Assembly: GCA_910574865.1 (NCBI GenBank)
Contig: CAJTDN010000013.1
Coordinates: 1 to 64,000 of the forward strand
Direction: 5' to 3'
From: Lachnospiraceae bacterium
GTDB lineage: Bacteria > Bacillota > Clostridia > Lachnospirales > Lachnospiraceae
DNA length: 64,000 nt
In this document: positions 1-64,000 of the stretch, piece by piece
Numbering within the stretch: position 1 is the first letter of the stretch
Layout of the letters: each line of letters begins with the position of its first letter
The notes under the pieces: generated by a model
Told to the model about the DNA's origin: nothing
Databases searched by the model: none
Seen by the model: the letters and a program-made list of their open reading frames with translations, nothing else
Translations under genes and position numbers: made by a program

Positions 1-1
1 T

Positions 2-1962
2 ATTCGCGGGACCTACCAGGAGGCCGAACTGCCGGAGCTGGGCGAGGGGGAAGAAATTGATACTTCTATCCCCGCTGACCCTGATGTAAAAAACTATTCC
101 TATACCGTTGTGGACGGTGCGGTGTACTATCGGGAAAACAGCCGCATGGTGCGCCCCGACTTAAACGCCACCGCCGAGGCCCGCGTAAAGGGGCTGGTGG
201 AACTGCGGGACTGTGTGCAGAAGCTCATCGCACAGCAGATGGACAGCTTTGTTTCGGATGCGGCAATCCGTGAAACCCAGGCCGAATTGAACCGGCTCTA
301 TGACGCATTTTCCGCAAAGTACGGGCTTATCAATGACCGGGGGAACCGGCTGGCCTTTGCCGATGATTCCAGCTATTATCTGCTCTGCGCGCTGGAAGTC
401 ATTGACGATGACGGACATCTGAAGCAAAAGGCGGATATGTTCACCAAGCGCACCATCAAGCCCCATCAGGCTGTTACTGCGGTGGACACCGCCAGTGAAG
501 CCCTGGCTGTATCCATCGCGGAAAAGGCCGAGGTGGATATGGCGTACATGGCCGAACTGAGCGGCAAAACCCAGGAGGAATTGGCGCAGGAGCTGCGGGG
601 CGTGATCTTCCGCCTGCCAGGACCACTGGCGGAGGGGGAAACGCCCCGTTATGTGACAGCGGACGAATACCTCTCCGGCAACGTGCGCCGGAAACTGCGG
701 CAGGCACAGCGGGCGGCGGACAAAGACCCCGCCTTTTCTGTCAATGTGGAGGCACTGACCGCCGCCCAGCCAAAGGATTTGGACGCATCGGAAATCGAGG
801 TGCGCCTGGGCGCTACCTGGATTGACAAAGACTACATCCAGCAATTCATGTACGAAACCTTCCACACCCCGTACTATCTGCAAGGGAAGATTGAGGTCAA
901 GTATGTCCCCTACACCGCCGAGTGGCAGATCACCGGCAAAAACGCCGTTGGGTACGGCGATGTAGCCGCCAATACCACCTACGGAACCGACCGGGCCAAC
1001 GCCTACAAGATTCTGGAGGACAGCTTAAACCTGCGGGATGTCCGCATCTATGACACCGTTGAGGACGCCGAGGGGCGGGAGCGCCGGGTACTCAACGCCA
1101 AAGAAACCACCCTTGCCGCCCAGAAGCAGATGGCGATCCGGGAAGCCTTCCGGGACTGGATTTGGAAGGACCCACAGCGGCGGCAGACGCTGGTGCGCCA
1201 GTACAACGAGGAAATGAACAGCATCCGCCCCCGCGAGTATGACGGGCAGCATATCCGGTTTGCGGGCATGAACCCGGAAATCACCCTGCGGGAACACCAG
1301 AAAAACGCCATCGCCCATGTGCTGTACGGCGGGAATACCCTGCTGGCCCATGAGGTGGGCGCGGGCAAGACCTTTGAAATGGTAGCCGCCGCGATGGAAT
1401 CCAAGCGGCTGGGCCTGTGCCAGAAATCCCTCTTTGTGGTGCCGAACCACCTGACCGAGCAGTGGGCCTCCGAGTTTTTACGGCTCTACCCTTCCGCGAA
1501 TATCCTTGTCACCACCAAAAAGGATTTTGAAAGCCACAACCGCAAGAAATTCTGCGCCAGAATCGCCACCGGGGACTATGACGCGGTGATTATCGGACAC
1601 TCCCAGTTTGAGCGTATTCCCATCAGCCGGGAACGGCAGGAGCGCCTGCTGCGGGAGCAGATCAACGAGATCACCGACGGGATTGCCGAGGTGGAGGCCA
1701 GCGGCGGGGAACGCTTTACCGTCAAGCAGCTGGAACGCACCAAAAAATCGTTGGAGGCAAGGCTGGAAAAATTGCAGGCCGAGGGCCGCAAGGACGATGT
1801 GATTACCTTTGAGCAGCTGGGCGTGGACCGGCTGTTTGTGGACGAAAGCCACAATTATAAAAACCTCTTTTTATACACCAAAATGCGGAATGTGGCGGGA
1901 CTTTCCACCACAGACGCGCAGAAATCCTCCGATATGTTTGCCAAATGCCGCTACATGGACGA
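2..1962 (+). pseudogene. SNF2-type helicase, 5' portion (interrupted)
   Basis: The frame is open from the window edge and reads into a conserved integrative-element helicase of the SNF2/superfamily 2 type, often fused to a methylase-like N-terminus that would lie outside the window. Motif I (AHEVGAGKTFEM) and motif II (FVDESHNYKN) are visible. The natural frame is cut at 1962 by the 22.4-kb insertion; the chimeric reading continues only to a stop at 1982-1984. The 3' half lies at 24,398-26,323. In its present state the protein would lack motifs III-VI and should be inactive unless the insert excises. Confidence 0.9.
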
Positions 1963-1992
1963 TGTGATATGTTGTGAACTGTAGATGTAAAC
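1961..1992 (+). repeat. Left attachment end of the 22.4-kb element
   Basis: GA core followed by 30 bp. The reverse complement of this arm matches the right end at 24,368-24,397 at about 60% of positions, including GTTTACA placed exactly 30 bp from the core on both sides. Confidence 0.75.
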
Positions 1993-2165
1993 ATTTCCAA
2001 TAAACGCTTTATTTTAGCGGAAATGCGCATCTGCAAAAATACAACATATGCGGCTGGCTCATTTGTGGTGAATGGAAACTTGCAGATGTTGTAATACAAG
2101 GAAGAAGGTGATAATCCTTTTATTCGTATCTGTAAACAGTTTAGCACAAAGAAAGGCGGTTGTAT

Positions 2166-2519
2166 ATGGAGATTACTTACCATTGGGAAGGAGATTATCT
2201 GATTCCAGACCTCAAACTTTCGGATACAACGGAGTATCAGATCGGGAAGTATGGACGCATGAGGAAGCGTTTTTTGGAAGAAAACCATAGGGGCATTTAT
2301 TCGTATATGATCTTGTCGGAAACCTTATGGAAGCATCTTGCGGAGATTGATGAAGAATGTAATGAGATGATGGACAGGCTTGTAAGGCAGATGGCAAAAA
2401 AAGAGGGAGTAACCGAACAGCTTAAATCTGATGACTGGCTCTGCTGGCTTCAGAAGATGAACAGCATTAGGAGCAGAGCGGAGGAAGTAGTGCTGCATGA
2501 TCTGATATATTCCCTTTAG
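2166..2519 (+). CDS. tnpV: TnpV family transposon-encoded protein
   Basis: A 117-residue protein starting at ATG 2166 with AAAGGCGG 7 bp upstream. The sequence (YHWEGDYLIPDL near the N-terminus; RHY-like charged helix towards the C-terminus) resembles TnpV proteins carried by Tn4451-type elements. Their molecular role is unknown. It is the first gene inside the left end of the 22.4-kb element, the usual place for this family, and is followed by a long perfect inverted repeat. Confidence 0.75.
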   Translation: MEITYHWEGDYLIPDLKLSDTTEYQIGKYGRMRKRFLEENHRGIYSYMILSETLWKHLAEIDEECNEMMDRLVRQMAKKEGVTEQLKSDDWLCWLQKMNSIRSRAEEVVLHDLIYSL

Positions 2520-2542
2520 TTTTATTCTGGCTTTAAGTTTTG

Positions 2543-2622
2543 TAGCATGAGGCGCAGAAGATGTCAAGACACCGGCTCCGCCTCGCCTGCGGCGGTCTTG
2601 ACATCTTCTGCGCCTCATGCTA
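2543..2622. repeat. Perfect 28-bp inverted repeat with 24-nt loop
   Basis: Arms at 2543-2570 and 2595-2622 are exact reverse complements (TAGCATGAGGCGCAGAAGAT and so on). The loop is GC-rich. No T-run follows on either side, so a simple rho-independent terminator is not the obvious reading. It lies between convergent genes (TnpV on plus, an operon on minus). Confidence 0.85.
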
Positions 2623-2769
2623 TGGAGTGGTCAAGGGGAAACAAAGTTCCCCCATTGCATTAAAAATGCCAATGGCGGGATTTTGTGAAAAATTAAAATA
2701 GGGGATTGACAGGACGGAAAAAATGGCTTATTATTGACAATAAGAAATGGGTTTTCACCGTACATCTTG

Positions 2770-3288
2770 TTACGGCTTGCTCGTTTCTTTTTTTACTGCC
2801 AAAATATCATACAGATATTTTTTGCCATTTTCAGCATGGTTAATTAAAAGACGGGCATGGAATATATTGTATCTGACAAGCACATTCTCATCATAAACCG
2901 GGAGGGCAAAACGGACATCATACCTGTACCAGCCGTATCTGGCGTTTTTGTTGTGTTTTTCCTTGCGGTTTTCTTCATAAGCCGGGTTTGATGCTATCTG
3001 TATCAGTTCAGGTATCGCAGTAGCGGCGTTTGCCTTCGCTTTTGCATTTGCACCCATAAGGCTTTTCCGGCTCTCTGATTCCGTGTATTCTTCGGGAAGT
3101 TCATTTCCAATATAAATACGCTCGGCATTTTCTTCAATCTCGTAATAGTCTCCGACATATCCTTCGAGATACCGCTTTACATTATCCCAGTCAATTTGGC
3201 GTTTCCCTTTGAAACGGATATCGTTAATCAAGACCAGCTTTTTACCGTCCGCATCGGTTATGATATTTACGTTCCTGTTTTCAATCAT
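2770..3288 (-). CDS. Hypothetical protein, possible BECR-fold nuclease-like domain
   Basis: 172 residues from ATG 3288, which overlaps the stop of the upstream gene (3281-3283). The first half is acidic and of unknown type. The C-terminal part (YGWYRYDVRFALPV, then YNIFHARLLINHAENGKKYL and YDILAVKKE) resembles the end of phage- and ICE-encoded barnase/EndoU/RelE-like (PBECR) domains, where short strands precede a Y-D-I-x-x-x-K tail. That assignment is from memory of the pattern and uncertain. It is the last gene of a three-gene minus-strand operon, so it could be an RNase-like effector or simply a structural relative. Confidence 0.45.
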   Translation of the reverse strand: MIENRNVNIITDADGKKLVLINDIRFKGKRQIDWDNVKRYLEGYVGDYYEIEENAERIYIGNELPEEYTESESRKSLMGANAKAKANAATAIPELIQIASNPAYEENRKEKHNKNARYGWYRYDVRFALPVYDENVLVRYNIFHARLLINHAENGKKYLYDILAVKKETSKP

Positions 3289-4195
3289 CTCTTTTGTTCC
3301 CTTTCTTCTTTTCTCTTGATTTGTAGACATTAAACTGGTTCTTGCACCTCTGACTGCAAAATTCATTCCCCTTCCGGCTTGCGACAAAGGCTTTTTTACA
3401 GTGCTTGCACATACGCATATCACTGTCCTTGTCCGTGAGCATGAAGGAAAAGCACATCTGCACCATGACAAGCAGCGAATGGAAATCCCATACGATAACG
3501 GGCGAATCCTTTTCCAGTGCAATCCGGTAAGTGGGGGATATGCCGCCGAAAGCGGAAATGCCCTGACGGTACAGGCTGCGTGTCTGCTCGTCAATCGTAT
3601 CATAATCGAGGTAATAAAGGAAACTTGTCATAAAGGTAAATGCTAAGTCAGTAAATTCTTTCAAAATCCAGTCGTACCTTTCCGCATATTCCTTCTGTAA
3701 TTCCATCGCCACAGCCTGCGGCGCATTCCCCATAGCCATTGTGATCGCAATGCCTTCACGGTCAGTCACAGACCATCCCGATTCCACACTTTTCTTTCTG
3801 AAATCCAGTTTATCAAAAGGGTAGAAATAGGAAAGATACTTCTCTGTAGGAAGGGATTCTTCCTTTATAAAGTGGTTTTTTGGAAGATACACGGATTCAT
3901 AGGTTATAAAATCTGCTGTTGTCGGCAGGGCGGTCATAAAGCCGAGGAAACCATATTTTTTTACAAAGTCAAGCACGGACTCTTTTAGTTCTTCTTCCGA
4001 GGCTTTGTGCATGGCGGCAAGCCCGACATTTACCGCATCAGTGATAAGCTGCTCCGCTTCCTGCATGGGGCGGTACATTTCCGGTTCTGCGCCTTCTGAA
4101 ACCGTTATGTAGAGAGTGCCATCATCAGCGGTCTTATATTCATAGCCGCTGTACCGAATCCACGGTGCGCTGGTATGCGCAAATAAATTCTTCAT
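3281..4195 (-). CDS. Hypothetical protein with C-terminal zinc-finger motif
   Basis: About 304 residues from ATG 4195, chosen because GGAG lies about 10 bp upstream; an alternative ATG is at 4216. The long N-terminal region has no motif I recognise. The C-terminus has MCKHCKKAFVASRKGNEFCS followed by Q-R-C, a C-x2-C-x13-C-x3-C zinc-ribbon resembling those in CGNR/DUF6076-type proteins, then a basic tail. It overlaps the downstream gene by 8 bp, so the two are translationally coupled. A DNA- or RNA-binding role is inferred from the zinc motif and basic tail. Confidence 0.6.
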   Translation of the reverse strand: MKNLFAHTSAPWIRYSGYEYKTADDGTLYITVSEGAEPEMYRPMQEAEQLITDAVNVGLAAMHKASEEELKESVLDFVKKYGFLGFMTALPTTADFITYESVYLPKNHFIKEESLPTEKYLSYFYPFDKLDFRKKSVESGWSVTDREGIAITMAMGNAPQAVAMELQKEYAERYDWILKEFTDLAFTFMTSFLYYLDYDTIDEQTRSLYRQGISAFGGISPTYRIALEKDSPVIVWDFHSLLVMVQMCFSFMLTDKDSDMRMCKHCKKAFVASRKGNEFCSQRCKNQFNVYKSREKKKGNKRDD

Positions 4196-4270
4196 AGAAA
4201 ATCTGCTCCAATCCATCAATCATATCGAATTATCTGATGTAATATTTCCTATATTATAAACAGTTACTTG

Positions 4271-4918
4271 TTATCGGTCAAGCCGTTTACTTTCCTTTTT
4301 CTTCCGCACTCCGTTTTCTAAAAAATGTTTCTCATCAAGCGTCAGCGGCAGACTGTTTTCCTTCCGGTATGCAAGCACAGCACCATAGAGTTTTCGTATC
4401 TTTTTCAATGCTGTTTCACGGATGCCCCGGATGTTCCGGTCTGTCTGCCCGATGCTCTCTGCATACTCTGTAGCGGAATCATCACGCAGGAACAGGTAAT
4501 AGAGCATATTTTTGAGGTGCGGCTTTAGTTCCTTTAATATTTCCGATAAATCCGCATCTGTGACAAGTTCATGTATCGTTTCCGGGCTGTCAAATATGAA
4601 ATCAAGAAAATCACCTGCAAGCAGGAGCCTTCTTAAAACCATATCATAAGACGGTCTATCGAATAAATGCAGTTCATCTGCGCCCCATTCCAGAGGAACA
4701 GTGGAGCGTCCTATCTCATGGTCTCTTTCTCTCCGTTCCCTGTTTTCGTCCAGTTTATCCCACCAGTACAGTACGTTTTCAAAGTCCTCCACTGTCCTTG
4801 CGCTTTCCTCAATGCGCCGGATTGCAAGGGCACGGGCTTCACGGTGGAGCATATCCCCGTCCGCTTCTGTTATAAAACTTTGCTCCCTGAATGTTGGGAG
4901 TTCGGTGTATTTTGGCAT
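4271..4918 (-). CDS. Sigma-70-like / HTH regulatory protein
   Basis: 215 residues. The last third (EYAESIGQTDRNIRGIRETA, then LKKIRKLY) reads as a sigma region 4-like helix-turn-helix, preceded by acidic helices. Conserved core-binding regions of a full sigma factor are not obvious. It heads a minus-strand operon with the zinc-finger and BECR-like genes and is divergent from the recombinase operon. It may control the element's own genes; no target can be named. Confidence 0.55.
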   Translation of the reverse strand: MPKYTELPTFREQSFITEADGDMLHREARALAIRRIEESARTVEDFENVLYWWDKLDENRERRERDHEIGRSTVPLEWGADELHLFDRPSYDMVLRRLLLAGDFLDFIFDSPETIHELVTDADLSEILKELKPHLKNMLYYLFLRDDSATEYAESIGQTDRNIRGIRETALKKIRKLYGAVLAYRKENSLPLTLDEKHFLENGVRKKKESKRLDR

Positions 4919-5061
4919 TTATAATCAGTCCTTTTCAAAAATATAAAAAAGTGTAGCAGTTTTTTCAAAAACACTTCCGTTTTTATAGCTGTTTTTCTCC
5001 TATTAGTGAAAGAGTAATCTTTTTCAAAATAAAATCAGTTACAAATAGAAGGGAGGGCGGC

Positions 5062-5190
5062 TTGTGGAGTACGGATAAAATAAAAATTCGGTTACTAAGT
5101 ACGGAAGTCAGGGAGCTTAACAGTTCCCCGAACAATTATAAGGGATATGCGCTCGGTGCGCAAGAAAGGATTGTATGGCAGAAACATTAA
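5062..5190 (+). CDS. Small 42-residue protein ahead of TnpW
   Basis: An open frame from TTG 5062 (TGG-AGT-ACG follows) to TAA 5188-5190, with a strong GGGAGGGCGG site just upstream. It encodes a polar, basic peptide (STDKIKIRLLSTEVRELNSS and so on) ending in W-Q-K-H. It overlaps the start of the next gene by 16 bp, as coupled genes do. The TTG start is unusual, and the function is unknown. Confidence 0.5.
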   Translation: MWSTDKIKIRLLSTEVRELNSSPNNYKGYALGAQERIVWQKH

Positions 5191-5420
5191 AAGTGAATAA
5201 TGATGTAGCAGAATCCAGCCCTGTTCCGGCTGGATTTTTTTACAGAAGAATCGGCGGGACACTTTTCAGGGTCAGGGTATATACGGGTTCGGGATATGCC
5301 GACACGCTGGATGAAAAAATTCCCCGGTTAATTTTGAATGAAATGGTGACAGGCGCAGAAAGTTATGTTAAGATGGATTCACCACAGATGAGCCAGCCGC
5401 CGGAAAGGAGTTCGGAATGA
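5175..5420 (+). CDS. tnpW: TnpW family transposon-encoded protein
   Basis: 81 residues with AAGAAAGGA upstream of ATG 5175. The central part (GFFYRRIGGTLFRVRVYTGS) matches the TnpW pattern of a short strand-rich domain beginning with an R-x-G-x-x-F/Y-R-V motif, seen again at 43,091 and 47,364 in this window. The C-terminus overlaps the recombinase start by 4 bp (ATGA). Proteins of this type almost always sit directly before a large serine recombinase, so a role in recombination control is plausible but unproven. Confidence 0.75.
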   Translation: MAETLKVNNDVAESSPVPAGFFYRRIGGTLFRVRVYTGSGYADTLDEKIPRLILNEMVTGAESYVKMDSPQMSQPPERSSE

Positions 5421-7390
5421 ACAACAGGACGGCTGGTGACAACAGAATAACAGCTCTTTATGAGCGGCTCTCAAGGGACGATGATCTTGCGGGGGACAGC
5501 AACAGCATAGTCAACCAGAAAAAGATGCTGGAGGATTATGCAAAAAACAACGGGTACACGAACACGGTGCATTTTACGGATGACGGATTTTCCGGCGGCA
5601 GTTTTGAAAGACCGGGATGGAAGCAGATGTTAAGCCGGATTGAAAACGGCGACATCGGCACAGTCATAGTAAAGGACATGAGCCGTGTCGGGAGGGATTA
5701 CCTTCAGGTAGGATTCTACACGGAGGTATTCTTCCGGGAAAAGGGTGTCCGTTTTATTGCTGTTTCCAATGGTGTTGACAGCAGCAACAACACCAGCAGT
5801 GAATTCGCCCCTTTTTTGAATATCATGAATGAATGGTATCTGCGTGACTGCAGCAGGAAGATCACCGCAGTTTTGCGGGCGAAAGGGAAAGAGGGAAAAC
5901 CGATTACGAGTAACCCGCCCTACGGCTTTGTGAAAGATACGGAGGATAAAAACCATTGGCTCGTTGACGAAGAAGCGGCGGAGGTTGTGAGAAAGATTTT
6001 CCGTCTGACCGTGGAGGGCATGGGACCGTACCAGATAGCAAAGCGGCTTATGGAGGAAAAGGTGGAGAAACCGTCCTATTATCAGGCGACAAGGCAGAGG
6101 GGCAATTACCAGACCATGTGCGATTTTGAAACTCCCTACAACTGGACGGGCGGATCGGTGGTGCGGATACTGGAAAGACCGGAATATATGGGCGATACCG
6201 TAAATTTCCGTAGCCACAAGGAATCCTATAAGGATAAGAAAGCTGTTAAGAATAACAGTGATGAGATACTTGTTTTTCAGGATACCCATGAACCAATCGT
6301 AGACCGCAGGACGTGGTATATGGTGCAGGAATTAAGAAAGACAGTGCGGAGAGTGGATACCGGCGGAAAAGGAAGCCTGCTGACCGGAAAGCTCTACTGT
6401 GCGGACTGCGGCGGAAAAATGCACTACCGCAGAAGCACGACAAGGGCGGCAAGAGACTGGAGGGGTATCCCGAACGGCGGGACAGAGCGCACATCCGCAG
6501 GCTTTAACTGCAGCACTTACAACAGCAGCAGGAAGCAGTATAAGCAGGTGTGCTTTTCACATTCCATAAAAGAGGATACGGTAAAACAGCTTATCCTCGA
6601 AACGATACGGTATGCCTTAAAAAGCGTCCGCATGGACGAGGCGGCGTTTATAAAAAATATGCGGAGTGCATCCGAGGTCAGGGATAAAAGCGAGGTCAAA
6701 AAATTGAAAGCAGACTTTTCTAAAAAAGAGAAACGTTTTGCAGACCTTGACCTGCTGATCAAAAAGGTGTATGAGGACAACGCAATGGGGAAGCTGCCGG
6801 ACAGACGGTATGAAATGCTTTCTTCCGATTATGAGAAGGAACAGCAGGAGCTTGAAATCTCCATGCAGGAAATCCGTGAAAAACTTGCACAGTTTGAGGA
6901 TGACACGGACAGGACGGAGGAATTTCTTTCCCTTGTCCGCAAGTACACCGACATTCAGGAACTCACGCCCGCCATTGTGAATGAATTTGTTGATAAGGTC
7001 ATGGTGCATAAAATAGAGGAAATCGACGGAGAACGTGTGCAGGAGATCGAGATTTTCTTAAATTATATCGGGAAGGTGGAGCTTCCGGTGCAGGAGCTTT
7101 CTGAGGAAGAAATGGCGGCGGAGGAAAAGAAGCGGAAACGCCGTGCATACAGCCGTGCCTACCTGAAAGAATACCGTAAAAAGCACAGACCGGAAATCCG
7201 GCGTGTGATTGAAGGAGCAAGGGAGGCGGACAAACAGAAACAGATGGCGGAGGCGGAAGCATCAGCGGACGGACTCCTGCATACGGACGGTACGGAACAG
7301 GTTGCAGCTATGGTAGCAGGGGAAAACAAGATTATTGTAGAGAGCAGCCTTCCGACCAAAGAGGAAGTGAAAGCAAAATATGGCAGATAG
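5417..7390 (+). CDS. Large serine recombinase (TndX/TnpX type)
   Basis: 657 residues. The N-terminal resolvase domain has YERLSRDDD with the likely nucleophile Ser19, and the SRVGRD motif. A recombinase domain follows (about 190-310), then a zinc-ribbon (YCADCGGKMHYR and a later N-C-S / V-C-F-S-H pair) and a long coiled coil with a basic tail. It probably catalyses excision and integration of the 22.4-kb element at GA dinucleotides. It overlaps tnpW and is followed 40 bp later by the partition genes. All expected catalytic features appear intact. Confidence 0.93.
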   Translation: MNNRTAGDNRITALYERLSRDDDLAGDSNSIVNQKKMLEDYAKNNGYTNTVHFTDDGFSGGSFERPGWKQMLSRIENGDIGTVIVKDMSRVGRDYLQVGFYTEVFFREKGVRFIAVSNGVDSSNNTSSEFAPFLNIMNEWYLRDCSRKITAVLRAKGKEGKPITSNPPYGFVKDTEDKNHWLVDEEAAEVVRKIFRLTVEGMGPYQIAKRLMEEKVEKPSYYQATRQRGNYQTMCDFETPYNWTGGSVVRILERPEYMGDTVNFRSHKESYKDKKAVKNNSDEILVFQDTHEPIVDRRTWYMVQELRKTVRRVDTGGKGSLLTGKLYCADCGGKMHYRRSTTRAARDWRGIPNGGTERTSAGFNCSTYNSSRKQYKQVCFSHSIKEDTVKQLILETIRYALKSVRMDEAAFIKNMRSASEVRDKSEVKKLKADFSKKEKRFADLDLLIKKVYEDNAMGKLPDRRYEMLSSDYEKEQQELEISMQEIREKLAQFEDDTDRTEEFLSLVRKYTDIQELTPAIVNEFVDKVMVHKIEEIDGERVQEIEIFLNYIGKVELPVQELSEEEMAAEEKKRKRRAYSRAYLKEYRKKHRPEIRRVIEGAREADKQKQMAEAEASADGLLHTDGTEQVAAMVAGENKIIVESSLPTKEEVKAKYGR

Positions 7391-7429
7391 TTTGATAATA
7401 ACAACAAGCATGAAAGTGAGGATTTTGAT

Positions 7430-8380
7430 ATGGCAAAACTTAGAGATTACAACATGAACGGGACAATTATTTTAGGAGTGGATGCAGGCTATGGGAATTA
7501 TAAGACGGCAAGGTGCTGTTTCCCGACTTCCGTGAGCAGGAGCAGTCAGCCGCCTGTCTTTACAAGAGACTATCTGGAATATGAAGGCAGCTATTACACC
7601 ATAGGCGAGGGACACAAGGATTTTGTTGCGGAGAAAAGCCTGGATGACGATAATTATATTCTTACTCTTGCCGCCATTGCAAAGGAGCTGAAAGCGAGAG
7701 GATTATCGGCTGCAAAGATACATCTTGCGGTAGGGCTTCCGTTAAAATGGGTGCAGGCACAGAGGGATTCCTTCCGTGAATATATGATGCAGAACCGCCA
7801 TGTAGATTACAAATATGCAGGTAAACGATATACGGTTGACATCGCGGACTGTACGGTCATGCCGCAGTGTTATGCGGCGGTAGCGGAGAGCCTGCCGGAT
7901 TTTAAGGGGATGCACATGATAGCGGATATCGGCAACGGGACGATGAATGTGATGATACTCAACAACGGCAAGGCGAGCGAAAGCAAGTCGTGGACGGTAA
8001 AGCTGGGGGCGAATGAATGTTATATGGCGATCCGCAATCTTATACTGGACAGGAAAGCGGAGGAACTTCCGGCAGAGATTATCGAGAATTATCTGCGTTA
8101 TGGTGATATAAAAGTGGGCGGGGAATACCAGCAGCTTATGGAAAAAGCGGCAAAGAGCTATGTGGATAAGATATTTGCGGAACTGAAAGCACACGGTTAT
8201 AATCCGAACCTTATGAAACTGTATATCATGGGCGGCGGCGCAAAGATTGTGGAGCTTGTCGGGGATTATGACAGTGACAATGTTGCCTTTAACCATGATA
8301 TACGAGCAAACGCCAAAGGCTATGAATATTTCTGCTATATGAAACTCCGCAGGCAGAAATTGATGGCTTCCGCCGGATAA
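7430..8380 (+). CDS. parM: ParM/StbA-like actin-like segregation ATPase
   Basis: 316 residues. Actin-family nucleotide motifs are visible: phosphate 1 (ILGVDAGYGNYKTA, residues about 11-24), phosphate 2 (MIADIGNGTMNVMIL, about 163-177) and the adenosine motif (LYIMGGGAKIVEL). Actin-like proteins of this type form filaments that push plasmid copies apart. The next gene encodes an RHH-like partner, and a hairpin array that could be the centromere follows. Such modules in an integrated element suggest it can be maintained outside the chromosome after excision. Confidence 0.88.
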   Translation: MAKLRDYNMNGTIILGVDAGYGNYKTARCCFPTSVSRSSQPPVFTRDYLEYEGSYYTIGEGHKDFVAEKSLDDDNYILTLAAIAKELKARGLSAAKIHLAVGLPLKWVQAQRDSFREYMMQNRHVDYKYAGKRYTVDIADCTVMPQCYAAVAESLPDFKGMHMIADIGNGTMNVMILNNGKASESKSWTVKLGANECYMAIRNLILDRKAEELPAEIIENYLRYGDIKVGGEYQQLMEKAAKSYVDKIFAELKAHGYNPNLMKLYIMGGGAKIVELVGDYDSDNVAFNHDIRANAKGYEYFCYMKLRRQKLMASAG

Positions 8381-8394
8381 GGAGATGTGTCTGA

Positions 8395-8934
8395 ATGAAG
8401 AATAAAAACCACAATATCCGTTTCAACATGGAGAGAGGGGATGAGTGCAGGGCATGGGAACTCCTGCACTCCCCGCAGATACGGCAGATGTTCAAGTCAC
8501 AGAACAGATTTGTGATAGAAGCAGTCAATAATTATTATGACCGCTGTGTGGCGGTAAAGCGTGATCCTTATCTGGAAACAAGGGAGAAAGAGGACGCTTT
8601 TGCGGAGCGCATCGTGGAAATGGTGGAAAAGAAAGTGATGTCCAATCTCCCGGCGCTTTTTGGGATGTATATGGCACAGATGCAGTTTTTTCCCTTATCC
8701 GTTCCTATGGGTGCATACCCAGCGGCGCAAGGCGGCATGGTGTACGGTCAGGCATCAGCAAACGGTATGAATAACGGAAATGCAGTAATGGGCGGGGCAG
8801 TTTCTCCAAGTGTTTCCAATCCGGCAGATATGGAAGCAGCGATGCAAAATGCAGGGGATGTGCAGGAAGAAGCTGTATCGGAGAATCCCACAGAGCCGCC
8901 GGACAATGACTTGATTGATTTTGATGCATTTTAA
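8395..8934 (+). CDS. ParR-like DNA-binding partner of the actin-like protein
   Basis: 179 residues, 14 bp after parM. The N-terminus (IRFNMERGDECRAWELLHSP, then FVIEAVNNYYDR) fits a ribbon-helix-helix domain: one strand followed by two helices. A charged coiled segment and a low-complexity Ala/Gly/Asn/Met-rich tail ending in acidic residues (DNDLIDFDAF) follow. ParR-type adaptors use an RHH domain for DNA and a C-terminal peptide to bind the ParM filament, which matches this layout. Assignment rests on layout and position. Confidence 0.6.
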   Translation: MKNKNHNIRFNMERGDECRAWELLHSPQIRQMFKSQNRFVIEAVNNYYDRCVAVKRDPYLETREKEDAFAERIVEMVEKKVMSNLPALFGMYMAQMQFFPLSVPMGAYPAAQGGMVYGQASANGMNNGNAVMGGAVSPSVSNPADMEAAMQNAGDVQEEAVSENPTEPPDNDLIDFDAF

Positions 8935-9046
8935 TATATTTGCAGAGTAGGGCTATGGTAATCAGGTTTACTGTAGCCTTATTTTTGTGGATTTTTTCAC
9001 ATCAGAGCATAAATGCATCCATATTTTCATAAAAGACCGACAAAGG

Positions 9047-9156
9047 GTAGCCGAAAGGCTACAAAATAAGGACAAAGAGCAGCCATATAAGGCTGCATAA
9101 TAAAGGGCGGGCATTTAAGCCCGCAAAATAAGGGCAAAGAGCAGCCGGAAGGCTGC
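9047..9156. repeat. Array of four small hairpins, centromere-like
   Basis: Four stem-loops lie in tandem: 9047-9062 (GTAGCC/GGCTAC), 9079-9096 (GCAGCC/GGCTGC), 9107-9124 (GCGGGC/GCCCGC) and 9141-9156 (GCAGCC/GGCTGC). They are spaced by a recurrent AAATAAGGRCAAAGA-like linker. The array directly follows the parM/parR-like pair. Confidence 0.7.
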
Positions 9157-9174
9157 AAATAAGGGCGCAAATGT

Positions 9175-9226
9175 AGCCGTCTGTTTTGAAGCTGGAATAC
9201 CAGTTTTCAGACAGGCGGCTTTTTTA
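9175..9226 (+). terminator. Rho-independent terminator after the partition operon
   Basis: AGCCGTCTGT pairs with ACAGGCGGCT across a loop and is followed by six T residues. It ends the recombinase/partition transcription unit. Confidence 0.8.
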
Positions 9227-9234
9227 TGCCCGTA

Positions 9235-9640
9235 AAGAATCTGCTCCACGAACTGTTTCGGAGTAGCTCAAGGAGTGACTGGCAGTAATTTCTAGGGAGG
9301 GCGCAAGCCCTTCCCTAAGCTCTCGGCGTTTGAGAGCGAAATACACCCTCCGCACAAACCTTCGGTTTATGCTCCGGGGATTTCGCCCTGCCGGGGGCAA
9401 ATTTGCGCAAGCGCAAATTTACAGTCCGAAAGAGCCGGACTGTATTTATCCATGCCGCCCGAAGGATGGGGCGCATGGATGCTGTTGCTGCAAACAGCTA
9501 CATTTTTGGGTGGATACGCAGCAACATTTACGGGACTTCGCAAAAGTCCCTACCTGCGGCTGCCAGAAATAGACAGTCGTGAACCGCCCGGATACGGACA
9601 GCGGTTCGCAGTAAGCCGCCCTATGGCGGTTGTTCACAAA
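9235..9640. other. Gene-free, inverted-repeat-rich stretch upstream of the relaxase (possible oriT)
   Basis: No convincing gene. Several short inverted repeats occur, including GGGCGCAAGCCC, the perfect palindrome AAATTTGCGC-AA-GCGCAAATTT near 9400-9421 and AGTCCG...CGGACT. Clustered inverted repeats just upstream of a relaxase gene are typical of a transfer origin; the nick site cannot be identified by eye. Confidence 0.45.
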
Positions 9641-9689
9641 GAAAACGGCGAAATTAGGCTATCCGCCAAAGAAAAGGAGAAGGGCATTT

Positions 9690-11387
9690 GTGAAAAGAAA
9701 TTCATTTATAGAAATGGCAAAGCTGCATAACTTATCGGGACGCATCACTTATATTTCAAGCCACGCCAAGCAGGAGCATTTGTATGAAGTCTATGCAACA
9801 GAGCCGGACAAAGCATTCTGGCGGGAACTTGCCAAGTGTAATCAGAAGGAATTTAAAAAAAGTGGCACGAACGGGAAGTGTATCGAGGCAAGGGAGCTAA
9901 TGATTGCCCTGCCGGAGAGTTTTATAAACTATGACCATGACTATCTTTTGAAAAAGATGGTGGACGAATTTAAGGAAAAGTATGGCGTGGAGTGTTTTGC
10001 TGCGCTCCACCACAATAAGCGTAAAACAAATCTGCATATCCATATGATATTTGCAGAGAGAAAGCGGTTAGACCAGCCGGAAGAAAAGACTGCTACACGG
10101 AATATGTTTTATGATGAGCAGGGACGCCATGTGCGGACGAAAAAAGAGATACTTGGTGGAGACGGAAATATCCGCAAAGGCTGTAAAATCATCAAAAAAG
10201 GCGAGGTATATGGGCGTAAGATTTTTACCGTAAAAGACGGACGTTTCAAACAGGAGTCTTTTCTGGACGAGGCAAAAGTATTTTATACAGATTTAATCAA
10301 CCAGATGGTAATTGATGATAAAGACAGGCTCAGCATCTTTGATAAAAACGGTCCATACCTTGCGACAAAGAAAATCGGTAAAAACAATCCGAAAGCGGTG
10401 GAAATAAAGGCAGATAATGAAATCCGCATGGAGTGGAACAGGACAGTTGACCGTGCGGTTGTAAGCGGCGTAGCCGAAGCGGAGATTTTGGAGTTGAAGA
10501 AAACAGAGATTACAGATAGGGTAAAGAAATCCGTGGAGCAGAACGGCAATAAGCCGGAACTGTTCGGGGATATTGTTCGGGTGGCGATTGTGCTGTTAGA
10601 AAAATTAATCGCGAAAGTTATGCAGAAGGTAATGGGGTTAGCGGAAAAAGTTATCGGCAAAGCTGCTGATGCCGAAAAGGAAGTACAGGAAGAAACAGAG
10701 ATTTGTATCCATAAAAAAGATGAAACGGTACACCGACAGGAAAGAAAGCAGATACCGTTCCCATTCAATCATAATCAGAAAGAGGAAATGCGGAATAAGA
10801 CGGAACAGCCACAGCAGAAAAACGCTGCAACAGTCAAAAAATCCGTTATTGAACAGATAAAGGCAGAACAAAAATCTGTCCCTGCTGAAACAAAACAGTC
10901 AGAAACGGAAAGACCGCCTAAGCCACAGCCTTCTGTACTGGCGGCTAAATATCCTCGCCTGAAAGAGATTGACGACAGGCTCAAAGAACAGAACAAGGCA
11001 ATTTTTGAGCGTGAGAAAAAGCGGGATATGCTGAAAAAGGAATTATCTGAATGTACGGGTATTTTTAAGAGTGGCAAACGGAAAGAATTACAGCAGGAGA
11101 TTGACCATATCGACAATCAAATTTCCAGTATGAAAAAGAGGCTTTCCTCTATTGTGAGAGAATACAAATTTGATTCTGTTCAGGCATTCTATAAGGAATT
11201 TAACGCAGCCAAGAAAGAATATTTTGATTATCAGGCGGCTCGTACAGAGTGGGAGAAAATTTACGGAGAAAAAACGGTGGATGCAATGAGCGTCAGAGAC
11301 AGGCTCAGACAGAAACAGCAGATGATTAAAGAAAGGGAAGTTACCAGAGCGCATCAGGCGCGGCAGAAAGACAGAGGGGCGAGGTAG
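9690..11387 (+). CDS. MobA/MobL-family relaxase
   Basis: 565 residues from GTG 9690, chosen because AAAAGGAGA lies upstream; an ATG at 9714 is the alternative. The relaxase domain includes a histidine cluster (TNLHIHMIFAERKR) preceded by FAALHHNKRK, matching the two- or three-His metal motif of MobA/MobL enzymes. A long Lys/Glu/Gln-rich coiled-coil tail follows. It should nick the transfer origin and lead mobilization of the excised 22.4-kb element with the help of another element's conjugation machinery. No coupling or mating-pore gene is seen in this element. Confidence 0.85.
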   Translation: MKRNSFIEMAKLHNLSGRITYISSHAKQEHLYEVYATEPDKAFWRELAKCNQKEFKKSGTNGKCIEARELMIALPESFINYDHDYLLKKMVDEFKEKYGVECFAALHHNKRKTNLHIHMIFAERKRLDQPEEKTATRNMFYDEQGRHVRTKKEILGGDGNIRKGCKIIKKGEVYGRKIFTVKDGRFKQESFLDEAKVFYTDLINQMVIDDKDRLSIFDKNGPYLATKKIGKNNPKAVEIKADNEIRMEWNRTVDRAVVSGVAEAEILELKKTEITDRVKKSVEQNGNKPELFGDIVRVAIVLLEKLIAKVMQKVMGLAEKVIGKAADAEKEVQEETEICIHKKDETVHRQERKQIPFPFNHNQKEEMRNKTEQPQQKNAATVKKSVIEQIKAEQKSVPAETKQSETERPPKPQPSVLAAKYPRLKEIDDRLKEQNKAIFEREKKRDMLKKELSECTGIFKSGKRKELQQEIDHIDNQISSMKKRLSSIVREYKFDSVQAFYKEFNAAKKEYFDYQAARTEWEKIYGEKTVDAMSVRDRLRQKQQMIKEREVTRAHQARQKDRGAR

Positions 11388-11495
11388 CGCCACTTTGCAG
11401 AGAAATTCATTCAAAGAAATGTACAGGCATTTATCCTGTTAGATATGTGGAATATTATTACCCGATTTTTTAAAACTGACAACCCGTCACTATAA

Positions 11496-12143
<648 letters not shown>

Positions 12144-12169
12144 AAAGCAGGCTGATAACGAAACTGCGG

Positions 12170-12195
12170 CTGTCAAAAGGTGTACTTTTTGACAG
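12170..12195. promoter_or_regulatory. 26-bp invertase-type crossover site, copy 1
   Basis: CTGTCAAAAGGTG joined to TACTTTTTGACAG: an imperfect palindrome of 13+13 bp with central dinucleotide GT. It resembles the TTATCAAAAACC-type half-sites used by Hin/Gin recombinases. No T-run follows, so a terminator is less likely. Confidence 0.55.
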
Positions 12196-12216
12196 CCACA
12201 ATTTTAAAATTATAAT
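12189..12216 (+). promoter_or_regulatory. Consensus sigma-A promoter inside the putative invertible segment
   Basis: TTGACA (12,189-12,194), 16-bp spacer, TATAAT (12,211-12,216). The -35 lies in the right half of crossover site 1, so it would move with the segment on inversion. It currently points right. Confidence 0.65.
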
Positions 12217-12225
12217 AGCATATTT

Positions 12226-12254
12226 TTGAGCCTAATGCAACTATTTTTTATAAT
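12226..12254 (+). promoter_or_regulatory. Second promoter inside the putative invertible segment
   Basis: TTGAGC (12,226-12,231), 17-bp spacer, TATAAT (12,249-12,254), on the plus strand and pointing towards the peptide cluster. Confidence 0.5.
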
Positions 12255-12336
12255 TTTAGGTGTTTTCTTTATGAAATTCGACAAAATATGGATTTCATTC
12301 TATGCTTTCCTGACGAAATGAGTATGTGTTGGGTTA

Positions 12337-12362
12337 TTATCAAAAAGTACACTTTTTGATAA
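12337..12362. promoter_or_regulatory. 26-bp invertase-type crossover site, copy 2
   Basis: TTATCAAAAAGTA joined to CACTTTTTGATAA, with central dinucleotide AC, the complement of the GT in copy 1. It sits within a perfect 16-bp inverted repeat (12,333-12,366). The half-sites closely match the known Hin-type consensus. Confidence 0.6.
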
Positions 12363-12386
12363 TAACAACTCGAACATAGAAGACGT

Positions 12387-12455
12387 ATGGAGGATTTTGG
12401 TATAGGATATTGTAAAAATTGTGGCACAGAGGTAGATAGAAGCTTGGGGAATTAG
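12387..12455 (+). pseudogene. Zinc-ribbon protein start, truncated
   Basis: A 22-codon frame (MEDFGIGYCKNCGTEVDRSL and so on) preceded by no clear strong RBS. The Y-C-K-N-C-G-T-E motif is the usual opening of small zinc-ribbon proteins, and the frame ends where an integrase fragment begins. I read it as a leftover 5' end of a deleted gene. Confidence 0.4.
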
Positions 12456-12711
12456 TGAAGCTATGGTGCATACCTGCCGCCATTCGTTTGCCACGAGAGC
12501 CGTGGAGCTGAGGTTTGACATCAAGACGCTTTCAGAAAACCTCGGTCATGCCAGCGTGGCGATTACCATGAATCGTTACGTCCATCCGTCGATGGAGTTA
12601 AAGCAGCAGAACATGAACAAGCTTTGCTCCCTTTTAGGAGTCAAGGGAGGGGCAGCAAAAACAGGAAGTTCACATAAGTATGGCTTTCCATTGACGAGTA
12701 TCGCACAGTAA
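12448..12711 (+). pseudogene. Tyrosine recombinase (phage-type integrase), C-terminal remnant
   Basis: About 85 residues with the integrase signature: HTCRHSFATRAVE (catalytic Arg), LGHASVAITMNRYVHPS (His and the Tyr nucleophile). The whole N-terminal DNA-binding part and the first catalytic Arg/Lys are missing, so it cannot be active. It marks an older mobile element that decayed at this spot, between the invertible switch and the peptide genes. Confidence 0.8.
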
Positions 12712-13054
12712 ACCACTTTGCGATTGTTGGCAACCATCAAGAGATGTGAAAGAGAATGGGTTAAAAGACCATCTACACCTTAATTGATGCCTATGAGGGA
12801 CAAGATAGTAAAAGTAAGAATGAGCTGTACTCGGATGAGGTTTGAGTTGAAGCTGATTTGTGCCATGAATGCTGCTCTTGTTGTAGAGTTATGGTTTAAT
12901 AAATGCTATGGTGGCTCATTTACATGAGTTATATCATAGAGCAGTGGCACTCTTCGTGATGAAGAGCACTTCGTGTTGCTGTGAGGTATTGCATGAGCGG
13001 GGCGGATGTATGTTCTTGCGGTTGCAAAATTATTAATTCAAAGGAGGTAAAGTC
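12712..13054. other. Leader region with a decayed third peptide-gene copy
   Basis: At 12,847-12,899 the plus strand still encodes the tail V-E-A-D-L-CHECCSCCRVMV with a stop, but an upstream in-frame stop and loss of the N-terminal part make it non-functional. Its stop is 305 bp before that of copy 1. The following spacer (12,900-13,030) holds two small hairpins and is repeated after copy 1. Confidence 0.7.
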
Positions 13055-13204
13055 ATGAAGAACGAGTACGACCAGACCCAGAAGCTTGTGGAGGAATATC
13101 TCGGACAGGTCGAAAGAAAGGCTGATAGGATTTATGAAGATGAAATCAGGGCCGAAGCTGATTTGTGTCATGAATGCTGCTCTTGTTGTAGAGTTATGGT
13201 TTAA
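13055..13204 (+). CDS. Cys-rich precursor peptide, copy 1
   Basis: 49 residues from ATG 13,055 with AAAGGAGGTAA 8 bp upstream, one of the best RBSs in the window. Residues 1-37 form an acidic, helical leader (MKNEYDQTQKLVEEYLGQVE and so on). The end is CHECCSCCRVMV: five cysteines in eight residues. A charged leader with a compact Cys-rich C-terminal core is typical of ribosomally made, post-translationally modified peptides. I do not recognise the family. It lies upstream of, and probably in one transcription unit with, isoprenoid and protease genes. Confidence 0.8.
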   Translation: MKNEYDQTQKLVEEYLGQVERKADRIYEDEIRAEADLCHECCSCCRVMV

Positions 13205-13360
13205 TAAATGCTATGGTGGCTCATTCGCATGAGTTGCATTATAGAGCAGTGGTGATCTTCGTGATGAAGATTGTTTCGTATTGTTATGTAGTATTGCATG
13301 AGCGGGGGCAGATGTATGTTCTTGCGGTTGCAAAATTATTAATTCAAAGGAGGTAAAGTC

Positions 13361-13513
13361 ATGAAGAACGAGTACGACCAGACCCAGAAGCTTGTGGAGG
13401 AATATCTCGGACAGGTCGAAAGAAAGGCTGATAGGATTTATGAAGATGAAATCAGAGCCGAAGCTGATTTATGCCATGAATGCTGCTCTTGTTGTAGAGT
13501 AATGAGTATATAA
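13361..13513 (+). CDS. Cys-rich precursor peptide, copy 2
   Basis: 50 residues from ATG 13,361, 306 bp after copy 1, with the same strong RBS. The leader and cysteine cluster are identical to copy 1; only the last residues differ (RVMSI rather than RVMV). Conservation of the CHECCSCC core with drift at the very end indicates that the cluster, not the final residues, is under selection. A decayed third copy lies at about 12,838-12,899. A 117-bp spacer separates it from the protease gene. Confidence 0.8.
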   Translation: MKNEYDQTQKLVEEYLGQVERKADRIYEDEIRAEADLCHECCSCCRVMSI

Positions 13514-13630
13514 GGTATTTGCTCGAGATAAATGCACCTATCAATATGAGTCGTAATTTTATGATGAGGTATGTGCAGCACAACGATTGCTTTGCATGTA
13601 CCTCATTTTATTTTGTGATCAAGACATACT

Positions 13631-14155
13631 ATGAAATACGTGAAACTTACTTTTATTTTTGTTTATTTTGCGGCATTTGTGTTTCTATCGTTACAAGAGA
13701 CGAGTCTTGAATGGTGGTTATATATATGCATAACAGTACCTGCTGTTACAATATTGGTTGTACTGGTACATGAGATTACTCATTTTTTGTTTTTTCTTAT
13801 GTTTGGTTTTCGTGTCAAGGAAATCAAGGTGGGAATAGTGAGATTGAATTTTGAAAGCAAACGAAGTCGTATCAGCATAGTGGACTCGAATATATTTAGC
13901 GGGTATTGCATTGTTAACAAGGAGCAGAAATCGGATAGAAAAATGGTGGCTCCGCTCGTTTTAGGAGGGGTTTCAGGACTGGTTTTAGGTACTATTTCCT
14001 TGTTTGTTGTGTATAGAAGGGATTATCAGAGCCGAAGTAGCAGCTTTTTATGGGCATTGGTTTTTGTTGGCCTGTATAGTTTTGTTGTAACTTTGTTAAA
14101 TCCAAATAGTGCTGATAACAAAGCAATTAAAAAAATACTATGTGAGAGAGATTGA
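13631..14155 (+). CDS. M50-like intramembrane metalloprotease
   Basis: 174 residues with about four membrane segments. The second segment contains VHEITHFLFF, the HExxH zinc site of membrane-embedded metalloproteases, and a later LLNPNSADN resembles the second conserved N-P-x-x-x-D motif of M50 proteases. It is small compared with full site-2 proteases and has no PDZ domain. Immediately upstream are the precursor peptides and 4 bp downstream the prenol-kinase-like gene, so trimming of the modified peptide at the membrane is a reasonable inference. The RBS before ATG 13,631 is weak. Confidence 0.7.
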   Translation: MKYVKLTFIFVYFAAFVFLSLQETSLEWWLYICITVPAVTILVVLVHEITHFLFFLMFGFRVKEIKVGIVRLNFESKRSRISIVDSNIFSGYCIVNKEQKSDRKMVAPLVLGGVSGLVLGTISLFVVYRRDYQSRSSSFLWALVFVGLYSFVVTLLNPNSADNKAIKKILCERD

Positions 14156-14158
14156 TAT

Positions 14159-15592
14159 ATGCGAGTCGTTGAAGGTTATGCAGTTACATATACATATTTG
14201 ATATCGGTTTTTGTTATTTCATATTATGTCAGCAAAAAAAGCCATAACAATGAATTGTCAAGGAACATCATTCACATATGTGCGGGACTGGGTTGGAACA
14301 TTTTTAAACTGTTTTTTCCAACGAGCATACATCCAATTATAATAAGCACTACATTTGTGCTGCTGACATTGTTTACAGAGATAAAGAAGGTTAGATTCGT
14401 AGAGCGAGAAGATGGAGAGCATGGAACAATTTACTATACACTGGCGATGCTCGTTATGTCTATTTTAGGGTATAAGAATGAGCTATTATTTAATATTTTT
14501 GGTATATCCATTATGTCGCTTTCGTGTGGAGACGCTGCAGCTAATATATTAGGTTCAAGATATGGAAAAAGAAAGATTTATGGGGAAAAGTCGCTTGAAG
14601 GGAGTGTTGGGAGTTTTGTGACTACCCTTGCTGTCATATGGATATTTTCTCAGATTTACCATATAGACTTGGGTATGTCGGGGATAATGCTTCTGGCAAT
14701 TTTATGTTCCTTGACGGAACTGTTCTCTGGAAATTATGACAACATAGCAATATCAACTGTGATGTATTATTTTTCGTATATCCTGCTTACAGACGGGATT
14801 ACATTAACTTTGGGAGTTAGTATTCTAGTTGGGGCAGGAATGTATATTTTTGCATATGTGTTGAAGCTTTTGACAAAACCTGCACTATATATGCTTTTTT
14901 ACATGATAACCTTACTTGTTTATTTTGGTGGTTTGAAAGCTTTTCTGGCTTTGATGCTTGTATTCTTGATACTGATTATGGAGGAAAAAATATTTGGCGA
15001 TAAAACAGAAAAAATCACTAAGGACATAAATAAGGAAATCGGTACGAGAAACGAAATTCAATTGGTCTCTAATTGTGGTGTGGCCATCATTGCTATTTCG
15101 TTGTATGGGATTACGAGTAATCAAGCTTTCTTGGTTGGATTTTTTGCCGCTATAGCAGAGGCGATTGGTGATAGTATTGCATCAGATATTGGAGTTCTCT
15201 CTAAGTCGGAACCGATAGACATATGTACATTTCACAAAATACAAAAGGGGATGTCTGGGGGAGTTTCGACGCTTGGAAGTTTTATGGGAGTAATGATTTG
15301 CGTATACACTGCACTGGTATACATGGTGCTTTATACAGGGGCAATATCAAATGTTTTGGTAATTATTGTATCTGGACTAGCTGGTATATGCTTAGATAGT
15401 GTATTGGGTTCAAGAGTCCAAGTACAATATGTATGTACAGAATGTGGGAAGTATACTGAGAAGGAAATTCACTGCGGTAAGAATACAAGGTATGTCAGAG
15501 GTATGACTTTTTTTTGCAATTCAAGGATAAATTTGCTTTGCAATATAGCGTCATGTTGTTTTGCTTCGCTTATCATTCTTGCGAGAGGATAA
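14159..15592 (+). CDS. Fused prenol kinase-like (SEC59/VTE5) and DUF92 (VTE6-like) membrane protein
   Basis: 477 residues, about 12-14 membrane segments. The N-terminal half carries CGDAAANILGSRYGKRK followed by K-S-L-E-G-S, the signature of CTP-dependent polyprenol/phytol kinases. The C-terminal half carries DUF92 features: EAIGDSIASDIG, GMSGGVSTLGS, CLDSVLGSRVQVQYVC followed by a Cys/His pair, and a final NSRINLLCN. In plants and cyanobacteria VTE5 makes phytyl phosphate and the DUF92 protein VTE6 makes the diphosphate. This fusion could turn a free prenol into its diphosphate in one protein. Substrate is unknown. Confidence 0.75.
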   Translation: MRVVEGYAVTYTYLISVFVISYYVSKKSHNNELSRNIIHICAGLGWNIFKLFFPTSIHPIIISTTFVLLTLFTEIKKVRFVEREDGEHGTIYYTLAMLVMSILGYKNELLFNIFGISIMSLSCGDAAANILGSRYGKRKIYGEKSLEGSVGSFVTTLAVIWIFSQIYHIDLGMSGIMLLAILCSLTELFSGNYDNIAISTVMYYFSYILLTDGITLTLGVSILVGAGMYIFAYVLKLLTKPALYMLFYMITLLVYFGGLKAFLALMLVFLILIMEEKIFGDKTEKITKDINKEIGTRNEIQLVSNCGVAIIAISLYGITSNQAFLVGFFAAIAEAIGDSIASDIGVLSKSEPIDICTFHKIQKGMSGGVSTLGSFMGVMICVYTALVYMVLYTGAISNVLVIIVSGLAGICLDSVLGSRVQVQYVCTECGKYTEKEIHCGKNTRYVRGMTFFCNSRINLLCNIASCCFASLIILARG

Positions 15593-15596
15593 AAAA

Positions 15597-16469
15597 ATGT
15601 TTGGATACTTTAGATTTAATCAAATGTTTGCAAGCCCTAAGATTAAAAGGGTTTATAAAAATTACTATTGTGGAACTTGTTTTGCGTTAGAATACAATTA
15701 TGGCGAAATAACGAGAATAATTTTGAGTTATGATGCGGTGATTTTAGCTTTAACAGCTAGATTATATAAAAACCCAGTACGGGATACTTTGCCCTGTTTT
15801 TTTAAGAAAAACGAAAAGCAACAGTTCTATCAGGTGGAAGGTTGGGAAAAATTAGCTGCAATTAATGTACTGTTGATGAAAGCAAAACTTTCTGATGACA
15901 TCAATGACGAAAAATCATCGAAAGCAAAGGCTGCGACTATTATATTTAGCCGTACAATAAAAAAGGCAGAGAATGATTTCCCTGCACTTGCTTCAATTAT
16001 TGATAAAGGATATTCTCGTATGTATGAGCTAGAGGGAGCCGGGAGTCCGGTCATGGAGATATGCAATGCTTTTTCTGATATGATGGGGAAACTTATGGTT
16101 AAAGCATTTAATATCAATCATGAAAAAGAGAGATTTATAAAGGCAATTGCTAAATGGCTTTATTTTATAGATCAGTTAGATGACTATGATGAGGACGTTA
16201 AAGAGGGAAAATACAATCCTCTTGTGGAGAATTCGATTAGTAAAACGGATTTGATAAATAAAGAGCACAATGTTCTGTTTGAATATTTGAAGGAATTATT
16301 TGCTGAATTTGAAAATATTAAGCAAACGATGGATTTAGCAAATTCCGAAGATAGACTCTTATATGCTGTGCTGAATGAATCTATTCCTGTTGTTACCACA
16401 TCCGTTTTGACGGGAAGGGATTTGCCCCAAATTGCTCATCGAAAAAAAGAGTTGGAATGGAATGAGTAA
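15597..16469 (+). CDS. DUF5685 family protein, possible class-I isoprenoid enzyme
   Basis: 290 residues from ATG 15,597, with GAGAGGA 7 bp upstream. The N-terminus (MFGYFRFNQM, then CGTCFALEYNYGEITRIILS) and the C-terminal WLYFIDQLDDYDEDVKEGKY match the DUF5685 pattern. The Asp-rich D-x-x-D-D segment and all-helical composition recall squalene/phytoene-synthase-like folds, in which such aspartates hold Mg-diphosphate. A prenyl-transfer or cyclization role fits the neighbours, but this is inference, and the family has no established function that I know. Confidence 0.7.
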   Translation: MFGYFRFNQMFASPKIKRVYKNYYCGTCFALEYNYGEITRIILSYDAVILALTARLYKNPVRDTLPCFFKKNEKQQFYQVEGWEKLAAINVLLMKAKLSDDINDEKSSKAKAATIIFSRTIKKAENDFPALASIIDKGYSRMYELEGAGSPVMEICNAFSDMMGKLMVKAFNINHEKERFIKAIAKWLYFIDQLDDYDEDVKEGKYNPLVENSISKTDLINKEHNVLFEYLKELFAEFENIKQTMDLANSEDRLLYAVLNESIPVVTTSVLTGRDLPQIAHRKKELEWNE

Positions 16470-16471
16470 TC

Positions 16472-17473
16472 ATGAAAAAAGTTGATCTCAAAATTATGGT
16501 GTCAACAGCTGATGAATTTAGATGTTGCTTTGACAGAATAGTGAAGGTGTTTTCAGATGTTGACATTACGCATATCGAATTTACAATTTTTGCAGTTGAG
16601 ACAGGTGCAGGAACGATCCGAGATGTTGTTTCATATCTTTCAAAGCATAATGCTCTGAAGGATATTTCCCACGACTGCATATATACATTTGTTTTTGTTA
16701 TTGATCCTGTACCTTCACTAGTTCGAACACTCTTACCATTGAAAGCTTATATTTCTAAAGTAGAGGTTTCTTATCAGACGAAGGATGTAAAAACATTATC
16801 TGATGTTTGTGCCAGATTTGCAAATAAAAAAATTCCTTGTGTCATAGTGCTGCAGGATAAAATGTTAGATGAAGCAATGAATGCCTATAATAGTCTAAAG
16901 CATATTGGGGTACCATTGTATGTATGCGAAAATATAGGGTACAATGATAAATTTGATGAATTGTTTAAAAGTTGGTTGTATGATGTAAATGGATGCCGTA
17001 TTGATATTTTTGCTGACTATGTTTCTGATATGCTGTTGGATTATTGGGGAAATAAATGCAAATATAAATCTTGCTTAACAAGATACTTTACAATTGATTA
17101 TAATGGTGAGATTTATGCATGTAATTTTCGTATGAATCATATAGGCAATATTTTTGGAGTGGATAATCTTAAAGAAATATATAGTACAAATAGTTTTTCA
17201 AAAATAATAACTGACGCAATTTCATCAAGGGAAAAATGTCGCAAGAATTGCAACTACTACTCTCGGTGTCAGGGTGGGTGTTGCCTATCTGCTCCAAAAA
17301 GTATTACGGAGTGTGAGGAAAGAATGATTTTTGATGTTATTGATAACTTGGGTGAAGTAATAAGGAATATTGTATTATACGAAGATTATAGGAATCTTAA
17401 TCCCGCCGTCCAAGATATTATATTGTCTAGTATGGCCTCAAATAAGATTTTTGATGGGAGAGTGAAAATTTGA
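16472..17473 (+). CDS. SPASM-domain protein lacking the radical-SAM cysteine motif
   Basis: 333 residues, 2 bp after DUF5685. The C-terminal 100 residues look like a SPASM iron-sulfur domain: CKYKSCLTRYFTIDYNGEIY with ACNF, then GNIFGVDNLKEIY, then KCRKNCNYYSRCQGGCC. The N-terminal 200 residues have alternating strands and helices as in a TIM-barrel fragment, but there is no C-x3-C-x2-C, so S-adenosylmethionine cleavage is not expected. Similar maturase-derived proteins bind substrate peptides. It may recognise or carry the Cys-rich precursor. It overlaps the next gene by 4 bp. Confidence 0.7.
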   Translation: MKKVDLKIMVSTADEFRCCFDRIVKVFSDVDITHIEFTIFAVETGAGTIRDVVSYLSKHNALKDISHDCIYTFVFVIDPVPSLVRTLLPLKAYISKVEVSYQTKDVKTLSDVCARFANKKIPCVIVLQDKMLDEAMNAYNSLKHIGVPLYVCENIGYNDKFDELFKSWLYDVNGCRIDIFADYVSDMLLDYWGNKCKYKSCLTRYFTIDYNGEIYACNFRMNHIGNIFGVDNLKEIYSTNSFSKIITDAISSREKCRKNCNYYSRCQGGCCLSAPKSITECEERMIFDVIDNLGEVIRNIVLYEDYRNLNPAVQDIILSSMASNKIFDGRVKI

Positions 17474-18036
17474 AAGCAAAGGATGTTGCTTTTGGAGGCA
17501 TCATGATTGCCATGTTCGTGGCAATAGGCATGGTATTTAGTGTTGATATTAGAGTGATGCAAACATATTTGGAAATCTTGAAGACCGTCATTGCCGCCGT
17601 TTGTGTAAGGTTTATATCGGACAAAGCCAGTATTGTTTTCTTAATAGCTTGTTTCTTTGTATGCCTCATTTTGCTACCTATTCACACAACCATTATATAT
17701 AATGTTCCATCGCTGATAGGTGGATTTTTCATTGGTCGTATGAAAAAGAGGATGCGATTTCCTGAATTTATTGTTTTCTTTGTAGTAAACACGGTTATGA
17801 TTTTTTATGAGTTTTTTGTGTACGGATTTTTTATGCAAACTAATTTATTTGAAATGTATACAGCTGGGGCGTCAGATATTGTTAATGGGATAATTAATGT
17901 TCCAGTGTCTGGCTTTTTGACAAAAATTATTTTTATTATGTTTATCCTTGGAGATTCAGCTTTTTCGTCGCTTGTTATATTCAATGTATCAAAATTTGCT
18001 ATACGGCGTTTTGAAGCATTGCAGAACAAGATATAG
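17470..18036 (+). CDS. ECF S-component or Gx-like membrane protein
   Basis: 188 residues from TTG 17,470 overlapping the upstream stop (TTGA). About six membrane segments; the opening (DVAFGGIMIAMFVAIGMVFS) is typical of substrate-binding S components of energy-coupling-factor transporters. The related Gx family (often called heptaprenyl diphosphate synthase component I) sits beside polyprenyl synthases in Bacillota and is an alternative. Import or membrane handling of a prenol precursor would suit the cluster. No dedicated ATPase is present, so it would have to share the cell's general ECF module. Confidence 0.6.
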   Translation: MKAKDVAFGGIMIAMFVAIGMVFSVDIRVMQTYLEILKTVIAAVCVRFISDKASIVFLIACFFVCLILLPIHTTIIYNVPSLIGGFFIGRMKKRMRFPEFIVFFVVNTVMIFYEFFVYGFFMQTNLFEMYTAGASDIVNGIINVPVSGFLTKIIFIMFILGDSAFSSLVIFNVSKFAIRRFEALQNKI

Positions 18037-18109
18037 TTTATGCTTCAGAGTTGTATGATTTATGATTGTCAATGATTATACGCATTATATCGAAAGGTGG
18101 TGTTTGTAT

Positions 18110-18319
18110 ATGATTGTTGTTATTCTGTTGCTGTGCCTGTATGCGTATCTCGGTGATAAAGCTAACCAGTATTGTAAGAGACACGTTTTACATATGGAAA
18201 CTGTTTATGTATTTGATATAAGCTCTTGGCTTACCAATAGAGCAATATGGGGTGTACTTATTGGATGGATAACCATACCTATTGCTGTTGTTATGTGGTT
18301 ATTTGGTGTAAGAGATTAA
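18110..18319 (+). CDS. Small two-segment membrane protein
   Basis: 69 residues from ATG 18,110, selected over an in-frame ATG at 18,062 because AAAGGTGGTG lies just upstream. Two hydrophobic segments (VVILLLCLYAYLG and IWGVLIGWITIPIAVVMWLF) flank a polar loop. I do not recognise the family. It lies between the S-component-like protein and the polyprenyl synthase in the same direction, so it is probably part of the operon. Confidence 0.6.
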   Translation: MIVVILLLCLYAYLGDKANQYCKRHVLHMETVYVFDISSWLTNRAIWGVLIGWITIPIAVVMWLFGVRD

Positions 18320-18356
18320 GGAGCCTGACATTTTGCCGATGGAGTAGTGGGAAAAC

Positions 18357-19241
18357 ATGGATTTTGTCAAAGAATTGAAATTGAATGCAGAAAAAATAGA
18401 TGGTCTTATTTCGCAAGCACTCCCTTCGGAAGCGGGTTTGCAAAAGCGACTTATCGAAGCAATGAATTACAGCATTATGAGTGGAGGGAAAAGGATTCGT
18501 CCAATCTTACTGTTGGAGTCTTATAATTTGTTTGGTGGAAAGGGTAAAGTGGTTGAGCCATTTTTGGTATCAATAGAATTAATTCATTCCTTTTCTCTGG
18601 TGCATGATGATCTTCCGTCTATGGATTACAGTGAATTAAGACGTGGGAGAAAAAGCACTCATTGTGCCTACGGTGAAGCTATGGCCTTATTAGCGGGTGA
18701 TGCAATGCTTAATTATGCTTATGAAGTAGCTTTTAGTGCTTTTGGCATGGGATATGATCGACAAGTTATAAGAGCACTGCGAACGTTGTCTAACAAAACG
18801 GGATTATATGGTATGGGAGGAGGTCAGGCTGTAGAAATTGAAAATAATGATGACCAAATCGGAATAGAGACGATTCATTTCATAAACGAAAACAAGTGTG
18901 GTGCTTTAATTGAAGCGGCTTTAATGATTGGTGCTGAGTTGGCTGGAGCGACAGATGATTATGTTGTGATAATGGAGAATATTGGTTCATGCATAGGAAG
19001 AGCCTTTCAAATACAGGATGATATTTTAGATTTGACAGGTAATAGCATAAAGCTTGGAAAACCTACTGGTATAGATACAAAAAATAATAAATGTACATAC
19101 GCTTCACTCGTTGGTATTGAGGAAGCAAAAGATATGGTGTGCAATCTTTTTTATGAGGCACTTGAAAAGCTTGACGATTTACCATATCGAAATAACTTTC
19201 TTAAATCATTGATCCAGTATTTGATAGATAGAGAATTCTGA
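18357..19241 (+). CDS. Polyprenyl diphosphate synthase (IspA-like)
   Basis: 294 residues. The first Asp-rich motif (LVHDDLPSMDYSELRRGRKS) and the second (FQIQDDILDLTG) of trans-isoprenyl diphosphate synthases are intact, as is the upstream GGKRIRP substrate motif. Size and motifs match farnesyl/geranylgeranyl diphosphate synthases; chain length cannot be fixed by eye. It is the last gene of the cargo operon and is followed by a strong terminator. It would supply C15/C20 diphosphate from IPP and a shorter allylic diphosphate, perhaps one made by the kinase-like protein. Confidence 0.9.
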   Translation: MDFVKELKLNAEKIDGLISQALPSEAGLQKRLIEAMNYSIMSGGKRIRPILLLESYNLFGGKGKVVEPFLVSIELIHSFSLVHDDLPSMDYSELRRGRKSTHCAYGEAMALLAGDAMLNYAYEVAFSAFGMGYDRQVIRALRTLSNKTGLYGMGGGQAVEIENNDDQIGIETIHFINENKCGALIEAALMIGAELAGATDDYVVIMENIGSCIGRAFQIQDDILDLTGNSIKLGKPTGIDTKNNKCTYASLVGIEEAKDMVCNLFYEALEKLDDLPYRNNFLKSLIQYLIDREF

Positions 19242-19242
19242 T

Positions 19243-19279
19243 AAAAAACCGTTCCAAAAACTATGGGAATGGTTTTTTT
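19243..19279 (+). terminator. Rho-independent terminator closing the peptide/isoprenoid operon
   Basis: AAAAAACCGTTCC pairs with GGAATGGTTTTTT and ends in a seven-T run. It starts 2 bp after the polyprenyl synthase stop. Confidence 0.85.
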
Positions 19280-19394
19280 ATTGTTAGGGTATGGAATAGC
19301 TTTAGCGTTGTGTAAAAATCCCCCATTGATACAATAAAAACAGGTTGTCAACCGTTCATTATTAAGCAAAGGGGATACTGTCCGAAAACAAAAT

Positions 19395-19705
19395 TTGGAT
19401 CAGAGACAATCACAAGATGTAGATGTTAAAATGCTAGAAATATACAAGATAATGCGGTTGGAAAGTCTCCAAGGAGTTTTCGGACAGTCTGAGAGGGCTA
19501 AATGGACAATAATAGATTATTGCACACAATATGGAATTGTGAGTATCATATTGTCGAGGCAGAAATCTGTCTGGATCATATTCATCTGTTGGTTGAAATA
19601 CCACCCAAAATGAGTGTGGCGGATTTTATTGGGTATTTAGAGGAAAAAAGTACATTAGTGATACTTGAGAGATATCCGACACACATTTTGATTCGGCAGT
19701 TATAA
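19395..19705 (+). pseudogene. IS200/IS605-family TnpA transposase remnant
   Basis: Two overlapping frames together recall TnpA. The second frame contains LDHIHLLVEIPPKMSVADFI, with the HUH pair (HIH), then GYLEEKSTLVILERYP. The N-terminal part is in a different frame, and the C-terminal part with the catalytic Tyr is absent. It is inactive. Confidence 0.75.
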
Positions 19706-20552
19706 AGGCGTTTTTTGCGGTAGCGTAATATATTGAAATATTAGTAAAATGCGCTATCGCATTTTGACAAACTGGAAGTTCTCGGTTTGTATTCCGTATT
19801 TTTGTTAGAGAAAATATGTTGAAAGGTACTCTAAAGTCTGTTGTTTGGAGCAGAAAACATTATTTGTAATCGTTGCGGTGTTTTTTGACTAAGAGGTCTT
19901 TGGAGCTGATACCAAAGTGGTGGAGTAGTTGCAAGTACTGCTTTATATAAATCCTCATAGTAAATACAGTGGTTTGCAAAAACCTTTGTATTGTGGGTGT
20001 AGGTAGTGCAGACATAGGTAAAATTTAGAATTCAGTCAGCGTAGAATCTTTTATTCTTTTTATAAGTTAAGGTTATAAACACACTTGACAATACTTCTCT
20101 GGTGCGGGAACCGATGCCAAAGCGGTCAAGTTGAGGAAAGGAGAATGCCATGCCATGATTCTGCTAAAGAAGTCCTTCCGCATTTCATTGCCGATATTCT
20201 GGCTGGATATATGGACAAAGGCGTTGTTGAGGGAGACGCAAAGCCCTCCGAACAGGACATTATCTTCCTCCGGTTCTGCGAGCATTTTCGTTGTTACAGT
20301 AGCGGTTTGTCCAATCGGCGCAGACTTTTCCCAGCAGTGACAGAATCCCATTTTTCCTTCTCTGAGAGGAAAGAGAACCATCAAATGAGCCTGTAATAGG
20401 TGTTATTGATAATTTGTTTGATGAAGCATCTTGCCACTTGGGGACTACTGTATGGGTGGCAAGTTGGTTTCATCGGTTTCTTGAAGGGTGATAAATTGAA
20501 ATGTAACAAGCTGTGTGGTAAGATGGATTATTATCGAAGGAGGGAAATCCGA
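19706..20552. other. Gene-poor stretch with the fossil attachment end
   Basis: I see no supported gene. A short fragment near 19,940-20,010 reads Y-I-N-P-H-S-K-Y-S-G-L-Q-K, which looks like debris of a transposase. At 20,071-20,102 lies the copy of the element's right end. Between 20,103 and 20,400 frames are open on both strands (about 100 codons each), but none resembles a protein I know; it may be a piece of a former target gene. Confidence 0.5.
20071..20102 (+). repeat. Internal fossil copy of the element's right end
   Basis: This 32-bp segment matches the right end at 24,368-24,399 at about 27 of 32 positions, including the core ACACACTTGACAAT. The terminal dinucleotide is GG instead of GA. 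It may mark an older right boundary of the element. Confidence 0.6.
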
Positions 20553-23500
20553 ATGTACAGCACAAGTTTATATATGGATCGAGACGATATTTTAGCAAAA
20601 ATTCATTTTTGCCTCAACGAGGGAGGAGCAAACGATTGGGATTATGTGAGGCGGCACGATTTTCCCATTGTTGAGATTTTGTATCAGATATACGAAATGG
20701 CACTTTATGACGATGAAATCATAATCAATGATCCGCTGAGCAATTTGCTAGACAGGTACAAGGAATTGCACCCTGAATTTACATATTCCGAGGATGATCT
20801 GATGGAGCTTGGCTGGGTGGAGACATGTTATGGACACAGGCATATTATCGGTCATATGCATCATAGCGATAGTGAGGAGTTTTTAAGCTTATATAAATCA
20901 CATGAATATGCTGATATTATTCGTTTTGTCTTGTGGGTGGATAGTCAGAAGGATGGGATGGGGTTGTTTGTATTGGCGCATGATATGGTTGCCGGATTAT
21001 TAGACGACTGGAGGAAAGTATGCCCGGATGTCCCGGAAATGTCATGGTTCGAAGATCGAAATTACTTTGATGTGGTGAATGAAATCGGAGTGGTATTGAC
21101 AGGTGCCGGGTATGATGCCAGCATTGCGGAAGCTATGGGCAAGCTGTGGGATAAAATTTGTGAACAGGATGATTGTGATAGGTTTGTAGGCCGTTGGGAA
21201 CAGCTGGCATCCCAAGTGAATCTTTCTACAGAGGTGGGATTATATGTAAAAAATGAGGTTCGGTTTGATCATAGGAGCAGATTGCTTAGTACCGTGATAA
21301 TACCGGCTGTAAAAAGAGAATGCGAAAATATGTCGAGAGAATTGGAATGCAGGAAAGCGTTGAATGCGTATCGTTTTGCATCCGGTCATCGCATTGAACT
21401 TACGATAGAGACGATGGAAGAATGTTTGTATGGCGTGCACAGGGCTCTTGACAGGAGAGGCAGATTTGTGTATGAGGATATGTTTTTATGGCGTTATAAG
21501 CGGAGATGGGGAGATAACTTTTACCTTGGAAGCGCATTGAGGTATCTGTGGTCCGTACCGGAAGATATGAATAAAGAGTTTTTTGATATGCTCAGCGCGT
21601 ACGAGTCCGTTGGCAGACTCGACAAGGCTGTTTTTTCTTTGCCTGCAGAAAGCGTTTTGGAGTTCTTGCTTCATGAGGAGACATTCTATTTTGGCGCGAT
21701 GTCGCTGTTTAAAAATGTACCTAAATTCAAACGGCAGATGGCAGAGTATCAAGGCTATGTGGAGGATATCATAAGGAGAGTATTGGAATTTTATACCGAG
21801 AGGAAAAAATATCCGAAAACGGAGGATTTGTTAGACATCCTCTTACATCTGATGGATTGTAATAAAAAGATGCGTATGTCAAATACAAATGAAAACCCGT
21901 ACTTTGCCATCTATAAGAGTCTTATGGACTTGTTCTTATCACCGAATTGTTCGAATGGCATCGTATCGGAGAGCTGCAAATACTTTGAGCGCTTGATGGC
22001 TATGAATCTTTCGGATGTTGATTTTGACAGATGCTTTAGTCTTCTTTCGAATTTTGCAGAGAAGATTATAGATTCCTTTGAGAGCGATACCAATCAGATT
22101 GTGAGTACATATGATTTGTTGATTGATTGTATTTTTCATGCTATAAAGAGGATGCTTGCAGAAGAAGGAAGATGGAGTCATTTTGTGACTCCGGATTGTT
22201 TTACTGAGCGGCTTTGCAAGGATGTTTATGAGAGATGTATGGAGGATTTGACTGATCGGCAGAGGCGTGAGGCTGTTGGGCTTTCGTTTTCAACGGAAGA
22301 GAAGTCTGAGCTATGTTACAGGTTTCGTATAGCATCACGTTTTATCGCTCGAGTATGCAGGGCAGGGAATGAGGTGGATGACACAGCATATTTGCTTAAT
22401 TCCATTTTGGAGAAGGCATTGGTGGAAGACCAAATCTTGGATTATTTCCATATTGTGACATTTGCTATGGAAGAAACTTTGGGCGAGGCGTTGAGATATC
22501 TGGAAACAAAGCCGCATATTTCGAATGGATTGTTTAAGAGGATTAAGGGGCAGGGGATTCCGGAACTCGTGCTTTTCAGGGGGATGCTGGAAAGCGAAGA
22601 GCATGTCAGGGCCTTTGGAGAGGAAATTGAAAATAAGGTCAATGAGGCAGATACGGTGGAGAGGATCGTCCCAAGAATAAGTGAGGAGCGTTTTGTCGAC
22701 TGTGTGATAGAGAATGGACCGGAGTGCTTGTATCCGATTGTGGAGAAGGTTCTAAAAAAGAAATTGCATGCATACGAAAAAAGGGGAATGGCAAAAAATA
22801 ATCAATATGCTGTTTTGGCAGATAGTCAGTGGAAAAGGCTGTTGTTTATGCAGAAGCGGACGGAGGAATTGTTAGAAAGCAAAGATCCTTTTTTTACGGC
22901 GGTAATAAAAACGGATTCAATTAAAAGTTATTCGGATTATGTGGATGCGGTAACGGCGTGGAGAAGAATACTGGATAGATCAGCAGGCAGGAAGTATGCC
23001 TTCGCGGTATGTTACAATATTGTTTTTTCTGTGCGCCAGATACTTGATGTTATTGATGCCATAGAGGATGGGAAAACAGCACAGCAGAAAGAAGCGATTC
23101 GGAAGGACTTCCATTGGATATGCGAATTGTCGATGCGTAAAGCGGTCACTGGTTGGAGTGAAGAGAATCAGGCAATGTTTTTAGATCTTGCATTCTCAGT
23201 CAGTCATAGAATAGGAGAGAATACATACACACTGCTCAGCGGAATGCAAACGAAAATGCTGAAACTTGCTAGCAAAGATATTTATGCGCTTGTAATAAAC
23301 GCAGAAAAAGAACAAATGGAAGAAAAAGGTGAGGCTGATGAATCGGAACAGAATGAATCTTTAGTTATTTATAGAGAGAGCGGCAGTTCCAAAGAAGCAG
23401 AGATTGTATCTTCGATGCGGAGTTTTAGTGCTCTTGCATTAGAGGTGAAGTCACGGCTGATGGCAGAGTGTAAGGGATATTGTGTGGATGGCAGAAGAGA

Positions 23501-24185
23501 TTGGATAGGAGCCTTCCTATTAAGAACGGTTTTGAAGGGATGCAGGGCATTGGTGGATACCATTCCTTATGTTCTTAGCACTGGCAGCAGAGAGAAGGCT
23601 TCGGATCTTCCGGAGGATCATATCAGCATTGTTTTTCGGGAGTGTTACAATATGGCTTATGCGGATTTTTTCAATATCCATATATCGGATCAGGAAAAAC
23701 GTAGCACGACTGGGAAGGTAATATCAAAGGCAGCCGTATTGTCACCAGCGGAAGTGGATATGGTTTTTTTCTATGATGGAAGTACGCGTGAACTTTTTGA
23801 GGCTTTTATCTTGAAGGACAATTCTACAAATAAGATTTTCAGAGACCATATGGCTAAGGTTTTGGGGAACGACGTATATTTTCATTCTCCAAGATTTATG
23901 CTGGTATATTGTTTTGAGGATATTGCAACACGAAAGAAAAAATGGAAATCTTATATAGAGTATCTTGATAAGGAATTTGCCAGTGATTTTGCAGATGTGG
24001 CTGTGGGTGAATCGAGGATTGGAAACATTGAAGACTCCATGTGTTATGTATCTGGATTTACAGGGGATGTTAAGCAGTTTGAGATGATACGGCAGGTCGT
24101 TTCGATTGAGGATAATGAAATTGAATTGTTTCATATTCTTGTAGATATGTCATATTCTTTTCCGAGGAATGTTCGTAAGGCGTGA
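20553..24185 (+). CDS. Very large protein of unknown function (1210 residues)
   Basis: Start ATG 20,553 is chosen because AAGGAGGG lies about 9 bp upstream; the frame extends further but without an RBS. The protein is rich in charged helices, with many short helix-pair-like stretches throughout and no transmembrane segment, signal peptide, Walker motif or nuclease motif that I can recognise. A charged low-complexity linker occurs near residue 930 (EKEQMEEKGEADESEQNE). It stands alone in the cargo position next to the right end of the element, a place where anti-phage or other fitness genes are often found. No function is assigned. Confidence 0.85.
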   Translation: MYSTSLYMDRDDILAKIHFCLNEGGANDWDYVRRHDFPIVEILYQIYEMALYDDEIIINDPLSNLLDRYKELHPEFTYSEDDLMELGWVETCYGHRHIIGHMHHSDSEEFLSLYKSHEYADIIRFVLWVDSQKDGMGLFVLAHDMVAGLLDDWRKVCPDVPEMSWFEDRNYFDVVNEIGVVLTGAGYDASIAEAMGKLWDKICEQDDCDRFVGRWEQLASQVNLSTEVGLYVKNEVRFDHRSRLLSTVIIPAVKRECENMSRELECRKALNAYRFASGHRIELTIETMEECLYGVHRALDRRGRFVYEDMFLWRYKRRWGDNFYLGSALRYLWSVPEDMNKEFFDMLSAYESVGRLDKAVFSLPAESVLEFLLHEETFYFGAMSLFKNVPKFKRQMAEYQGYVEDIIRRVLEFYTERKKYPKTEDLLDILLHLMDCNKKMRMSNTNENPYFAIYKSLMDLFLSPNCSNGIVSESCKYFERLMAMNLSDVDFDRCFSLLSNFAEKIIDSFESDTNQIVSTYDLLIDCIFHAIKRMLAEEGRWSHFVTPDCFTERLCKDVYERCMEDLTDRQRREAVGLSFSTEEKSELCYRFRIASRFIARVCRAGNEVDDTAYLLNSILEKALVEDQILDYFHIVTFAMEETLGEALRYLETKPHISNGLFKRIKGQGIPELVLFRGMLESEEHVRAFGEEIENKVNEADTVERIVPRISEERFVDCVIENGPECLYPIVEKVLKKKLHAYEKRGMAKNNQYAVLADSQWKRLLFMQKRTEELLESKDPFFTAVIKTDSIKSYSDYVDAVTAWRRILDRSAGRKYAFAVCYNIVFSVRQILDVIDAIEDGKTAQQKEAIRKDFHWICELSMRKAVTGWSEENQAMFLDLAFSVSHRIGENTYTLLSGMQTKMLKLASKDIYALVINAEKEQMEEKGEADESEQNESLVIYRESGSSKEAEIVSSMRSFSALALEVKSRLMAECKGYCVDGRRDWIGAFLLRTVLKGCRALVDTIPYVLSTGSREKASDLPEDHISIVFRECYNMAYADFFNIHISDQEKRSTTGKVISKAAVLSPAEVDMVFFYDGSTRELFEAFILKDNSTNKIFRDHMAKVLGNDVYFHSPRFMLVYCFEDIATRKKKWKSYIEYLDKEFASDFADVAVGESRIGNIEDSMCYVSGFTGDVKQFEMIRQVVSIEDNEIELFHILVDMSYSFPRNVRKA

Positions 24186-24367
24186 GGCTGCTACAGTGGA
24201 GAGAACAATGCGGGCGTTTATGCCCCTTGTTCCAATTTTGTCCACCAGAGGTAAAAGATAAGGGTATAGAGATTAGAGATAAGAACTTAAATAAACGTGG
24301 GAAATTTTCAAATTTGTAAGGAAACTTGAATGATCTAAATCAGGAACGATGAAATTTTAGAAGAAAA
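24186..24367. other. Non-coding tail of the 22.4-kb element
   Basis: AT-rich sequence between the unknown gene and the right attachment end; a weak GCGGGCG/TGCCCC hairpin at about 24,211-24,225 may serve as terminator. No gene seen. Confidence 0.5.
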
Positions 24368-24399
24368 GTTTACAAACACACTTGACAATCTTTCTCTGA
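24368..24399 (+). repeat. Right attachment end of the 22.4-kb element
   Basis: Thirty bp starting GTTTACA and ending at the GA core (24,398-24,399), where the helicase frame resumes. It is an imperfect inverted copy of the left end and a close direct copy of an internal site at 20,071-20,102. Confidence 0.8.
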
Positions 24400-26323
24400 G
24401 ATCACCGGCAGCCGGGGCGTTGTGTTCGCCACCGGAACGCCGGTCAGCAACAGTATGACCGAACTCTATACCATCCAACGCTACCTCCAGTATGAGCGGC
24501 TCCAGGAATTGAACATGACCCATTTCGACTGCTGGGCCAGCCGGTTCGGTGAAACGGTGACAGCCCTGGAGCTGGCCCCGGAGGGAACCGGCTACCGGGC
24601 GCGGACAAGATTTTCCAAGTTCTTTAACCTGCCGGAGCTGATGAACCTGTTCAAAGAGGTGGCGGACATCAAGACCGCCGACCAGCTGGACCTGCCCACC
24701 CCGGAGGTGGAATACCACAACATCGTGGCAAAGCCCACCGAACACCAGCAGGATATGGTGAAGGCCCTCTCCGAGCGCGCCGCCAAGGTCCATTCGGGAA
24801 CCGTTGACCCATCAACCGACAATATGCTGAAAATCACCTCGGATGGCCGCAAGCTGGGGCTGGACCAGCGCATCATCAACCCCATGCTGCCGGACGAACC
24901 CGGCACAAAAGTCAACCAGTGCGTGGACAATATCCTGCAAATCTGGCGGGACGGACAGCCGGAAAAGCTGACCCAGCTGGTGTTTTGCGACATTTCCACA
25001 CCCCAGGCGGCTGGCTCCAAAAAGGTGGCCAAGACGCTGGATAACCCGATACTTCACGCTCTGGAACAGGCAGTTCCAGAGCCGGAGAAACCGCTGGCCT
25101 TTACGGTCTATGAGGACATCCGGCAGAAACTCATCGCACAGGGTATGCCCGCCAGCCAGATCGCTTTTATCCATGAAGCCAATACCGAAGTCCGCAAAAA
25201 GGAGCTGTTCTCCAAAGTCCGCTCCGGCCAGGTGCGCGTCCTGTTAGGCTCCACCCAGAAGATGGGGGCCGGGACCAACGTGCAGGATTTGCTGGTGGCC
25301 CTTCACGATCTGGACTGCCCCTGGAGGCCCGGAGATCTGGCACAGCGAAAAGGGCGGATCGAGCGCCAGGGCAACCAGAACCCGCTGGTCCATGTTTACC
25401 GCTATGTGACCGAAGGGACCTTCGACGCATACCTTTGGCAGACGGTGGAGAACAAGCAGAAATTCATCTCCCAGATCATGACCTCAAAATCACCGGTCCG
25501 CAGCTGTGACGATGTGGACGAAACCGCCCTGTCCTTCGCGGAGATCAAGGCCCTGTGTGCCGGGGACCCCCGCATCAAGGAGCGTATGGATTTGGATGTG
25601 GAGGTATCCCGCTTAAAGCTGATGAAGGCCGACCACCAGAGCAAGCAGTACCGGCTGGAAGATCAGCTGTTAAAGCACTTCCCGGAGGAAATCGAGAAAC
25701 ACAAAGGCTTTATCCAGGGCTTGGAAACAGATATGGAAACCCTGGCGGCACACCCCCACCCGACAGACGGATTTACCGGCATGGAAGTCCGGGGCGATAC
25801 GCTCACCGACAAAGAGAACGCCGGAGCCGCCCTTCTGGACGCCTGCAAGGAGGTTAAAGGCTCCGAGCCGGTGCAGGTCGGCAGCTACCGGGGATTTGCT
25901 ATGTTTGTAACCTTTGACGCTTTCCAGAAGGAATATATGCTCCAACTGAAAGGCCGCATGACCCACCGTACCGCCCTGGGCGCGGACCCGCGCGGCAACC
26001 TGACCCGTATTGACAACGCGCTTTCCCAGATGCCCCAGCGGTTGGAAAGCGTCAAAGTCCAGCTGGATAACCTTTACCAGCAGCAGGCCGCCGCAAAGGA
26101 GGAAGTGGGCAAAGCCTTCCCCTATGAGGAGGAATTGCGGGTCAAGAACGCCCGTCTGGTGGAGCTGGATATGGAGCTGAACATGGACAGCAAGGGGCAG
26201 TCCCGTCCAGAAGCGGCGATTGCCAAGCGCGAAAGGCCCTCGGTGCTGGAAGGGCTGAAACGCCCCATCCCGCCCCGCAGCATGGAAAAGAAACCCAAAC
26301 AACAGGAACAGGAGGCAAGATAA
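24398..26323 (+). pseudogene. SNF2-type helicase, 3' portion (interrupted)
   Basis: This continues the reading frame broken at 1962. It starts with the motif III region (FATGTPVSNSMTE) and contains the motif V/VI region (STQKMGAGTNVQ, then QRKGRIERQGN), followed by a charged, coiled-coil-rich C-terminus ending at 26,323. It has no ribosome-binding site of its own at the junction; the first in-frame ATG, at 24,455, has none that is convincing. It probably becomes part of a functional protein only after excision of the inserted element. The next gene begins 2 bp after its stop, so the downstream operon may suffer from the insertion. Confidence 0.9.
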
Positions 26324-26324
26324 T

Positions 26325-27131
26325 ATGAACAGCAACGAAAAGAATACGGCCCTTTATGAGAAGATGGCCGCTGAACAGGATACCTTCCGGGATTGGCTGA
26401 AAAGCCAGTCCCCGGAGGAGGTCTTAAACCATGCCTATGAGTACACCGTCCGGGAGGACATTGTGATGGCGATGGAGGAACTGGAACTCTCCGATGCACA
26501 GGCACAGGCGCTTCTGGATTCCCCCTCCCCGCTGGCTGATGTGTACCGGCATTTTGAAAAACTGGAAACCGGCTATATGGATGTGATCCGGGAAAGCATT
26601 GAGGAACGGGCCAATGAGATGTGCAAGGCAAAAGAGGAACAGAGAGCCGCCCCGGTCTATCCCCACTCCGCCGCCTATGCGTCCGAGCATGGGGAAATGG
26701 CACAGTACCGCGCCTCCCTGCAAGTCAGTCTTGCCTGCAAAGAAGCCATTGAGCAGGCCATTAACGCCCACTATGGGGATAACCGTCTGAATACCGAGGC
26801 CGCTGTCAAAGAGGTGCTGGAACAGTTCGGGCCGGAGCGTATGCAGTACATCCTTGCCAATACGGTGCTGAAAAAGGAGCATGACGGGCGCATCTCCCGC
26901 GATAACAAAGCCTGGGCGAAAACAATCCCCATGCCGGAGGATGGCGGCGATCCCCGCCACAGTTATGCCTTGGTGGTGGATAAGGTCAACCCCGGTCTGA
27001 CCGACCTGTTTTTGAAGCAGGCGCGGAAAGTCCTTCAAGCCCCGGAGAAAGGCTCCGTCCTGGAAAAACTCAAACAGGAGCCGCCGGAACGCAGACCCGC
27101 CGCCCCTAAGAAACGGGAACCGGAACGATGA
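26325..27131 (+). CDS. DUF3849-type integrative-element protein
   Basis: 268 residues, beginning 2 bp after the helicase stop with CAGGAGGCAAG upstream. The middle (PVYPHSAAYASEHGEMAQYR, then SLACKEAIEQAINAHYGDNR) is the DUF3849 pattern, and a flanking DUF3848-like segment precedes it. The final region (KAWAKTIPMPEDG, HSYALVVDKVNPGLTDLF) is common in clostridial ICE accessory proteins. The function is unknown. It overlaps mobC by 4 bp. Confidence 0.75.
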   Translation: MNSNEKNTALYEKMAAEQDTFRDWLKSQSPEEVLNHAYEYTVREDIVMAMEELELSDAQAQALLDSPSPLADVYRHFEKLETGYMDVIRESIEERANEMCKAKEEQRAAPVYPHSAAYASEHGEMAQYRASLQVSLACKEAIEQAINAHYGDNRLNTEAAVKEVLEQFGPERMQYILANTVLKKEHDGRISRDNKAWAKTIPMPEDGGDPRHSYALVVDKVNPGLTDLFLKQARKVLQAPEKGSVLEKLKQEPPERRPAAPKKREPER

Positions 27132-27472
27132 GCGCGGCAAAGCGGAAACGGGAGGTACAGGTGAATTTCCGGGTTTCCCCGGAGGAGCTGGCCCTGATTG
27201 AGCAGAAAATGTCCCAGCTTGGAACCGTCAACCGGGAAGCCTACCTGCGGAAAATGGCGCTGGACGGGTATGTGGTAAAGCTGGATTTGCCGGAGCTGAA
27301 GGAGCTGGTGTCCCTGATGCGCTATTCCAGCAACAACCTGAACCAGCTGACCCGTAAAGTGCATGAAACCGGGCGGGTTTATGACGCTGACCTGGAGGAT
27401 ATATCCCAGCGGCAGGAACAGCTTTGGGACGGTGTGCAGAAGATACTGGCCCAGCTTTCTAAGCTCTCCTGA
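27128..27472 (+). CDS. mobC: MobC-like relaxosome protein
   Basis: 114 residues, start overlapping the previous stop (ATGA). REVQVNFRVSPEELALIEQK is a ribbon-helix-helix start, and the YSSNNLNQLTRKVHETGR segment is the MobC signature. It should bind the transfer origin and help the relaxase at 28,053. A strong terminator follows, so the relaxase is transcribed separately. Confidence 0.85.
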   Translation: MSAAKRKREVQVNFRVSPEELALIEQKMSQLGTVNREAYLRKMALDGYVVKLDLPELKELVSLMRYSSNNLNQLTRKVHETGRVYDADLEDISQRQEQLWDGVQKILAQLSKLS

Positions 27473-27492
27473 CCGGAGAGTTTACCCCATCT

Positions 27493-27540
27493 GCGGAGGG
27501 AGGAACGGCGTTCTTCGCCGCGCCTTCCTCCGCTTTTTCT
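27493..27540 (+). terminator. Rho-independent terminator after mobC
   Basis: GCGGAGG...CCTCCGC stem with an inner GGCG/CGCC stem followed by CTTTTTCTTTTT. It is flanked by GTTTACC/GGTAAAC. Confidence 0.85.
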
Positions 27541-27621
27541 TTTTGACGGTAAACTTGCCGGATGTGCCGGAATCATGGATAATAGCGGCAGAACAGGGTT
27601 TTACGAAAGGAGTGGACTGCT

Positions 27622-27936
27622 ATGATGTCATTTGAACAGGTGATAGACATTTTTGGGGACTATCTGGCATTGGATACAGAAATGGAAGTCTGCAAAAGCC
27701 GGTATGGGTATATCCGGGTGGAGTTTCATGGGACAGGGGAATTACCCGGCTATTGCAGCGGCATGGTCTGCCGTACCCCAAAGGAGCTTTTTGACCTTCT
27801 GCTTTCCGATTATGAAAGCTATCTGGAAATCCAGCGGACAAAGGGACGCAGGAATGTGACGGAGGAAGATAAAAACGAAATTACCGCACTGTGTCAATCC
27901 CGTTTGGAGAAGTGGGAAAAAGGAAACGCCAGATAG
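27622..27936 (+). CDS. Hypothetical integrative-element protein
   Basis: 104 residues with GAAAGGAG upstream of ATG 27,622. A soluble acidic protein with strands in the first half (CKSRYGYIRVEFHGTGELPG) and helices in the second. No motif I can name. It sits between mobC and the relaxase, a position often filled by small unknown proteins in these elements. Confidence 0.65.
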   Translation: MMSFEQVIDIFGDYLALDTEMEVCKSRYGYIRVEFHGTGELPGYCSGMVCRTPKELFDLLLSDYESYLEIQRTKGRRNVTEEDKNEITALCQSRLEKWEKGNAR

Positions 27937-28006
27937 CTTTGGGTGATTTACTTTTGGCATGAAACAGGATAATCCGATATAAAAATGTTGAATAAAAAGA
28001 AACAAG

Positions 28007-28026
28007 CGGTCTGCGTATGCAGACCG
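28007..28026 (+). terminator. Perfect hairpin upstream of the relaxase
   Basis: CGGTCTGC-GTAT-GCAGACCG followed by TTTTG. It can end the upstream transcript or act as an attenuator for the relaxase, whose RBS starts about 10 bp later. Confidence 0.7.
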
Positions 28027-28052
28027 TTTTGTTATGGAGGGAGGATTCCATC

Positions 28053-29471
28053 ATGGCAACCACACGCATCATGCCGCTGCACACCGGCAAAGGCCGCACC
28101 GAAAGCCAGGCGGTCAGTGACATTATCGACTATGTAGCCAACCCACAAAAGACAGACAACGGCAGGCTCGTCACCGGCTTTGCGTGTGACAGCCGAGTAG
28201 CCGACGCCGAGTTTCTGCTGGCAAAACGTGAGTACATTTCCACCACTGGACGGGTACGGGGCGCGGACGATGTGCTGGCCTACCATGTCCGGCAGTCCTT
28301 TGTCCCCGGTGAGATCACCCCGGAAGAAGCCAACCGGCTGGGCGTGGAGTTTGCAAAGCGGTTCACCAAGGGAAATCACGCCTTTGTGGTCTGCACCCAT
28401 ATCGACAAATCCCATATCCATAACCACATCATCTGGAACGCAGTCAATGTGAACTGTGACCGGAAATTCCGAAACTTCTGGGGCAGCACCCGCGCGGTCC
28501 GGCGGCTGAATGATACCATCTGCGTTGAGAATGGCTATTCCATTGTAGAGGACCCAAAACCGCATGGAAAAAGCTACAACAAATGGCTGGGGGACCGGGC
28601 AAAGCCCTCCCACCGGGAACAGCTCCGCGTGATGATTGATCAGGCATTAGAACAGAAACCGGCAGACTTTGACGGGCTGTTAAAGCTGCTTGCGGAAATG
28701 GGTTGTGAGGTGTCACGCCGGGGACAGGCAATCCGGCTCAAAGCCCCCGGCTGGAAGAATGTTGCCCGCATGGATGAAAAGCTGGGACAAGGGTACAGCG
28801 AAGATGAAATACGGGCGGTCCTTGCCGGAGAAAAGCAGCATACGCCCCGCAGAAAAGACGCGGTTTCAACTCCCACTCCCAAGGTCAATCTTCTGGTGGA
28901 TATTCAGGCAAAATTGCAGGCCGGAAAAGGCGCTGGCTATGCGCGCTGGGCAAAGGTATTCAATCTGAAACAGATGGCGCAGACGATGAACTACCTCACC
29001 GAGCATGGCCTGCTGGAATATGCAGTCTTGGAAGAAAAAGCGGCTGCTGCTACCACCCGCCACAATGAGCTGTCGGCGCAGATCAAGGCGGCGGAAACCC
29101 GCATGGCGGAGATAGCCGTACTGCGGACCCACATCATCAATTATGTGAAAACCCGCGAGGTCTATGCGGCCTACCGCAAGGCGGGATATTCCAAGAAATT
29201 TTTAGCGGAACATGAAGCGGATATTTTGCTCCACAAGGCGGCAAAGCAGGCTTTTGACGATTTGGGTATCAAGAAGCTGCCCACCGTCAAGAGCTTGCAG
29301 GCCGAGTACGCAACATTGTTGGAAGGAAAGAAAAAAGACTATGCCGAGTACCGGCGCTCCCGCGAGGAAATGCGGGAACTGCTGACCGCAAAAGCCAATG
29401 TGGACCGGCTGATGGGATATGGGGAGGAACGCCAGAATGACCGGGAAAAGGAACAGGGGCAGGACCGCTGA
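28053..29471 (+). CDS. Relaxase / mobilization nuclease
   Basis: 472 residues from ATG 28,053, chosen for the GGAGGGAGG site just upstream. The catalytic region contains FVVCTHIDKSHIHNHIIWNA, the three-His motif, with the Tyr nucleophile probably in the first 30 residues (IIDYVANP). A second region (VSRRGQAIRLKAPGW) and a coiled-coil C-terminus follow. It would nick the oriT, probably the hairpin region directly downstream at 29,565-29,588, and pilot single-stranded DNA. The family is MOBP-like. Confidence 0.88.
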   Translation: MATTRIMPLHTGKGRTESQAVSDIIDYVANPQKTDNGRLVTGFACDSRVADAEFLLAKREYISTTGRVRGADDVLAYHVRQSFVPGEITPEEANRLGVEFAKRFTKGNHAFVVCTHIDKSHIHNHIIWNAVNVNCDRKFRNFWGSTRAVRRLNDTICVENGYSIVEDPKPHGKSYNKWLGDRAKPSHREQLRVMIDQALEQKPADFDGLLKLLAEMGCEVSRRGQAIRLKAPGWKNVARMDEKLGQGYSEDEIRAVLAGEKQHTPRRKDAVSTPTPKVNLLVDIQAKLQAGKGAGYARWAKVFNLKQMAQTMNYLTEHGLLEYAVLEEKAAAATTRHNELSAQIKAAETRMAEIAVLRTHIINYVKTREVYAAYRKAGYSKKFLAEHEADILLHKAAKQAFDDLGIKKLPTVKSLQAEYATLLEGKKKDYAEYRRSREEMRELLTAKANVDRLMGYGEERQNDREKEQGQDR

Positions 29472-29564
29472 CGCGCCCGTTTTTTCGTATTTTCTCACCG
29501 CCGCAGGCAGGTGAAAAGCGTTCCGAAGGAACGCGCAGCCACAGAATGAAATTCTGTGTTCAAA

Positions 29565-29588
29565 GGGGCTTGGGGAATCCCCAACAAG
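29565..29588 (+). other. Putative oriT hairpin of the integrative element
   Basis: GGGGCTTGGGGAATCCCC followed by AACAAG. The same GCTTGGGG...CCCCAACAAG design occurs at 51,856-51,881, next to the mobC/relaxase genes of the other element. Inverted repeats (ACAGAAT/ATTCTGT; GCGTTCC/GGAACGC) lie just upstream. Confidence 0.6.
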
Positions 29589-29713
29589 CAGCGCCAGGAG
29601 CCGGATGGCTATCCTGGGGCATTGCTTGCCACGGTTATCCCGGAACGGGATAACCTTCTTTTTCTCGAAAAAGAACAAAGCCGGTGAGGAATTTGTTAAA
29701 TTCACTCACCGGC

Positions 29714-30070
29714 TCAATTCATTTCAAATTTCTCGGATAGTTCGGTTAGTTCTTTCATGGTTTCCTGCATATGGTGCAAGAGGGTTTCACGCATTTCTGA
29801 CGGGCAGCTGCAATACAGCATCTTCATCTGACCGGCTCCCTCATCTTCCGGGGAAACATCTGGATTGATTAAAGAATCCAGAGAAATCGGCAGTATCTTT
29901 GCCAGTGCCTTCAAAATCAAAAAGGACGGATTCATCTGCCCTTTTTCAATCTTGGCAATCTGCTTGACAGATACATGGCTCAAATCAGAAAGCTCCTGTT
30001 GTGTCAGGCTTTTTCCTTTTCGGGCTTCCCGCATTTTTTGCCCTAAAGCGGTTAAATCATCAATCGGCAT
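29714..30070 (-). CDS. XRE-family helix-turn-helix regulator
   Basis: 118 residues from ATG 30,070, with GAGG 9 bp upstream. The HTH is at residues about 9-62 (KSLTQQELSDLSHVSVKQIA), followed by a short acidic C-terminal domain. It is convergent with the relaxase and divergent from the cargo island, so it may repress genes on either side. No ligand domain is visible. Confidence 0.85.
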   Translation of the reverse strand: MPIDDLTALGQKMREARKGKSLTQQELSDLSHVSVKQIAKIEKGQMNPSFLILKALAKILPISLDSLINPDVSPEDEGAGQMKMLYCSCPSEMRETLLHHMQETMKELTELSEKFEMN

Positions 30071-30246
30071 AATCATTTACCTCAAGTATATTCTATCGTG
30101 CCGATTTACGCAAAGGAATAACCTTATTATACCGACTAACAGATATGATTATACTGTTTTTTAGTGAGACATAAACGCTATCCTTGTATCACTAACCAAA
30201 TCAAATTATAATAGAGGTGGATATTTTTTTGAAAAAATCTGTCCGC

Positions 30247-30279
30247 TGTAACATTTTGCGGACATTTGCCTGTTATACT
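30247..30279 (+). promoter_or_regulatory. Promoter a: paired half-sites plus -10
   Basis: Half-sites TAACATTT and GGACATTT with 11-bp period (30,247-30,267), then 6 bp, then TATACT (30,274-30,279). It now drives only gene debris. Confidence 0.7.
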
Positions 30280-30297
30280 ATCCGCAAAAAGCAATGG

Positions 30298-30787
30298 CGC
30301 ACCCTACATCAAGACCATTTACGGCATGGACTATCAATGGATAGGAGGCGAGTCAAAATGAAGTTTAAGAACCTCTCGGTAAAGTGGCTGTTTGGCTGGG
30401 TGACAATATCTTTTGGAAAACGGCGATTACCTGTATATCCAGACATCGGAAACCAGCTATGATTACACGCTGTACGACCCCGACTACAAGGAACTGGACG
30501 GAGGCCAGCTTGACAATCCCGACCTGTCCCTTGCGGAAGCCGGAAAAGAAATCCTTGCCGCCTATGAACTGTCGGCTGGGAAAATGGAACCCCTGGCCGG
30601 CGACAGGCTGGATGATTTTCTGGAAGCAACCGAACAGGCCAATGCCATTTCCCAGCCGCAGGCGTGGAACGGGATCAACGGCCTTTTGAATTTAGAACCC
30701 CGTTTTGAGGGGAACAGGATAACTTTATCCACCGCCTGCCGACCATGCGGAAAAACCCTTGATTTCCGTGGACTTTTACCACCCTAA
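30298..30787 (+). pseudogene. Debris: response-regulator 3' end, histidine-kinase 5' end and an ICE accessory-protein fragment
   Basis: Near 30,298-30,360 the sequence encodes the tail of an OmpR-type regulator (PYIKTIYGMDYQWIGGESK, stop), overlapped by the first 18 codons of a histidine kinase (MKFKNLSVKWLFGWVTIS). Both are nearly identical to the intact genes at 36,360-36,470. At about 30,409 the sequence switches to a fragment (GDYLYIQTSETSYDYTLYDP and onward) typical of YodL/LPD-type accessory proteins. It is a deletion-fused leftover of an earlier copy of the two-component operon. Confidence 0.75.
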
Positions 30788-30835
30788 ATGCGTAGACGGA
30801 TACAAATTATTTATGTGATATGGCTGTCTACCATA

Positions 30836-30893
30836 TTGACAACTGTTTTCGCGTGTGTTATACTGTATTTGTTATAGCAATACAGTATAACAC
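30836..30893 (+). promoter_or_regulatory. Promoter and palindromic operator of the GntR operon
   Basis: TTGACA (30,836-30,841), 17-bp spacer, TATACT (30,859-30,864). A perfect 15-bp inverted repeat, GTGTTATACTGTATT / AATACAGTATAACAC (30,855-30,869 and 30,879-30,893), covers the -10 and start region, as expected for autorepression by the GntR protein. Confidence 0.85.
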
Positions 30894-30911
30894 AGAAATG
30901 GCGGTGAGAAT

Positions 30912-31295
30912 TTGGAAATAGTTGTAAGCAATAAAGCAAGCCGACCACTGTATGAGCAAATTTCTTCACAGATCAAAGCGGCTATTATGAGTGGAGAACT
31001 GAAAGCTGGTGAAGCAATTCCATCTGTGCGTTCATTGGCAAAATCGTTGCACATCAGTATTCTTACAGTACAAAAGGCTTATGCAACTTTGCAGGAAGAT
31101 TGTTTTATTGAAACAACTGCTGGAAAAGGCTGCTATGTGTCGGCACAAAACCAGGACTTTTATCTTGAAGAACAACAAAAGAAGATAGAGGAAAAATTTG
31201 CAGAGGCAATCGAGATCGCACGCACAAGCGGAATATCTCTCAATAAGTTGACCGATTTACTAACCCTTATGTATCAGGAGGATGATGGAGAATGA
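30912..31295 (+). CDS. GntR-family (YtrA-type) transcriptional regulator
   Basis: 127 residues from TTG 30,912 with GGCGGTGAG upstream. The winged-helix domain (RPLYEQISSQIKAAIMSGEL, then IPSVRSLAKSLHISILTVQK) fills the first 75 residues. The short tail fits the YtrA subfamily, which controls adjacent ABC-transporter genes. The operator above overlaps its own promoter. Its stop overlaps the ATPase start by 4 bp. Confidence 0.88.
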   Translation: MEIVVSNKASRPLYEQISSQIKAAIMSGELKAGEAIPSVRSLAKSLHISILTVQKAYATLQEDCFIETTAGKGCYVSAQNQDFYLEEQQKKIEEKFAEAIEIARTSGISLNKLTDLLTLMYQEDDGE

Positions 31296-32149
31296 ATGAT
31301 GCTTTAATTATTTCAGGTCTAACCAAGACATATAAAGATTTTATGTTGAATGGAGTTTCATTTTCTGTTCCATGTGGTTCTATTGTAGGGCTGATTGGTG
31401 AAAATGGAGCTGGAAAAAGTACAACTATCAATGCAGTGTTGGGACTTATTCAGAAAGAGGCTGGTAGCATTTGTGTTTTAGGTAAAGAGCAACCAGATAA
31501 CGAAATCAAGGAACAGATTGGTGTCGTATTTGACGGCAACAACTATCCTGAAATCTTTTCTACCCGAAAACTGAACCGGGTTATGAAAGACATTTATCAT
31601 TCATGGGAAGAACACACATTCCTGAACCTTTTGAAAAAATTTTCTTTACCTACCGATAAACCGATTAAGCAATTTTCAAAAGGAATGAAAATGAAATTGG
31701 CAATCGCAGTCGCCTTGTCCCATAATTCTAAACTACTGATTTTGGATGAAGCCACCAGTGGACTTGATCCCGTCATACGAGATGATATATTAGACATCTT
31801 ATTGGACTTTGCACAGGACGAAACTCATTCTATTTTGATTTCTTCGCACATCACTACTGACCTTGAAAAAATTGCTGACTACATTGTTTTTATTCACGAG
31901 GGGCAAGTAGTATTCTCAAAGCTGAAGGATGAGCTGATAGAGCAGTATGGTATCATTAAGTGTGGAGCCGCACAGTTCGAGGCATTGGATAAATCGGACA
32001 TCATCGTATACCGCAAGATGGATTATGAATGGCAGGTGTTGGTTGCTGATCGGGCTGCCATGAAGAAAAAATATCCAAAAACACTGATTGATTCTGTTTC
32101 GATTGACGAAATTATGCTTCTCTATGTAAAAGGAGAAAGGGGGAAATAA
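31292..32149 (+). CDS. ABC transporter ATP-binding protein (YtrB-like)
   Basis: 285 residues. Walker A GENGAGKST, signature FSKGMKMKL and Walker B LLILDEATSGLD are intact, followed by a C-terminal extension. The partner permease starts 1 bp after the stop. In YtrA-type operons these pumps respond to cell-wall-active compounds; export of a drug or peptide is inferred. Confidence 0.9.
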   Translation: MNDALIISGLTKTYKDFMLNGVSFSVPCGSIVGLIGENGAGKSTTINAVLGLIQKEAGSICVLGKEQPDNEIKEQIGVVFDGNNYPEIFSTRKLNRVMKDIYHSWEEHTFLNLLKKFSLPTDKPIKQFSKGMKMKLAIAVALSHNSKLLILDEATSGLDPVIRDDILDILLDFAQDETHSILISSHITTDLEKIADYIVFIHEGQVVFSKLKDELIEQYGIIKCGAAQFEALDKSDIIVYRKMDYEWQVLVADRAAMKKKYPKTLIDSVSIDEIMLLYVKGERGK

Positions 32150-32150
32150 A

Positions 32151-32759
32151 ATGAAAGGCTTATTACTTAAAGATTATTATTTAATCAAGTCTGTGCTATA
32201 TATCATACTTGTAGTTTTTGCAGTGGTTGGAATAGGAATGTCTTTTTTGACTTCCACATGGGTTTTAACTGTAATTGCAACTGTTATGCTCGGAATGATC
32301 TCTGTAACGACGATAAATATGGACAGAAACTCTGGTTGGAAAAAAGTTTCGCTTGTTTTACCTGTATCCAGAACGGCTGTTTTAGACTGTAAATATATCT
32401 TGTATTTACTACTTAGTGGGATCGGTTTGCTTTTAGGTGTCATTCTGGGTGTTGTGGCATCCATTATAAAAGGTCAAATTGACTATCAATCTATGATGCT
32501 ATTTGTTGGTATCAGCATTGCTATGGCATTATTTTCTGGAAGCATGACAATACCACTCACATTCCTGCTTAGTGAAGAAAAAAGTATGTTGGCTTTAATC
32601 ATTGCGTACCCTCTTTCCGCTTTCGTATTTGTAGGAGCTGCACTACTAATTGACAACAAGTTGCTCGCTTGTGGTTTTGTAACTATTGTAGGTGTATTAC
32701 TTTATTCGATTTCGTGGCTGATTTCGAGAAAACAAATTATAAATAAGGATATGACTTAA
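32151..32759 (+). CDS. ABC-2 type permease
   Basis: 202 residues with six predicted membrane segments, a typical small ABC-2 permease (MKGLLLKDYYLIKSVLYIIL start). It pairs with the ATPase directly upstream. The third gene of the GntR operon. Confidence 0.85.
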   Translation: MKGLLLKDYYLIKSVLYIILVVFAVVGIGMSFLTSTWVLTVIATVMLGMISVTTINMDRNSGWKKVSLVLPVSRTAVLDCKYILYLLLSGIGLLLGVILGVVASIIKGQIDYQSMMLFVGISIAMALFSGSMTIPLTFLLSEEKSMLALIIAYPLSAFVFVGAALLIDNKLLACGFVTIVGVLLYSISWLISRKQIINKDMT

Positions 32760-32773
32760 AAAGGAGAATGAAT

Positions 32774-32938
32774 ATGGTAAACAAAGAAAAGCGGTTTGAA
32801 ACGATTTATACACAAGGAACTTCGTGGAGCATAGTCATTGATAATGAAACAGGCGTTAATTATCTTGTCCATGATACAAGTATAACCCCCTTATTGAATA
32901 AAGATGGGAGTATCGTTATTACTGATGTCAATAAGTAA
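32774..32938 (+). CDS. Small DUF6440-like protein
   Basis: 54 residues from ATG 32,774 (AAGGAG 8 bp upstream; ATG 32,768 is also in frame). The pattern KRFETIYTQGTSWSIVIDNE, then GVNYLVHD, T-P-L-L-N-K-D-G matches the DUF6440 family of small strand-rich proteins often placed after ABC operons. The function is unknown. Confidence 0.7.
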   Translation: MVNKEKRFETIYTQGTSWSIVIDNETGVNYLVHDTSITPLLNKDGSIVITDVNK

Positions 32939-32959
32939 CTAATCTGGGGTCATCCTAAA

Positions 32960-33140
32960 AGGGCAGCCTACGAGAAAACGCCGGGCGCGGAGGTGTCAAA
33001 ATCTCTGCGTCCAGCTTTTTATACTCGGTTTTGAGGGCGTACAGGTTGGGGAGCTTTGTGGTTCCCGCCTCTTTGAGCGCCTTTGCCGCCGCGTCGTTTG
33101 CCGCGCTAATCTCGGCCAGTCTGCTTTCCAAGCCCTCGGA
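32960..33140 (-). pseudogene. Relaxase C-terminal fragment
   Basis: The minus strand encodes ESRLAEISAANDAAAKALKE then AGTTKLPNLYALKTEYKKLD, the coiled-coil tail found in relaxases of this type (compare the relaxase at 28,053: KKLPTVKSLQAEYATL). There is no start or catalytic part. It is debris from element rearrangement that borders the cargo island. Confidence 0.7.
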
Positions 33141-33169
33141 AAAGCACTTTTTTGAAAAAATCTGTTTGT

Positions 33170-33202
33170 TGTAACATTTCGCGGACATTTGGGGTTTATA
33201 AT
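33170..33202 (+). promoter_or_regulatory. Promoter b: paired half-sites plus -10
   Basis: TGTAACATTT-CGC-GGACATTT (33,170-33,190), 6 bp, then TATAAT (33,197-33,202). It drives the permease at 33,233. Confidence 0.8.
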
Positions 33203-33232
33203 GGCCCTATCAAATATGGAGGTGATACAACT

Positions 33233-35641
33233 ATGACATGGCCTTTTGAAAATGACACCAGCGCCATTGTAAAAAAATTAGCAGATCGAAGCATGAAAGC
33301 GGATAAAAGACGCAATGCGTTTATCGTTATAACGATTGCTTTTGCAGTTAGTTTGATGATGATATTAGCATTATATAACCTCGGAACAGACCGTGAATAC
33401 AGGCTTTATCTGCAAGGACGTTATCAAGGCAGCTTTATTAACAGTACCAGTGCCGTCTTTGAAAAACTGGAACATAACAACCAGATCGAAGTAGTCGGCA
33501 AAGAGGCTGCAATGGGAACGAACCGTATCAATGACTATACTTTGGATGTGTATTATAGAGATCAAAATGCACTTGAACTGAAAGGCGTTACCGACTTGCT
33601 GGGAAAAATGCCGGAGGCAGAAAATGAAATCATTGTGGAACAGTCCTATTTGGAGCATTTAGGGCTGTCGGTTCAACTGGATCAGACCGTTACACTGGAT
33701 ATGCCTTTTGGAGAAAAGCAGACATATCATGTTTGCGGCATTATTCAAAGCAGTAATACATCCCGCATTTATCAAATCATTGTATCGGATGGTTTGTATA
33801 GCCGGTATGGAGAAGCGAACTGTTACGATCTTTTGGTCCGCTTAAAAAATACCGAAAATATGGACAGCGAAACTTTGAAGCTGTTGATAGACGAAATTGC
33901 GGAACAAAGCGGTGTACCTGAACAGTATGTTATGTATAGCTCTACCTACTTTGGATTGGCAGAAGAAAAATCTACGCAGGAGCTATTAGTGATTATCGGA
34001 GCAAGCAGTTTAATTGTACTGGCCTGTTCTTTGGTTATTTACAGCCTGTTCTACATTTCCGTTATTGGGAAAATACATGAATATGGTAGACTGCGTGTGC
34101 TGGGGGCTACATCGGTTCAGATCAAGCGTATCGTGCGAAAAGAAAGTTTTTTATTATCCTGTGCCGCAATTCCTATCGGCGTTGTATTAGGAAGTGTTTT
34201 GGGCTATTGTTTCGTCCCGGACGGCTGGCATTGGATGACTACACTGAAATGCGCCGTTGTGATTGCCATTGTTACAGAAATTGCCTTAAAAATTGCTGTC
34301 CATACCCCTGTAAAGAAAGCCTCTATGGTATCGCCTATTGAGGCGCTGCGAATCAATACTGCTGATACACCGGCGACAGAAAAAACGCGGATCGAACATC
34401 GAAAAATCACGCCATCTTCGCTTGCCCGAATGAGCTTTGCCCGGAACAAGAAAAAAGCTATTCTAACCGTATTGTCTTTGGGATTTGCGGGAGTTTTACT
34501 GATGTGTGCAGCCACCTACCTTAATTCAAATGATGTAGAAAGCATGGCAAAACAGCAATTTACAAATGGCGACATTGCACTTTCCCTCGATCCCGCCAAC
34601 ACAAATGCGGAAGACCGTCCCGCCGGGATCAATGCACTTCAAACGGAAAATCCATTGGATGAAGTTTTGGAAGAAACAATTTCAGATATGGATGGCGTAA
34701 AGAATATTGAATTTATACAGGGCTGTGTTTCAAATATGGAATTTCCCACTCCTTTCAAGGATGGTAACAGCCATTTCTTTACCCAAATTGGAATTCCTGA
34801 AAATCAGTACGAGGACTTTTCACAAGGACTGATAGAGGGAACCGCAGACCACCAGAAACTTATCAATGGAAAAGGAGTTATCGTTGATAATTCAACCAGG
34901 CTGTTAAGCGACTATTATAATTACACCCCTCAAATTGGCGATATAGTCAAAGTGGAAACAACGGATGGACAATGGGAAGAATTTACTGTAATGGGGATTG
35001 GAAAAGCCCCTGATCTCGGTGGGGATTCAGCATTTTTCTATTTTCCGCAGGAACTCTTATCTATGATGAAAGAAAATGTTTCCAACTTCAATATGACCTG
35101 CATTGTAGATGTGGAAAGGGATCAGCTTACAGAAGTTGAGAATAAGATATTCCAGTTGGCAGAAAATCATGGAGGTATAGAAGTTTTCAGTATCAGCGAT
35201 ATTATTACTTATCTGCAAGAGGAAATGGATAACATAAAAATGCCGTTATATGGATTGGTATTTTTCATTGCTGTTTTTGGGCTAATCAGCCTTATCAATA
35301 CGCTGATGACAAATATTATATCAAGGCAGCAGGAATTTGGTATTTTACAGTCTGTGGGATTGAGCAGTAGGCAATTCTCCAAAATGCTGCAAACAGAATG
35401 TTTCTATTATGTTGCTGGTACGGCTATTCTAACTCTAACAATTGGAACTTTAGCGGGATTTATACTCTGCAAAGTTTTCAATCAGGTTGGGACATTCGGG
35501 ACATTGACTTATCATTTTCCAGTTTTAGAAATAAGTATATATTTTGCAGCGCTTTTCTTTATACTGGCAGCTTATTCCGTTTTCTCTGTACGATATAGCA
35601 AAAGACATCCTGTGATTGAGCGTATTAAAACAATAGAGTAA
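33233..35641 (+). CDS. FtsX-type ABC permease, first copy
   Basis: 802 residues from ATG 33,233, picked for GGAGGTGAT upstream. One N-terminal membrane segment, a large extracellular region, three segments near 265-390, a second segment near residue 430, another extracellular region and three C-terminal segments: the MacB/BceB-like two-FtsX layout. It begins MTWPFENDTSAIVKKLADRS, almost identical to the second permease. No ATPase gene is adjacent; it probably shares the ATPase at 37,625. Role inferred: sensing or removal of a cell-wall-active peptide. Confidence 0.88.
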   Translation: MTWPFENDTSAIVKKLADRSMKADKRRNAFIVITIAFAVSLMMILALYNLGTDREYRLYLQGRYQGSFINSTSAVFEKLEHNNQIEVVGKEAAMGTNRINDYTLDVYYRDQNALELKGVTDLLGKMPEAENEIIVEQSYLEHLGLSVQLDQTVTLDMPFGEKQTYHVCGIIQSSNTSRIYQIIVSDGLYSRYGEANCYDLLVRLKNTENMDSETLKLLIDEIAEQSGVPEQYVMYSSTYFGLAEEKSTQELLVIIGASSLIVLACSLVIYSLFYISVIGKIHEYGRLRVLGATSVQIKRIVRKESFLLSCAAIPIGVVLGSVLGYCFVPDGWHWMTTLKCAVVIAIVTEIALKIAVHTPVKKASMVSPIEALRINTADTPATEKTRIEHRKITPSSLARMSFARNKKKAILTVLSLGFAGVLLMCAATYLNSNDVESMAKQQFTNGDIALSLDPANTNAEDRPAGINALQTENPLDEVLEETISDMDGVKNIEFIQGCVSNMEFPTPFKDGNSHFFTQIGIPENQYEDFSQGLIEGTADHQKLINGKGVIVDNSTRLLSDYYNYTPQIGDIVKVETTDGQWEEFTVMGIGKAPDLGGDSAFFYFPQELLSMMKENVSNFNMTCIVDVERDQLTEVENKIFQLAENHGGIEVFSISDIITYLQEEMDNIKMPLYGLVFFIAVFGLISLINTLMTNIISRQQEFGILQSVGLSSRQFSKMLQTECFYYVAGTAILTLTIGTLAGFILCKVFNQVGTFGTLTYHFPVLEISIYFAALFFILAAYSVFSVRYSKRHPVIERIKTIE

Positions 35642-35678
35642 ATTTTCCTTTATCAGAAAATTATGTTTTCCACAACAC

Positions 35679-35699
35679 GGGATATTTGCCTGTTATACT
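35679..35699 (+). promoter_or_regulatory. Promoter c: degenerate half-site plus -10
   Basis: GGGATATTT (35,679-35,687), 6 bp, TATACT (35,694-35,699). The upstream half-site is poorly conserved, so this promoter of the regulator gene may be weaker or less responsive. Confidence 0.55.
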
Positions 35700-35727
35700 A
35701 TCTGCAAAAAGCAAAGGAAGTGAGGGT

Positions 35728-36420
35728 ATGAAGCAGATTTTAATTGTCGAGGACGACAGTTTTTTGAGTAAGATGTTGGCCTACAACCTGACCGCAGACG
35801 GCTACGGCGTGACTTCTACTCTAAATGCCAGAACCGCAGCCGAAGCCATCCGCCAGCGGGAATTTGATTTAGTGCTGCTGGACATCAACCTGCCGGACGG
35901 CAACGGTTTTGAACTGTGCAGGCTGATAAAGCCCCAGCACCCGGACACCATTGTGATTTTCCTGACCGCCAACGATCAGGAGAGCGACCAGATACGGGGT
36001 TATGAGGTGGGTGCGGTGGACTACATCACAAAGCCCTTTGTGATCGGAGCCTTGCAGCGGAAAATCAAAGCTATGTTCGCTATGCTGGAACATCACAAAC
36101 CGGCCAAGGACATTTACGACGACGGGAGGCTGTTTCTGGACTTCTCGGAGCAGACGGCTTCCTTAAACGGCAAGCCCCTGACCCTATCCCCGATGGAATA
36201 TAAAATGCTGAACCTGTTCCGTAAAAATCCCCGTCAAGTGCTGACCCGTGGGCAGCTTTTGGAAAAGCTGTGGGATATAGACGAGAGGTTTGTAGACGAA
36301 CACACCCTGACAACCTCCATCAGCCGGATTCGCAGCAAAATTGAATCTGACGGCGGCGCACCCCACATCAAGACCATTTACGGCATGGGCTACCAATGGA
36401 CGGGAGGCGAGGCAAAATGA
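35728..36420 (+). CDS. OmpR-family response regulator
   Basis: 230 residues from ATG 35,728 with GAAGTGAGGG upstream. Receiver domain with acidic pocket E8-D9-D10, phospho-acceptor Asp52 (LLDINLPDG) and Lys in YITKPF. The C-terminal winged helix (LTLSPMEYKMLNLFRKNPRQ, then HTLTTSISRIRSK) binds direct repeats, probably the paired half-sites found at five promoters nearby. The stop overlaps the kinase start (ATGA). Confidence 0.93.
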   Translation: MKQILIVEDDSFLSKMLAYNLTADGYGVTSTLNARTAAEAIRQREFDLVLLDINLPDGNGFELCRLIKPQHPDTIVIFLTANDQESDQIRGYEVGAVDYITKPFVIGALQRKIKAMFAMLEHHKPAKDIYDDGRLFLDFSEQTASLNGKPLTLSPMEYKMLNLFRKNPRQVLTRGQLLEKLWDIDERFVDEHTLTTSISRIRSKIESDGGAPHIKTIYGMGYQWTGGEAK

Positions 36421-37448
36421 AGTTTAAGAACCTCTCGGTAAAGCGGCTGTTTGGCCGGGTGGCAATGGGGCTTGTCCTCTCCATGTCCGGGATCACCATA
36501 GCCCTGTTTCTTGTGACAAAGCAGACGGCGGTGCTGCTGACGGGCGGGACGCTACTGCTGTGCGCCCTTGTGGGGATTTTTGTGCTGACACAGGCGTTTG
36601 GAAAGCGGCTGTCACAGTTTACCGCTGACCTGTGCCAGACCTTAGACCACATGATCGCCGGAAATGAAGCGCCCCAGCGCCCAGAGGACAGCGAAACCCA
36701 GCTTGCCAGAATCGGACACCGGCTGGCAAGGCTCTACCAAATCATGCAGGAGAACCGCCGCCGGGTGGACGAGGAACGGCAGGAGTTACAGACCCTTGTA
36801 TCGGATATTTCCCATCAGGTGAAAACGCCGGTGAGCAATCTGAAAATGGCGACGGATACCCTGCTGGAAAAGCTCATGACCGAGGCGGAGCGCACCGACT
36901 TTATCCGGGGAATCCGAAGCCAGACGGATAAGCTGGACTTTCTCTTTCAGGCCCTTGTGAAAACTTCCCGGCTGGAAACGGGCGTGATCCAGTTGGACAA
37001 GAAACTGGGCCGCCTCTTTGATACCGTGGCGCAGGCCATGAGTGGGATCGTGTATGCAGCGGAGAAAAAGGAAATTGCTGTGTCCGTGGACTGCCCGGAG
37101 GATTTGACCGTTTCCCATGACAGCAAATGGACATCCGAAGCTCTCTTTAACCTGCTGGACAATGCGGTGAAGTACACCCCCGCAAGCGGGAAAATCGCTG
37201 TGTCGGTGGTGCTGTGGGAAATGTATGTGGAGATCAAAGTAGCCGACACCGGCAAGGGTATTTCCGAAAGCAATCAGGCCACCATCTTCCGGCGCTTCTA
37301 TCGTGAGGAAGAAGTACATGAACAGCAGGGCGTGGGCATTGGCCTGTATCTGGCCCGTGAGATCGTAACGCGGCAGGGCGGCTATATCAAAGTGGTTTCG
37401 GAGCCGGGCAAGGGTTCGGAATTTTCCATTATGCTGCCTACAAAATAG
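36417..37448 (+). CDS. Sensor histidine kinase
   Basis: 343 residues from ATG 36,417. Two N-terminal membrane segments separated by almost no extracellular loop (about 14-60), so signal is unlikely to be sensed directly. The H-box is SDISHQVKTPVSNL, the N-box LFNLLDNAVKYTP and the G-boxes ADTGKGISE and GVGIGLYLAREIV. Intramembrane-sensing kinases of this type often take their signal from a BceAB-like ABC transporter, which matches the neighbouring genes. Confidence 0.92.
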   Translation: MKFKNLSVKRLFGRVAMGLVLSMSGITIALFLVTKQTAVLLTGGTLLLCALVGIFVLTQAFGKRLSQFTADLCQTLDHMIAGNEAPQRPEDSETQLARIGHRLARLYQIMQENRRRVDEERQELQTLVSDISHQVKTPVSNLKMATDTLLEKLMTEAERTDFIRGIRSQTDKLDFLFQALVKTSRLETGVIQLDKKLGRLFDTVAQAMSGIVYAAEKKEIAVSVDCPEDLTVSHDSKWTSEALFNLLDNAVKYTPASGKIAVSVVLWEMYVEIKVADTGKGISESNQATIFRRFYREEEVHEQQGVGIGLYLAREIVTRQGGYIKVVSEPGKGSEFSIMLPTK

Positions 37449-37549
37449 AACGCGGCGGACGGCCATTCCCGGCAGCCCGCCGTAAATTTTTTTGAAATGT
37501 CCGAGCGTTGTAACATTTGACCCCGCTTTACAATGAATTTTTTGGACGC

Positions 37550-37582
37550 TGTAACATTTCGCGGACATTTTGGTTTTACAAT
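37550..37582 (+). promoter_or_regulatory. Promoter d: paired half-sites plus -10
   Basis: TGTAACATTT-CGC-GGACATTT (37,550-37,570), 6 bp, TACAAT (37,577-37,582). A lone TGTAACATTT copy occurs at 37,509-37,518. Confidence 0.8.
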
Positions 37583-37624
37583 AGCCTTATCAACAGGCAG
37601 GAAGTCTTGAAAGGAGTTTTGAGT

Positions 37625-38290
37625 ATGAGCGTTTTACAGACGATTGATTTGAAAAAGTATTACGGCACAGAGCCGAACATCACCCGCGCCCTTGATGGCG
37701 TGAACTTCTCCGTGAATGACGGCGAGTTTGTGGCCGTTGTGGGAACTTCCGGCAGCGGCAAGTCCACCCTGCTTCACATGATGGGCGGGCTGGACACTCC
37801 CACCAGCGGAACCGTGATTGTCCGAGGCGAAGAACTGGCAAAGAAGAATGATGAACAGCTTACCATCTTCCGCCGCCGCAACATCGGCTTTATCTTCCAG
37901 AACTATAACCTTGTTCCGATCCTGAATGTGTATGAGAACATCGTCCTGCCGGTGGAGCTGGACGGGGACACGGTGGACCAGAAGTTTTTGGACGAGATTG
38001 TTCACCTGCTGGGGCTGGAAGATAAACTGAAAAATATGCCGAACAATCTTTCCGGCGGCCAGCAGCAGCGTGTGGCGATTGCCCGCGCCCTGATTACCAA
38101 ACCGGCTATCGTGCTGGCCGACGAACCGACCGGCAACCTTGACAGCAAGACCAGTGCCGAGGTGCTGGGGCTTATCAAGCGCACCAGTGCGGAGTTTCGG
38201 CAAACTGTTGTGATGATTACCCACAACAACGACATTGCCCGCCTTGCAGATCGGATTGTCCGCATTGAGGACGGAAAGATTGTGGAATAA
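37625..38290 (+). CDS. ABC transporter ATP-binding protein (BceA/MacB-like)
   Basis: 221 residues from ATG 37,625 with AAAGGAG upstream. Walker A GTSGSGKST, Q-loop FIFQNYNLVP, signature LSGGQQQR and Walker B IVLADEPTGNLDS are all present. The partner permease starts 14 bp after the stop; the same ATPase may also serve the orphan permease at 33,233. Typical function: bacitracin- or lantibiotic-type resistance and signalling. Confidence 0.92.
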   Translation: MSVLQTIDLKKYYGTEPNITRALDGVNFSVNDGEFVAVVGTSGSGKSTLLHMMGGLDTPTSGTVIVRGEELAKKNDEQLTIFRRRNIGFIFQNYNLVPILNVYENIVLPVELDGDTVDQKFLDEIVHLLGLEDKLKNMPNNLSGGQQQRVAIARALITKPAIVLADEPTGNLDSKTSAEVLGLIKRTSAEFRQTVVMITHNNDIARLADRIVRIEDGKIVE

Positions 38291-38304
38291 GGAGGTAGCA
38301 GGCT

Positions 38305-40689
38305 ATGACATGGCCTTTTGAGAATGATACCAGCTGCATAGTAAAGCGCATATCAAACCGCAGTATATCGGTGAATCGAAAAAGAAATATCTTTATTGTT
38401 TTAACGATTGCACTTGCCAGCGCATTGCTATCTGCTATTGTCCTCTATGGCTTTGGGGCTATGCAGGAAACGCAGAACCGCAACCAAAAAACAGCGCAGA
38501 TTATGTATCATGCGATTTCTGAGGGGCAGGGACAGGAACTATACAAGCAGGAAGAAATTGCGTGGGTTGGGGAATTTTTTAACGCATTTTCTGAACAGGT
38601 AAACCATTCAACCGTGAATTTTACTTATGCAAATGCAGATATGCTAATATCCCAAAGTATGCCCTATTCGGGAGATTTACCAGCTTCGGAGGATGAAATT
38701 GTAGTACAGGAATCCTTTTTGGATAGTTTGGGCTATTCAAATGAATTGGGACAGACAATTCAAATCCCCTTTTCTGACGGCACTACCCATGATTTCAAAT
38801 TGACGGGAATCTTAAATGTGAAAACCGGCGATATTGGACGCTATACAGCTATTATATCGAAAGAATTAGTAAGACAGCAGTATGGCGACGAGGGCATGAT
38901 TGATTTTTACATTGGGCTGAAAGACGCTCAAAATATGAGCGAGGAAGAAGCCGCCAACTATGCAAATACTTTGGCACAGCAATTAGAAATTTCCGATGAT
39001 AATGTGATTGTCCGTTCCACTTATTTCAACTTAAAAGACGAAAATCGTGGAAGTGATATGCTGTTCTACTTCTTGATCGGTTTTATAACTTTCATTGGTT
39101 CCGGCATTGTGATCTATTCAATTTTTTATATTTCAGTAGCAGGCAGTATCCGTAACTATGGACAGCTTCGCACAATCGGAACAACAAAACGACAGATCAA
39201 AAAGATGGTTTACCGCGAGGGAAAATTACTTGCTGCCATTGCTATCCCGATTGGTCTGGTTATTGGAAATGTGATTGGGTATTTTCTGGTTCCTGCCGGT
39301 TGGTACTGGCTGACTGCTTTATGTGTGACGGCCGGGGTTGGCCTTTTTGCATTTATTATTGTGATGATTGCTATTCATACTCCTGTAAAAAGAGCCGCGG
39401 CAGTATCTCCGCTGGAAGCATTGCGATATTCCGATTATCAGGGGAAAATGAAAGAAAGTTCTGTGTTGCACCGTAAAATAACGCCTGCTTCACTTGCTAA
39501 AATGAATCTGTCCAGACAAAAGGCAAAGTCCACTTTAACAATACTTTCTCTTTCACTCGGCGGAGTATTGGTTGTATTGATTTCGACAATGTTAGTTTCC
39601 TATGATGGCGTTGCAGAGGCAAGAGGCAGGGTGTTCCCTGTCGGTGAATTTAACATCCAGCTCAACGCAAATCAATCGTGGGACACTGCCGGTATTTCTT
39701 TGTCTGGATTGCAGCAAAAGAATTTTCTAAATGCCGATTTTGTAAATGCAGTAGAATCTATTGATGGCGTTACAGGAATCAAGCGCTGGTATTACACAGA
39801 CGCAGAATATCTTGTAAATGGCAATTCTGGAAAATGGATTCAGGGCTTTTGCCGGGATGAGCAGCAGAATTTGGAGAAAGAGCGAATTGCGGGAACGATT
39901 GATTATGATGAACTGGTGGCAGGCAATGGAATTGTCTTGCTTCAAGAGCGTGCCGATCTCTATGATATTGAGGCTTCGTTGGGTGATACCGTCGAAGTGG
40001 ACTATAAAACCGAATCCGGGCAAATTCGCACAAAGACCTATACAGTCATGGGCATTGTAAACGAATATTCTTACTCCGGCTTCTCAAAGTGCTTTACGCT
40101 TCCAGAGCAGCTTATGAATGAAGCGGCCGGGATAGATTGCACAGGTACGATTTCCGTAATTACCGATATGGAAAAATTTGATACGGTTGAAGCCGCATTA
40201 AATCAACGGATAGACGGAAATAGCGATTTGGTTATGGAAACCATAAAAGAAAGTATCACTTATTATAGCGGGCTTCAACAACTTTCTTTCGGGGTATTGT
40301 TGATCGTGGCTGTTATTGTTGTGTGCTTTTCTTTAATCAACCTTGTCAATACGACAATCACCAACTTCTTATCCCGTAGGCAGGAAATTGGAATGTTACA
40401 GGCGATTGGTTTGAGTAAAAAGCAGCTTATCAAAATGCTGTGTTATGAGGGGTTGATTTATTCAGTTTTTGCTACGCTGGTAACATTGGTTTTGGGGACT
40501 GGACTGGGCTTCCTATCCGTACAGGTAGTTGTGAAAACGATGAATCCATACTTTTACTATTCATTTCCGTGGCTGATCGTATTGATATATTTAGCAATCC
40601 TGCTGATTGTGCAATTCACCTTGATTTCTTACACAACTGGAAATCTGAAAAAGCAATCTCTTGTTGAGCAAATCAGGACGATGGAATAA
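38305..40689 (+). CDS. FtsX-type ABC permease, second copy
   Basis: 794 residues, with GGAGGTAG before ATG 38,305. Same architecture as the permease at 33,233, and the N-terminal motif MTWPFENDTSCIVKRISNRS is nearly the same. The large extracellular regions have diverged, suggesting different ligands. The ATPase is just upstream. Confidence 0.9.
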   Translation: MTWPFENDTSCIVKRISNRSISVNRKRNIFIVLTIALASALLSAIVLYGFGAMQETQNRNQKTAQIMYHAISEGQGQELYKQEEIAWVGEFFNAFSEQVNHSTVNFTYANADMLISQSMPYSGDLPASEDEIVVQESFLDSLGYSNELGQTIQIPFSDGTTHDFKLTGILNVKTGDIGRYTAIISKELVRQQYGDEGMIDFYIGLKDAQNMSEEEAANYANTLAQQLEISDDNVIVRSTYFNLKDENRGSDMLFYFLIGFITFIGSGIVIYSIFYISVAGSIRNYGQLRTIGTTKRQIKKMVYREGKLLAAIAIPIGLVIGNVIGYFLVPAGWYWLTALCVTAGVGLFAFIIVMIAIHTPVKRAAAVSPLEALRYSDYQGKMKESSVLHRKITPASLAKMNLSRQKAKSTLTILSLSLGGVLVVLISTMLVSYDGVAEARGRVFPVGEFNIQLNANQSWDTAGISLSGLQQKNFLNADFVNAVESIDGVTGIKRWYYTDAEYLVNGNSGKWIQGFCRDEQQNLEKERIAGTIDYDELVAGNGIVLLQERADLYDIEASLGDTVEVDYKTESGQIRTKTYTVMGIVNEYSYSGFSKCFTLPEQLMNEAAGIDCTGTISVITDMEKFDTVEAALNQRIDGNSDLVMETIKESITYYSGLQQLSFGVLLIVAVIVVCFSLINLVNTTITNFLSRRQEIGMLQAIGLSKKQLIKMLCYEGLIYSVFATLVTLVLGTGLGFLSVQVVVKTMNPYFYYSFPWLIVLIYLAILLIVQFTLISYTTGNLKKQSLVEQIRTME

Positions 40690-40814
40690 CCATATGAGAT
40701 CGGCGGGGCGGCGTATGCTGCCCCGCTTTTTTCGCAATTTCTCAAAAATTTTTTTGAAATGTCCGAGCTTTGTAACAATTCAGCCTGTTTTTCTGCCGAA
40801 ATCAAAGGCACCTC

Positions 40815-40845
40815 GGACATTTGTGTAACATTTGTAGTGTATGCT
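40815..40845 (+). promoter_or_regulatory. Promoter e: half-sites in swapped order plus -10
   Basis: GGACATTT (40,815-40,822) then TAACATTT (40,826-40,833), again 11-bp period, 6 bp, TATGCT (40,840-40,845). It precedes the frameshifted regulator. Confidence 0.75.
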
Positions 40846-40876
40846 TGTGGTAAATCAATATTGGGGGTGAAGATAT

Positions 40877-41639
40877 ATGAAAAAGATACTGCTGATCGAC
40901 GACAGCGACACCTATACATGGTGTCTGCAAAAATACTTACAGCACCGGGGCTACCCGGTGAAAACGGCTTGTACACTGAAAGAAGCGCGGGCCGCCATCC
41001 AAGACGCTGGTGGTCTGCTGTAATCTCGATCTGCCGGATGGTTCCGGCATGGACTTTCTGAACGAGGTGCGGGCCGCAGATAAGGAGCTGCCTTTTATTC
41101 TGGCGTCCTGCCATGACAAGGACGACTACGAACAAGAGGCTATGCGCCGGGGCGCGACGCTGTGCATGGACAAAATGAAAGGACTGCTGCTGCAAGATAA
41201 GCTGGTGGAATACGCCTACCGGCAGTTATCCGGCGAACCAGATTCAACTTTTCATAAGCTGCTCTTTGTCCATGCGGAAGATACCAGCGCCGGAGTGCTG
41301 CGGGCTGCTATGCTGCAAAAGGGCCTTGACCTGATTCTGGTTTCCTCGATTGGGGAGGCCGAGCGCCGGATTTTTGAGGATGAGGAAATAGACCTGATCT
41401 TGTGCGATCTGGAACTGCCGGATGGCACAGAAATGGAGCTGTTTCATACGCTGCGGCGGGTGGCAGGGATGTTCCAAATGAAGAATCCCCCTGTCCGGCT
41501 TCTGCCGTTCTTTATCCTCACCGAGAACAACGACCTTGCCACGGAATATGAATATCGGCATGAGGGCGTGAACGACTATATAACCGCCCCGGTAAATATC
41601 CCGGAGCTGGCCCGGCGGGTTCTGTTCTTTGTGGAATGA
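40877..41639 (+). pseudogene. Double-receiver response regulator, frameshifted
   Basis: The first receiver starts MKKILLIDDSDTYTWCLQKY and runs to a stop at 41,021. The frame then resumes from about 41,000 in another phase (CCNLDLPDGSGMDF, phospho-acceptor Asp), continuing into a second receiver-like domain (LILCDLELPDGTEME) to 41,639. One frame change splits the gene. There is no output domain. A sequencing or assembly error cannot be excluded. Confidence 0.75.
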
Positions 41640-42118
41640 AACGAGCCTACATATCCAAACATCTGCCTCCACAGCGGGGAAAAGAAAAAAACCGCTGACG
41701 GGCAGAGGATTTCGTGCGCTTTCCTGCATCACTGACGGATACGGCGGTTTTGAGTAGATCAAGGCCGCCGTTTCTTTTTGCTAAAAAGCAGACCTCCAGA
41801 TGACCCTCAGCAATCAGCATGGGCGGTGTATAGGAGGATACCGCCATGTCTGCAATATTCATTTGTAATAGCTATGACATATATCAATTAAAAAAAGCAT
41901 AGGCCCTCCTCCGGGATATTATAGTTATCTATCAGTATTATCAATCCATATAAATCAGCATAATCATGGTGTTTTTTGTTGCGCCAGTTTCTCATTGCGA
42001 GAAGCTGGCGTTTCTTATTGTCGATTTTTAGGGAAACCTCCCGATGTGTACCGCTGCCGGTCCCCACCTCCATTCGATTCACCCGTCAACCACGCCTGAA
42101 TCGAAATGGAGGAAAACT
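41640..42118. other. Mostly non-coding stretch; possible 18-residue ORF
   Basis: A short frame at 41,846-41,902 (MSAIFICNSYDIYQLKKA) has a good TAGGAGGATA site and might be a leader peptide or the truncated start of a lost gene. A hairpin CGCCAGTTTCTC...GAGAAGCTGGCG at about 41,985-42,013, followed by TTTCTT, looks like a terminator. No other gene seen. Confidence 0.45.
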
Positions 42119-42589
42119 ATGGGCTTTCACTATGGATATGAGAAAAGGAAGTTTGATGCAGAATGGACCCGGCTGGAACAGGAATACCGCGCAGCCGGTA
42201 TGGACGATAGGCAGATCGCGGCCATGAAGGAATATGACTGGACCTGGTTTTGCAGCCAGCGGACCTATCAGAACCGCGTACAGGCCCTTCCCGGCGAACA
42301 GTGTGAGGACGAGAGCGAGCAGTCCTGCCTGTTCCGAAAATTTGAATCCCTGTCCTGCACCTGGGACACCGGCGATGTGGATTCCCGGCGGTTTGGCTGG
42401 CTGTCCTCCCTGGAGGATGAACTGCTGTACCGGCGGCTCTGCAAATTGCCGGAGGACGATCTGGAACTGCTGACCCTGCTCATTGTGGACGGATACCGGC
42501 AGGCTGATGTCGCAAGGCTGTGGAACTGTTCCCGGAGTGCAATCACACAGCGAATAAATAAAATCAAGATTTTTTTGAAAAAGGCTTAA
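42119..42589 (+). CDS. Sigma-70 region 4-like element protein
   Basis: 156 residues from ATG 42,119 (ATGGAGGA upstream). The first half (YDWTWFCSQRTYQNRVQALP) is seen in ICE-encoded sigma-like regulators; the C-terminal part (DLELLTLLIVDGYRQADVAR, then LWNCSRSAITQRINKIK) is a sigma region 4-type HTH. Such proteins often act with the adjacent recombinase genes. The exact target is unknown. Confidence 0.7.
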   Translation: MGFHYGYEKRKFDAEWTRLEQEYRAAGMDDRQIAAMKEYDWTWFCSQRTYQNRVQALPGEQCEDESEQSCLFRKFESLSCTWDTGDVDSRRFGWLSSLEDELLYRRLCKLPEDDLELLTLLIVDGYRQADVARLWNCSRSAITQRINKIKIFLKKA

Positions 42590-43090
42590 CAAATCGCCTT
42601 TCCCAATGCCTACACATTGAAGGGACAAGTCCTCTTGCCCCTTATTGCAGCTTGACAACTGAATATACGGCATAACAGGTACATAACCCGTATCGAAGCG
42701 GAAAAGGCGCGCCGCCAGGACGGTTGCTTGCAGGAGGTGATGACAGACAGGCAATCCGAGCGATCTACGTCCAGCCTTAACCCCGGAGATGGCATTCCGG
42801 GCGCGATGATGGTGCGGGGGCTTAAAGATACTTCCTCACGGCCCGCCAAAGACTTGGGGGGAACCCTGCGGCGCACGAGTAAAACGGCGCTGCGGAGTTA
42901 TGACAGCTCTGCCGGGAGCGGCCTGTTATGTCCCCATCGTCAGGGGGCGTGGCAAATATGACGAACCATCCAAACAGAATTGCAGCAGCCGTACCGGACG
43001 GTATCCAGCGGCAACCGCCGCCCTTATCTTTCGATACGGCTGCTTTTTAACCATAGAGTAAAAACAATTTTTGAACGGAGGTGCGTCTTT
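42590..43090. other. Gap before the recombinase operon; doubtful ORF and a terminator
   Basis: An open frame of 73 codons from ATG 42,740 to 42,961 has AGGAGG only 2 bp before the start and a composition unlike a folded protein, so I do not call it. At 42,985-43,047 GCAGCCGTA pairs with TACGGCTGC and is followed by TTTTT, a rho-independent terminator. Confidence 0.5.
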
Positions 43091-43264
43091 ATGACCAAAC
43101 AGACAACCCCGACAAGCTCCTACAAAGAGGTGCGGATCGGGAAAACAATTTATCGCGTCACCAGCTTTTTTTCGGGAGAAAAGGACCTGGGAAAGACGCT
43201 GGAACAGCTGGCAGTCAGACGCGCCATGTCGGAAGCCATTCCAGCTGCCAGCGGTTCCAAATAA
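43091..43264 (+). CDS. tnpW: TnpW family transposon-encoded protein
   Basis: 57 residues from ATG 43,091 with ACGGAGGTG upstream. YKEVRIGKTIYRVTSFFSGE is the TnpW strand motif, and the tail is helical. It precedes the recombinase pair as in other elements of this kind. Confidence 0.75.
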   Translation: MTKQTTPTSSYKEVRIGKTIYRVTSFFSGEKDLGKTLEQLAVRRAMSEAIPAASGSK

Positions 43265-43399
43265 CAGAAAGCCTCGCGGCCTGCCGTATCATTGCGCGGC
43301 GGTGGATTCTCCGGTAAGATATTCATGCAGGGTAAAACCTGCGGAGCCATTTTGCCGCACGAGGTATGGATTCTGAGATGGTCGGGAGGTAAAAGAAAG

Positions 43400-45064
43400 A
43401 TGATGGATACAACATACAACGTGGGCATCTACTGCCGGTTAAGCAACGACGATGAACGTGATGGGGAATCGGTCAGCATTGAGAACCAGAAGCTGCTACT
43501 TCAAAACTATGTCAGGCAGCGCGGCTGGAATGAGGTCGATGTCTATATTGATGACGGATACTCCGGCACGAACTTCAACCGCCCAGGCGTCAGGCGGTTA
43601 ATCGAGGACGCAAAGGCAAAGCGGATCAATGTGATTCTGGTGAAGGACCTTTCCCGTTTTGGCCGCAACTACATCGAATTTGGACAATATACGGATTACC
43701 TGTTCCCTTCCCTTGGCTGCCGGTTCATCGCGCTGAACAACGGAATTGACACCATGAGCGACAACGGAAGCACCGATGTCATGTGCTTTTTGAACTTATT
43801 TAATGAATTTTACAGCCGGGACACCAGCAAGAAGGTCAAGGCGGTCAAGAAAGCCTGTGCCGAAAACGGAAAATTTATGGGGACCTACCCCGCCTATGGC
43901 TACCGGCGCGACCCGCTGGATAAGCACCATCTTGTGATTGACGAGGAAACCGCGCCGGTTGTGCGCCGTATCTTTGAAATGCGGGCGACGGGCATGGGAT
44001 TTCACGCCATCGCGGTGGCACTCAATGAAGAAGGGATTCAGCCGCCCGGTGTGCTGTACTACCAGCGCAAGGGCCAGAGCGACCCCCGCAGGGTCAACCA
44101 CAAGTGGGCCGACCAGACGGTAAAAAACATGGTCCGCAACGAGGTCTACATCGGGAACATGGTACAGGGCAAAAGCGGCACACTCTCCTATAAATCCCGC
44201 AAGCTCGTCAATAAATCGGAGGACGAGTGGATTCGGGTGGAGGGGACCCACGAGGCCATTATTTCGCGGGAACTGTGGGATACCGTAGCCAGTATCGGAA
44301 AAAAGAAGGTGCGAAAAAGCACTCCGTCCGATGGCTGCAAGAGCATCTTCACCGGACTTGTGTACTGCGCCGACTGCGGTTTCAAAATGCGGAACCATAT
44401 CGAAAAATTCACCTATAAGGATGGCAGGCCGGGACGGTACAGCTCTTTCATCTGCGGCAACTACTCCCGCAGCGGAAGGGGCGCGTGTACCATCCACACC
44501 ATCTATGAAACAGTGCTGACCCAGCTGGTATTGGAGGACATCCGGGAAAAGGCCCGCTTTGCGGAATATGACCCGGACCGGCTGATGGGCGAGATTCTCC
44601 GGCTGAAGGAGAAGGAATCCCACACCCGGCTTTTCTCCTATGAGCAGGAATTAAAATCCTCCTTAGCCCGTATTTCCGATTTGGAGCGCCTGATGCAGAA
44701 TCTCTACGAGGACAAATGCACCGGCTCCATCCCGCAGACGGTATTTCAGACCCTGATGCAGAAATATGAAGCGGAACGGGCAGAAAAGGCGGAGGCAGTC
44801 CCGGAACTGGAAAGGAAAGTCCGGGCGCACCTGGAAAACCAGGTGGATACCGACCGCTGGCTGGAAATTATCCGGCGCTATACGGAAATCTCGGAACTGG
44901 ACGAAACCATTCTCTTTGAACTGGTAGACCGGATCGAGGTTGGCGATACCCAGAAGGTCAACGGGCAGCGGATTTGTGAGGTCAAGGTCTACTACCGCTA
45001 TGTCGGGAATGTGGACGGGGCGCTGGCACAGGAAAGGGGGCAGGATTATGGCGAAGCAATATAA
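43400..45064 (+). CDS. Large serine recombinase, first of a tandem pair
   Basis: 554 residues from ATG 43,400 (GGGAGGT upstream). Resolvase domain with IYCRLSNDDE (Ser15) and DLSRFGRNY; recombinase domain; zinc-ribbon (YCADCGFKMRNH with a later F-I-C-G-N / A-C-T-I-H); coiled-coil and C-terminal KVYYRYVGNV. All catalytic residues seem intact. It overlaps the second recombinase by 17 bp. Paired recombinases of this type are known from clostridial ICEs and may act together in integration. Confidence 0.92.
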   Translation: MMDTTYNVGIYCRLSNDDERDGESVSIENQKLLLQNYVRQRGWNEVDVYIDDGYSGTNFNRPGVRRLIEDAKAKRINVILVKDLSRFGRNYIEFGQYTDYLFPSLGCRFIALNNGIDTMSDNGSTDVMCFLNLFNEFYSRDTSKKVKAVKKACAENGKFMGTYPAYGYRRDPLDKHHLVIDEETAPVVRRIFEMRATGMGFHAIAVALNEEGIQPPGVLYYQRKGQSDPRRVNHKWADQTVKNMVRNEVYIGNMVQGKSGTLSYKSRKLVNKSEDEWIRVEGTHEAIISRELWDTVASIGKKKVRKSTPSDGCKSIFTGLVYCADCGFKMRNHIEKFTYKDGRPGRYSSFICGNYSRSGRGACTIHTIYETVLTQLVLEDIREKARFAEYDPDRLMGEILRLKEKESHTRLFSYEQELKSSLARISDLERLMQNLYEDKCTGSIPQTVFQTLMQKYEAERAEKAEAVPELERKVRAHLENQVDTDRWLEIIRRYTEISELDETILFELVDRIEVGDTQKVNGQRICEVKVYYRYVGNVDGALAQERGQDYGEAI

Positions 45065-46685
45065 AGTCGGTATCTACTGCCGCCTGAGTGTGGATGACGC
45101 CTCCAATTCCGCAAAAGCGAAGGGCTATATCCCCAGCGATGAATCGGTGAGCATTGAGAACCAATATGAAATCCTCTCCAAATTTGTCATGCTCAACGGC
45201 TGGATCGAGGTCAAGACTTATCAGGACGATGGGTACAGCGGCGGCAACTTCCAGCGGCCCGGATTTTTGGAAATGCTGGAGGACGCAAGGCATGGCCTGA
45301 TCAACCTGATTCTGGTAAAGGATCTTTCCCGTTTAGGCAGGGATTTTGTGGAGGTGGGCCGTTATACGGACGTCATTTTCCCCTCCCTCGGATGCCGGTT
45401 CGTATCGGTTCTGGACTGCCTGGACAGCGAGGGGGACAACACCGATATGCTGCACTTCCGCAGTCTGATGAATGACTACCATCTCAAGGACCTGTCCAGC
45501 AAGGTCAAGTCGGTGCTTCATGCAAAGAAGAAAAGCGGCCAGTATCTTGCCGCCTACGCTCCCTATGGATACCGCAAGAGCGAGGAGGACAGACACAAGC
45601 TGGTCATTGACGGGGAATCCGCCGCTGTTGTGCGGCAGATATTCCAGATGCGTCAGTCCGGCATGGCCTATGGGAAAATCGCTGCTGCTTTGAATGAGAA
45701 AGGGATTCTCCCTCCCCGCTGGTACTGGGCGGTCCATTACGGAAATGGCAGCTGCAAGTATTCCCGGTTGTGGGCTTACGCAACCGTCCGAAGCCTTCTG
45801 AACGATGATGTTTATGCCGGTACGCTCACACAGAATTGCACCGGTTCCCGTTCCTATAAGGATAAGACCATGATAAGGAAACCGGAATCGGAATGGATTT
45901 CCCATGAGGGTGCGCACGAGGCGATTATCGGGCCGGAGCTGTGGGAGGCTGTCCAGAAAATCAATCAGGCGGCGAAACAGATTTCCGCTAACAATACGCC
46001 GCCCCAAGCATCTCTGTTTACCGGAAAGCTGGTCTGCGCGGACTGCGGGCATCCTCTGGTTGCCGCCCGCGAAACACAGCGCCGGAAAAATGGCACTGTC
46101 AAGCACTATACTTCTTATTTCTGCTCCCGGTTTGCCACTACCGGACACAGCATCTGCTCCTGGCACCGGATTTTTGAGATCAGCCTGAAAAACTTGGTGC
46201 TGAGTGAAATCCGGGCGCATGGCAAAGCGGTTGCAGCCGATGAAGCCGCTGTACTGGATAAGCTGAAACAGCACATCCAATCCGCAAGCGCCGCGCAACA
46301 AGAGGACTGCCGACAGGAAATCAGCCGTTTGCGGCGGCGTTTGGAGGAGTTGGAACAGATCACCGCAAAACTTTATGAAGATAAGGTAAGCGGGGCAATC
46401 AGCGGCGATTCCTTCTCGGTTCTGATTCAAAAGAACGAGCAGGAACGCATCCAGAAATCGGAACGCCTGGACAGCCTGTTAGCCGGGGAACGGAAAGCCC
46501 AGCAGGACATCGCCAATATCCACCAGTGGGCCGGAACCATCCGGCAGTATCTGGACTTGCAGGAACTGAACCGGGAAATCATTGAGGAACTGATTGACCG
46601 CATTGAAGTTGGAGAACGAACCGTCATAGACGGTCAAAGACACCAGGACATTAAAATTTACTACCGCTTTGTTGGGCTGGTGTGA
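45048..46685 (+). CDS. Large serine recombinase, second of a tandem pair
   Basis: 545 residues from ATG 45,048. IYCRLSVDDA (Ser14), DLSRLGRDFVE, zinc-ribbon (VCADCGHPLVA and a later F-C-S-R / S-I-C-S-W-H) and coiled coil are present, and the C-terminus (IKIYYRFVGLV) mirrors that of the first copy. The two share order and length but only moderate identity, indicating an old duplication. The element end lies about 140 bp downstream. Confidence 0.92.
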   Translation: MAKQYKVGIYCRLSVDDASNSAKAKGYIPSDESVSIENQYEILSKFVMLNGWIEVKTYQDDGYSGGNFQRPGFLEMLEDARHGLINLILVKDLSRLGRDFVEVGRYTDVIFPSLGCRFVSVLDCLDSEGDNTDMLHFRSLMNDYHLKDLSSKVKSVLHAKKKSGQYLAAYAPYGYRKSEEDRHKLVIDGESAAVVRQIFQMRQSGMAYGKIAAALNEKGILPPRWYWAVHYGNGSCKYSRLWAYATVRSLLNDDVYAGTLTQNCTGSRSYKDKTMIRKPESEWISHEGAHEAIIGPELWEAVQKINQAAKQISANNTPPQASLFTGKLVCADCGHPLVAARETQRRKNGTVKHYTSYFCSRFATTGHSICSWHRIFEISLKNLVLSEIRAHGKAVAADEAAVLDKLKQHIQSASAAQQEDCRQEISRLRRRLEELEQITAKLYEDKVSGAISGDSFSVLIQKNEQERIQKSERLDSLLAGERKAQQDIANIHQWAGTIRQYLDLQELNREIIEELIDRIEVGERTVIDGQRHQDIKIYYRFVGLV

Positions 46686-46792
46686 TCGGGCAAAAAAAGC
46701 GCCTGACCGCATCAGCAGCCAGACGGAAACATTCTGTAACAGCAGCGATATTTGATTGTTGCACACTGATTTGTCGAATTGGAGAGAAATTA

Positions 46793-47260
<468 letters not shown>

Positions 47261-47363
47261 CTATTCCGTAGGCTTATTATACCATAGGGCGTGGCTGGCT
47301 GTACAGTCCTTTTTGCTACTTTATGTCGAAAAATATCACGGTTTTTTGTTAAGGCTTGTCGCA

Positions 47364-47561
47364 TTATATGGCATGGGCGGCAGTTCCCCCGGCTGCGCTT
47401 TCTGCTTCCAGCACTTTCATCATTTTGTCGGCGGCGGTGGCGGTGGTGTCCTGTTTGAAGTAGCCGGAAACCACAAGGACGGTGTTCCCCCGGCGTACCT
47501 CGGTCACGCAATCCGGGCGGCGGGCGGTAGTGGCGGTGCTTCTGTTGGGGGTGTCGGTCAT
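47364..47561 (-). CDS. tnpW: TnpW family transposon-encoded protein
   Basis: 65 residues; its ATG overlaps the stop of the DnaC-like gene (ATGA). CVTEVRRGNTVLVVSGYFKQ is the TnpW motif, followed by a helix (TAADKMMKVLEAES). A third TnpW in the window, each directly before a large serine recombinase. Confidence 0.75.
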   Translation of the reverse strand: MTDTPNRSTATTARRPDCVTEVRRGNTVLVVSGYFKQDTTATAADKMMKVLEAESAAGGTAAHAI

Positions 47562-48409
47562 AGGCTCTCCTTTCTGTTCAGCAGCGTTTTAAGGCGTTCC
47601 ATTTTCGCCTGTGCTTTGGCTTTTCTGAAATTCTCCCCGGTAATGCGGACGGGGGTACACATTTCAATAAGGCGGTCATAAATGCGGGCGTGGGGCGTGT
47701 CCTCCGGGTTCTGCAATTCTTCCAGCGTCAAATTTGTAGTGACTATTAACGGCTTTCTGCTGCGGTATCGGCTGTCAATCACGTTGTAAACCTGTTCAAG
47801 CCCGTATTCCGTGCCACGCTCCATGCCGAAATCGTCAAGGATAAGCAGCGGGAAGCTGCAAAGGCGGGAGATATATTCGTTCCTGTCCTTGTAGCTGGCG
47901 GCAAGGTCGTTGAGGATAAGGGCAAAGTTCGTCATGCACACGGAAATCTCTTTCTCCATAAGGGCGTTGGCGATACACCCGGCAAAATAGCTTTTTCCCG
48001 TGCCGACATTCCCCCACAAAATCAATCCATAGTTCCCGGTGCTTATCTGTTCCCATTGCTCCACATAGGAATAGGCTTTGTGCATTTGCGGGCATTTCCC
48101 ATTGTCGTTCCCGAAAGTCCATTCCCTCATAGCCGGGTCGGTGAAGCCCTTTCTTTTCAGCCGTTCCACTTCCTCCCGGTGCTTCTGCTCCCGGTCTGCG
48201 GCTTCCAGCATTTCCCGGCGTTTCCGCTGGCAGTCACATTCTTTGGGGTGGCGGTCACGTCCGAAAAGCGTCTTGCCCTCTGCAAAATAGGCTTCTTTGG
48301 GCTGGCGGCAGCTCCCGCAATACAAAAGCCCGTCCTCGCCCGTATAGTCCTCCGGCTCTGCTTCCTGTGCCGTGGCAAGCCGGAAAATAGCGTTATCGTA
48401 ATCACTCAT
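47558..48409 (-). CDS. DnaC/IstB-like ATP-binding replication protein
   Basis: 283 residues from ATG 48,409, chosen because AAGGAGG lies 7 bp upstream inside the longer frame. A zinc-binding N-terminus (LYCGSCRQPKE, later C-D-C-Q) precedes the AAA+ domain with Walker A WGNVGTGKSYF, Walker B LLILDDFG and an arginine-rich sensor region. It probably loads the replicative helicase onto the element, with the initiator encoded upstream. Confidence 0.88.
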   Translation of the reverse strand: MSDYDNAIFRLATAQEAEPEDYTGEDGLLYCGSCRQPKEAYFAEGKTLFGRDRHPKECDCQRKRREMLEAADREQKHREEVERLKRKGFTDPAMREWTFGNDNGKCPQMHKAYSYVEQWEQISTGNYGLILWGNVGTGKSYFAGCIANALMEKEISVCMTNFALILNDLAASYKDRNEYISRLCSFPLLILDDFGMERGTEYGLEQVYNVIDSRYRSRKPLIVTTNLTLEELQNPEDTPHARIYDRLIEMCTPVRITGENFRKAKAQAKMERLKTLLNRKESL

Positions 48410-48471
48410 AAAATCGTCCTCCTTGTTCATGGTCTTTCACGCCCTGTTTACGGGGCGTTATATCTATGCGT

Positions 48472-49230
48472 TCAAAGGCTCTCGCCCTCTTTGTAGGAAT
48501 AATCGGGGATTCCCTTTTTCGGCTTCCCCTTTGCCCTGTCATCAGCCGCCCAACGCCGGATAGTGGCGGCATGGTTCTTGTATTGCTTCCCGCTGGAAGC
48601 GATATAGCCGGATAAGCGGTCTATGTAATACTCCCATTTGCCGGGAAGTTCCTCTTGCAGTTCCGCAAGCTCTTTTTCTGACAGGAATACGTTTTCATAT
48701 CTGCCAAAAGGGGCGGGGGCTGTCTGTCCGGGTTTTATCTCTCCCTCTCTCTTTATCTCTAACTCTATATCTATCTCTTTCTCTATCTCTGGTGGACAAA
48801 TGTCCGCCCCATATGGTGGACGTTTGTCCGCCACGGCTTCCGGCAGGGCTTTCTGTTCCTGCAAAGCCCGCCTTGCCCGGCGTTTGCGCTCCCCCTCGGT
48901 AGAGGACTGACCGATTAAGAGTTCTATGTTGCTCATGTATAAAGCCCCGTTCTGCAACGGCTCTACAAGCCCCAGCTTCATAAAAATCTGCAAAGCCCTC
49001 TCCACTGTGCCGACTTGCTGGCGGGTGATTGTGGCTATCATCTGTGCGGTGTAGGGGATATTCTCGGCAAGCTGGAGCTTTCCCCCGTTTTTCAGCGATT
49101 TTAGGTACAGCTTCAAGAGGATGTTTGAGTAGAGCATACCGTCCTGCATACTTTCCAGCAGCACGATAGCGTCCTCGTCAAAATAGCTCTCTTTCAGCTT
49201 TAGGTAGTAATATTTGCGGTTGTCTGCCAT
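48472..49230 (-). CDS. Replisome organizer / replication initiator protein
   Basis: 252 residues, TAAGGAGGA before ATG 49,230. The N-terminal winged-helix domain (YYYLKLKESYFDEDAIVLLE, then QQVGTVERALQIFMKLGLVE) is the phage replisome-organizer type. A charged linker and a C-terminal helix domain follow. It pairs with the DnaC-like gene 60 bp downstream, giving the element its own replication start. Confidence 0.82.
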   Translation of the reverse strand: MADNRKYYYLKLKESYFDEDAIVLLESMQDGMLYSNILLKLYLKSLKNGGKLQLAENIPYTAQMIATITRQQVGTVERALQIFMKLGLVEPLQNGALYMSNIELLIGQSSTEGERKRRARRALQEQKALPEAVADKRPPYGADICPPEIEKEIDIELEIKREGEIKPGQTAPAPFGRYENVFLSEKELAELQEELPGKWEYYIDRLSGYIASSGKQYKNHAATIRRWAADDRAKGKPKKGIPDYSYKEGESL

Positions 49231-49343
49231 TCGTTCCTCCTTATGGTCTGTTTTGGGCTTCTGTTACGCTTTAGAACGCCGTTTTGAGGGGTAAAGGATA
49301 TAAATATCGCCTACCCGTTGAGGGCGGTCTGAAAAGCCTTGAT

Positions 49344-49730
49344 TTACGGGCTTCTTTCATAGCCTAAATGCGTAGAAAGGTGGTATCTTTTCCGCTGTCT
49401 GTCGGCTTCTTTCCGGCGGCGCACTTTTGTGGCGCAGTCCGGGCAGTATTTCCCCCGGTTTGACTTGGGGAGAAAGTACCCGCCGCACTCGGTACAGCGT
49501 TTCCTGTCTGCCCGGTGCAAAAGGGCGGCTTCCAGCTTCCCGTCCAGCGGCAGCACGGCGGCAATGAACCAGCGGCACAAGAGGGAATAGCTGATACTCT
49601 GCACACATACGCAAGGCTCGCCGTTATCCAGTAAAATGCAGTTGCCGTTATCGTAGTTGCAGCACTCATGTACAAGCCGACAAGCCGCTCGGTACTGGCG
49701 GTAGTCCATGTACGGGCGTTTACCGTTCAT
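49344..49730 (-). CDS. Cysteine-rich VLP domain protein
   Basis: 128 residues from ATG 49,730, which overlaps the relaxase stop by 11 bp. The N-terminal half has a C-x-Y-x-x-G-x-C-x-L pattern (CCNYDNGNCILLDNG), and the C-terminal half a zinc ribbon (CTECGGYFLPKSNRGKYCPD followed by C) and a basic tail. It is standard next to relaxases in this element family; its role is unknown but nucleic-acid binding is likely. Confidence 0.8.
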   Translation of the reverse strand: MNGKRPYMDYRQYRAACRLVHECCNYDNGNCILLDNGEPCVCVQSISYSLLCRWFIAAVLPLDGKLEAALLHRADRKRCTECGGYFLPKSNRGKYCPDCATKVRRRKEADRQRKRYHLSTHLGYERSP

Positions 49731-51360
49731 TCTCCCGCCCCTTTCCCCGTTCCGGCTCACGCCGTAGGATTTGCTCAATATTGCCCTTGACGGTCTGCAA
49801 TTCCCGGACGTTTTCTTTCTTCTCCCGGTACTCGTTGTAAAGCGTGTTCTTTTCCCTCATAAGCTGCTCAATCTCTGCTTGTAACGTCTTGGACGCTGGC
49901 AGCTTGGAGATTCCCTGTGCCTTGAAATACCGGGCGGCAGATTCGGAAATGATAAACTCGCTTTCGTGCTGCTCCCGGTAGGCTCTCCGGGCTTTCTCCG
50001 TTTTCTGCGCCCGCAATCCGTCACGGGCTGGCTTGGTCTTGATGTAGGCTAATAGCTGTTTCTGCAAGTCTTTTTTCTCCCGTAAAGTGCTTTCCACGGC
50101 TTTCAGTTTCCCGGTGGTTTCATGCAAGCCCGCACTGGCGGCGGCAAGGGCGGCTTCCAGTTCTTCCGGGGAAGAAAAGCCGGATTCCTCGTAAATACTT
50201 ATGGTCGCCGCCATTTGCTTTAGGTTGTGGACAGCCGCCCAGCGGTCATATCCTATGCCCTTGCCCTCGGCTCGCTTGGCTTCCCGGTCTACCATGCGCT
50301 GTACTCCGTCATTCTTGGGGGCGTTTATGGCGGCTTTGTTACGCTGTAAACGGTCTTTTATGCTGCGGGAGTATTCCTGTTTGGGTAAGGGCTTTTCGGC
50401 GGCTCTTGTGGCGTTCTGTGCGTTTTGGGAGAGTGTTTCCAGTACGGCGGCACGGTCAAAATCATCACCCAGCTTCCGGGCGGTGATGGGCTTCGTCCTG
50501 TCCGGCGTGAGATAGCTCAATCTCCCCCGGCTCTCTTTGACGGTCACGCCTTGCTGTAACAGCTTCCCAGAGAAGTCCTCAAAGGAAACGGCAGAGGACA
50601 GGGCGGTGCGGATCGTGCGCCGCAGCTTCTCCTTGTCGGTTTCAAATTTCGTGAGTTTCGGCGGCTCTCCTGTGGCGGCAAGGGTAGCGTTCTCTTTATC
50701 CAGTGCGGCTTGTCCTTTCCGTTTCGCCCAATACTCACGCTCGGTAACCCGGTTCTTGCTCCCGTTCAGCAAATCAATCTGATAGAGGTTTTCCCGGTGG
50801 CACATCTCCATGACTTCCGCTTTGAAATATTCCATAGCAGCGTCTGTACAGCGGTGCTTGCAGCCCTCCCTTGTGTCCGCTGGTCTTTCCATGTAGGGCA
50901 GTAGCGGCACTTCCGCAATCCGTAGGGAATTGATTACGATATGCACATGAATGCTGCCGCTGTGGTTATGCCCGTCCGGGTGGGTGCATACAAGGGCTTG
51001 GTGTCCGGGGAAATGCTCTTTACAAAACTGCTCGCCTAACTGTTGCGCCCGGTCTACGGTCAAGCCGTTGTCCTGTGCATCACGGGGGTCAAAGCTGATG
51101 ATATAATGGTGGCTTTTCACGTCCTCCCGCTTTTGGTTCTTGCCATATTTCAGATTGGAGCGCATACACGCTATGGCGAAATCTTCCCCGCCGCAATTAA
51201 GGGAAGTTATGCGGTAATCGTCACGGGGGAGAAGCCGCCCGTTCCCGTCCAGTGTGGGCTTCATGGTAAACTCGTCATGCTCAAAGGTTAGGTACTGCTC
51301 GGCAGCTCCATAGTCGGCATTTTTAGAGCTGATATGTTTGAACGTTGCCAACGGCTTCAC
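49720..51360 (-). CDS. Relaxase / mobilization nuclease
   Basis: 546 residues. MKPLATFKHISSKNADYGAA, with a probable Tyr nucleophile in the first 40 residues; the metal-binding histidines are in SHHYIISFDPRD, THPDGHNHSGSIHVHIVIN. A long coiled-coil C-terminus follows. Its start overlaps mobC by 38 bp. It mobilizes this second element, probably from the hairpin at 51,856-51,881. Confidence 0.88.
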   Translation of the reverse strand: MKPLATFKHISSKNADYGAAEQYLTFEHDEFTMKPTLDGNGRLLPRDDYRITSLNCGGEDFAIACMRSNLKYGKNQKREDVKSHHYIISFDPRDAQDNGLTVDRAQQLGEQFCKEHFPGHQALVCTHPDGHNHSGSIHVHIVINSLRIAEVPLLPYMERPADTREGCKHRCTDAAMEYFKAEVMEMCHRENLYQIDLLNGSKNRVTEREYWAKRKGQAALDKENATLAATGEPPKLTKFETDKEKLRRTIRTALSSAVSFEDFSGKLLQQGVTVKESRGRLSYLTPDRTKPITARKLGDDFDRAAVLETLSQNAQNATRAAEKPLPKQEYSRSIKDRLQRNKAAINAPKNDGVQRMVDREAKRAEGKGIGYDRWAAVHNLKQMAATISIYEESGFSSPEELEAALAAASAGLHETTGKLKAVESTLREKKDLQKQLLAYIKTKPARDGLRAQKTEKARRAYREQHESEFIISESAARYFKAQGISKLPASKTLQAEIEQLMREKNTLYNEYREKKENVRELQTVKGNIEQILRREPERGKGRENER

Positions 51361-51718
51361 CTACTTTCTGCAAGACTTCAAACTTCAAGGCTGCAAGCTC
51401 CGCTGTGGCGGCTCGCACTTCTTGGGAGAGGGCGTTATAAGGTGCGCCGTATTCGTTCAGACAGCGGGCAATCTGATTCAAGTTGCCGCCGATTTTCCCG
51501 TACTCGGCGGTTAGCTTCCCAACGGCAGACAATAATTCATCATTGACCGGGGAAACGGTGATAACCGGGCATATCCTTGACTTGGTTAGGGCTTGCCGGA
51601 TATATTCAGACTGGCTCATTTTGCAGAGAGAAACACGCTCGGAAAACTCGGCGTATTCTTCCTCGGTCAAGCGTGTCTTGATTACCCGGTGGCGGTGGGG
51701 CGTGTTGTATCTTTTCAT
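51323..51718 (-). CDS. mobC: MobC-like relaxosome protein
   Basis: 131 residues from ATG 51,718 with AAAGGAG upstream. RHH start (VIKTRLTEEEYAEFSERVSL), MobC motif IGGNLNQIARCLNEYG near residue 80. It forms the relaxosome with the overlapping relaxase. Confidence 0.85.
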   Translation of the reverse strand: MKRYNTPHRHRVIKTRLTEEEYAEFSERVSLCKMSQSEYIRQALTKSRICPVITVSPVNDELLSAVGKLTAEYGKIGGNLNQIARCLNEYGAPYNALSQEVRAATAELAALKFEVLQKVGEAVGNVQTYQL

Positions 51719-51855
51719 GGCTTTCAACTCCTTTCTTTTTATGGTTTGCCCTCTCACCAATAGGAGAAAAACAGGGGGCAAAGCGGAAGTATTTTTTGAA
51801 AAATCCGAAAATATTTTTTCGGGGATTTTTCAAGCGGCGCAAGCCGCAAAAAGGC

Positions 51856-51881
51856 GGGCTTGGGGTGGCAACCCCAACAAG
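51856..51881 (+). other. Putative oriT hairpin of the Tn4451-like element
   Basis: GGGCTTGGGGTGGCAACCCC followed by AACAAG, the same design as 29,565-29,588. A short GCGGC/GCCGC hairpin lies just upstream. It is placed 138 bp upstream of the mobC start. Confidence 0.6.
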
Positions 51882-52327
51882 ATTCCCGCAGGACAAAATT
51901 GAGCGGTTAGCGAAATTTGGTACTGTGGTAGAATCTTGCTCTAAGAAAGTGGCGGCTTCTTCTGTGTGGGCTTCCCCCAATACCTTTAGTGCCGCAAGCG
52001 GGGATTTTGCCAAAGCTGTGGCTATATTTCTCCCCCTACTACCTACAACACCACGCAAAGCAAAAATGACGGAGATTTGTGGAAATTTCCCTCTATTCCT
52101 TACAAAACCACACAAGCCGGAATAGGCGGGAATTTGTAAAAATTTCTTCTCGCCCGCCCTCCACGGACAGCCTGCGGATTTGCCAAACAGGAGAGGGGGA
52201 TTTCTTTCTATTCCCCCTTTGCACGGCATAATACTGGCGATTTTTGAAAATGCCAAAAATGGGCACAAAAAAACAGGAAACCTTTCCTTGATTTCCTGTC
52301 TTGGTGTGCCATTCTATGTAGCGGCGG
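51882..52327. other. Non-coding region between mobC and the HTH gene
   Basis: No gene seen. Two similar segments (GGAGATTTGTGGAAATTT at about 52,073 and GCGGGAATTTGTAAAAATTT at about 52,127) might be protein-binding repeats. A strong terminator for the minus-strand HTH gene is at 52,265-52,299 (ACAGGAAA/TTTCCTGT followed by a seven-T run on the minus strand). Confidence 0.5.
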
Positions 52328-52552
52328 TTATTCAGTTTTGATATATGGCTGTTCATCAAAACGGAACTTGAACAATGCGGCAACAAGCCGGGATTTTATG
52401 CTGTCCTCCGCATCCCTGTCGATATGCCCGTTTTCAATGGCGGCAATTCGGATTCGCTTGCTGTAATGCCGTAAAACCTCGTCCACGGCTTCCGGCTCGC
52501 CGCTGGTCGCCCGGACAATCGTTTCATAGGGCAAAAGATTCGGATTCCCCAT
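52328..52552 (-). CDS. Small helix-turn-helix element protein
   Basis: 74 residues. LPYETIVRATSGEPEAVDEV and the following Y-S-K-R-I segment match the HTH protein common in clostridial conjugative transposons, including the conserved ending F-D-E-Q-P-Y. It overlaps the sigma-like gene by 29 bp. Probably regulates element functions. Confidence 0.78.
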   Translation of the reverse strand: MGNPNLLPYETIVRATSGEPEAVDEVLRHYSKRIRIAAIENGHIDRDAEDSIKSRLVAALFKFRFDEQPYIKTE

Positions 52553-52982
52553 GCGAAAGCACCTCCATTTTCCTTTGCAAGAGCTTTAACGTCCTGCGGA
52601 TTTGATACCCGGTCGTACTCCGGCAGCGTCCGTACATTTCCCCGATTTCCCATTGCGTGTAATGTCCGAAAAAGTAAAGGAAAATGATTTCCCGGTTTCT
52701 CTCCGGCAGAGATAGCAGGGCGGCGGCAAGCTCCCCATTGGTGAGGATAACTGTCTGACCGCATATCGTAACGGGGTATTCTTCATAGGGTGCTTCAAAG
52801 TATTCGTCTGTTGTGCCTAATGGATAAACCTTTTCTTCTGTGAGGTATTCAAGGGATATTTCTTTTTGCCGCCGCCTGCTCCTGTCACGCCATGCGTTGA
52901 TAGCCGCAAAGCGTATGACAGTCTTACAATAGCCATTAAATGTATACATGATATGTTCTCTGTATGCTTCTGTGCAAGGCAT
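52524..52982 (-). CDS. Sigma-70 family factor of the element
   Basis: 152 residues from ATG 52,982 (AGGGGG upstream). Starts with a shortened region 2 (FNGYCKTVIRFAAINAWRDR), ending with region 4 (LPERNREIIFLYFFGHYTQW, then GEMYGRCRSTTGYQIRRTLK). The size fits ICE-borne sigma-like regulators that activate transfer or excision genes. Confidence 0.8.
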   Translation of the reverse strand: MPCTEAYREHIMYTFNGYCKTVIRFAAINAWRDRSRRRQKEISLEYLTEEKVYPLGTTDEYFEAPYEEYPVTICGQTVILTNGELAAALLSLPERNREIIFLYFFGHYTQWEIGEMYGRCRSTTGYQIRRTLKLLQRKMEVLSHGESESFAL

Positions 52983-53161
52983 AAATAATTCCCCCTTTCT
53001 CCCACATGGGGCGGTGCATGGTTTACAGTTGCATTTTATAACCAAAGGGGACGACAGCACTTAGGCTATCATCCCTTGATTAACCAGCTACAAAACCGGG
53101 CGGGCTTTTAACAGCAAGGTAGCCCATTTGACTTGGCTGTTAACTGGTGCGGCTGGCTTTG

Positions 53162-53293
53162 CTATTTACTGCTTTGAGGTTCATCTGCGTTCTTTTTCTT
53201 CTTTTTGTTTTTACACCACCATGTACCTGCCAATGAACAGCTGCCGCCTAAAATAAACATAACAAAAATAATAAGTGTCCACAAATCATACAT
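53162..53293 (-). CDS. Small membrane protein (43 residues)
   Basis: Minus-strand frame from ATG 53,293 to TAG 53,162, with GAAAGGAGAA upstream. One hydrophobic segment (LWTLIIFVMFILGGSCSLAG) followed by a strongly basic tail (CKNKKKKKNADEPQ). The function is unknown; position between the sigma-like factor and the membrane protein suggests a regulatory or surface role for the element. Confidence 0.65.
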   Translation of the reverse strand: MYDLWTLIIFVMFILGGSCSLAGTWWCKNKKKKKNADEPQSSK

Positions 53294-53448
53294 TCCTGAT
53301 TTCTCCTTTCATGGGCAGGTCAAATTTAGAATAAAAATCCTGCCAGTAATGATAGTATAATTTATTTTATTTCAAATGTCAATTATTTCATACATATTTA
53401 AAGAAAAATATAGCTTATCTTTTCTCAGACAAGCTACATTGTGTTTGG

Positions 53449-53766
53449 CTATTCAAGCCGTTTATATATCAAGATTGCGACAACTTCAACTGTAAGCACA
53501 ATATCATATAGCCATTGAACATAATTGGCGGTTGTAAGGTAATTTATGTTTATATGCGAAGATAATTTTGCAAAACCATTAACAAGAAAAATAAATACAA
53601 TCATAGCAATAATACTCGCCTTTCCAATGATTGCTCTCCCTCTTTCATCGCGTGAGGATTTCACAAAAAACAATATAATCAAAGCGATTGTAATCGGTAC
53701 GCCATATGTGACTCCCACAATAAACAACATTCTATTACTGAAAATCCCATTTATTATCTCTATCAT
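53449..53766 (-). CDS. Small integral membrane protein
   Basis: 105 residues with three hydrophobic segments (LFIVGVTYGVPITIALIILF; IIAMIVFIFLVNGFA; WLYDIVLTVEVVAILIY). It overlaps the XRE gene end by 4 bp. Small membrane proteins paired with an XRE regulator are common and sometimes act as the regulated product. No named family. Confidence 0.7.
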   Translation of the reverse strand: MIEIINGIFSNRMLFIVGVTYGVPITIALIILFFVKSSRDERGRAIIGKASIIAMIVFIFLVNGFAKLSSHININYLTTANYVQWLYDIVLTVEVVAILIYKRLE

Positions 53767-53990
53767 TTTTCTTCCTCCCTAAAATCAAATAAATCTTCGA
53801 TTTTTACATCAAACACTTTTGCAATACTATACGCCAACATCATGGACGGGTTATATCGGTTTCGTTCAAGCTGCATAATCGTCTGACGGGAAACGCCAAC
53901 CAAATCAGCAAGCTCCTGTTGCGTCATTCTTTTTGTAGCTCTATACACATGGATTTTGCTTTCAAATTTATACTTATCTTTCCCTGCCAC
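53763..53990 (-). CDS. XRE-family HTH regulator (short)
   Basis: 75 residues from GTG 53,990, preferred because AAAGGGG lies 8 bp upstream. TQQELADLVGVSRQTIMQLE, then SIAKVFDVKIEDLF, is the compact YgzD/Cro-type HTH. It is coupled with the membrane-protein gene. Likely autoregulatory. Confidence 0.85.
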   Translation of the reverse strand: MAGKDKYKFESKIHVYRATKRMTQQELADLVGVSRQTIMQLERNRYNPSMMLAYSIAKVFDVKIEDLFDFREEEK

Positions 53991-54122
53991 TGGCGCATCC
54001 CCTTTCTTGATTTTCTCTTCTCTGCGATTACTCAAACATGAGTATAACATATTTCTTGCATTTTGTAAAATTAATTATAAAGATAGATGTATTGGGAGAG
54101 ATTACGTAGTCGTCGGCATTCG

Positions 54123-54260
54123 TGGAAATGTGTATAACTGGCTGTATCATGGAATTGTGGGTAACTCTGTTTGCAGGACGTGGGAAAGCTGCACTTTAGC
54201 TTTTCCATGTGCTGTGAATAGAGTTATCCATGATTCCATAGCCTGTTATGCACATTTCCA
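54123..54260. repeat. 138-bp imperfect palindrome with DnaA-box-like words
   Basis: The left arm begins TGGAAATGTGTATAACTGGC and the right arm, read as reverse complement, TGGAAATGTGCATAACAGGC; the match continues through TCATGG...GTAACT/ATAACT and an inner AAAGCT stem, with the axis near 54,191. Words like AGTTATCCATG and GTGGGTAACT resemble DnaA boxes. Confidence 0.75.
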
Positions 54261-54419
54261 CAATGCTTGTCTTTTGGTCTTTTGTTTCTTTTGTTCGGAA
54301 TAGTGTGGTGCTGGCGGTCTATCTCTTGTTTTCGGTTACTTGCTTCTTTACCGTATATGAGCATTAGGCCGTGAATTGTAACGGTAACTATAAAAAGTGA
54401 AAGGCGGTAACGAATGGCA

Positions 54420-54448
54420 TTGACGGTATCACTGGTTTCGACTATAAT
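54420..54448 (+). promoter_or_regulatory. Promoter of the DUF4143 ATPase gene
   Basis: TTGACG (54,420-54,425), 17-bp spacer, TATAAT (54,443-54,448), about 80 bp upstream of the start codon. Confidence 0.7.
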
Positions 54449-54527
54449 ATAACCGTATCGAATTTTGGCCGAACAAGCGCGGGGCTCAGACGTGACGCGC
54501 TTGGCATCCGTTCAAGGAGGGGATGGC

Positions 54528-55751
54528 ATGTATATTAATAGGACATTGGAAAGAAAATTTTTATCCGTGGCGAACGAATATGGCTGCGTTCTCTTGACCG
54601 GGCCGAGACAAGTGGGAAAATCAACGATGTTGCGCCATTTGATGGAAGGAACGAACCGGCTGGAGGTTTCACTTGATGACATGGAGGCGCGCGGGCTGGC
54701 CAAGAAAGACCCGGCCATGTTTTTGAAATTATATCCCGCCCCGGTTTTGATTGACGAGGTACAGTACGCGCCGGAATTATTTTCCTATATTAAAATGGAA
54801 ATCGACCATGGCGCGGCACCCGGGTCTTATTGGCTGACGGGTTCGCAGTCTTTTCGCCTGATGGAATTGGTACAAGAATCCCTGGCAGGGAGGATGGCCA
54901 TACTCCACATGCCTTCGCTTTCACAGTCGGAGTTGTACGGCGACGGGCGTACTCTTCCTTTTTCCGTGGACATGGATGGGCTTCAAACGCGGAAATCCAT
55001 GCTGGCCGCGGCAGATCCGATGGAAATGTACGAGCGTATTTGGAACGGGTCGCTTCCCGGCCATAGGAGCGGAAAATACAAGGATAGGAATGTGTTTTAC
55101 AGTAGTTATGTGCAGTCATATATTGACCGGGACGTTACCACGGAAATTCCCGGGGTGGACAAGATGCTGTTTGCGGATTTTATCCGGGCGGCGGCCTGCC
55201 GGAGTGCCCAGATGCTGAACGTGCATGACATAGCGGGGGACGTGGGTGTAAGTGACGAAACGGCGAAGCGGTGGTTGAAGGCACTGGAAAAATCCGAAAT
55301 TGTATTTTTCCTGCATCCCTATTCTAACAACCTTTTGAAACGGACGATTAAAACGCCAAAGATGTACTTTTTTGAAACGGGCCTGGCATGTTATTTGACA
55401 AAATATTCCAGCCCGGAGATTTTGATGAACGGTGCCATGAACGGGGCGATTCTGGAAAATTATATCGTTTCGGAAATCGTGAAGACTTATCACAACGCGG
55501 CGGAAGAATGCCTGCTTCATTATTACCGGGACAAGGATAACAACGAGATTGACCTGATTATGGAGAGTGACGGCCGGCTTCACCCGATAGAGATTAAGAA
55601 AAATGTCAATCCGCCGAAAAAAATAGCCGGCGCGTTTGAAATCCTCGACAAGGCCTCCGTGCCCCGCGGTTGCGGCGCGATTATCTGCCTGCGGGAGACG
55701 CTTACCGCGATTGACAGGGACACGTTCATCATCCCGGCGTGGATGATTTGA
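54528..55751 (+). CDS. AAA ATPase with DUF4143 domain
   Basis: 407 residues from ATG 54,528, chosen for AAGGAGGGG upstream. N-terminal AAA_14 domain with Walker A TGPRQVGKSTML and Walker B VLIDEVQYAPE; C-terminal DUF4143 with DNNEIDLIMESDGRLHPIEI followed by K-K, a nuclease-like D-x-D-x-E-x-K pattern of the PD-(D/E)XK superfamily. These are widespread in gut anaerobes, often in several copies; the biological role is unsettled. It stands just outside the mobile element. Confidence 0.88.
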   Translation: MYINRTLERKFLSVANEYGCVLLTGPRQVGKSTMLRHLMEGTNRLEVSLDDMEARGLAKKDPAMFLKLYPAPVLIDEVQYAPELFSYIKMEIDHGAAPGSYWLTGSQSFRLMELVQESLAGRMAILHMPSLSQSELYGDGRTLPFSVDMDGLQTRKSMLAAADPMEMYERIWNGSLPGHRSGKYKDRNVFYSSYVQSYIDRDVTTEIPGVDKMLFADFIRAAACRSAQMLNVHDIAGDVGVSDETAKRWLKALEKSEIVFFLHPYSNNLLKRTIKTPKMYFFETGLACYLTKYSSPEILMNGAMNGAILENYIVSEIVKTYHNAAEECLLHYYRDKDNNEIDLIMESDGRLHPIEIKKNVNPPKKIAGAFEILDKASVPRGCGAIICLRETLTAIDRDTFIIPAWMI

Positions 55752-55842
55752 GGGTAACGTCTCGTTTTGTGGCTGTAGCTGGCGCAGCAATACTCACGGA
55801 AGAAAAAAAGTATAATTAATGGCGCGATTGGAGGGAGAGACG

Positions 55843-56937
55843 GTGTCTATTAAGAAAATTGAACTGGAAAATTTTACGGTGTTTGAAAACATGGAGGTTT
55901 CTTTTTGCAAGGGAATCAATGTCATGCTTGGGGAAAATGGAATTGGAAAGACGCATATCATGAAAGTACTATATGCGGCGTGTCAATCATCGCGGCATGA
56001 CGTGTCATTTTCGCAAAAAACGGTCATGGTATTCAGACCGGACGGTTTCTCCATCGGGAGGTTGATTAGCCGTAAAAAAGGAGAGGGTCATACCGCGCGG
56101 GTAACGGTGATTTCCGACATGTCCAAAATAGGAATGTCGTTTACAAATAAAACAAAAAAGTGGGATGCCAAGCTGGTTGGAGAGGAACAGTGGGAGAGGC
56201 AAATGTCGGATTTGACAAGCGTGTTTATTCCTGCCAAGGAAATATTGTCCAATGCGTGGAATTTGGAATCGGCGGTGAAAATGGGGAATGTGGAATTGAG
56301 TCGCTTGGTTTCAAGCGGCGATACGAGCAACAAGCAAAGCGGTTGCGAGCCGGTTTGCGTAGGCAAACTGGAATTTGATGACACGTATCTTGACATTATT
56401 GCGGCGGCCAAGGTGGACATTTCGAAAGGCGTGGATTCGGCAGAACGGAAGAAATATTTGGACCTGCTTCAAAAAATCAGCATGGGAAAAGTGACGATTT
56501 CGGATGAGCGGTTTTACTTAAAATCGAACACGCAGGCAAAGTTGGAGTTTAATCTTGTGGCAGAAGGGCTGCGCAAGATTGCCTTGGCATGGCAGCTGAT
56601 AAAGAATGGCACGTTGGAAAAAGGTGCGGTTTTATTTTGGGATGAGCCGGGAGCGAATGTCAATCCGAAATATATACCGGTTCTTGTGGAACTTTTGCTG
56701 ATGTTGCAGAAGGAAGGTGTGCAGATTTTTATTTCCACACATGACTATTTTCTGTCGAAGTATATAGACGTGAAGCGAACGGCCGAGGACTCTGTGCGAT
56801 ATTGTTCTTTTTATAATGAAGATGAAAAAGGAAACGTCTCATGTGAAATAGCGGAGTCCTTTGACTTGTTGGAACACAACGCGATAATGGAAACGTTTCG
56901 CCAGTTGTATATGGATGAGATAGGGGTGTCAATATAG
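55843..56937 (+). CDS. AAA ATPase (SMC/OLD-like)
   Basis: 364 residues from GTG 55,843, with GGAGGG 7 bp upstream. It opens with an SMC-type strand pattern (IKKIELENFTVFENMEVSF), Walker A MLGENGIGKTHIM, and near the end VLFWDEPGANVNPKYIP (Walker B) and FISTHDYFLSKY (switch His). No nuclease domain is visible, so it may need a partner. Such stand-alone ATPases occur in defence and toxin-antitoxin systems, but none is evident here. Confidence 0.82.
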   Translation: MSIKKIELENFTVFENMEVSFCKGINVMLGENGIGKTHIMKVLYAACQSSRHDVSFSQKTVMVFRPDGFSIGRLISRKKGEGHTARVTVISDMSKIGMSFTNKTKKWDAKLVGEEQWERQMSDLTSVFIPAKEILSNAWNLESAVKMGNVELSRLVSSGDTSNKQSGCEPVCVGKLEFDDTYLDIIAAAKVDISKGVDSAERKKYLDLLQKISMGKVTISDERFYLKSNTQAKLEFNLVAEGLRKIALAWQLIKNGTLEKGAVLFWDEPGANVNPKYIPVLVELLLMLQKEGVQIFISTHDYFLSKYIDVKRTAEDSVRYCSFYNEDEKGNVSCEIAESFDLLEHNAIMETFRQLYMDEIGVSI

Positions 56938-56958
56938 AGGGTTCGTGGACAAAACGGG

Positions 56959-57183
56959 TCACTTATTGACATCCTTTTTCTTAGTCCTTCCCAACAAATA
57001 ATCCACGGAACAATTATAATAATCAGCCAATGCGACCAGGATATCCAGAGGGATTTTCCGGGTTCCGTTCTCGTAATGAGAATATGCCCGTTGGCTGATA
57101 TTGAGGGCTTTTGCTAAATCCCTTTGCTTTAAATCCATGTCTTCGCGTAAATCTCTTATGCGTCTTAAATTGATTTCAAACAT
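56959..57183 (-). CDS. XRE-family HTH regulator
   Basis: 74 residues; LKQRDLAKALNISQRAYSHY, then PLDILVALADYYNCSVDYLL is a Cro/C1-type HTH. Convergent with the ATPase gene. Upstream, two direct repeats AGAACAAAATGG (57,219-57,230 and 57,244-57,255, 25-bp period) may be its operator. Confidence 0.85.
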   Translation of the reverse strand: MFEINLRRIRDLREDMDLKQRDLAKALNISQRAYSHYENGTRKIPLDILVALADYYNCSVDYLLGRTKKKDVNK

Positions 57184-57311
57184 GTTATGCTAAATCCTCC
57201 GTAAAGACAATTATATGCAGAACAAAATGGACTATTGCATTAAAGAACAAAATGGGCCATGCTATCGGAATAATAAAGAGTATGTTTTTGCATGAAATTT
57301 TTGTAAATATA

Positions 57312-57336
57312 GGGACTGTCATTTCCCGACAGCCCC
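57312..57336 (-). terminator. Terminator of the SDR gene
   Basis: GGGGCTGTC...GACAGTCCC on the minus strand, 16 bp after the SDR stop. Confidence 0.6.
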
Positions 57337-57352
57337 TTGTGTTATTCTGTTT

Positions 57353-58216
57353 TTACCCCAGCGTCTTCCCGCCGTCACAGACGAAGTTCGCCCCGTTTAC
57401 ATAGCGTGCGTCGTCTGAAAGCAGGAAACGAACGACGTTTGCCACTTCATCCGGCGTGCTTGGGCGGTTCATCGTGCCATTTCGCAGAGTTTCCTTGGTG
57501 TACCCGCCGTCCTTGGTGTCCGCATATTGGGACAGGATGTCATCGAGCATGCCGGTGTTCACCCAGCCCGGGGAGACACAGTTGACGCGGACACCGTTTC
57601 CGCCGTTTTCGTTGGCGGCGTTCATGGTCATCCCCAAGACGGCGGACTTGCTCGAACCATAGCCGATTTCCAAGGCGTACCCGCGCATGCCGGAGCAGGA
57701 ACAGGTGTTTACGATGGTACCGTAACGGTTTTTCTGCATGTATGGCAGACAATATTTCATCATCAGGAAAGTGCCGAACACATTAACCGCATATACATTT
57801 TTAAATGCGGAGAAGGAATAATTTTCCACCCGTGCGCTTGGCCCCGGGATTCCGGCCATGTTCGCGAGCAAGTCGATTCTCCCATATCGCGAGGCGATTT
57901 GTGTGACCGCGTTTTTCACCTGCTCCTCATCCGTGACATCAACGGCAACTGGGTAGCAGTGCGTCTTGTCCAGGCTGGTTACGGCCTTTTCCAAGGCTTC
58001 TTGTTTGAGGTCGAACAAGGCGACCATTTCCGCGCCGTGCGCAATCAATTGTCTCGCGACGGCGAACCCGATTCCCCTGCCGCCCCCCGTCACGATGGCG
58101 ATTTTTTCGGCAAACCCTGATTGCGGAGCGTCAGGAGGCGCGACGGCGGGAGGAATGTTTCCCGGAAACGTTTTTTCTAAAGTGATAGTTTCTGGAGTTT
58201 TCGTAGTTTTCATCAT
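57353..58216 (-). CDS. Short-chain dehydrogenase/reductase (SDR)
   Basis: 287 residues, AAAGGAG 9 bp before ATG 58,216. After a 30-residue extension, the Rossmann motif VTGGGRGIGFAV, LLANMAG, catalytic Ser in the NTCSCSG strand and Y-G-S-S-K (YxxxK) follow, then PGWVNTGM. It oxidises or reduces a sugar, polyol or related alcohol with NAD(P). It diverges from the PTS operon, sharing an intergenic region with two matching palindromes, so co-regulation is likely. Substrate is unknown. Confidence 0.88.
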   Translation of the reverse strand: MMKTTKTPETITLEKTFPGNIPPAVAPPDAPQSGFAEKIAIVTGGGRGIGFAVARQLIAHGAEMVALFDLKQEALEKAVTSLDKTHCYPVAVDVTDEEQVKNAVTQIASRYGRIDLLANMAGIPGPSARVENYSFSAFKNVYAVNVFGTFLMMKYCLPYMQKNRYGTIVNTCSCSGMRGYALEIGYGSSKSAVLGMTMNAANENGGNGVRVNCVSPGWVNTGMLDDILSQYADTKDGGYTKETLRNGTMNRPSTPDEVANVVRFLLSDDARYVNGANFVCDGGKTLG

Positions 58217-58348
58217 CAGGCAAATCTCCTTTCTGGAATAAATTTCTGGAAAAGTTCGATGTCTCTGGCAACGAACCCCACATATTGAGGACTTGTTCTT
58301 ACGTTATCCATAGTAAACATATAATACCTTTTCAGAAAAAACAAGATT

Positions 58349-58469
58349 GAGAATATTTTCTATCATCGGTTATCTTTCGCGTGAAATTGGGCGGCCACCT
58401 GCGGGACTTGTTTGGCGTGGCAATGAAAATATTTTCAATCTTGTTGCTGTATGGGGCGGTTGCTATAAT
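58349..58469 (+). promoter_or_regulatory. PTS operon promoter with two operator-like palindromes
   Basis: TTGTTG (58,441-58,446), 17-bp spacer, TATAAT (58,464-58,469) with an extended TGC. GAGAATATTTTCT (58,349-58,361) and GAAAATATTTTCA (58,425-58,437) share the GARAATATTTTCW pattern; the second abuts the -35. Confidence 0.65.
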
Positions 58470-58601
58470 TGATTTAAATTAGCGGGGCGGGGAATATAGC
58501 GGCCGGTATATTGGAAATGCCCGCTTTGCCGTTGTACGTACGAGAGTAAAAAAATCCAAGAAAAAGGAAAAAACACTTGACTAAATAGGGAGGGATGTTT
58601 T

Positions 58602-60200
58602 GTGATTATTTCAGCAATTATAGTCGCTCTGATAGCGACGTTGTCGGCTTGGTGGTTTTGCACGCTTGCTAATTTTACGTTGATTTACCCGTTGATGTCG
58701 GGGTTCCTTACCGGCCTGGCGATGGGCGACCCGGTCATGGGCGCCATGTGCGGGGCGAGCATCAACCTTGTCTACATGGGATGGATGGCACCGGGCGGCG
58801 CGCAGCCGTCAAGCATCCAGTATGCCGGTATTTTCGGCACGGCGGCGGCCATCATGGCGGGTTCGAGTGACCCGGCCATCGCGCTGACGTTCGCGGTTCC
58901 GTTCTCCATGCTGGGAATGCTGGCCGACCAGTTCGTCCGCACGGTCAACGTGGTCTGGGTGCACGCGGCGGAGCGCGAGGCGAAAAAGGGCAACATGAAG
59001 ATGGTCCGGTTTTATAATTTCGTGCCGTCGTTTTTCGTGGTGTTTCTGGTGTACGGTTTGCCGGCGTTTTTGCTAGTGGCTTTTGGCGGCGACGTGGTGA
59101 GCTCGATTTCCAACGCGATTCCGGAATCTTTGACGAACGCGCTGTCCGTGGTGGGCGGTTTGATGCCGGCCCTGGGAATCGCCATGCTTTTGAAGTTCAT
59201 GGGGAACAAGAAGCTGATCGCGTTTTTCTTCGCCGGATATTTTATGGCGGCCTATATGGGGCTTGACACCATGGCGGTTACCATTTTCTCCGTGTGCATC
59301 GCCGTGACGTTGTTCTTCTTTGGACACCAGCCGGGCAACGCGTCGCAGGTGGCGGCAGTCGAGGCGGAGGAAGCGGCGGCTTTGGAAAACCCGAAGGCCA
59401 GGCTTTCCAAAAAGGCGTTGGTTCTTCACTGGCTTGCCAGTTATTCCTGCGAGGCCACGGTCAATTATGAGCGGATGATGGGATTGGGGCGTGCCTACGC
59501 GAGCACGTTTTTGATGAACAGTCTGTATGAGACGAAAGAGGAAAAGGCGGGCCACATTGGAAAATATTTTGCCTTTTTCAACACGGAGCCGAGCTTTATT
59601 GGGCCGGTCATTTTCGGGCTGGAAGCCTCGATGGAGGAGCAGATTGCCAACGGCGTGGAGATAAAGGACGAGGAATTTAACGCGGTGCGCTGCGGGCTGA
59701 TGGGACCGATGGCCGGCATCGGGGACGCGCTGGCATATGGCATCGTGATTCCAATCACGGCCGCCATCGGGTGTAACATGGCCTTGCGGGGAAGCGTGTT
59801 CGGGCCGATTTTCTTCTTCCTCGCGTTTACGGCCCTGATGGCCGTCTGCGGGTGGGTGACGTACAACCTCGGTTACAAGCAAGGGAAACGTGCCATCACG
59901 ACATTTTTGTCATCCGGCATTTTGAACCGGGTCATCGAGGGCTGTTCCATGGTCGGACTGATGGTGATTGGCTGCCTGGCGTTCAGTTATGTAACGGTTT
60001 CCACGCCGCTGACGTTCACGGTTGGCGGGTACGGGACGGCGTTGCAGGATATGTTTGACATGATTTGCACGGGCGCGCTCCCGTTGGCGGCGACGCTTGG
60101 AACATGGAAGTTGCTCCAGAAATTCAAGGTGACATGGGTCGTGGTTATCATGATTGTGTTCAGCATCGTGATGTCTTATCTGGGCGTGCTTGCCGTATAA
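58602..60200 (+). CDS. PTS mannose-family EIIC-EIID fusion
   Basis: 532 residues from GTG 58,602 (AGGGAGGG upstream). The first 240 residues form the multi-pass EIIC domain (GLAMGDPVMGAMCGASINLV; PGGAQPSS). A short acidic linker leads to an EIID domain (LASYSCEATVNYERMMGLGR, FFNTEPSFIGPVIFGLEASM, GPMAGIGDALAYG). These are normally separate proteins; here no stop intervenes. Together they form the sugar channel, fed with phosphate by IIA and IIB encoded next. Substrate is unknown. Confidence 0.9.
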   Translation: MIISAIIVALIATLSAWWFCTLANFTLIYPLMSGFLTGLAMGDPVMGAMCGASINLVYMGWMAPGGAQPSSIQYAGIFGTAAAIMAGSSDPAIALTFAVPFSMLGMLADQFVRTVNVVWVHAAEREAKKGNMKMVRFYNFVPSFFVVFLVYGLPAFLLVAFGGDVVSSISNAIPESLTNALSVVGGLMPALGIAMLLKFMGNKKLIAFFFAGYFMAAYMGLDTMAVTIFSVCIAVTLFFFGHQPGNASQVAAVEAEEAAALENPKARLSKKALVLHWLASYSCEATVNYERMMGLGRAYASTFLMNSLYETKEEKAGHIGKYFAFFNTEPSFIGPVIFGLEASMEEQIANGVEIKDEEFNAVRCGLMGPMAGIGDALAYGIVIPITAAIGCNMALRGSVFGPIFFFLAFTALMAVCGWVTYNLGYKQGKRAITTFLSSGILNRVIEGCSMVGLMVIGCLAFSYVTVSTPLTFTVGGYGTALQDMFDMICTGALPLAATLGTWKLLQKFKVTWVVVIMIVFSIVMSYLGVLAV

Positions 60201-60340
60201 AGAAAAAAGCGTGTGCCTCGCGTGCCGGGGAAGGATGGGATGGCCGCGCGCGGCGCACGTTTGACACAAGAAACGAATCAAGGCGCGAGTGCTTTGTTCG
60301 TTTCCTGATAAATATAATGGCAGGAAGGAGGAACTGGAAT

Positions 60341-60736
60341 ATGATAGGAGTTTTGATTCTCAGCCACGGGGATTTTTCCAAGGGACTCGTGCATAGCGCG
60401 AAAATGGTGTCGGGGTGTTACAAGAACGCCGCGCGCATGTCGCTCGTGCCGGGAATGTCGCCGGAGGAGTTCGCGGCGGGAGTGGAGGAAAAGGTCCGGA
60501 GGCTGGAGCAAGGGAAAGGTGTGTTGATTTTGACGGACATCAAAGGCGGAACCCCCTTCCTGACCGCTTGCAAAATGCTGAAGGAACATCACGTCGCGAT
60601 TGTGACGGGGGCGAATCTTGGCATGGCGACGGAAGCCTTGATGGGCAATGGGGACTATGACGATTTGCGGGAGTTTGCCGGGGCGGTCGAGGAGGCCGGG
60701 CGGTATGGCATTGACACGATATTTGAGATAGGGTGA
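60341..60736 (+). CDS. PTS mannose-family EIIA component
   Basis: 131 residues, AAGGAGGAA before ATG 60,341. ILSHGDFSKGL holds the phosphorylated His9, and LILTDIKGGTPF is the family's second motif. It takes phosphate from HPr and passes it to IIB, encoded 21 bp downstream. Confidence 0.92.
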   Translation: MIGVLILSHGDFSKGLVHSAKMVSGCYKNAARMSLVPGMSPEEFAAGVEEKVRRLEQGKGVLILTDIKGGTPFLTACKMLKEHHVAIVTGANLGMATEALMGNGDYDDLREFAGAVEEAGRYGIDTIFEIG

Positions 60737-60757
60737 CAATGGAAAGGACGGTAACAT

Positions 60758-61234
60758 ATGATAAAGAACGTATTGCTTTTCAGGATTGACGAGCGCATGA
60801 ACCATGGGCAGGTAATGATTTCTTATATGAAGAAATATCCGGCTAAACAGATTCTCTGCATCGACGACGCGACGGCGAAGGATGCCTTTTTGTCGAGCAT
60901 TATCAAGATGAGCGCGCCGGCGGGCGTGACGATTGACGTGGTGGACACGGAAAGCGGGGCGAATTTGCTGAAACAGGGGCTGGGCGCGCCTTCCATCGTA
61001 CTGGCCAAAACGCCGCTGACAGTGAAGCGGCTTAGGGAGGCGGGGGCGGATGTTGGCGAGTTCATCATTGGCGGTATCGCGGACGCCCCGAACCGGAAGC
61101 GTTTTTATAAGAGCATTTTTATTTCGGAGGAGGAAATGGACGCGGTGAAGGGCATGCTGGCGGAAGGCGTGTCGATAGACGTGCAAATCGTGGCGAGCGA
61201 CAAGAGGGTCCCGGCGCGGACATTGCTCAAATAA
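60758..61234 (+). CDS. PTS mannose-family EIIB component
   Basis: 158 residues. FRIDERMNHGQVMISYMKKY carries the active His16; the usual motif is R-I-D-x-R-x-x-H-G-Q-V, so it is well kept. The 3' end of this gene, including the stop, is repeated twice directly downstream as 47-bp tandem units. Confidence 0.92.
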   Translation: MIKNVLLFRIDERMNHGQVMISYMKKYPAKQILCIDDATAKDAFLSSIIKMSAPAGVTIDVVDTESGANLLKQGLGAPSIVLAKTPLTVKRLREAGADVGEFIIGGIADAPNRKRFYKSIFISEEEMDAVKGMLAEGVSIDVQIVASDKRVPARTLLK

Positions 61235-61336
61235 AGGAAAAGGGCGATAAGAAGGTTCCGGCGCGGACGTTGCTCAAATAGGAGACAAGGGCGACAAGAG
61301 GGTTACGGCGCGGACGTTGCTCAAATAGAGGAAGAA
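61196..61336 (+). repeat. Three tandem 47-bp repeats at the EIIB gene end
   Basis: The segment with GGCGCGGAC-(A/G)-TTGCTCAAATA starts at 61,213, 61,260 and 61,307, exactly 47 bp apart. The first unit is the end of the EIIB gene; the next two are non-coding copies. Confidence 0.9.
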
Positions 61337-61363
61337 AATAGAGGAAAGGAAGGAAAAAAGATT

Positions 61364-62044
61364 ATGGGACGACTGACATTGGCACAGATGGCAAAATATT
61401 TGGATCACGTCATCGAGATTGACATGGATTTCAAAGCGGAGACGGATTTCGCGAAAAAATACGGGGTCGCGTGCTGCCCGGTGGCGGAGAATAACGTGGC
61501 GGACATCAAGGCGCTTTTGCAGGGCTCGGATGTCATGGTCAGCGGGGCGGTGGCATTTCCCGGTGGGGACAGCATGCCGGACGCGAAAATCATTGACGTG
61601 CAGCGGTGCATTGATTTGGGTGCCGACGAGATTGACTATGTGATTAACTTAACGGAGCTGAAGCAGGGCAGATGGGGCATGGTGGAGGAAGAAATGGGCA
61701 GGATTGCCGAACTGTGCCGCAAGCATGGCGTGGCGGACAAGGCCATTATCGAGAACTGTATTTTGACGCGGGAGGAAAAAATCCGGGTCTGCGAAATCGC
61801 GAAAGAGGTGCGCCCGGCATTTATCAAGACGACGACCGGCAACCGGAGCGGCGGGGCCACCGTGGAGGACGTGCGCCTGATGCGCTCTATAGTCGGAGAC
61901 ACTTGTAAAATCAAGGCGGCCGGAGGGGTTCGCACGTACTATATCGCGCTGGCCATGATCGAGGCGGGCGCGGACAGAATCGGGACGAGCTCGGCGCGGA
62001 AAATTCTGGAGGGATACGCCGCGTACCTGGAATCCTTGAAATGA
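61364..62044 (+). CDS. deoC: Deoxyribose-phosphate aldolase (DeoC-like)
   Basis: 226 residues. FIKTTTGNRSGGATVEDVRL carries the Schiff-base Lys, and IKAAGGVRTY the second active Lys; an N-terminal Asp/Lys pair (HVIEIDMDFKAETD) is present. DeoC splits 2-deoxyribose-5-phosphate into glyceraldehyde-3-phosphate and acetaldehyde; related enzymes act on other sugar phosphates. In this operon it may act on the PTS product after isomerization, so the exact substrate may differ. Confidence 0.87.
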   Translation: MGRLTLAQMAKYLDHVIEIDMDFKAETDFAKKYGVACCPVAENNVADIKALLQGSDVMVSGAVAFPGGDSMPDAKIIDVQRCIDLGADEIDYVINLTELKQGRWGMVEEEMGRIAELCRKHGVADKAIIENCILTREEKIRVCEIAKEVRPAFIKTTTGNRSGGATVEDVRLMRSIVGDTCKIKAAGGVRTYYIALAMIEAGADRIGTSSARKILEGYAAYLESLK

Positions 62045-62125
62045 TAAAGCGGAGAAGTGGGCCGGAGATAAAGAGTATGGAAACGCCCCGCATGGGGACG
62101 CAAGGGAAATTTTGGAGGGTGAAAG

Positions 62126-63151
62126 ATGCCAAAAAGGGAAGAAATGTATAAGTTCGACGAGCAGAAGTTCTTGTTGGACGGGCTCAAGGTGTACGCGATT
62201 CGCGTTTCCATCGAGGAAGCCGCGGACAGGCTGGCAGGCCGGCAGTTTTCTAACCTGGTCCTGACCGGGGTGGGTGGCACGACCGCCGAGTTGCATGCCG
62301 TGCGCCGGATTGTCGAGATTTATTCGGACATTCCGGTACATTTGTTAAACGCGGCGGAAGCCCGGGCGTGCGCGGACAGGAGGATTACGAAGGATTCTTT
62401 GCTCATTACCGCGTCCAAGTCGGGCGACACGAAAGAAACCGTGGAAATATGCCGGTACGCAAGGGAACTGGGGGCGACGGTGGCGTCGTTTGTGGCCACG
62501 GCGGACTGTCCGCTGGCGAAAGTCTCGGACGAGGTCATCGTCTCGCCGGAAGAGGGAATGGAAAACACGTATCTGAGATTATATTTGTTTATCCTGCGGT
62601 ATTTGTATCAGAAAGGGTGTTTTCCGGCGTATGAGCGGTTCGCGGACCAGATGAAACGTTTGCACCCGGAAGCGTTGCGCGTGAAGCACCGGTATGACGC
62701 GACAGCGGATGAAAATACCCGCAAATATTACAAGGAACCGTATCAGATATGGATAGGGAGCGATATGGTTTTTGGTGAATTGACGCTGCTTACGATGTGC
62801 GTGCTGGAGGAGATGCAGTGGATGCGAAACCGCCTGGTCAGCTCGGCGGAATTTTTCCATGGGACATTGGAACTGGTGGAGAAGGATGTCATGGTCACGC
62901 TGGTGAAGGGGCTTGGCCCGTGCCGCGAGCTGGACGAGCGCGTGGAGCGTTTTTTGCAGGGACGGACGGACAAGCTGGTCGTCGTGGATCTGGAGGAGGT
63001 CAGGCTCACGGGCATTGACGAGGAGTTCCAGTACCTCCTTTCCCCGGTTTTGTTTGCCAACGTGATGGAGGGAAGATACTGCTGGAACCTGGAAAAATAT
63101 TCCGGGCACGACTTGTCCATCCGTAGGTACTACCGGCAGTTCGAGTACTGA
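62126..63151 (+). CDS. SIS-domain sugar-phosphate enzyme (isomerase/deglycase-like)
   Basis: 341 residues from ATG 62,126 (GGAGGGTG upstream). Two SIS domains: the first with LTGVGGTTAELHAV and ITASKSGDTKETVE, the phosphosugar-binding Ser-rich loop; the second near residue 210-320, with SSAEFFHGTLELVE resembling the GlmS/FrlB catalytic Glu-His region. FrlB-type enzymes split fructoselysine-6-phosphate or similar Amadori products. With a mannose-family PTS this recalls glycated-amino-acid systems, but a plain isomerase remains possible. Confidence 0.8.
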   Translation: MPKREEMYKFDEQKFLLDGLKVYAIRVSIEEAADRLAGRQFSNLVLTGVGGTTAELHAVRRIVEIYSDIPVHLLNAAEARACADRRITKDSLLITASKSGDTKETVEICRYARELGATVASFVATADCPLAKVSDEVIVSPEEGMENTYLRLYLFILRYLYQKGCFPAYERFADQMKRLHPEALRVKHRYDATADENTRKYYKEPYQIWIGSDMVFGELTLLTMCVLEEMQWMRNRLVSSAEFFHGTLELVEKDVMVTLVKGLGPCRELDERVERFLQGRTDKLVVVDLEEVRLTGIDEEFQYLLSPVLFANVMEGRYCWNLEKYSGHDLSIRRYYRQFEY

Positions 63152-63201
63152 CGGTTTTGGGTCTTTTGATTATGGCGTGAAAGGAATGGCGGGGAGGAAG
63201 G

Positions 63202-63990
63202 ATGAACAGGGTATTCTTTTTTGACATTGATGGCACGATATACCGTGACACGGTCGGGGTGACACAAAACACGGTAAAGGCATTTGAGCGGCTCAGGCGG
63301 CAGGGGGATTACGTGGTGTTCTCCACGGGGCGCACCACGCCCTCCATCGAGCCGGAGTTTCCAAATGTGCCATATGACGGGTATGTCGGTGGAAATGGTA
63401 CGCAGGTCGTGTTTTGTGGGCGGATTATTTTAAACATCGCCATGGATGACGGCCTTCTGAATCGAATCGTGGCCTGTCTTCGAAGGGACGGGCGGGAATT
63501 CGTGATGGAAGGGGACTGGGATTTGTATTCCGATTCCTATGACTGCAATTGTTCGACATTTGATTATTCATTTTACAAAGAAAAACTGGGAGACCGCCTG
63601 AAGCCGACAGACGCAAGGGACCGGCACGTGAACAAGATGGCCGTCCTGATTGGCAAAAGGCCGCTTGAGCTGGAAAAATATAGGGAAATATTGGACGAGG
63701 TGACGTACGTCCTTCATGAGGACGTGTGGGAGCTGGGGCCGAAGTCCTGCAGCAAGGCGAGCGGGGCTTCGGTATTATTGAAACATTTGGGCGTGTCCCC
63801 GCAGGAATGCTACGCGTTCGGGGACAGCAAAAACGACCTTGAGATATTGGAATATGTGGGACATGCCATCGCCATGGGGGATGCCTGCGAGGAAGTGAAA
63901 CGGCGGGCGTGCCTCGTGACGGATACCGTGGAAAGGGACGGCGTGCAAAAAGCCCTGGACCGGCTGGGCGTCTGGGAATGTCCGGGGTGA
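63202..63990 (+). CDS. HAD-superfamily (Cof-type) phosphatase
   Basis: 262 residues, GGGGAGGAAGG before ATG 63,202. FFFDIDGTIYRDT (nucleophile Asp8 and acid/base Asp10), FSTGRTTPS (motif II) and AFGDSKNDLEILEY (motif IV) with a C2-type cap. Cof phosphatases remove phosphate from sugar phosphates or flavins. It sits at the end of the PTS operon and could relieve sugar-phosphate stress. Confidence 0.9.
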   Translation: MNRVFFFDIDGTIYRDTVGVTQNTVKAFERLRRQGDYVVFSTGRTTPSIEPEFPNVPYDGYVGGNGTQVVFCGRIILNIAMDDGLLNRIVACLRRDGREFVMEGDWDLYSDSYDCNCSTFDYSFYKEKLGDRLKPTDARDRHVNKMAVLIGKRPLELEKYREILDEVTYVLHEDVWELGPKSCSKASGASVLLKHLGVSPQECYAFGDSKNDLEILEYVGHAIAMGDACEEVKRRACLVTDTVERDGVQKALDRLGVWECPG

Positions 63991-64000
63991 ATGAGGCACG

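Follow-up and report, generated by a model that had tools for sequence, protein, structure and literature searches.

A rare gene cluster combining isoprenoid enzymes with a Cys-rich peptide points to an undescribed bacterial protein-modification system

Results

The stretch of DNA analysed here (64,000 nucleotides from a Lachnospiraceae bacterium, henceforth ‘the window’) contains a rare gene cluster in which a Cys-rich peptide is encoded together with isoprenoid enzymes and a protein of the DUF5685 family. Two new findings concern DUF5685: the link of the family to Cys-rich tails at the C-terminus reaches well past the operon in the window, and, judged by profile comparison, DUF5685 appears to be a remote relative of the squalene/phytoene synthases, with both Asp-rich motifs in register. 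Together with the rest of the analysis, this points to an undescribed bacterial protein-modification system. The operon comprises the following features:

12784..12896, + strand: degenerate third precursor copy with a stop inside; the frame reads ELYSDEV, a stop and then VEADLCHECCSCCRVMV (56% identity, one TGA)
13055..13204, + strand: precursor peptide 1, 49 aa, C-terminal end CHECCSCCRVMV (ORF; relatives in L126 by BLAST and in L127 by position and composition)
13361..13513, + strand: precursor peptide 2, 50 aa, C-terminal end CHECCSCCRVMSI (ORF)
13631..14155, + strand: M50-like membrane metalloprotease with HEITH (PF02163, E 1.1e-6)
14159..15592, + strand: CTP_transf_1/prenol-kinase-like half fused to a DUF92 (VTE6-like) half (Pfam)
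15597..16469, + strand: DUF5685 protein, squalene/phytoene-synthase-like, predicted Cys-tail modifier (DUF5685, E 4e-44; motifs DDINDE and DQLDDYDED)
16472..17473, + strand: SPASM-only protein without the radical-SAM CX3CX2C (SPASM barely over the Pfam cut-off)
17470..18036, + strand: ECF-S-like membrane protein (ECF-S below the Pfam cut-off)
18062..18319, + strand: small membrane protein, 85 aa (ORF; DltX below the Pfam cut-off)
18357..19241, + strand: FPP synthase-type polyprenyl diphosphate synthase (Pfam, NCBIfam)
19240..19285, + strand: terminator-like hairpin and T run (z -3.45)

ORF and profile analysis of the window thus bore out the first-pass annotation, which had claimed tandem precursors at the head of an operon-like gene run closed by a terminator: all the genes it listed are present, in this order and on the + strand. 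The hairpin had been left unlisted by a pattern scan because its loop of 10 exceeds the limit of 8 in that scan. The intergenic distances, counted from the M50 gene on, are 3, 4, 2, -4, 25 and 37 bp; the claimed maximum spacing of 74 bp has to be corrected, as 156 bp separate the two precursors and 117 bp separate the second precursor from the M50 gene. The start of the system had been placed at 12838 because of the third precursor copy, which is 5'-degenerate and in which VEADLCHECCSCCRVMV is still readable behind the stop.

Both intact precursors end in CHECCSCC followed by 4-5 residues, each is preceded by AAAGGAGG, and they lie within a direct repeat of ~306 bp, differing by four synonymous and no non-synonymous changes over 48 shared codons. 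Two homologous operons, L126 (in genome G359) and L127 (in genome G566), come from two further families of this class. Both start with a divergent Cys-rich precursor, which in L127 was identified by its place and composition and not by BLAST. Because the window precursors differ synonymously only and a Cys-rich precursor also heads both of these distant operons, the operon is real, beyond chance, and an origin by chance or as a pseudogene is ruled out. The four precursors, which come from three operons only, share E14, Y15, Q18, D24, E30, D36, C38, C42 and C44, while the remainder of the core differs; a short precursor with a conserved leader and a variable core, and with candidate modifying enzymes alongside, is the make-up of a RiPP system. 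Lanthipeptide, thiopeptide and radical-SAM peptide classes were set aside, as no such enzymes were recognised (Pfam, NCBIfam) and CX3CX2C is absent. Retained in L126 and L127 are the precursor, the M50-like protein, DUF5685 (64 and 48%), the SPASM protein (35 and 25%) and both kinase halves, which are two separate genes in L127. The L127 operon ends in a cis-prenyltransferase (PF01255) where the window operon ends in FPP synthase. The 33 kb surrounding the L126 operon yielded no relative of FPPS or of the cis-prenyltransferase; near L127, no relative of FPPS was found.

Homology assigns several of the remaining genes to isoprenoid supply and peptide handling. The terminal enzyme scores 279.6 against the 275-bit cut-off of NCBIfam FPPsyn, has DDLPSMD and DDILD intact, and is 51% identical to a second copy elsewhere in its own genome. 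The fusion protein combines a C-terminal DUF92 half (PF01940, E 5e-41) with an N-terminal half that, scanned alone, matches CTP_transf_1 (PF01148, E 1.6e-5; 25.4 against a cut-off of 24 bits, which only one of ten aligned N halves reached), so that both halves of the VTE5/VTE6 arrangement are present as predicted kinases. The M50 match is barely over the Pfam cut-off (28.6 against 27.2 bits); HExxH is present and is kept in all three operons. The ECF-S-like protein is remotely related to the membrane protein encoded downstream of the chromosomal DUF5685 loci, and has a counterpart in L126 with none found in L127; relatives of the small membrane protein were found in neither operon.

DUF5685 is likely to be the isoprenoid-handling enzyme of the operon. 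When 33 DUF5685 proteins were compared with three SQS_PSY proteins by hhalign, the two groups showed similarity at the superfamily level (P 4.4e-6, score 49.0), and the alignment brought together the Asp motifs (DDxxDE and D-x3-D) and a G-x-Y-x-P element. Among the controls, 100 column shuffles scored 21.1 at most, reversed alignments scored 17.6-17.8, and FPPS and J-proteins scored 16.1 and 17.2, respectively. The signal was weak with the three operon DUF5685 proteins alone (P 0.0034, probability 10%), stronger when only the 30 chromosomal proteins were used (P 2.1e-4, probability 46%), and P was 0.0013-0.021 against single SQS proteins. SQS and FPPS, which are groups held to be related, gave no signal against each other (P 0.37), and the comparison therefore misses true distant relatives. 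In Pfam, SQS_PSY was reached by only 2 of 22 DUF5685 members (best E 0.016), with no match up to E 10 for the member in the window, and one of the 22 matched LANC_like better than SQS_PSY (E 0.0045). No convincing sequence relative turned up in the PDB: one search gave none and a second gave weak unrelated ones (best E 0.1).

Chromosomal DUF5685 genes are followed directly by a gene for a Cys-tailed protein, which in most cases has a DnaJ domain, at 29 of 30 loci in the family of the window and at 24 of 29 in the class. The first-pass annotation had named the wide occurrence of the same enzymes without a Cys-rich ORF nearby as evidence against its proposed link. On this the evidence is divided: DUF5685 had a Cys-tailed neighbour at 53 of the 59 loci inspected (the best-scoring ones, not a random draw) and none adjacent at the other six, but the kinase genes lacked DUF5685 nearby in 8 of 10 places inspected. 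As raw counts in which kinship is ignored, 105 of 211 genomes of the class contain both DUF5685 and a Cys-tailed gene, 11 and 3, respectively, only one of them, and 92 neither; 116 have a DUF5685 match. The two genes are adjacent in 99 of the 105 genomes, and re-inspection of ten DUF5685-only genomes left four with no Cys tail nearby. As background, at least 5 Cys in the last 40 aa occur in 3 of 235 ORFs from 17 stretches, two of the three being Cys-tailed neighbours of DUF5685, and in 2 of 53 ORFs of the window. A DnaJ domain was present in 23 of 25 Cys-tailed proteins scanned, and the two without it, L139 (beside DUF5685) and L222 (unlinked), keep the tail. Genome G397 has a J-profile match, no DUF5685 match and a tail without Cys; in G359 the J-tail profile has no match and the sole DUF5685 is that of the operon.

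Enzymes of the SQS family couple two prenyl chains to each other, so DUF5685 could be a lipid synthase and not a protein modifier: it would release an isoprenoid (head-to-head or cyclised), and the Cys-rich peptide or tail would act only as a regulator, chaperone or carrier with nothing bound to it covalently. SQS_PSY relatives do make C30/C40 hydrocarbons, DUF5685 keeps both Asp-rich motifs, and the substrate of such a synthase would come from the prenol kinases and FPPS. We nevertheless consider this rather unlikely: DUF5685 is paired with a J-protein, a J-less protein or a 50-aa peptide, and what these changing partners have in common is the Cys-rich tail; moreover, a dedicated peptide with an M50-like protease in 3/3 operons suggests peptide processing.

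A role in metal binding was weighed against modification of the tails by DUF5685. The tails contain many closely spaced Cys, C25, C28 and C67 are invariant in 22 DUF5685 proteins (with an N-terminal YCGxC), and the ligand pattern CX2-3CX5CX3C is kept in 3/3 SPASM proteins, all three of which lack the CX3CX2C cluster motif. The tails could thus bind a metal or Fe-S cluster loaded by DUF5685 (through YCGxC and C67) and the SPASM-only protein, with the isoprenoid genes serving otherwise. The SQS-like motifs of DUF5685 argue against this, as do the isoprenoid kinases that accompany the peptide in 3/3 operons and the chain-making enzymes that differ in two, and we regard it as improbable.

Searches beyond the three operons show how rare the cluster is. 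The CHECCxCC pattern occurred in 51 stretches of genome contigs and 13 of viral contigs; with the motif frame read in all 64, none contained a precursor look-alike by eye (in L043 a 233-codon open frame ends with CHECCKCCTCDL), and none encoded DUF5685 or another operon protein except for a 24%-identical FPPS-type match in L074. The pattern, which would miss less similar cores, therefore yields no further precursor. The SPASM protein had no match in genome contigs, viral contigs, plasmids or phages, and occurred in 1 of 250 genomes of the family, its own. No operon DNA was found in plasmids, and 11 other genomes of the genus gave only short FPPS-region matches, in four of them. In each of the two sister families the operon-type DUF5685 profile detected a single genome (of 38 and 48, respectively), in both cases the one already known to carry the operon; in a phylum sample it detected 2 of 398, namely the own genome and G826, where the protein is a chromosomal-type copy beside a Cys-tailed protein. 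Neither DUF5685 nor the kinase fusion was found in viral contigs.

Discussion

The link between isoprenoids and a Cys-rich peptide claimed in the first-pass annotation gains support from synteny in three lineages, the cis-prenyltransferase of L127 and the SQS/PSY-like profile of DUF5685. That annotation had neither recognised DUF5685 as the probable enzyme for isoprenoid handling nor noticed the Cys-tailed neighbours of its relatives. We infer, as that annotation did, S-prenylation and trimming at the membrane. Motifs and gene neighbourhoods give an even chance that the operon makes and handles a ribosomal peptide with an isoprenoid-modified Cys-rich C-terminus, and that DUF5685 binds a prenyl diphosphate and modifies Cys-rich tails, normally on a chaperone-type protein and here on a dedicated peptide. 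By homology, the FPP synthase, or the cis-prenyltransferase in the sister operon, would make the prenyl diphosphate, which the two kinase domains could also make or recycle from the free alcohol. DUF5685, with two Asp-rich motifs and three invariant cysteines, would bind it and transfer the prenyl group to cysteine thiols in the tail, a step that metal-thiolate activation may assist. The SPASM-only protein may bind or present the precursor, whose leader (EYxxQ...D...E) would be the recognition part, and the M50-like protease would cut the membrane-held product. The same chemistry is predicted on the Cys-rich tail of the DnaJ-type protein in many genomes of the class.

A wider proposal, which we put forward tentatively and at somewhat less than even chances, is that DUF5685 founds a bacterial system of Cys prenylation (or another isoprenoid thioether) evolved from squalene/phytoene synthases. 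In many genomes of the class this system would use a C-terminal cysteine string to give a DnaJ-type protein a lipid anchor; in rare operons it would have been captured, together with its own protease and source of prenyl donor, to make a prenylated Cys-rich peptide that would represent a new class of RiPP. If true, an SQS-like family tied to Cys-rich tails adds a new protein lipidation chemistry, provides a common uncharacterised family (found in 116 of the 211 class genomes) with a function, explains the Cys-tailed J-proteins and defines a new peptide class. In the literature surveyed in part (titles and opening lines of abstracts, with preprints and most subscription papers outside the survey), no account was found of Cys prenylation in bacteria, of what DUF5685 does or of bacterial J-proteins with Cys tails; DUF5685 appeared in one paper, as a bare domain name.

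All the trans-IDS-like peptide prenyltransferases yet characterised in bacteria modify Trp, according to section 9 of PMC13290415, where ComQ is also described as a trans-IDS-like enzyme with a peptide as its substrate. A ComX-like prenylated signalling peptide or bacteriocin, with the FPPS-type enzyme and not DUF5685 as the prenyltransferase, would fit this precedent and the XRE-type regulators encoded divergently from the L126 and L127 precursors. We consider it highly improbable, given that FPPS relatives were not found near either of these operons, the window enzyme scores over an FPP synthase cut-off, all four precursors lack Trp and no peptide exporter was recognised in the window operon by Pfam scan. 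Like ComX/ComQ, the ChrPC P domain and PalQ, the system that we favour, in which DUF5685 modifies Cys-rich tails, pairs a ribosomal peptide with an enzyme that is assigned to the isoprenoid synthase superfamily and has two Asp-rich motifs, but here the candidate is the SQS/PSY-like DUF5685 and the presumed targets are Cys.

DUF5685 likewise resembles the squalene/phytoene synthase family (PF00494) in its remote profile, with DDxxDE and D-x3-D...G-x-Y-x-P aligning, and differs from it by the N-terminal YCGxC, C67 and the genetic tie to Cys-rich tails. The SPASM protein near a short precursor recalls grasp-with-SPASM and radical SAM/SPASM RiPP systems, with weak profile matches far below the cut-offs, but the window operon lacks CX3CX2C and no ATP-grasp was recognised in it by Pfam scan. 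The DUF92 and CTP_transf_1 matches reproduce the two-kinase arrangement of the phytol/farnesol salvage kinases VTE5 and VTE6, here fused and sited in a peptide operon. Eukaryotic lipid-anchored J-proteins include farnesylated Ydj1/DNAJA1 and the cysteine-string protein DNAJC5, and are lipidated by alpha/beta prenyltransferases or DHHC acyltransferases. By analogy with these, a DnaJ-domain protein with a C-terminal Cys element might reach a comparable outcome in bacteria, with DUF5685 as the candidate enzyme in place of the eukaryotic ones.

A conserved operon with Cys-rich precursors

The first-pass annotation had proposed a Cys-rich peptide system tied to isoprenoid enzymes, and each gene in its list for the operon was confirmed. 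The features concerned are:

12784-12896: third precursor copy, degenerate, upstream of the two intact copies
13055-19285 (+): operon of two Cys-rich precursor genes, M50-like protease, CTP_transf_1/DUF92 kinase fusion, DUF5685, SPASM-only protein, ECF-S-like protein, small membrane protein and FPP synthase (FPPS), closed by a terminator

The intact precursors (49 and 50 amino acids) lie inside a tandem repeat of ~306 bp, with a AAAGGAGG site accompanying each, and comparison of their 48 shared codons shows four synonymous differences and none that is non-synonymous. The tight spacing previously described (-4 to +74 bp) holds from the M50 gene onward, where the gaps are 3, 4, 2, -4, 25 and 37 bp, but not before it, where the spacers are 156 and 117 bp. 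The hairpin closing the operon folds at -14.4 kcal/mol (z -3.45). The G+C content of the operon is 35.6%, compared to 47.1% for the window, and the genes around it include Pfam matches to a resolvase, a phage-integrase fragment, an IS200-type transposase fragment and a relaxase (window 11529-12143, 12463-12711, 19502-19705 and 28017-29471), suggesting that this AT-rich operon was acquired by horizontal transfer. A large ORF at 9630-11387 looks relaxase-like by eye and has no Pfam match.

Close relatives of the operon are rare. The SPASM protein was detected in one of 250 genomes of the window genome's family (presumably Lachnospiraceae), its own, and a search of genome contigs for it found none. 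Of 391 genomes searched from its class (presumably Clostridia), 11 had a match to the kinase fusion, own included, and comparison of the ten other places with the window operon proteins revealed the operon in two, L126 (genome G359) and L127 (G566). L126 encodes a 54-residue precursor ending in ...EADLCSEFCGCLRVCCISLT (BLAST 51% over 45 aa) together with M50, the fusion (52%), DUF5685 (64%), SPASM (35%) and ECF-S-like (39%) proteins. The L127 precursor (52 aa, ...DCCMYECGCYKCCCCRMLY) was missed by BLAST and recognised because it precedes the M50 gene; this operon also encodes DUF5685 (48%) and SPASM (25%) proteins, has its two kinase parts in different genes and includes a cis-prenyltransferase gene (PF01255, E 2e-77). 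A divergently oriented XRE-type regulator gene lies upstream of the precursor in both, and M1, E14, Y15, Q18, D24, E30, D36, C38, C42 and C44 are kept in all four precursor sequences. The stretches around the two operons contained no relative of FPPS or the small membrane protein, that around L126 none of the cis-prenyltransferase and that around L127 none of the ECF-S-like protein. A MatE-family transporter gene follows the L126 operon (L126:6540-8216).

The other eight kinase places (L128-L135) carry prenol-kinase-like genes, six of them with DUF92 (one fused). No DUF5685 was found within their 5-19 kb stretches, be it where both kinase genes are present (L128, L129, L130, L132, L133), where the fusion is diverged (L131) or where the first kinase half only was matched (L134, L135). 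A profile of the three operon-type DUF5685 sequences revealed no further operon (matches in 1 of 38, 1 of 48 and 2 of 398 genomes).

Coupling of DUF5685 to Cys-tailed proteins

Chromosomal DUF5685 genes are coupled to genes for proteins with Cys-rich tails, defined as at least five Cys in the last 40 residues. Thirty family loci were read, the own locus L001 plus the 29 top matches elsewhere (175 of 299 genomes had a match). The next gene encodes such a protein at 29 of them; at the exception, L033, an ECF-S-like gene comes next. In the class, 29 more loci were taken from the top Pfam matches, and 24 of these show the arrangement. All 59 were chosen by score rather than at random. Tails such as CCDLWCADTLCECMGGDLCSCM and CMKLCIANLVCNLCCGGxGLCC are typical. 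When ORFs of at least 100 aa were called greedily as background, 3 of 235 in 17 stretches reached five Cys, two being DUF5685 neighbours (in L139 and L140), as did 2 of 53 in the window, one being the kinase fusion itself. A DnaJ domain was present in 23 of 25 Cys-tailed proteins scanned (23 from the 59 loci, plus L139 and L222); those of L139 (G826, adjoining DUF5685) and L222 (G428, unlinked to it) lack the domain and keep the tail (...CCCESMGGDLITCC and ...CCECMGGDLIECC). The latter (L222:1184-1651; 155 aa, without Pfam domain) has 18 Cys in its last 40 residues and lies ~19 kb from the G428 DUF5685 gene. In the window's own genome, a second Cys-tailed match to the J-protein profile (L224:1568-2389, contig C6; QCSNLCMTMMLCNFFGGGCFCPIFCV) stands behind a zinc-ribbon gene with no adjoining DUF5685. 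By eye, a small zinc-ribbon-like protein (CPxCxQKIRVPKGKGRIEIxCPKC type) is encoded directly 5' of DUF5685 in L009, L010, L011, L014, L016, L024, L027, L029 and L031.

Among 211 class genomes, 116 have DUF5685 and 108 match the C-terminal J-protein profile: 105 have both, 11 have DUF5685 alone, 3 have the J-profile match alone and 92 have neither (Fisher p 9e-43, kinship of genomes ignored). Of the 105, 99 have the J-profile match at most 1.5 kb downstream of DUF5685 on the same strand. The Cys-tailed protein is present and unlinked in G345 and G428. All genomes with DUF5685 alone were inspected except G359 (ten in total); G359 carries an operon and had no other DUF5685 match in the class genome search. 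A Cys-tailed J-type protein missed by the profile lies near DUF5685 in G333, G341, G493 and G497; G373, G376, G400 and G495 had neither a J-profile match nor an ORF with at least six terminal Cys; and in G444 and G461 the inspected stretch stops at the contig end. As for J-profile-only genomes, the tail has zero Cys in G397 and is Cys-rich in G406 and G439 (65% and 61% complete).

An ECF-S-like membrane protein is encoded downstream of DUF5685 within the flank at 15 of 30 family loci (six of these proteins helped build the search profile) and 19 of 29 class loci. By profile comparison it is remotely related to the ECF-S-like protein of the operon (P 3.1e-5, versus 0.036-0.42 for three other membrane-protein profiles; 0.0013 for the operon protein against L139 and L033 only). 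DUF5685, the Cys-tailed partner and often this ECF-S-like protein thus make up one unit, and the operon looks like a specialised version of it.

Predicted identity of DUF5685

A literature search found DUF5685 mentioned in one paper, as a bare name. D100, D104, D192, D196, D200, C25, C28, C67 and N207 are invariant in its alignment (22 of 34 sequences). In Pfam scans, two of 22 DUF5685 proteins weakly matched squalene/phytoene synthase (best E 0.016) and one LANC_like (0.0045); the window protein matched neither. Aligning a 33-member DUF5685 profile (30 chromosomal and 3 operon proteins) with a profile built from three SQS_PSY proteins yielded P 4.4e-6, a probability of 87% and a score of 49.0, compared to a maximum of 21.1 in 100 column shuffles, 17.6-17.8 for reversed alignments and 10-17 against FPPS, J-protein, kinase, DUF92, M50 and ECF-S-like profiles. 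The alignment places DDxxDE opposite DDSVDE, and the second motif plus G-x-Y-N-P-L opposite RDIGEDRRRGRRYIPL. Chromosomal sequences alone gave P 2.1e-4 (probability 46%), the three operon sequences alone P 0.0034 (10%) and single SQS proteins P 0.0013-0.021. These scores make a good case for an SQS/PSY-like assignment of the family and a weak one for the operon branch considered by itself; that this branch belongs to DUF5685 is certain from its E value of 4e-44.

Discussion

Isoprenoid modification of the cysteines is our best reading, to which we give roughly an even chance. Two rivals stand out: lipid synthesis in which the Cys-rich protein is a helper, and Cys-rich tails that bind metal or Fe-S. 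Under isoprenoid modification, the prenyl donor would come from FPPS in the window, the cis-prenyltransferase in L127 or the kinases in all three operons. DUF5685, rather than FPPS, would act on the tail, for which it is the best candidate because no other isoprenoid-synthase-like protein is shared by the three operons and because it is linked to Cys-rich tails elsewhere. In the SPASM-only protein CX2-3CX5CX3C is retained and CX3CX2C is absent, which suggests a binding or presenting role, and M50 may cut the membrane-held product; we infer every attachment and cutting step.

Eukaryotic J-proteins include farnesylated and Cys-string types, to which the Cys-tailed J-proteins may be likened by analogy. 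PMC9782597 describes two-kinase prenol salvage by VTE5 and VTE6 in plants, along with a cyanobacterial VTE5. According to a 2026 review (PMC13290415), Trp is the residue modified by every trans-IDS-like peptide prenyltransferase characterised (ComQ, ChrPC, PalQ), whereas the precursors described here contain no Trp.
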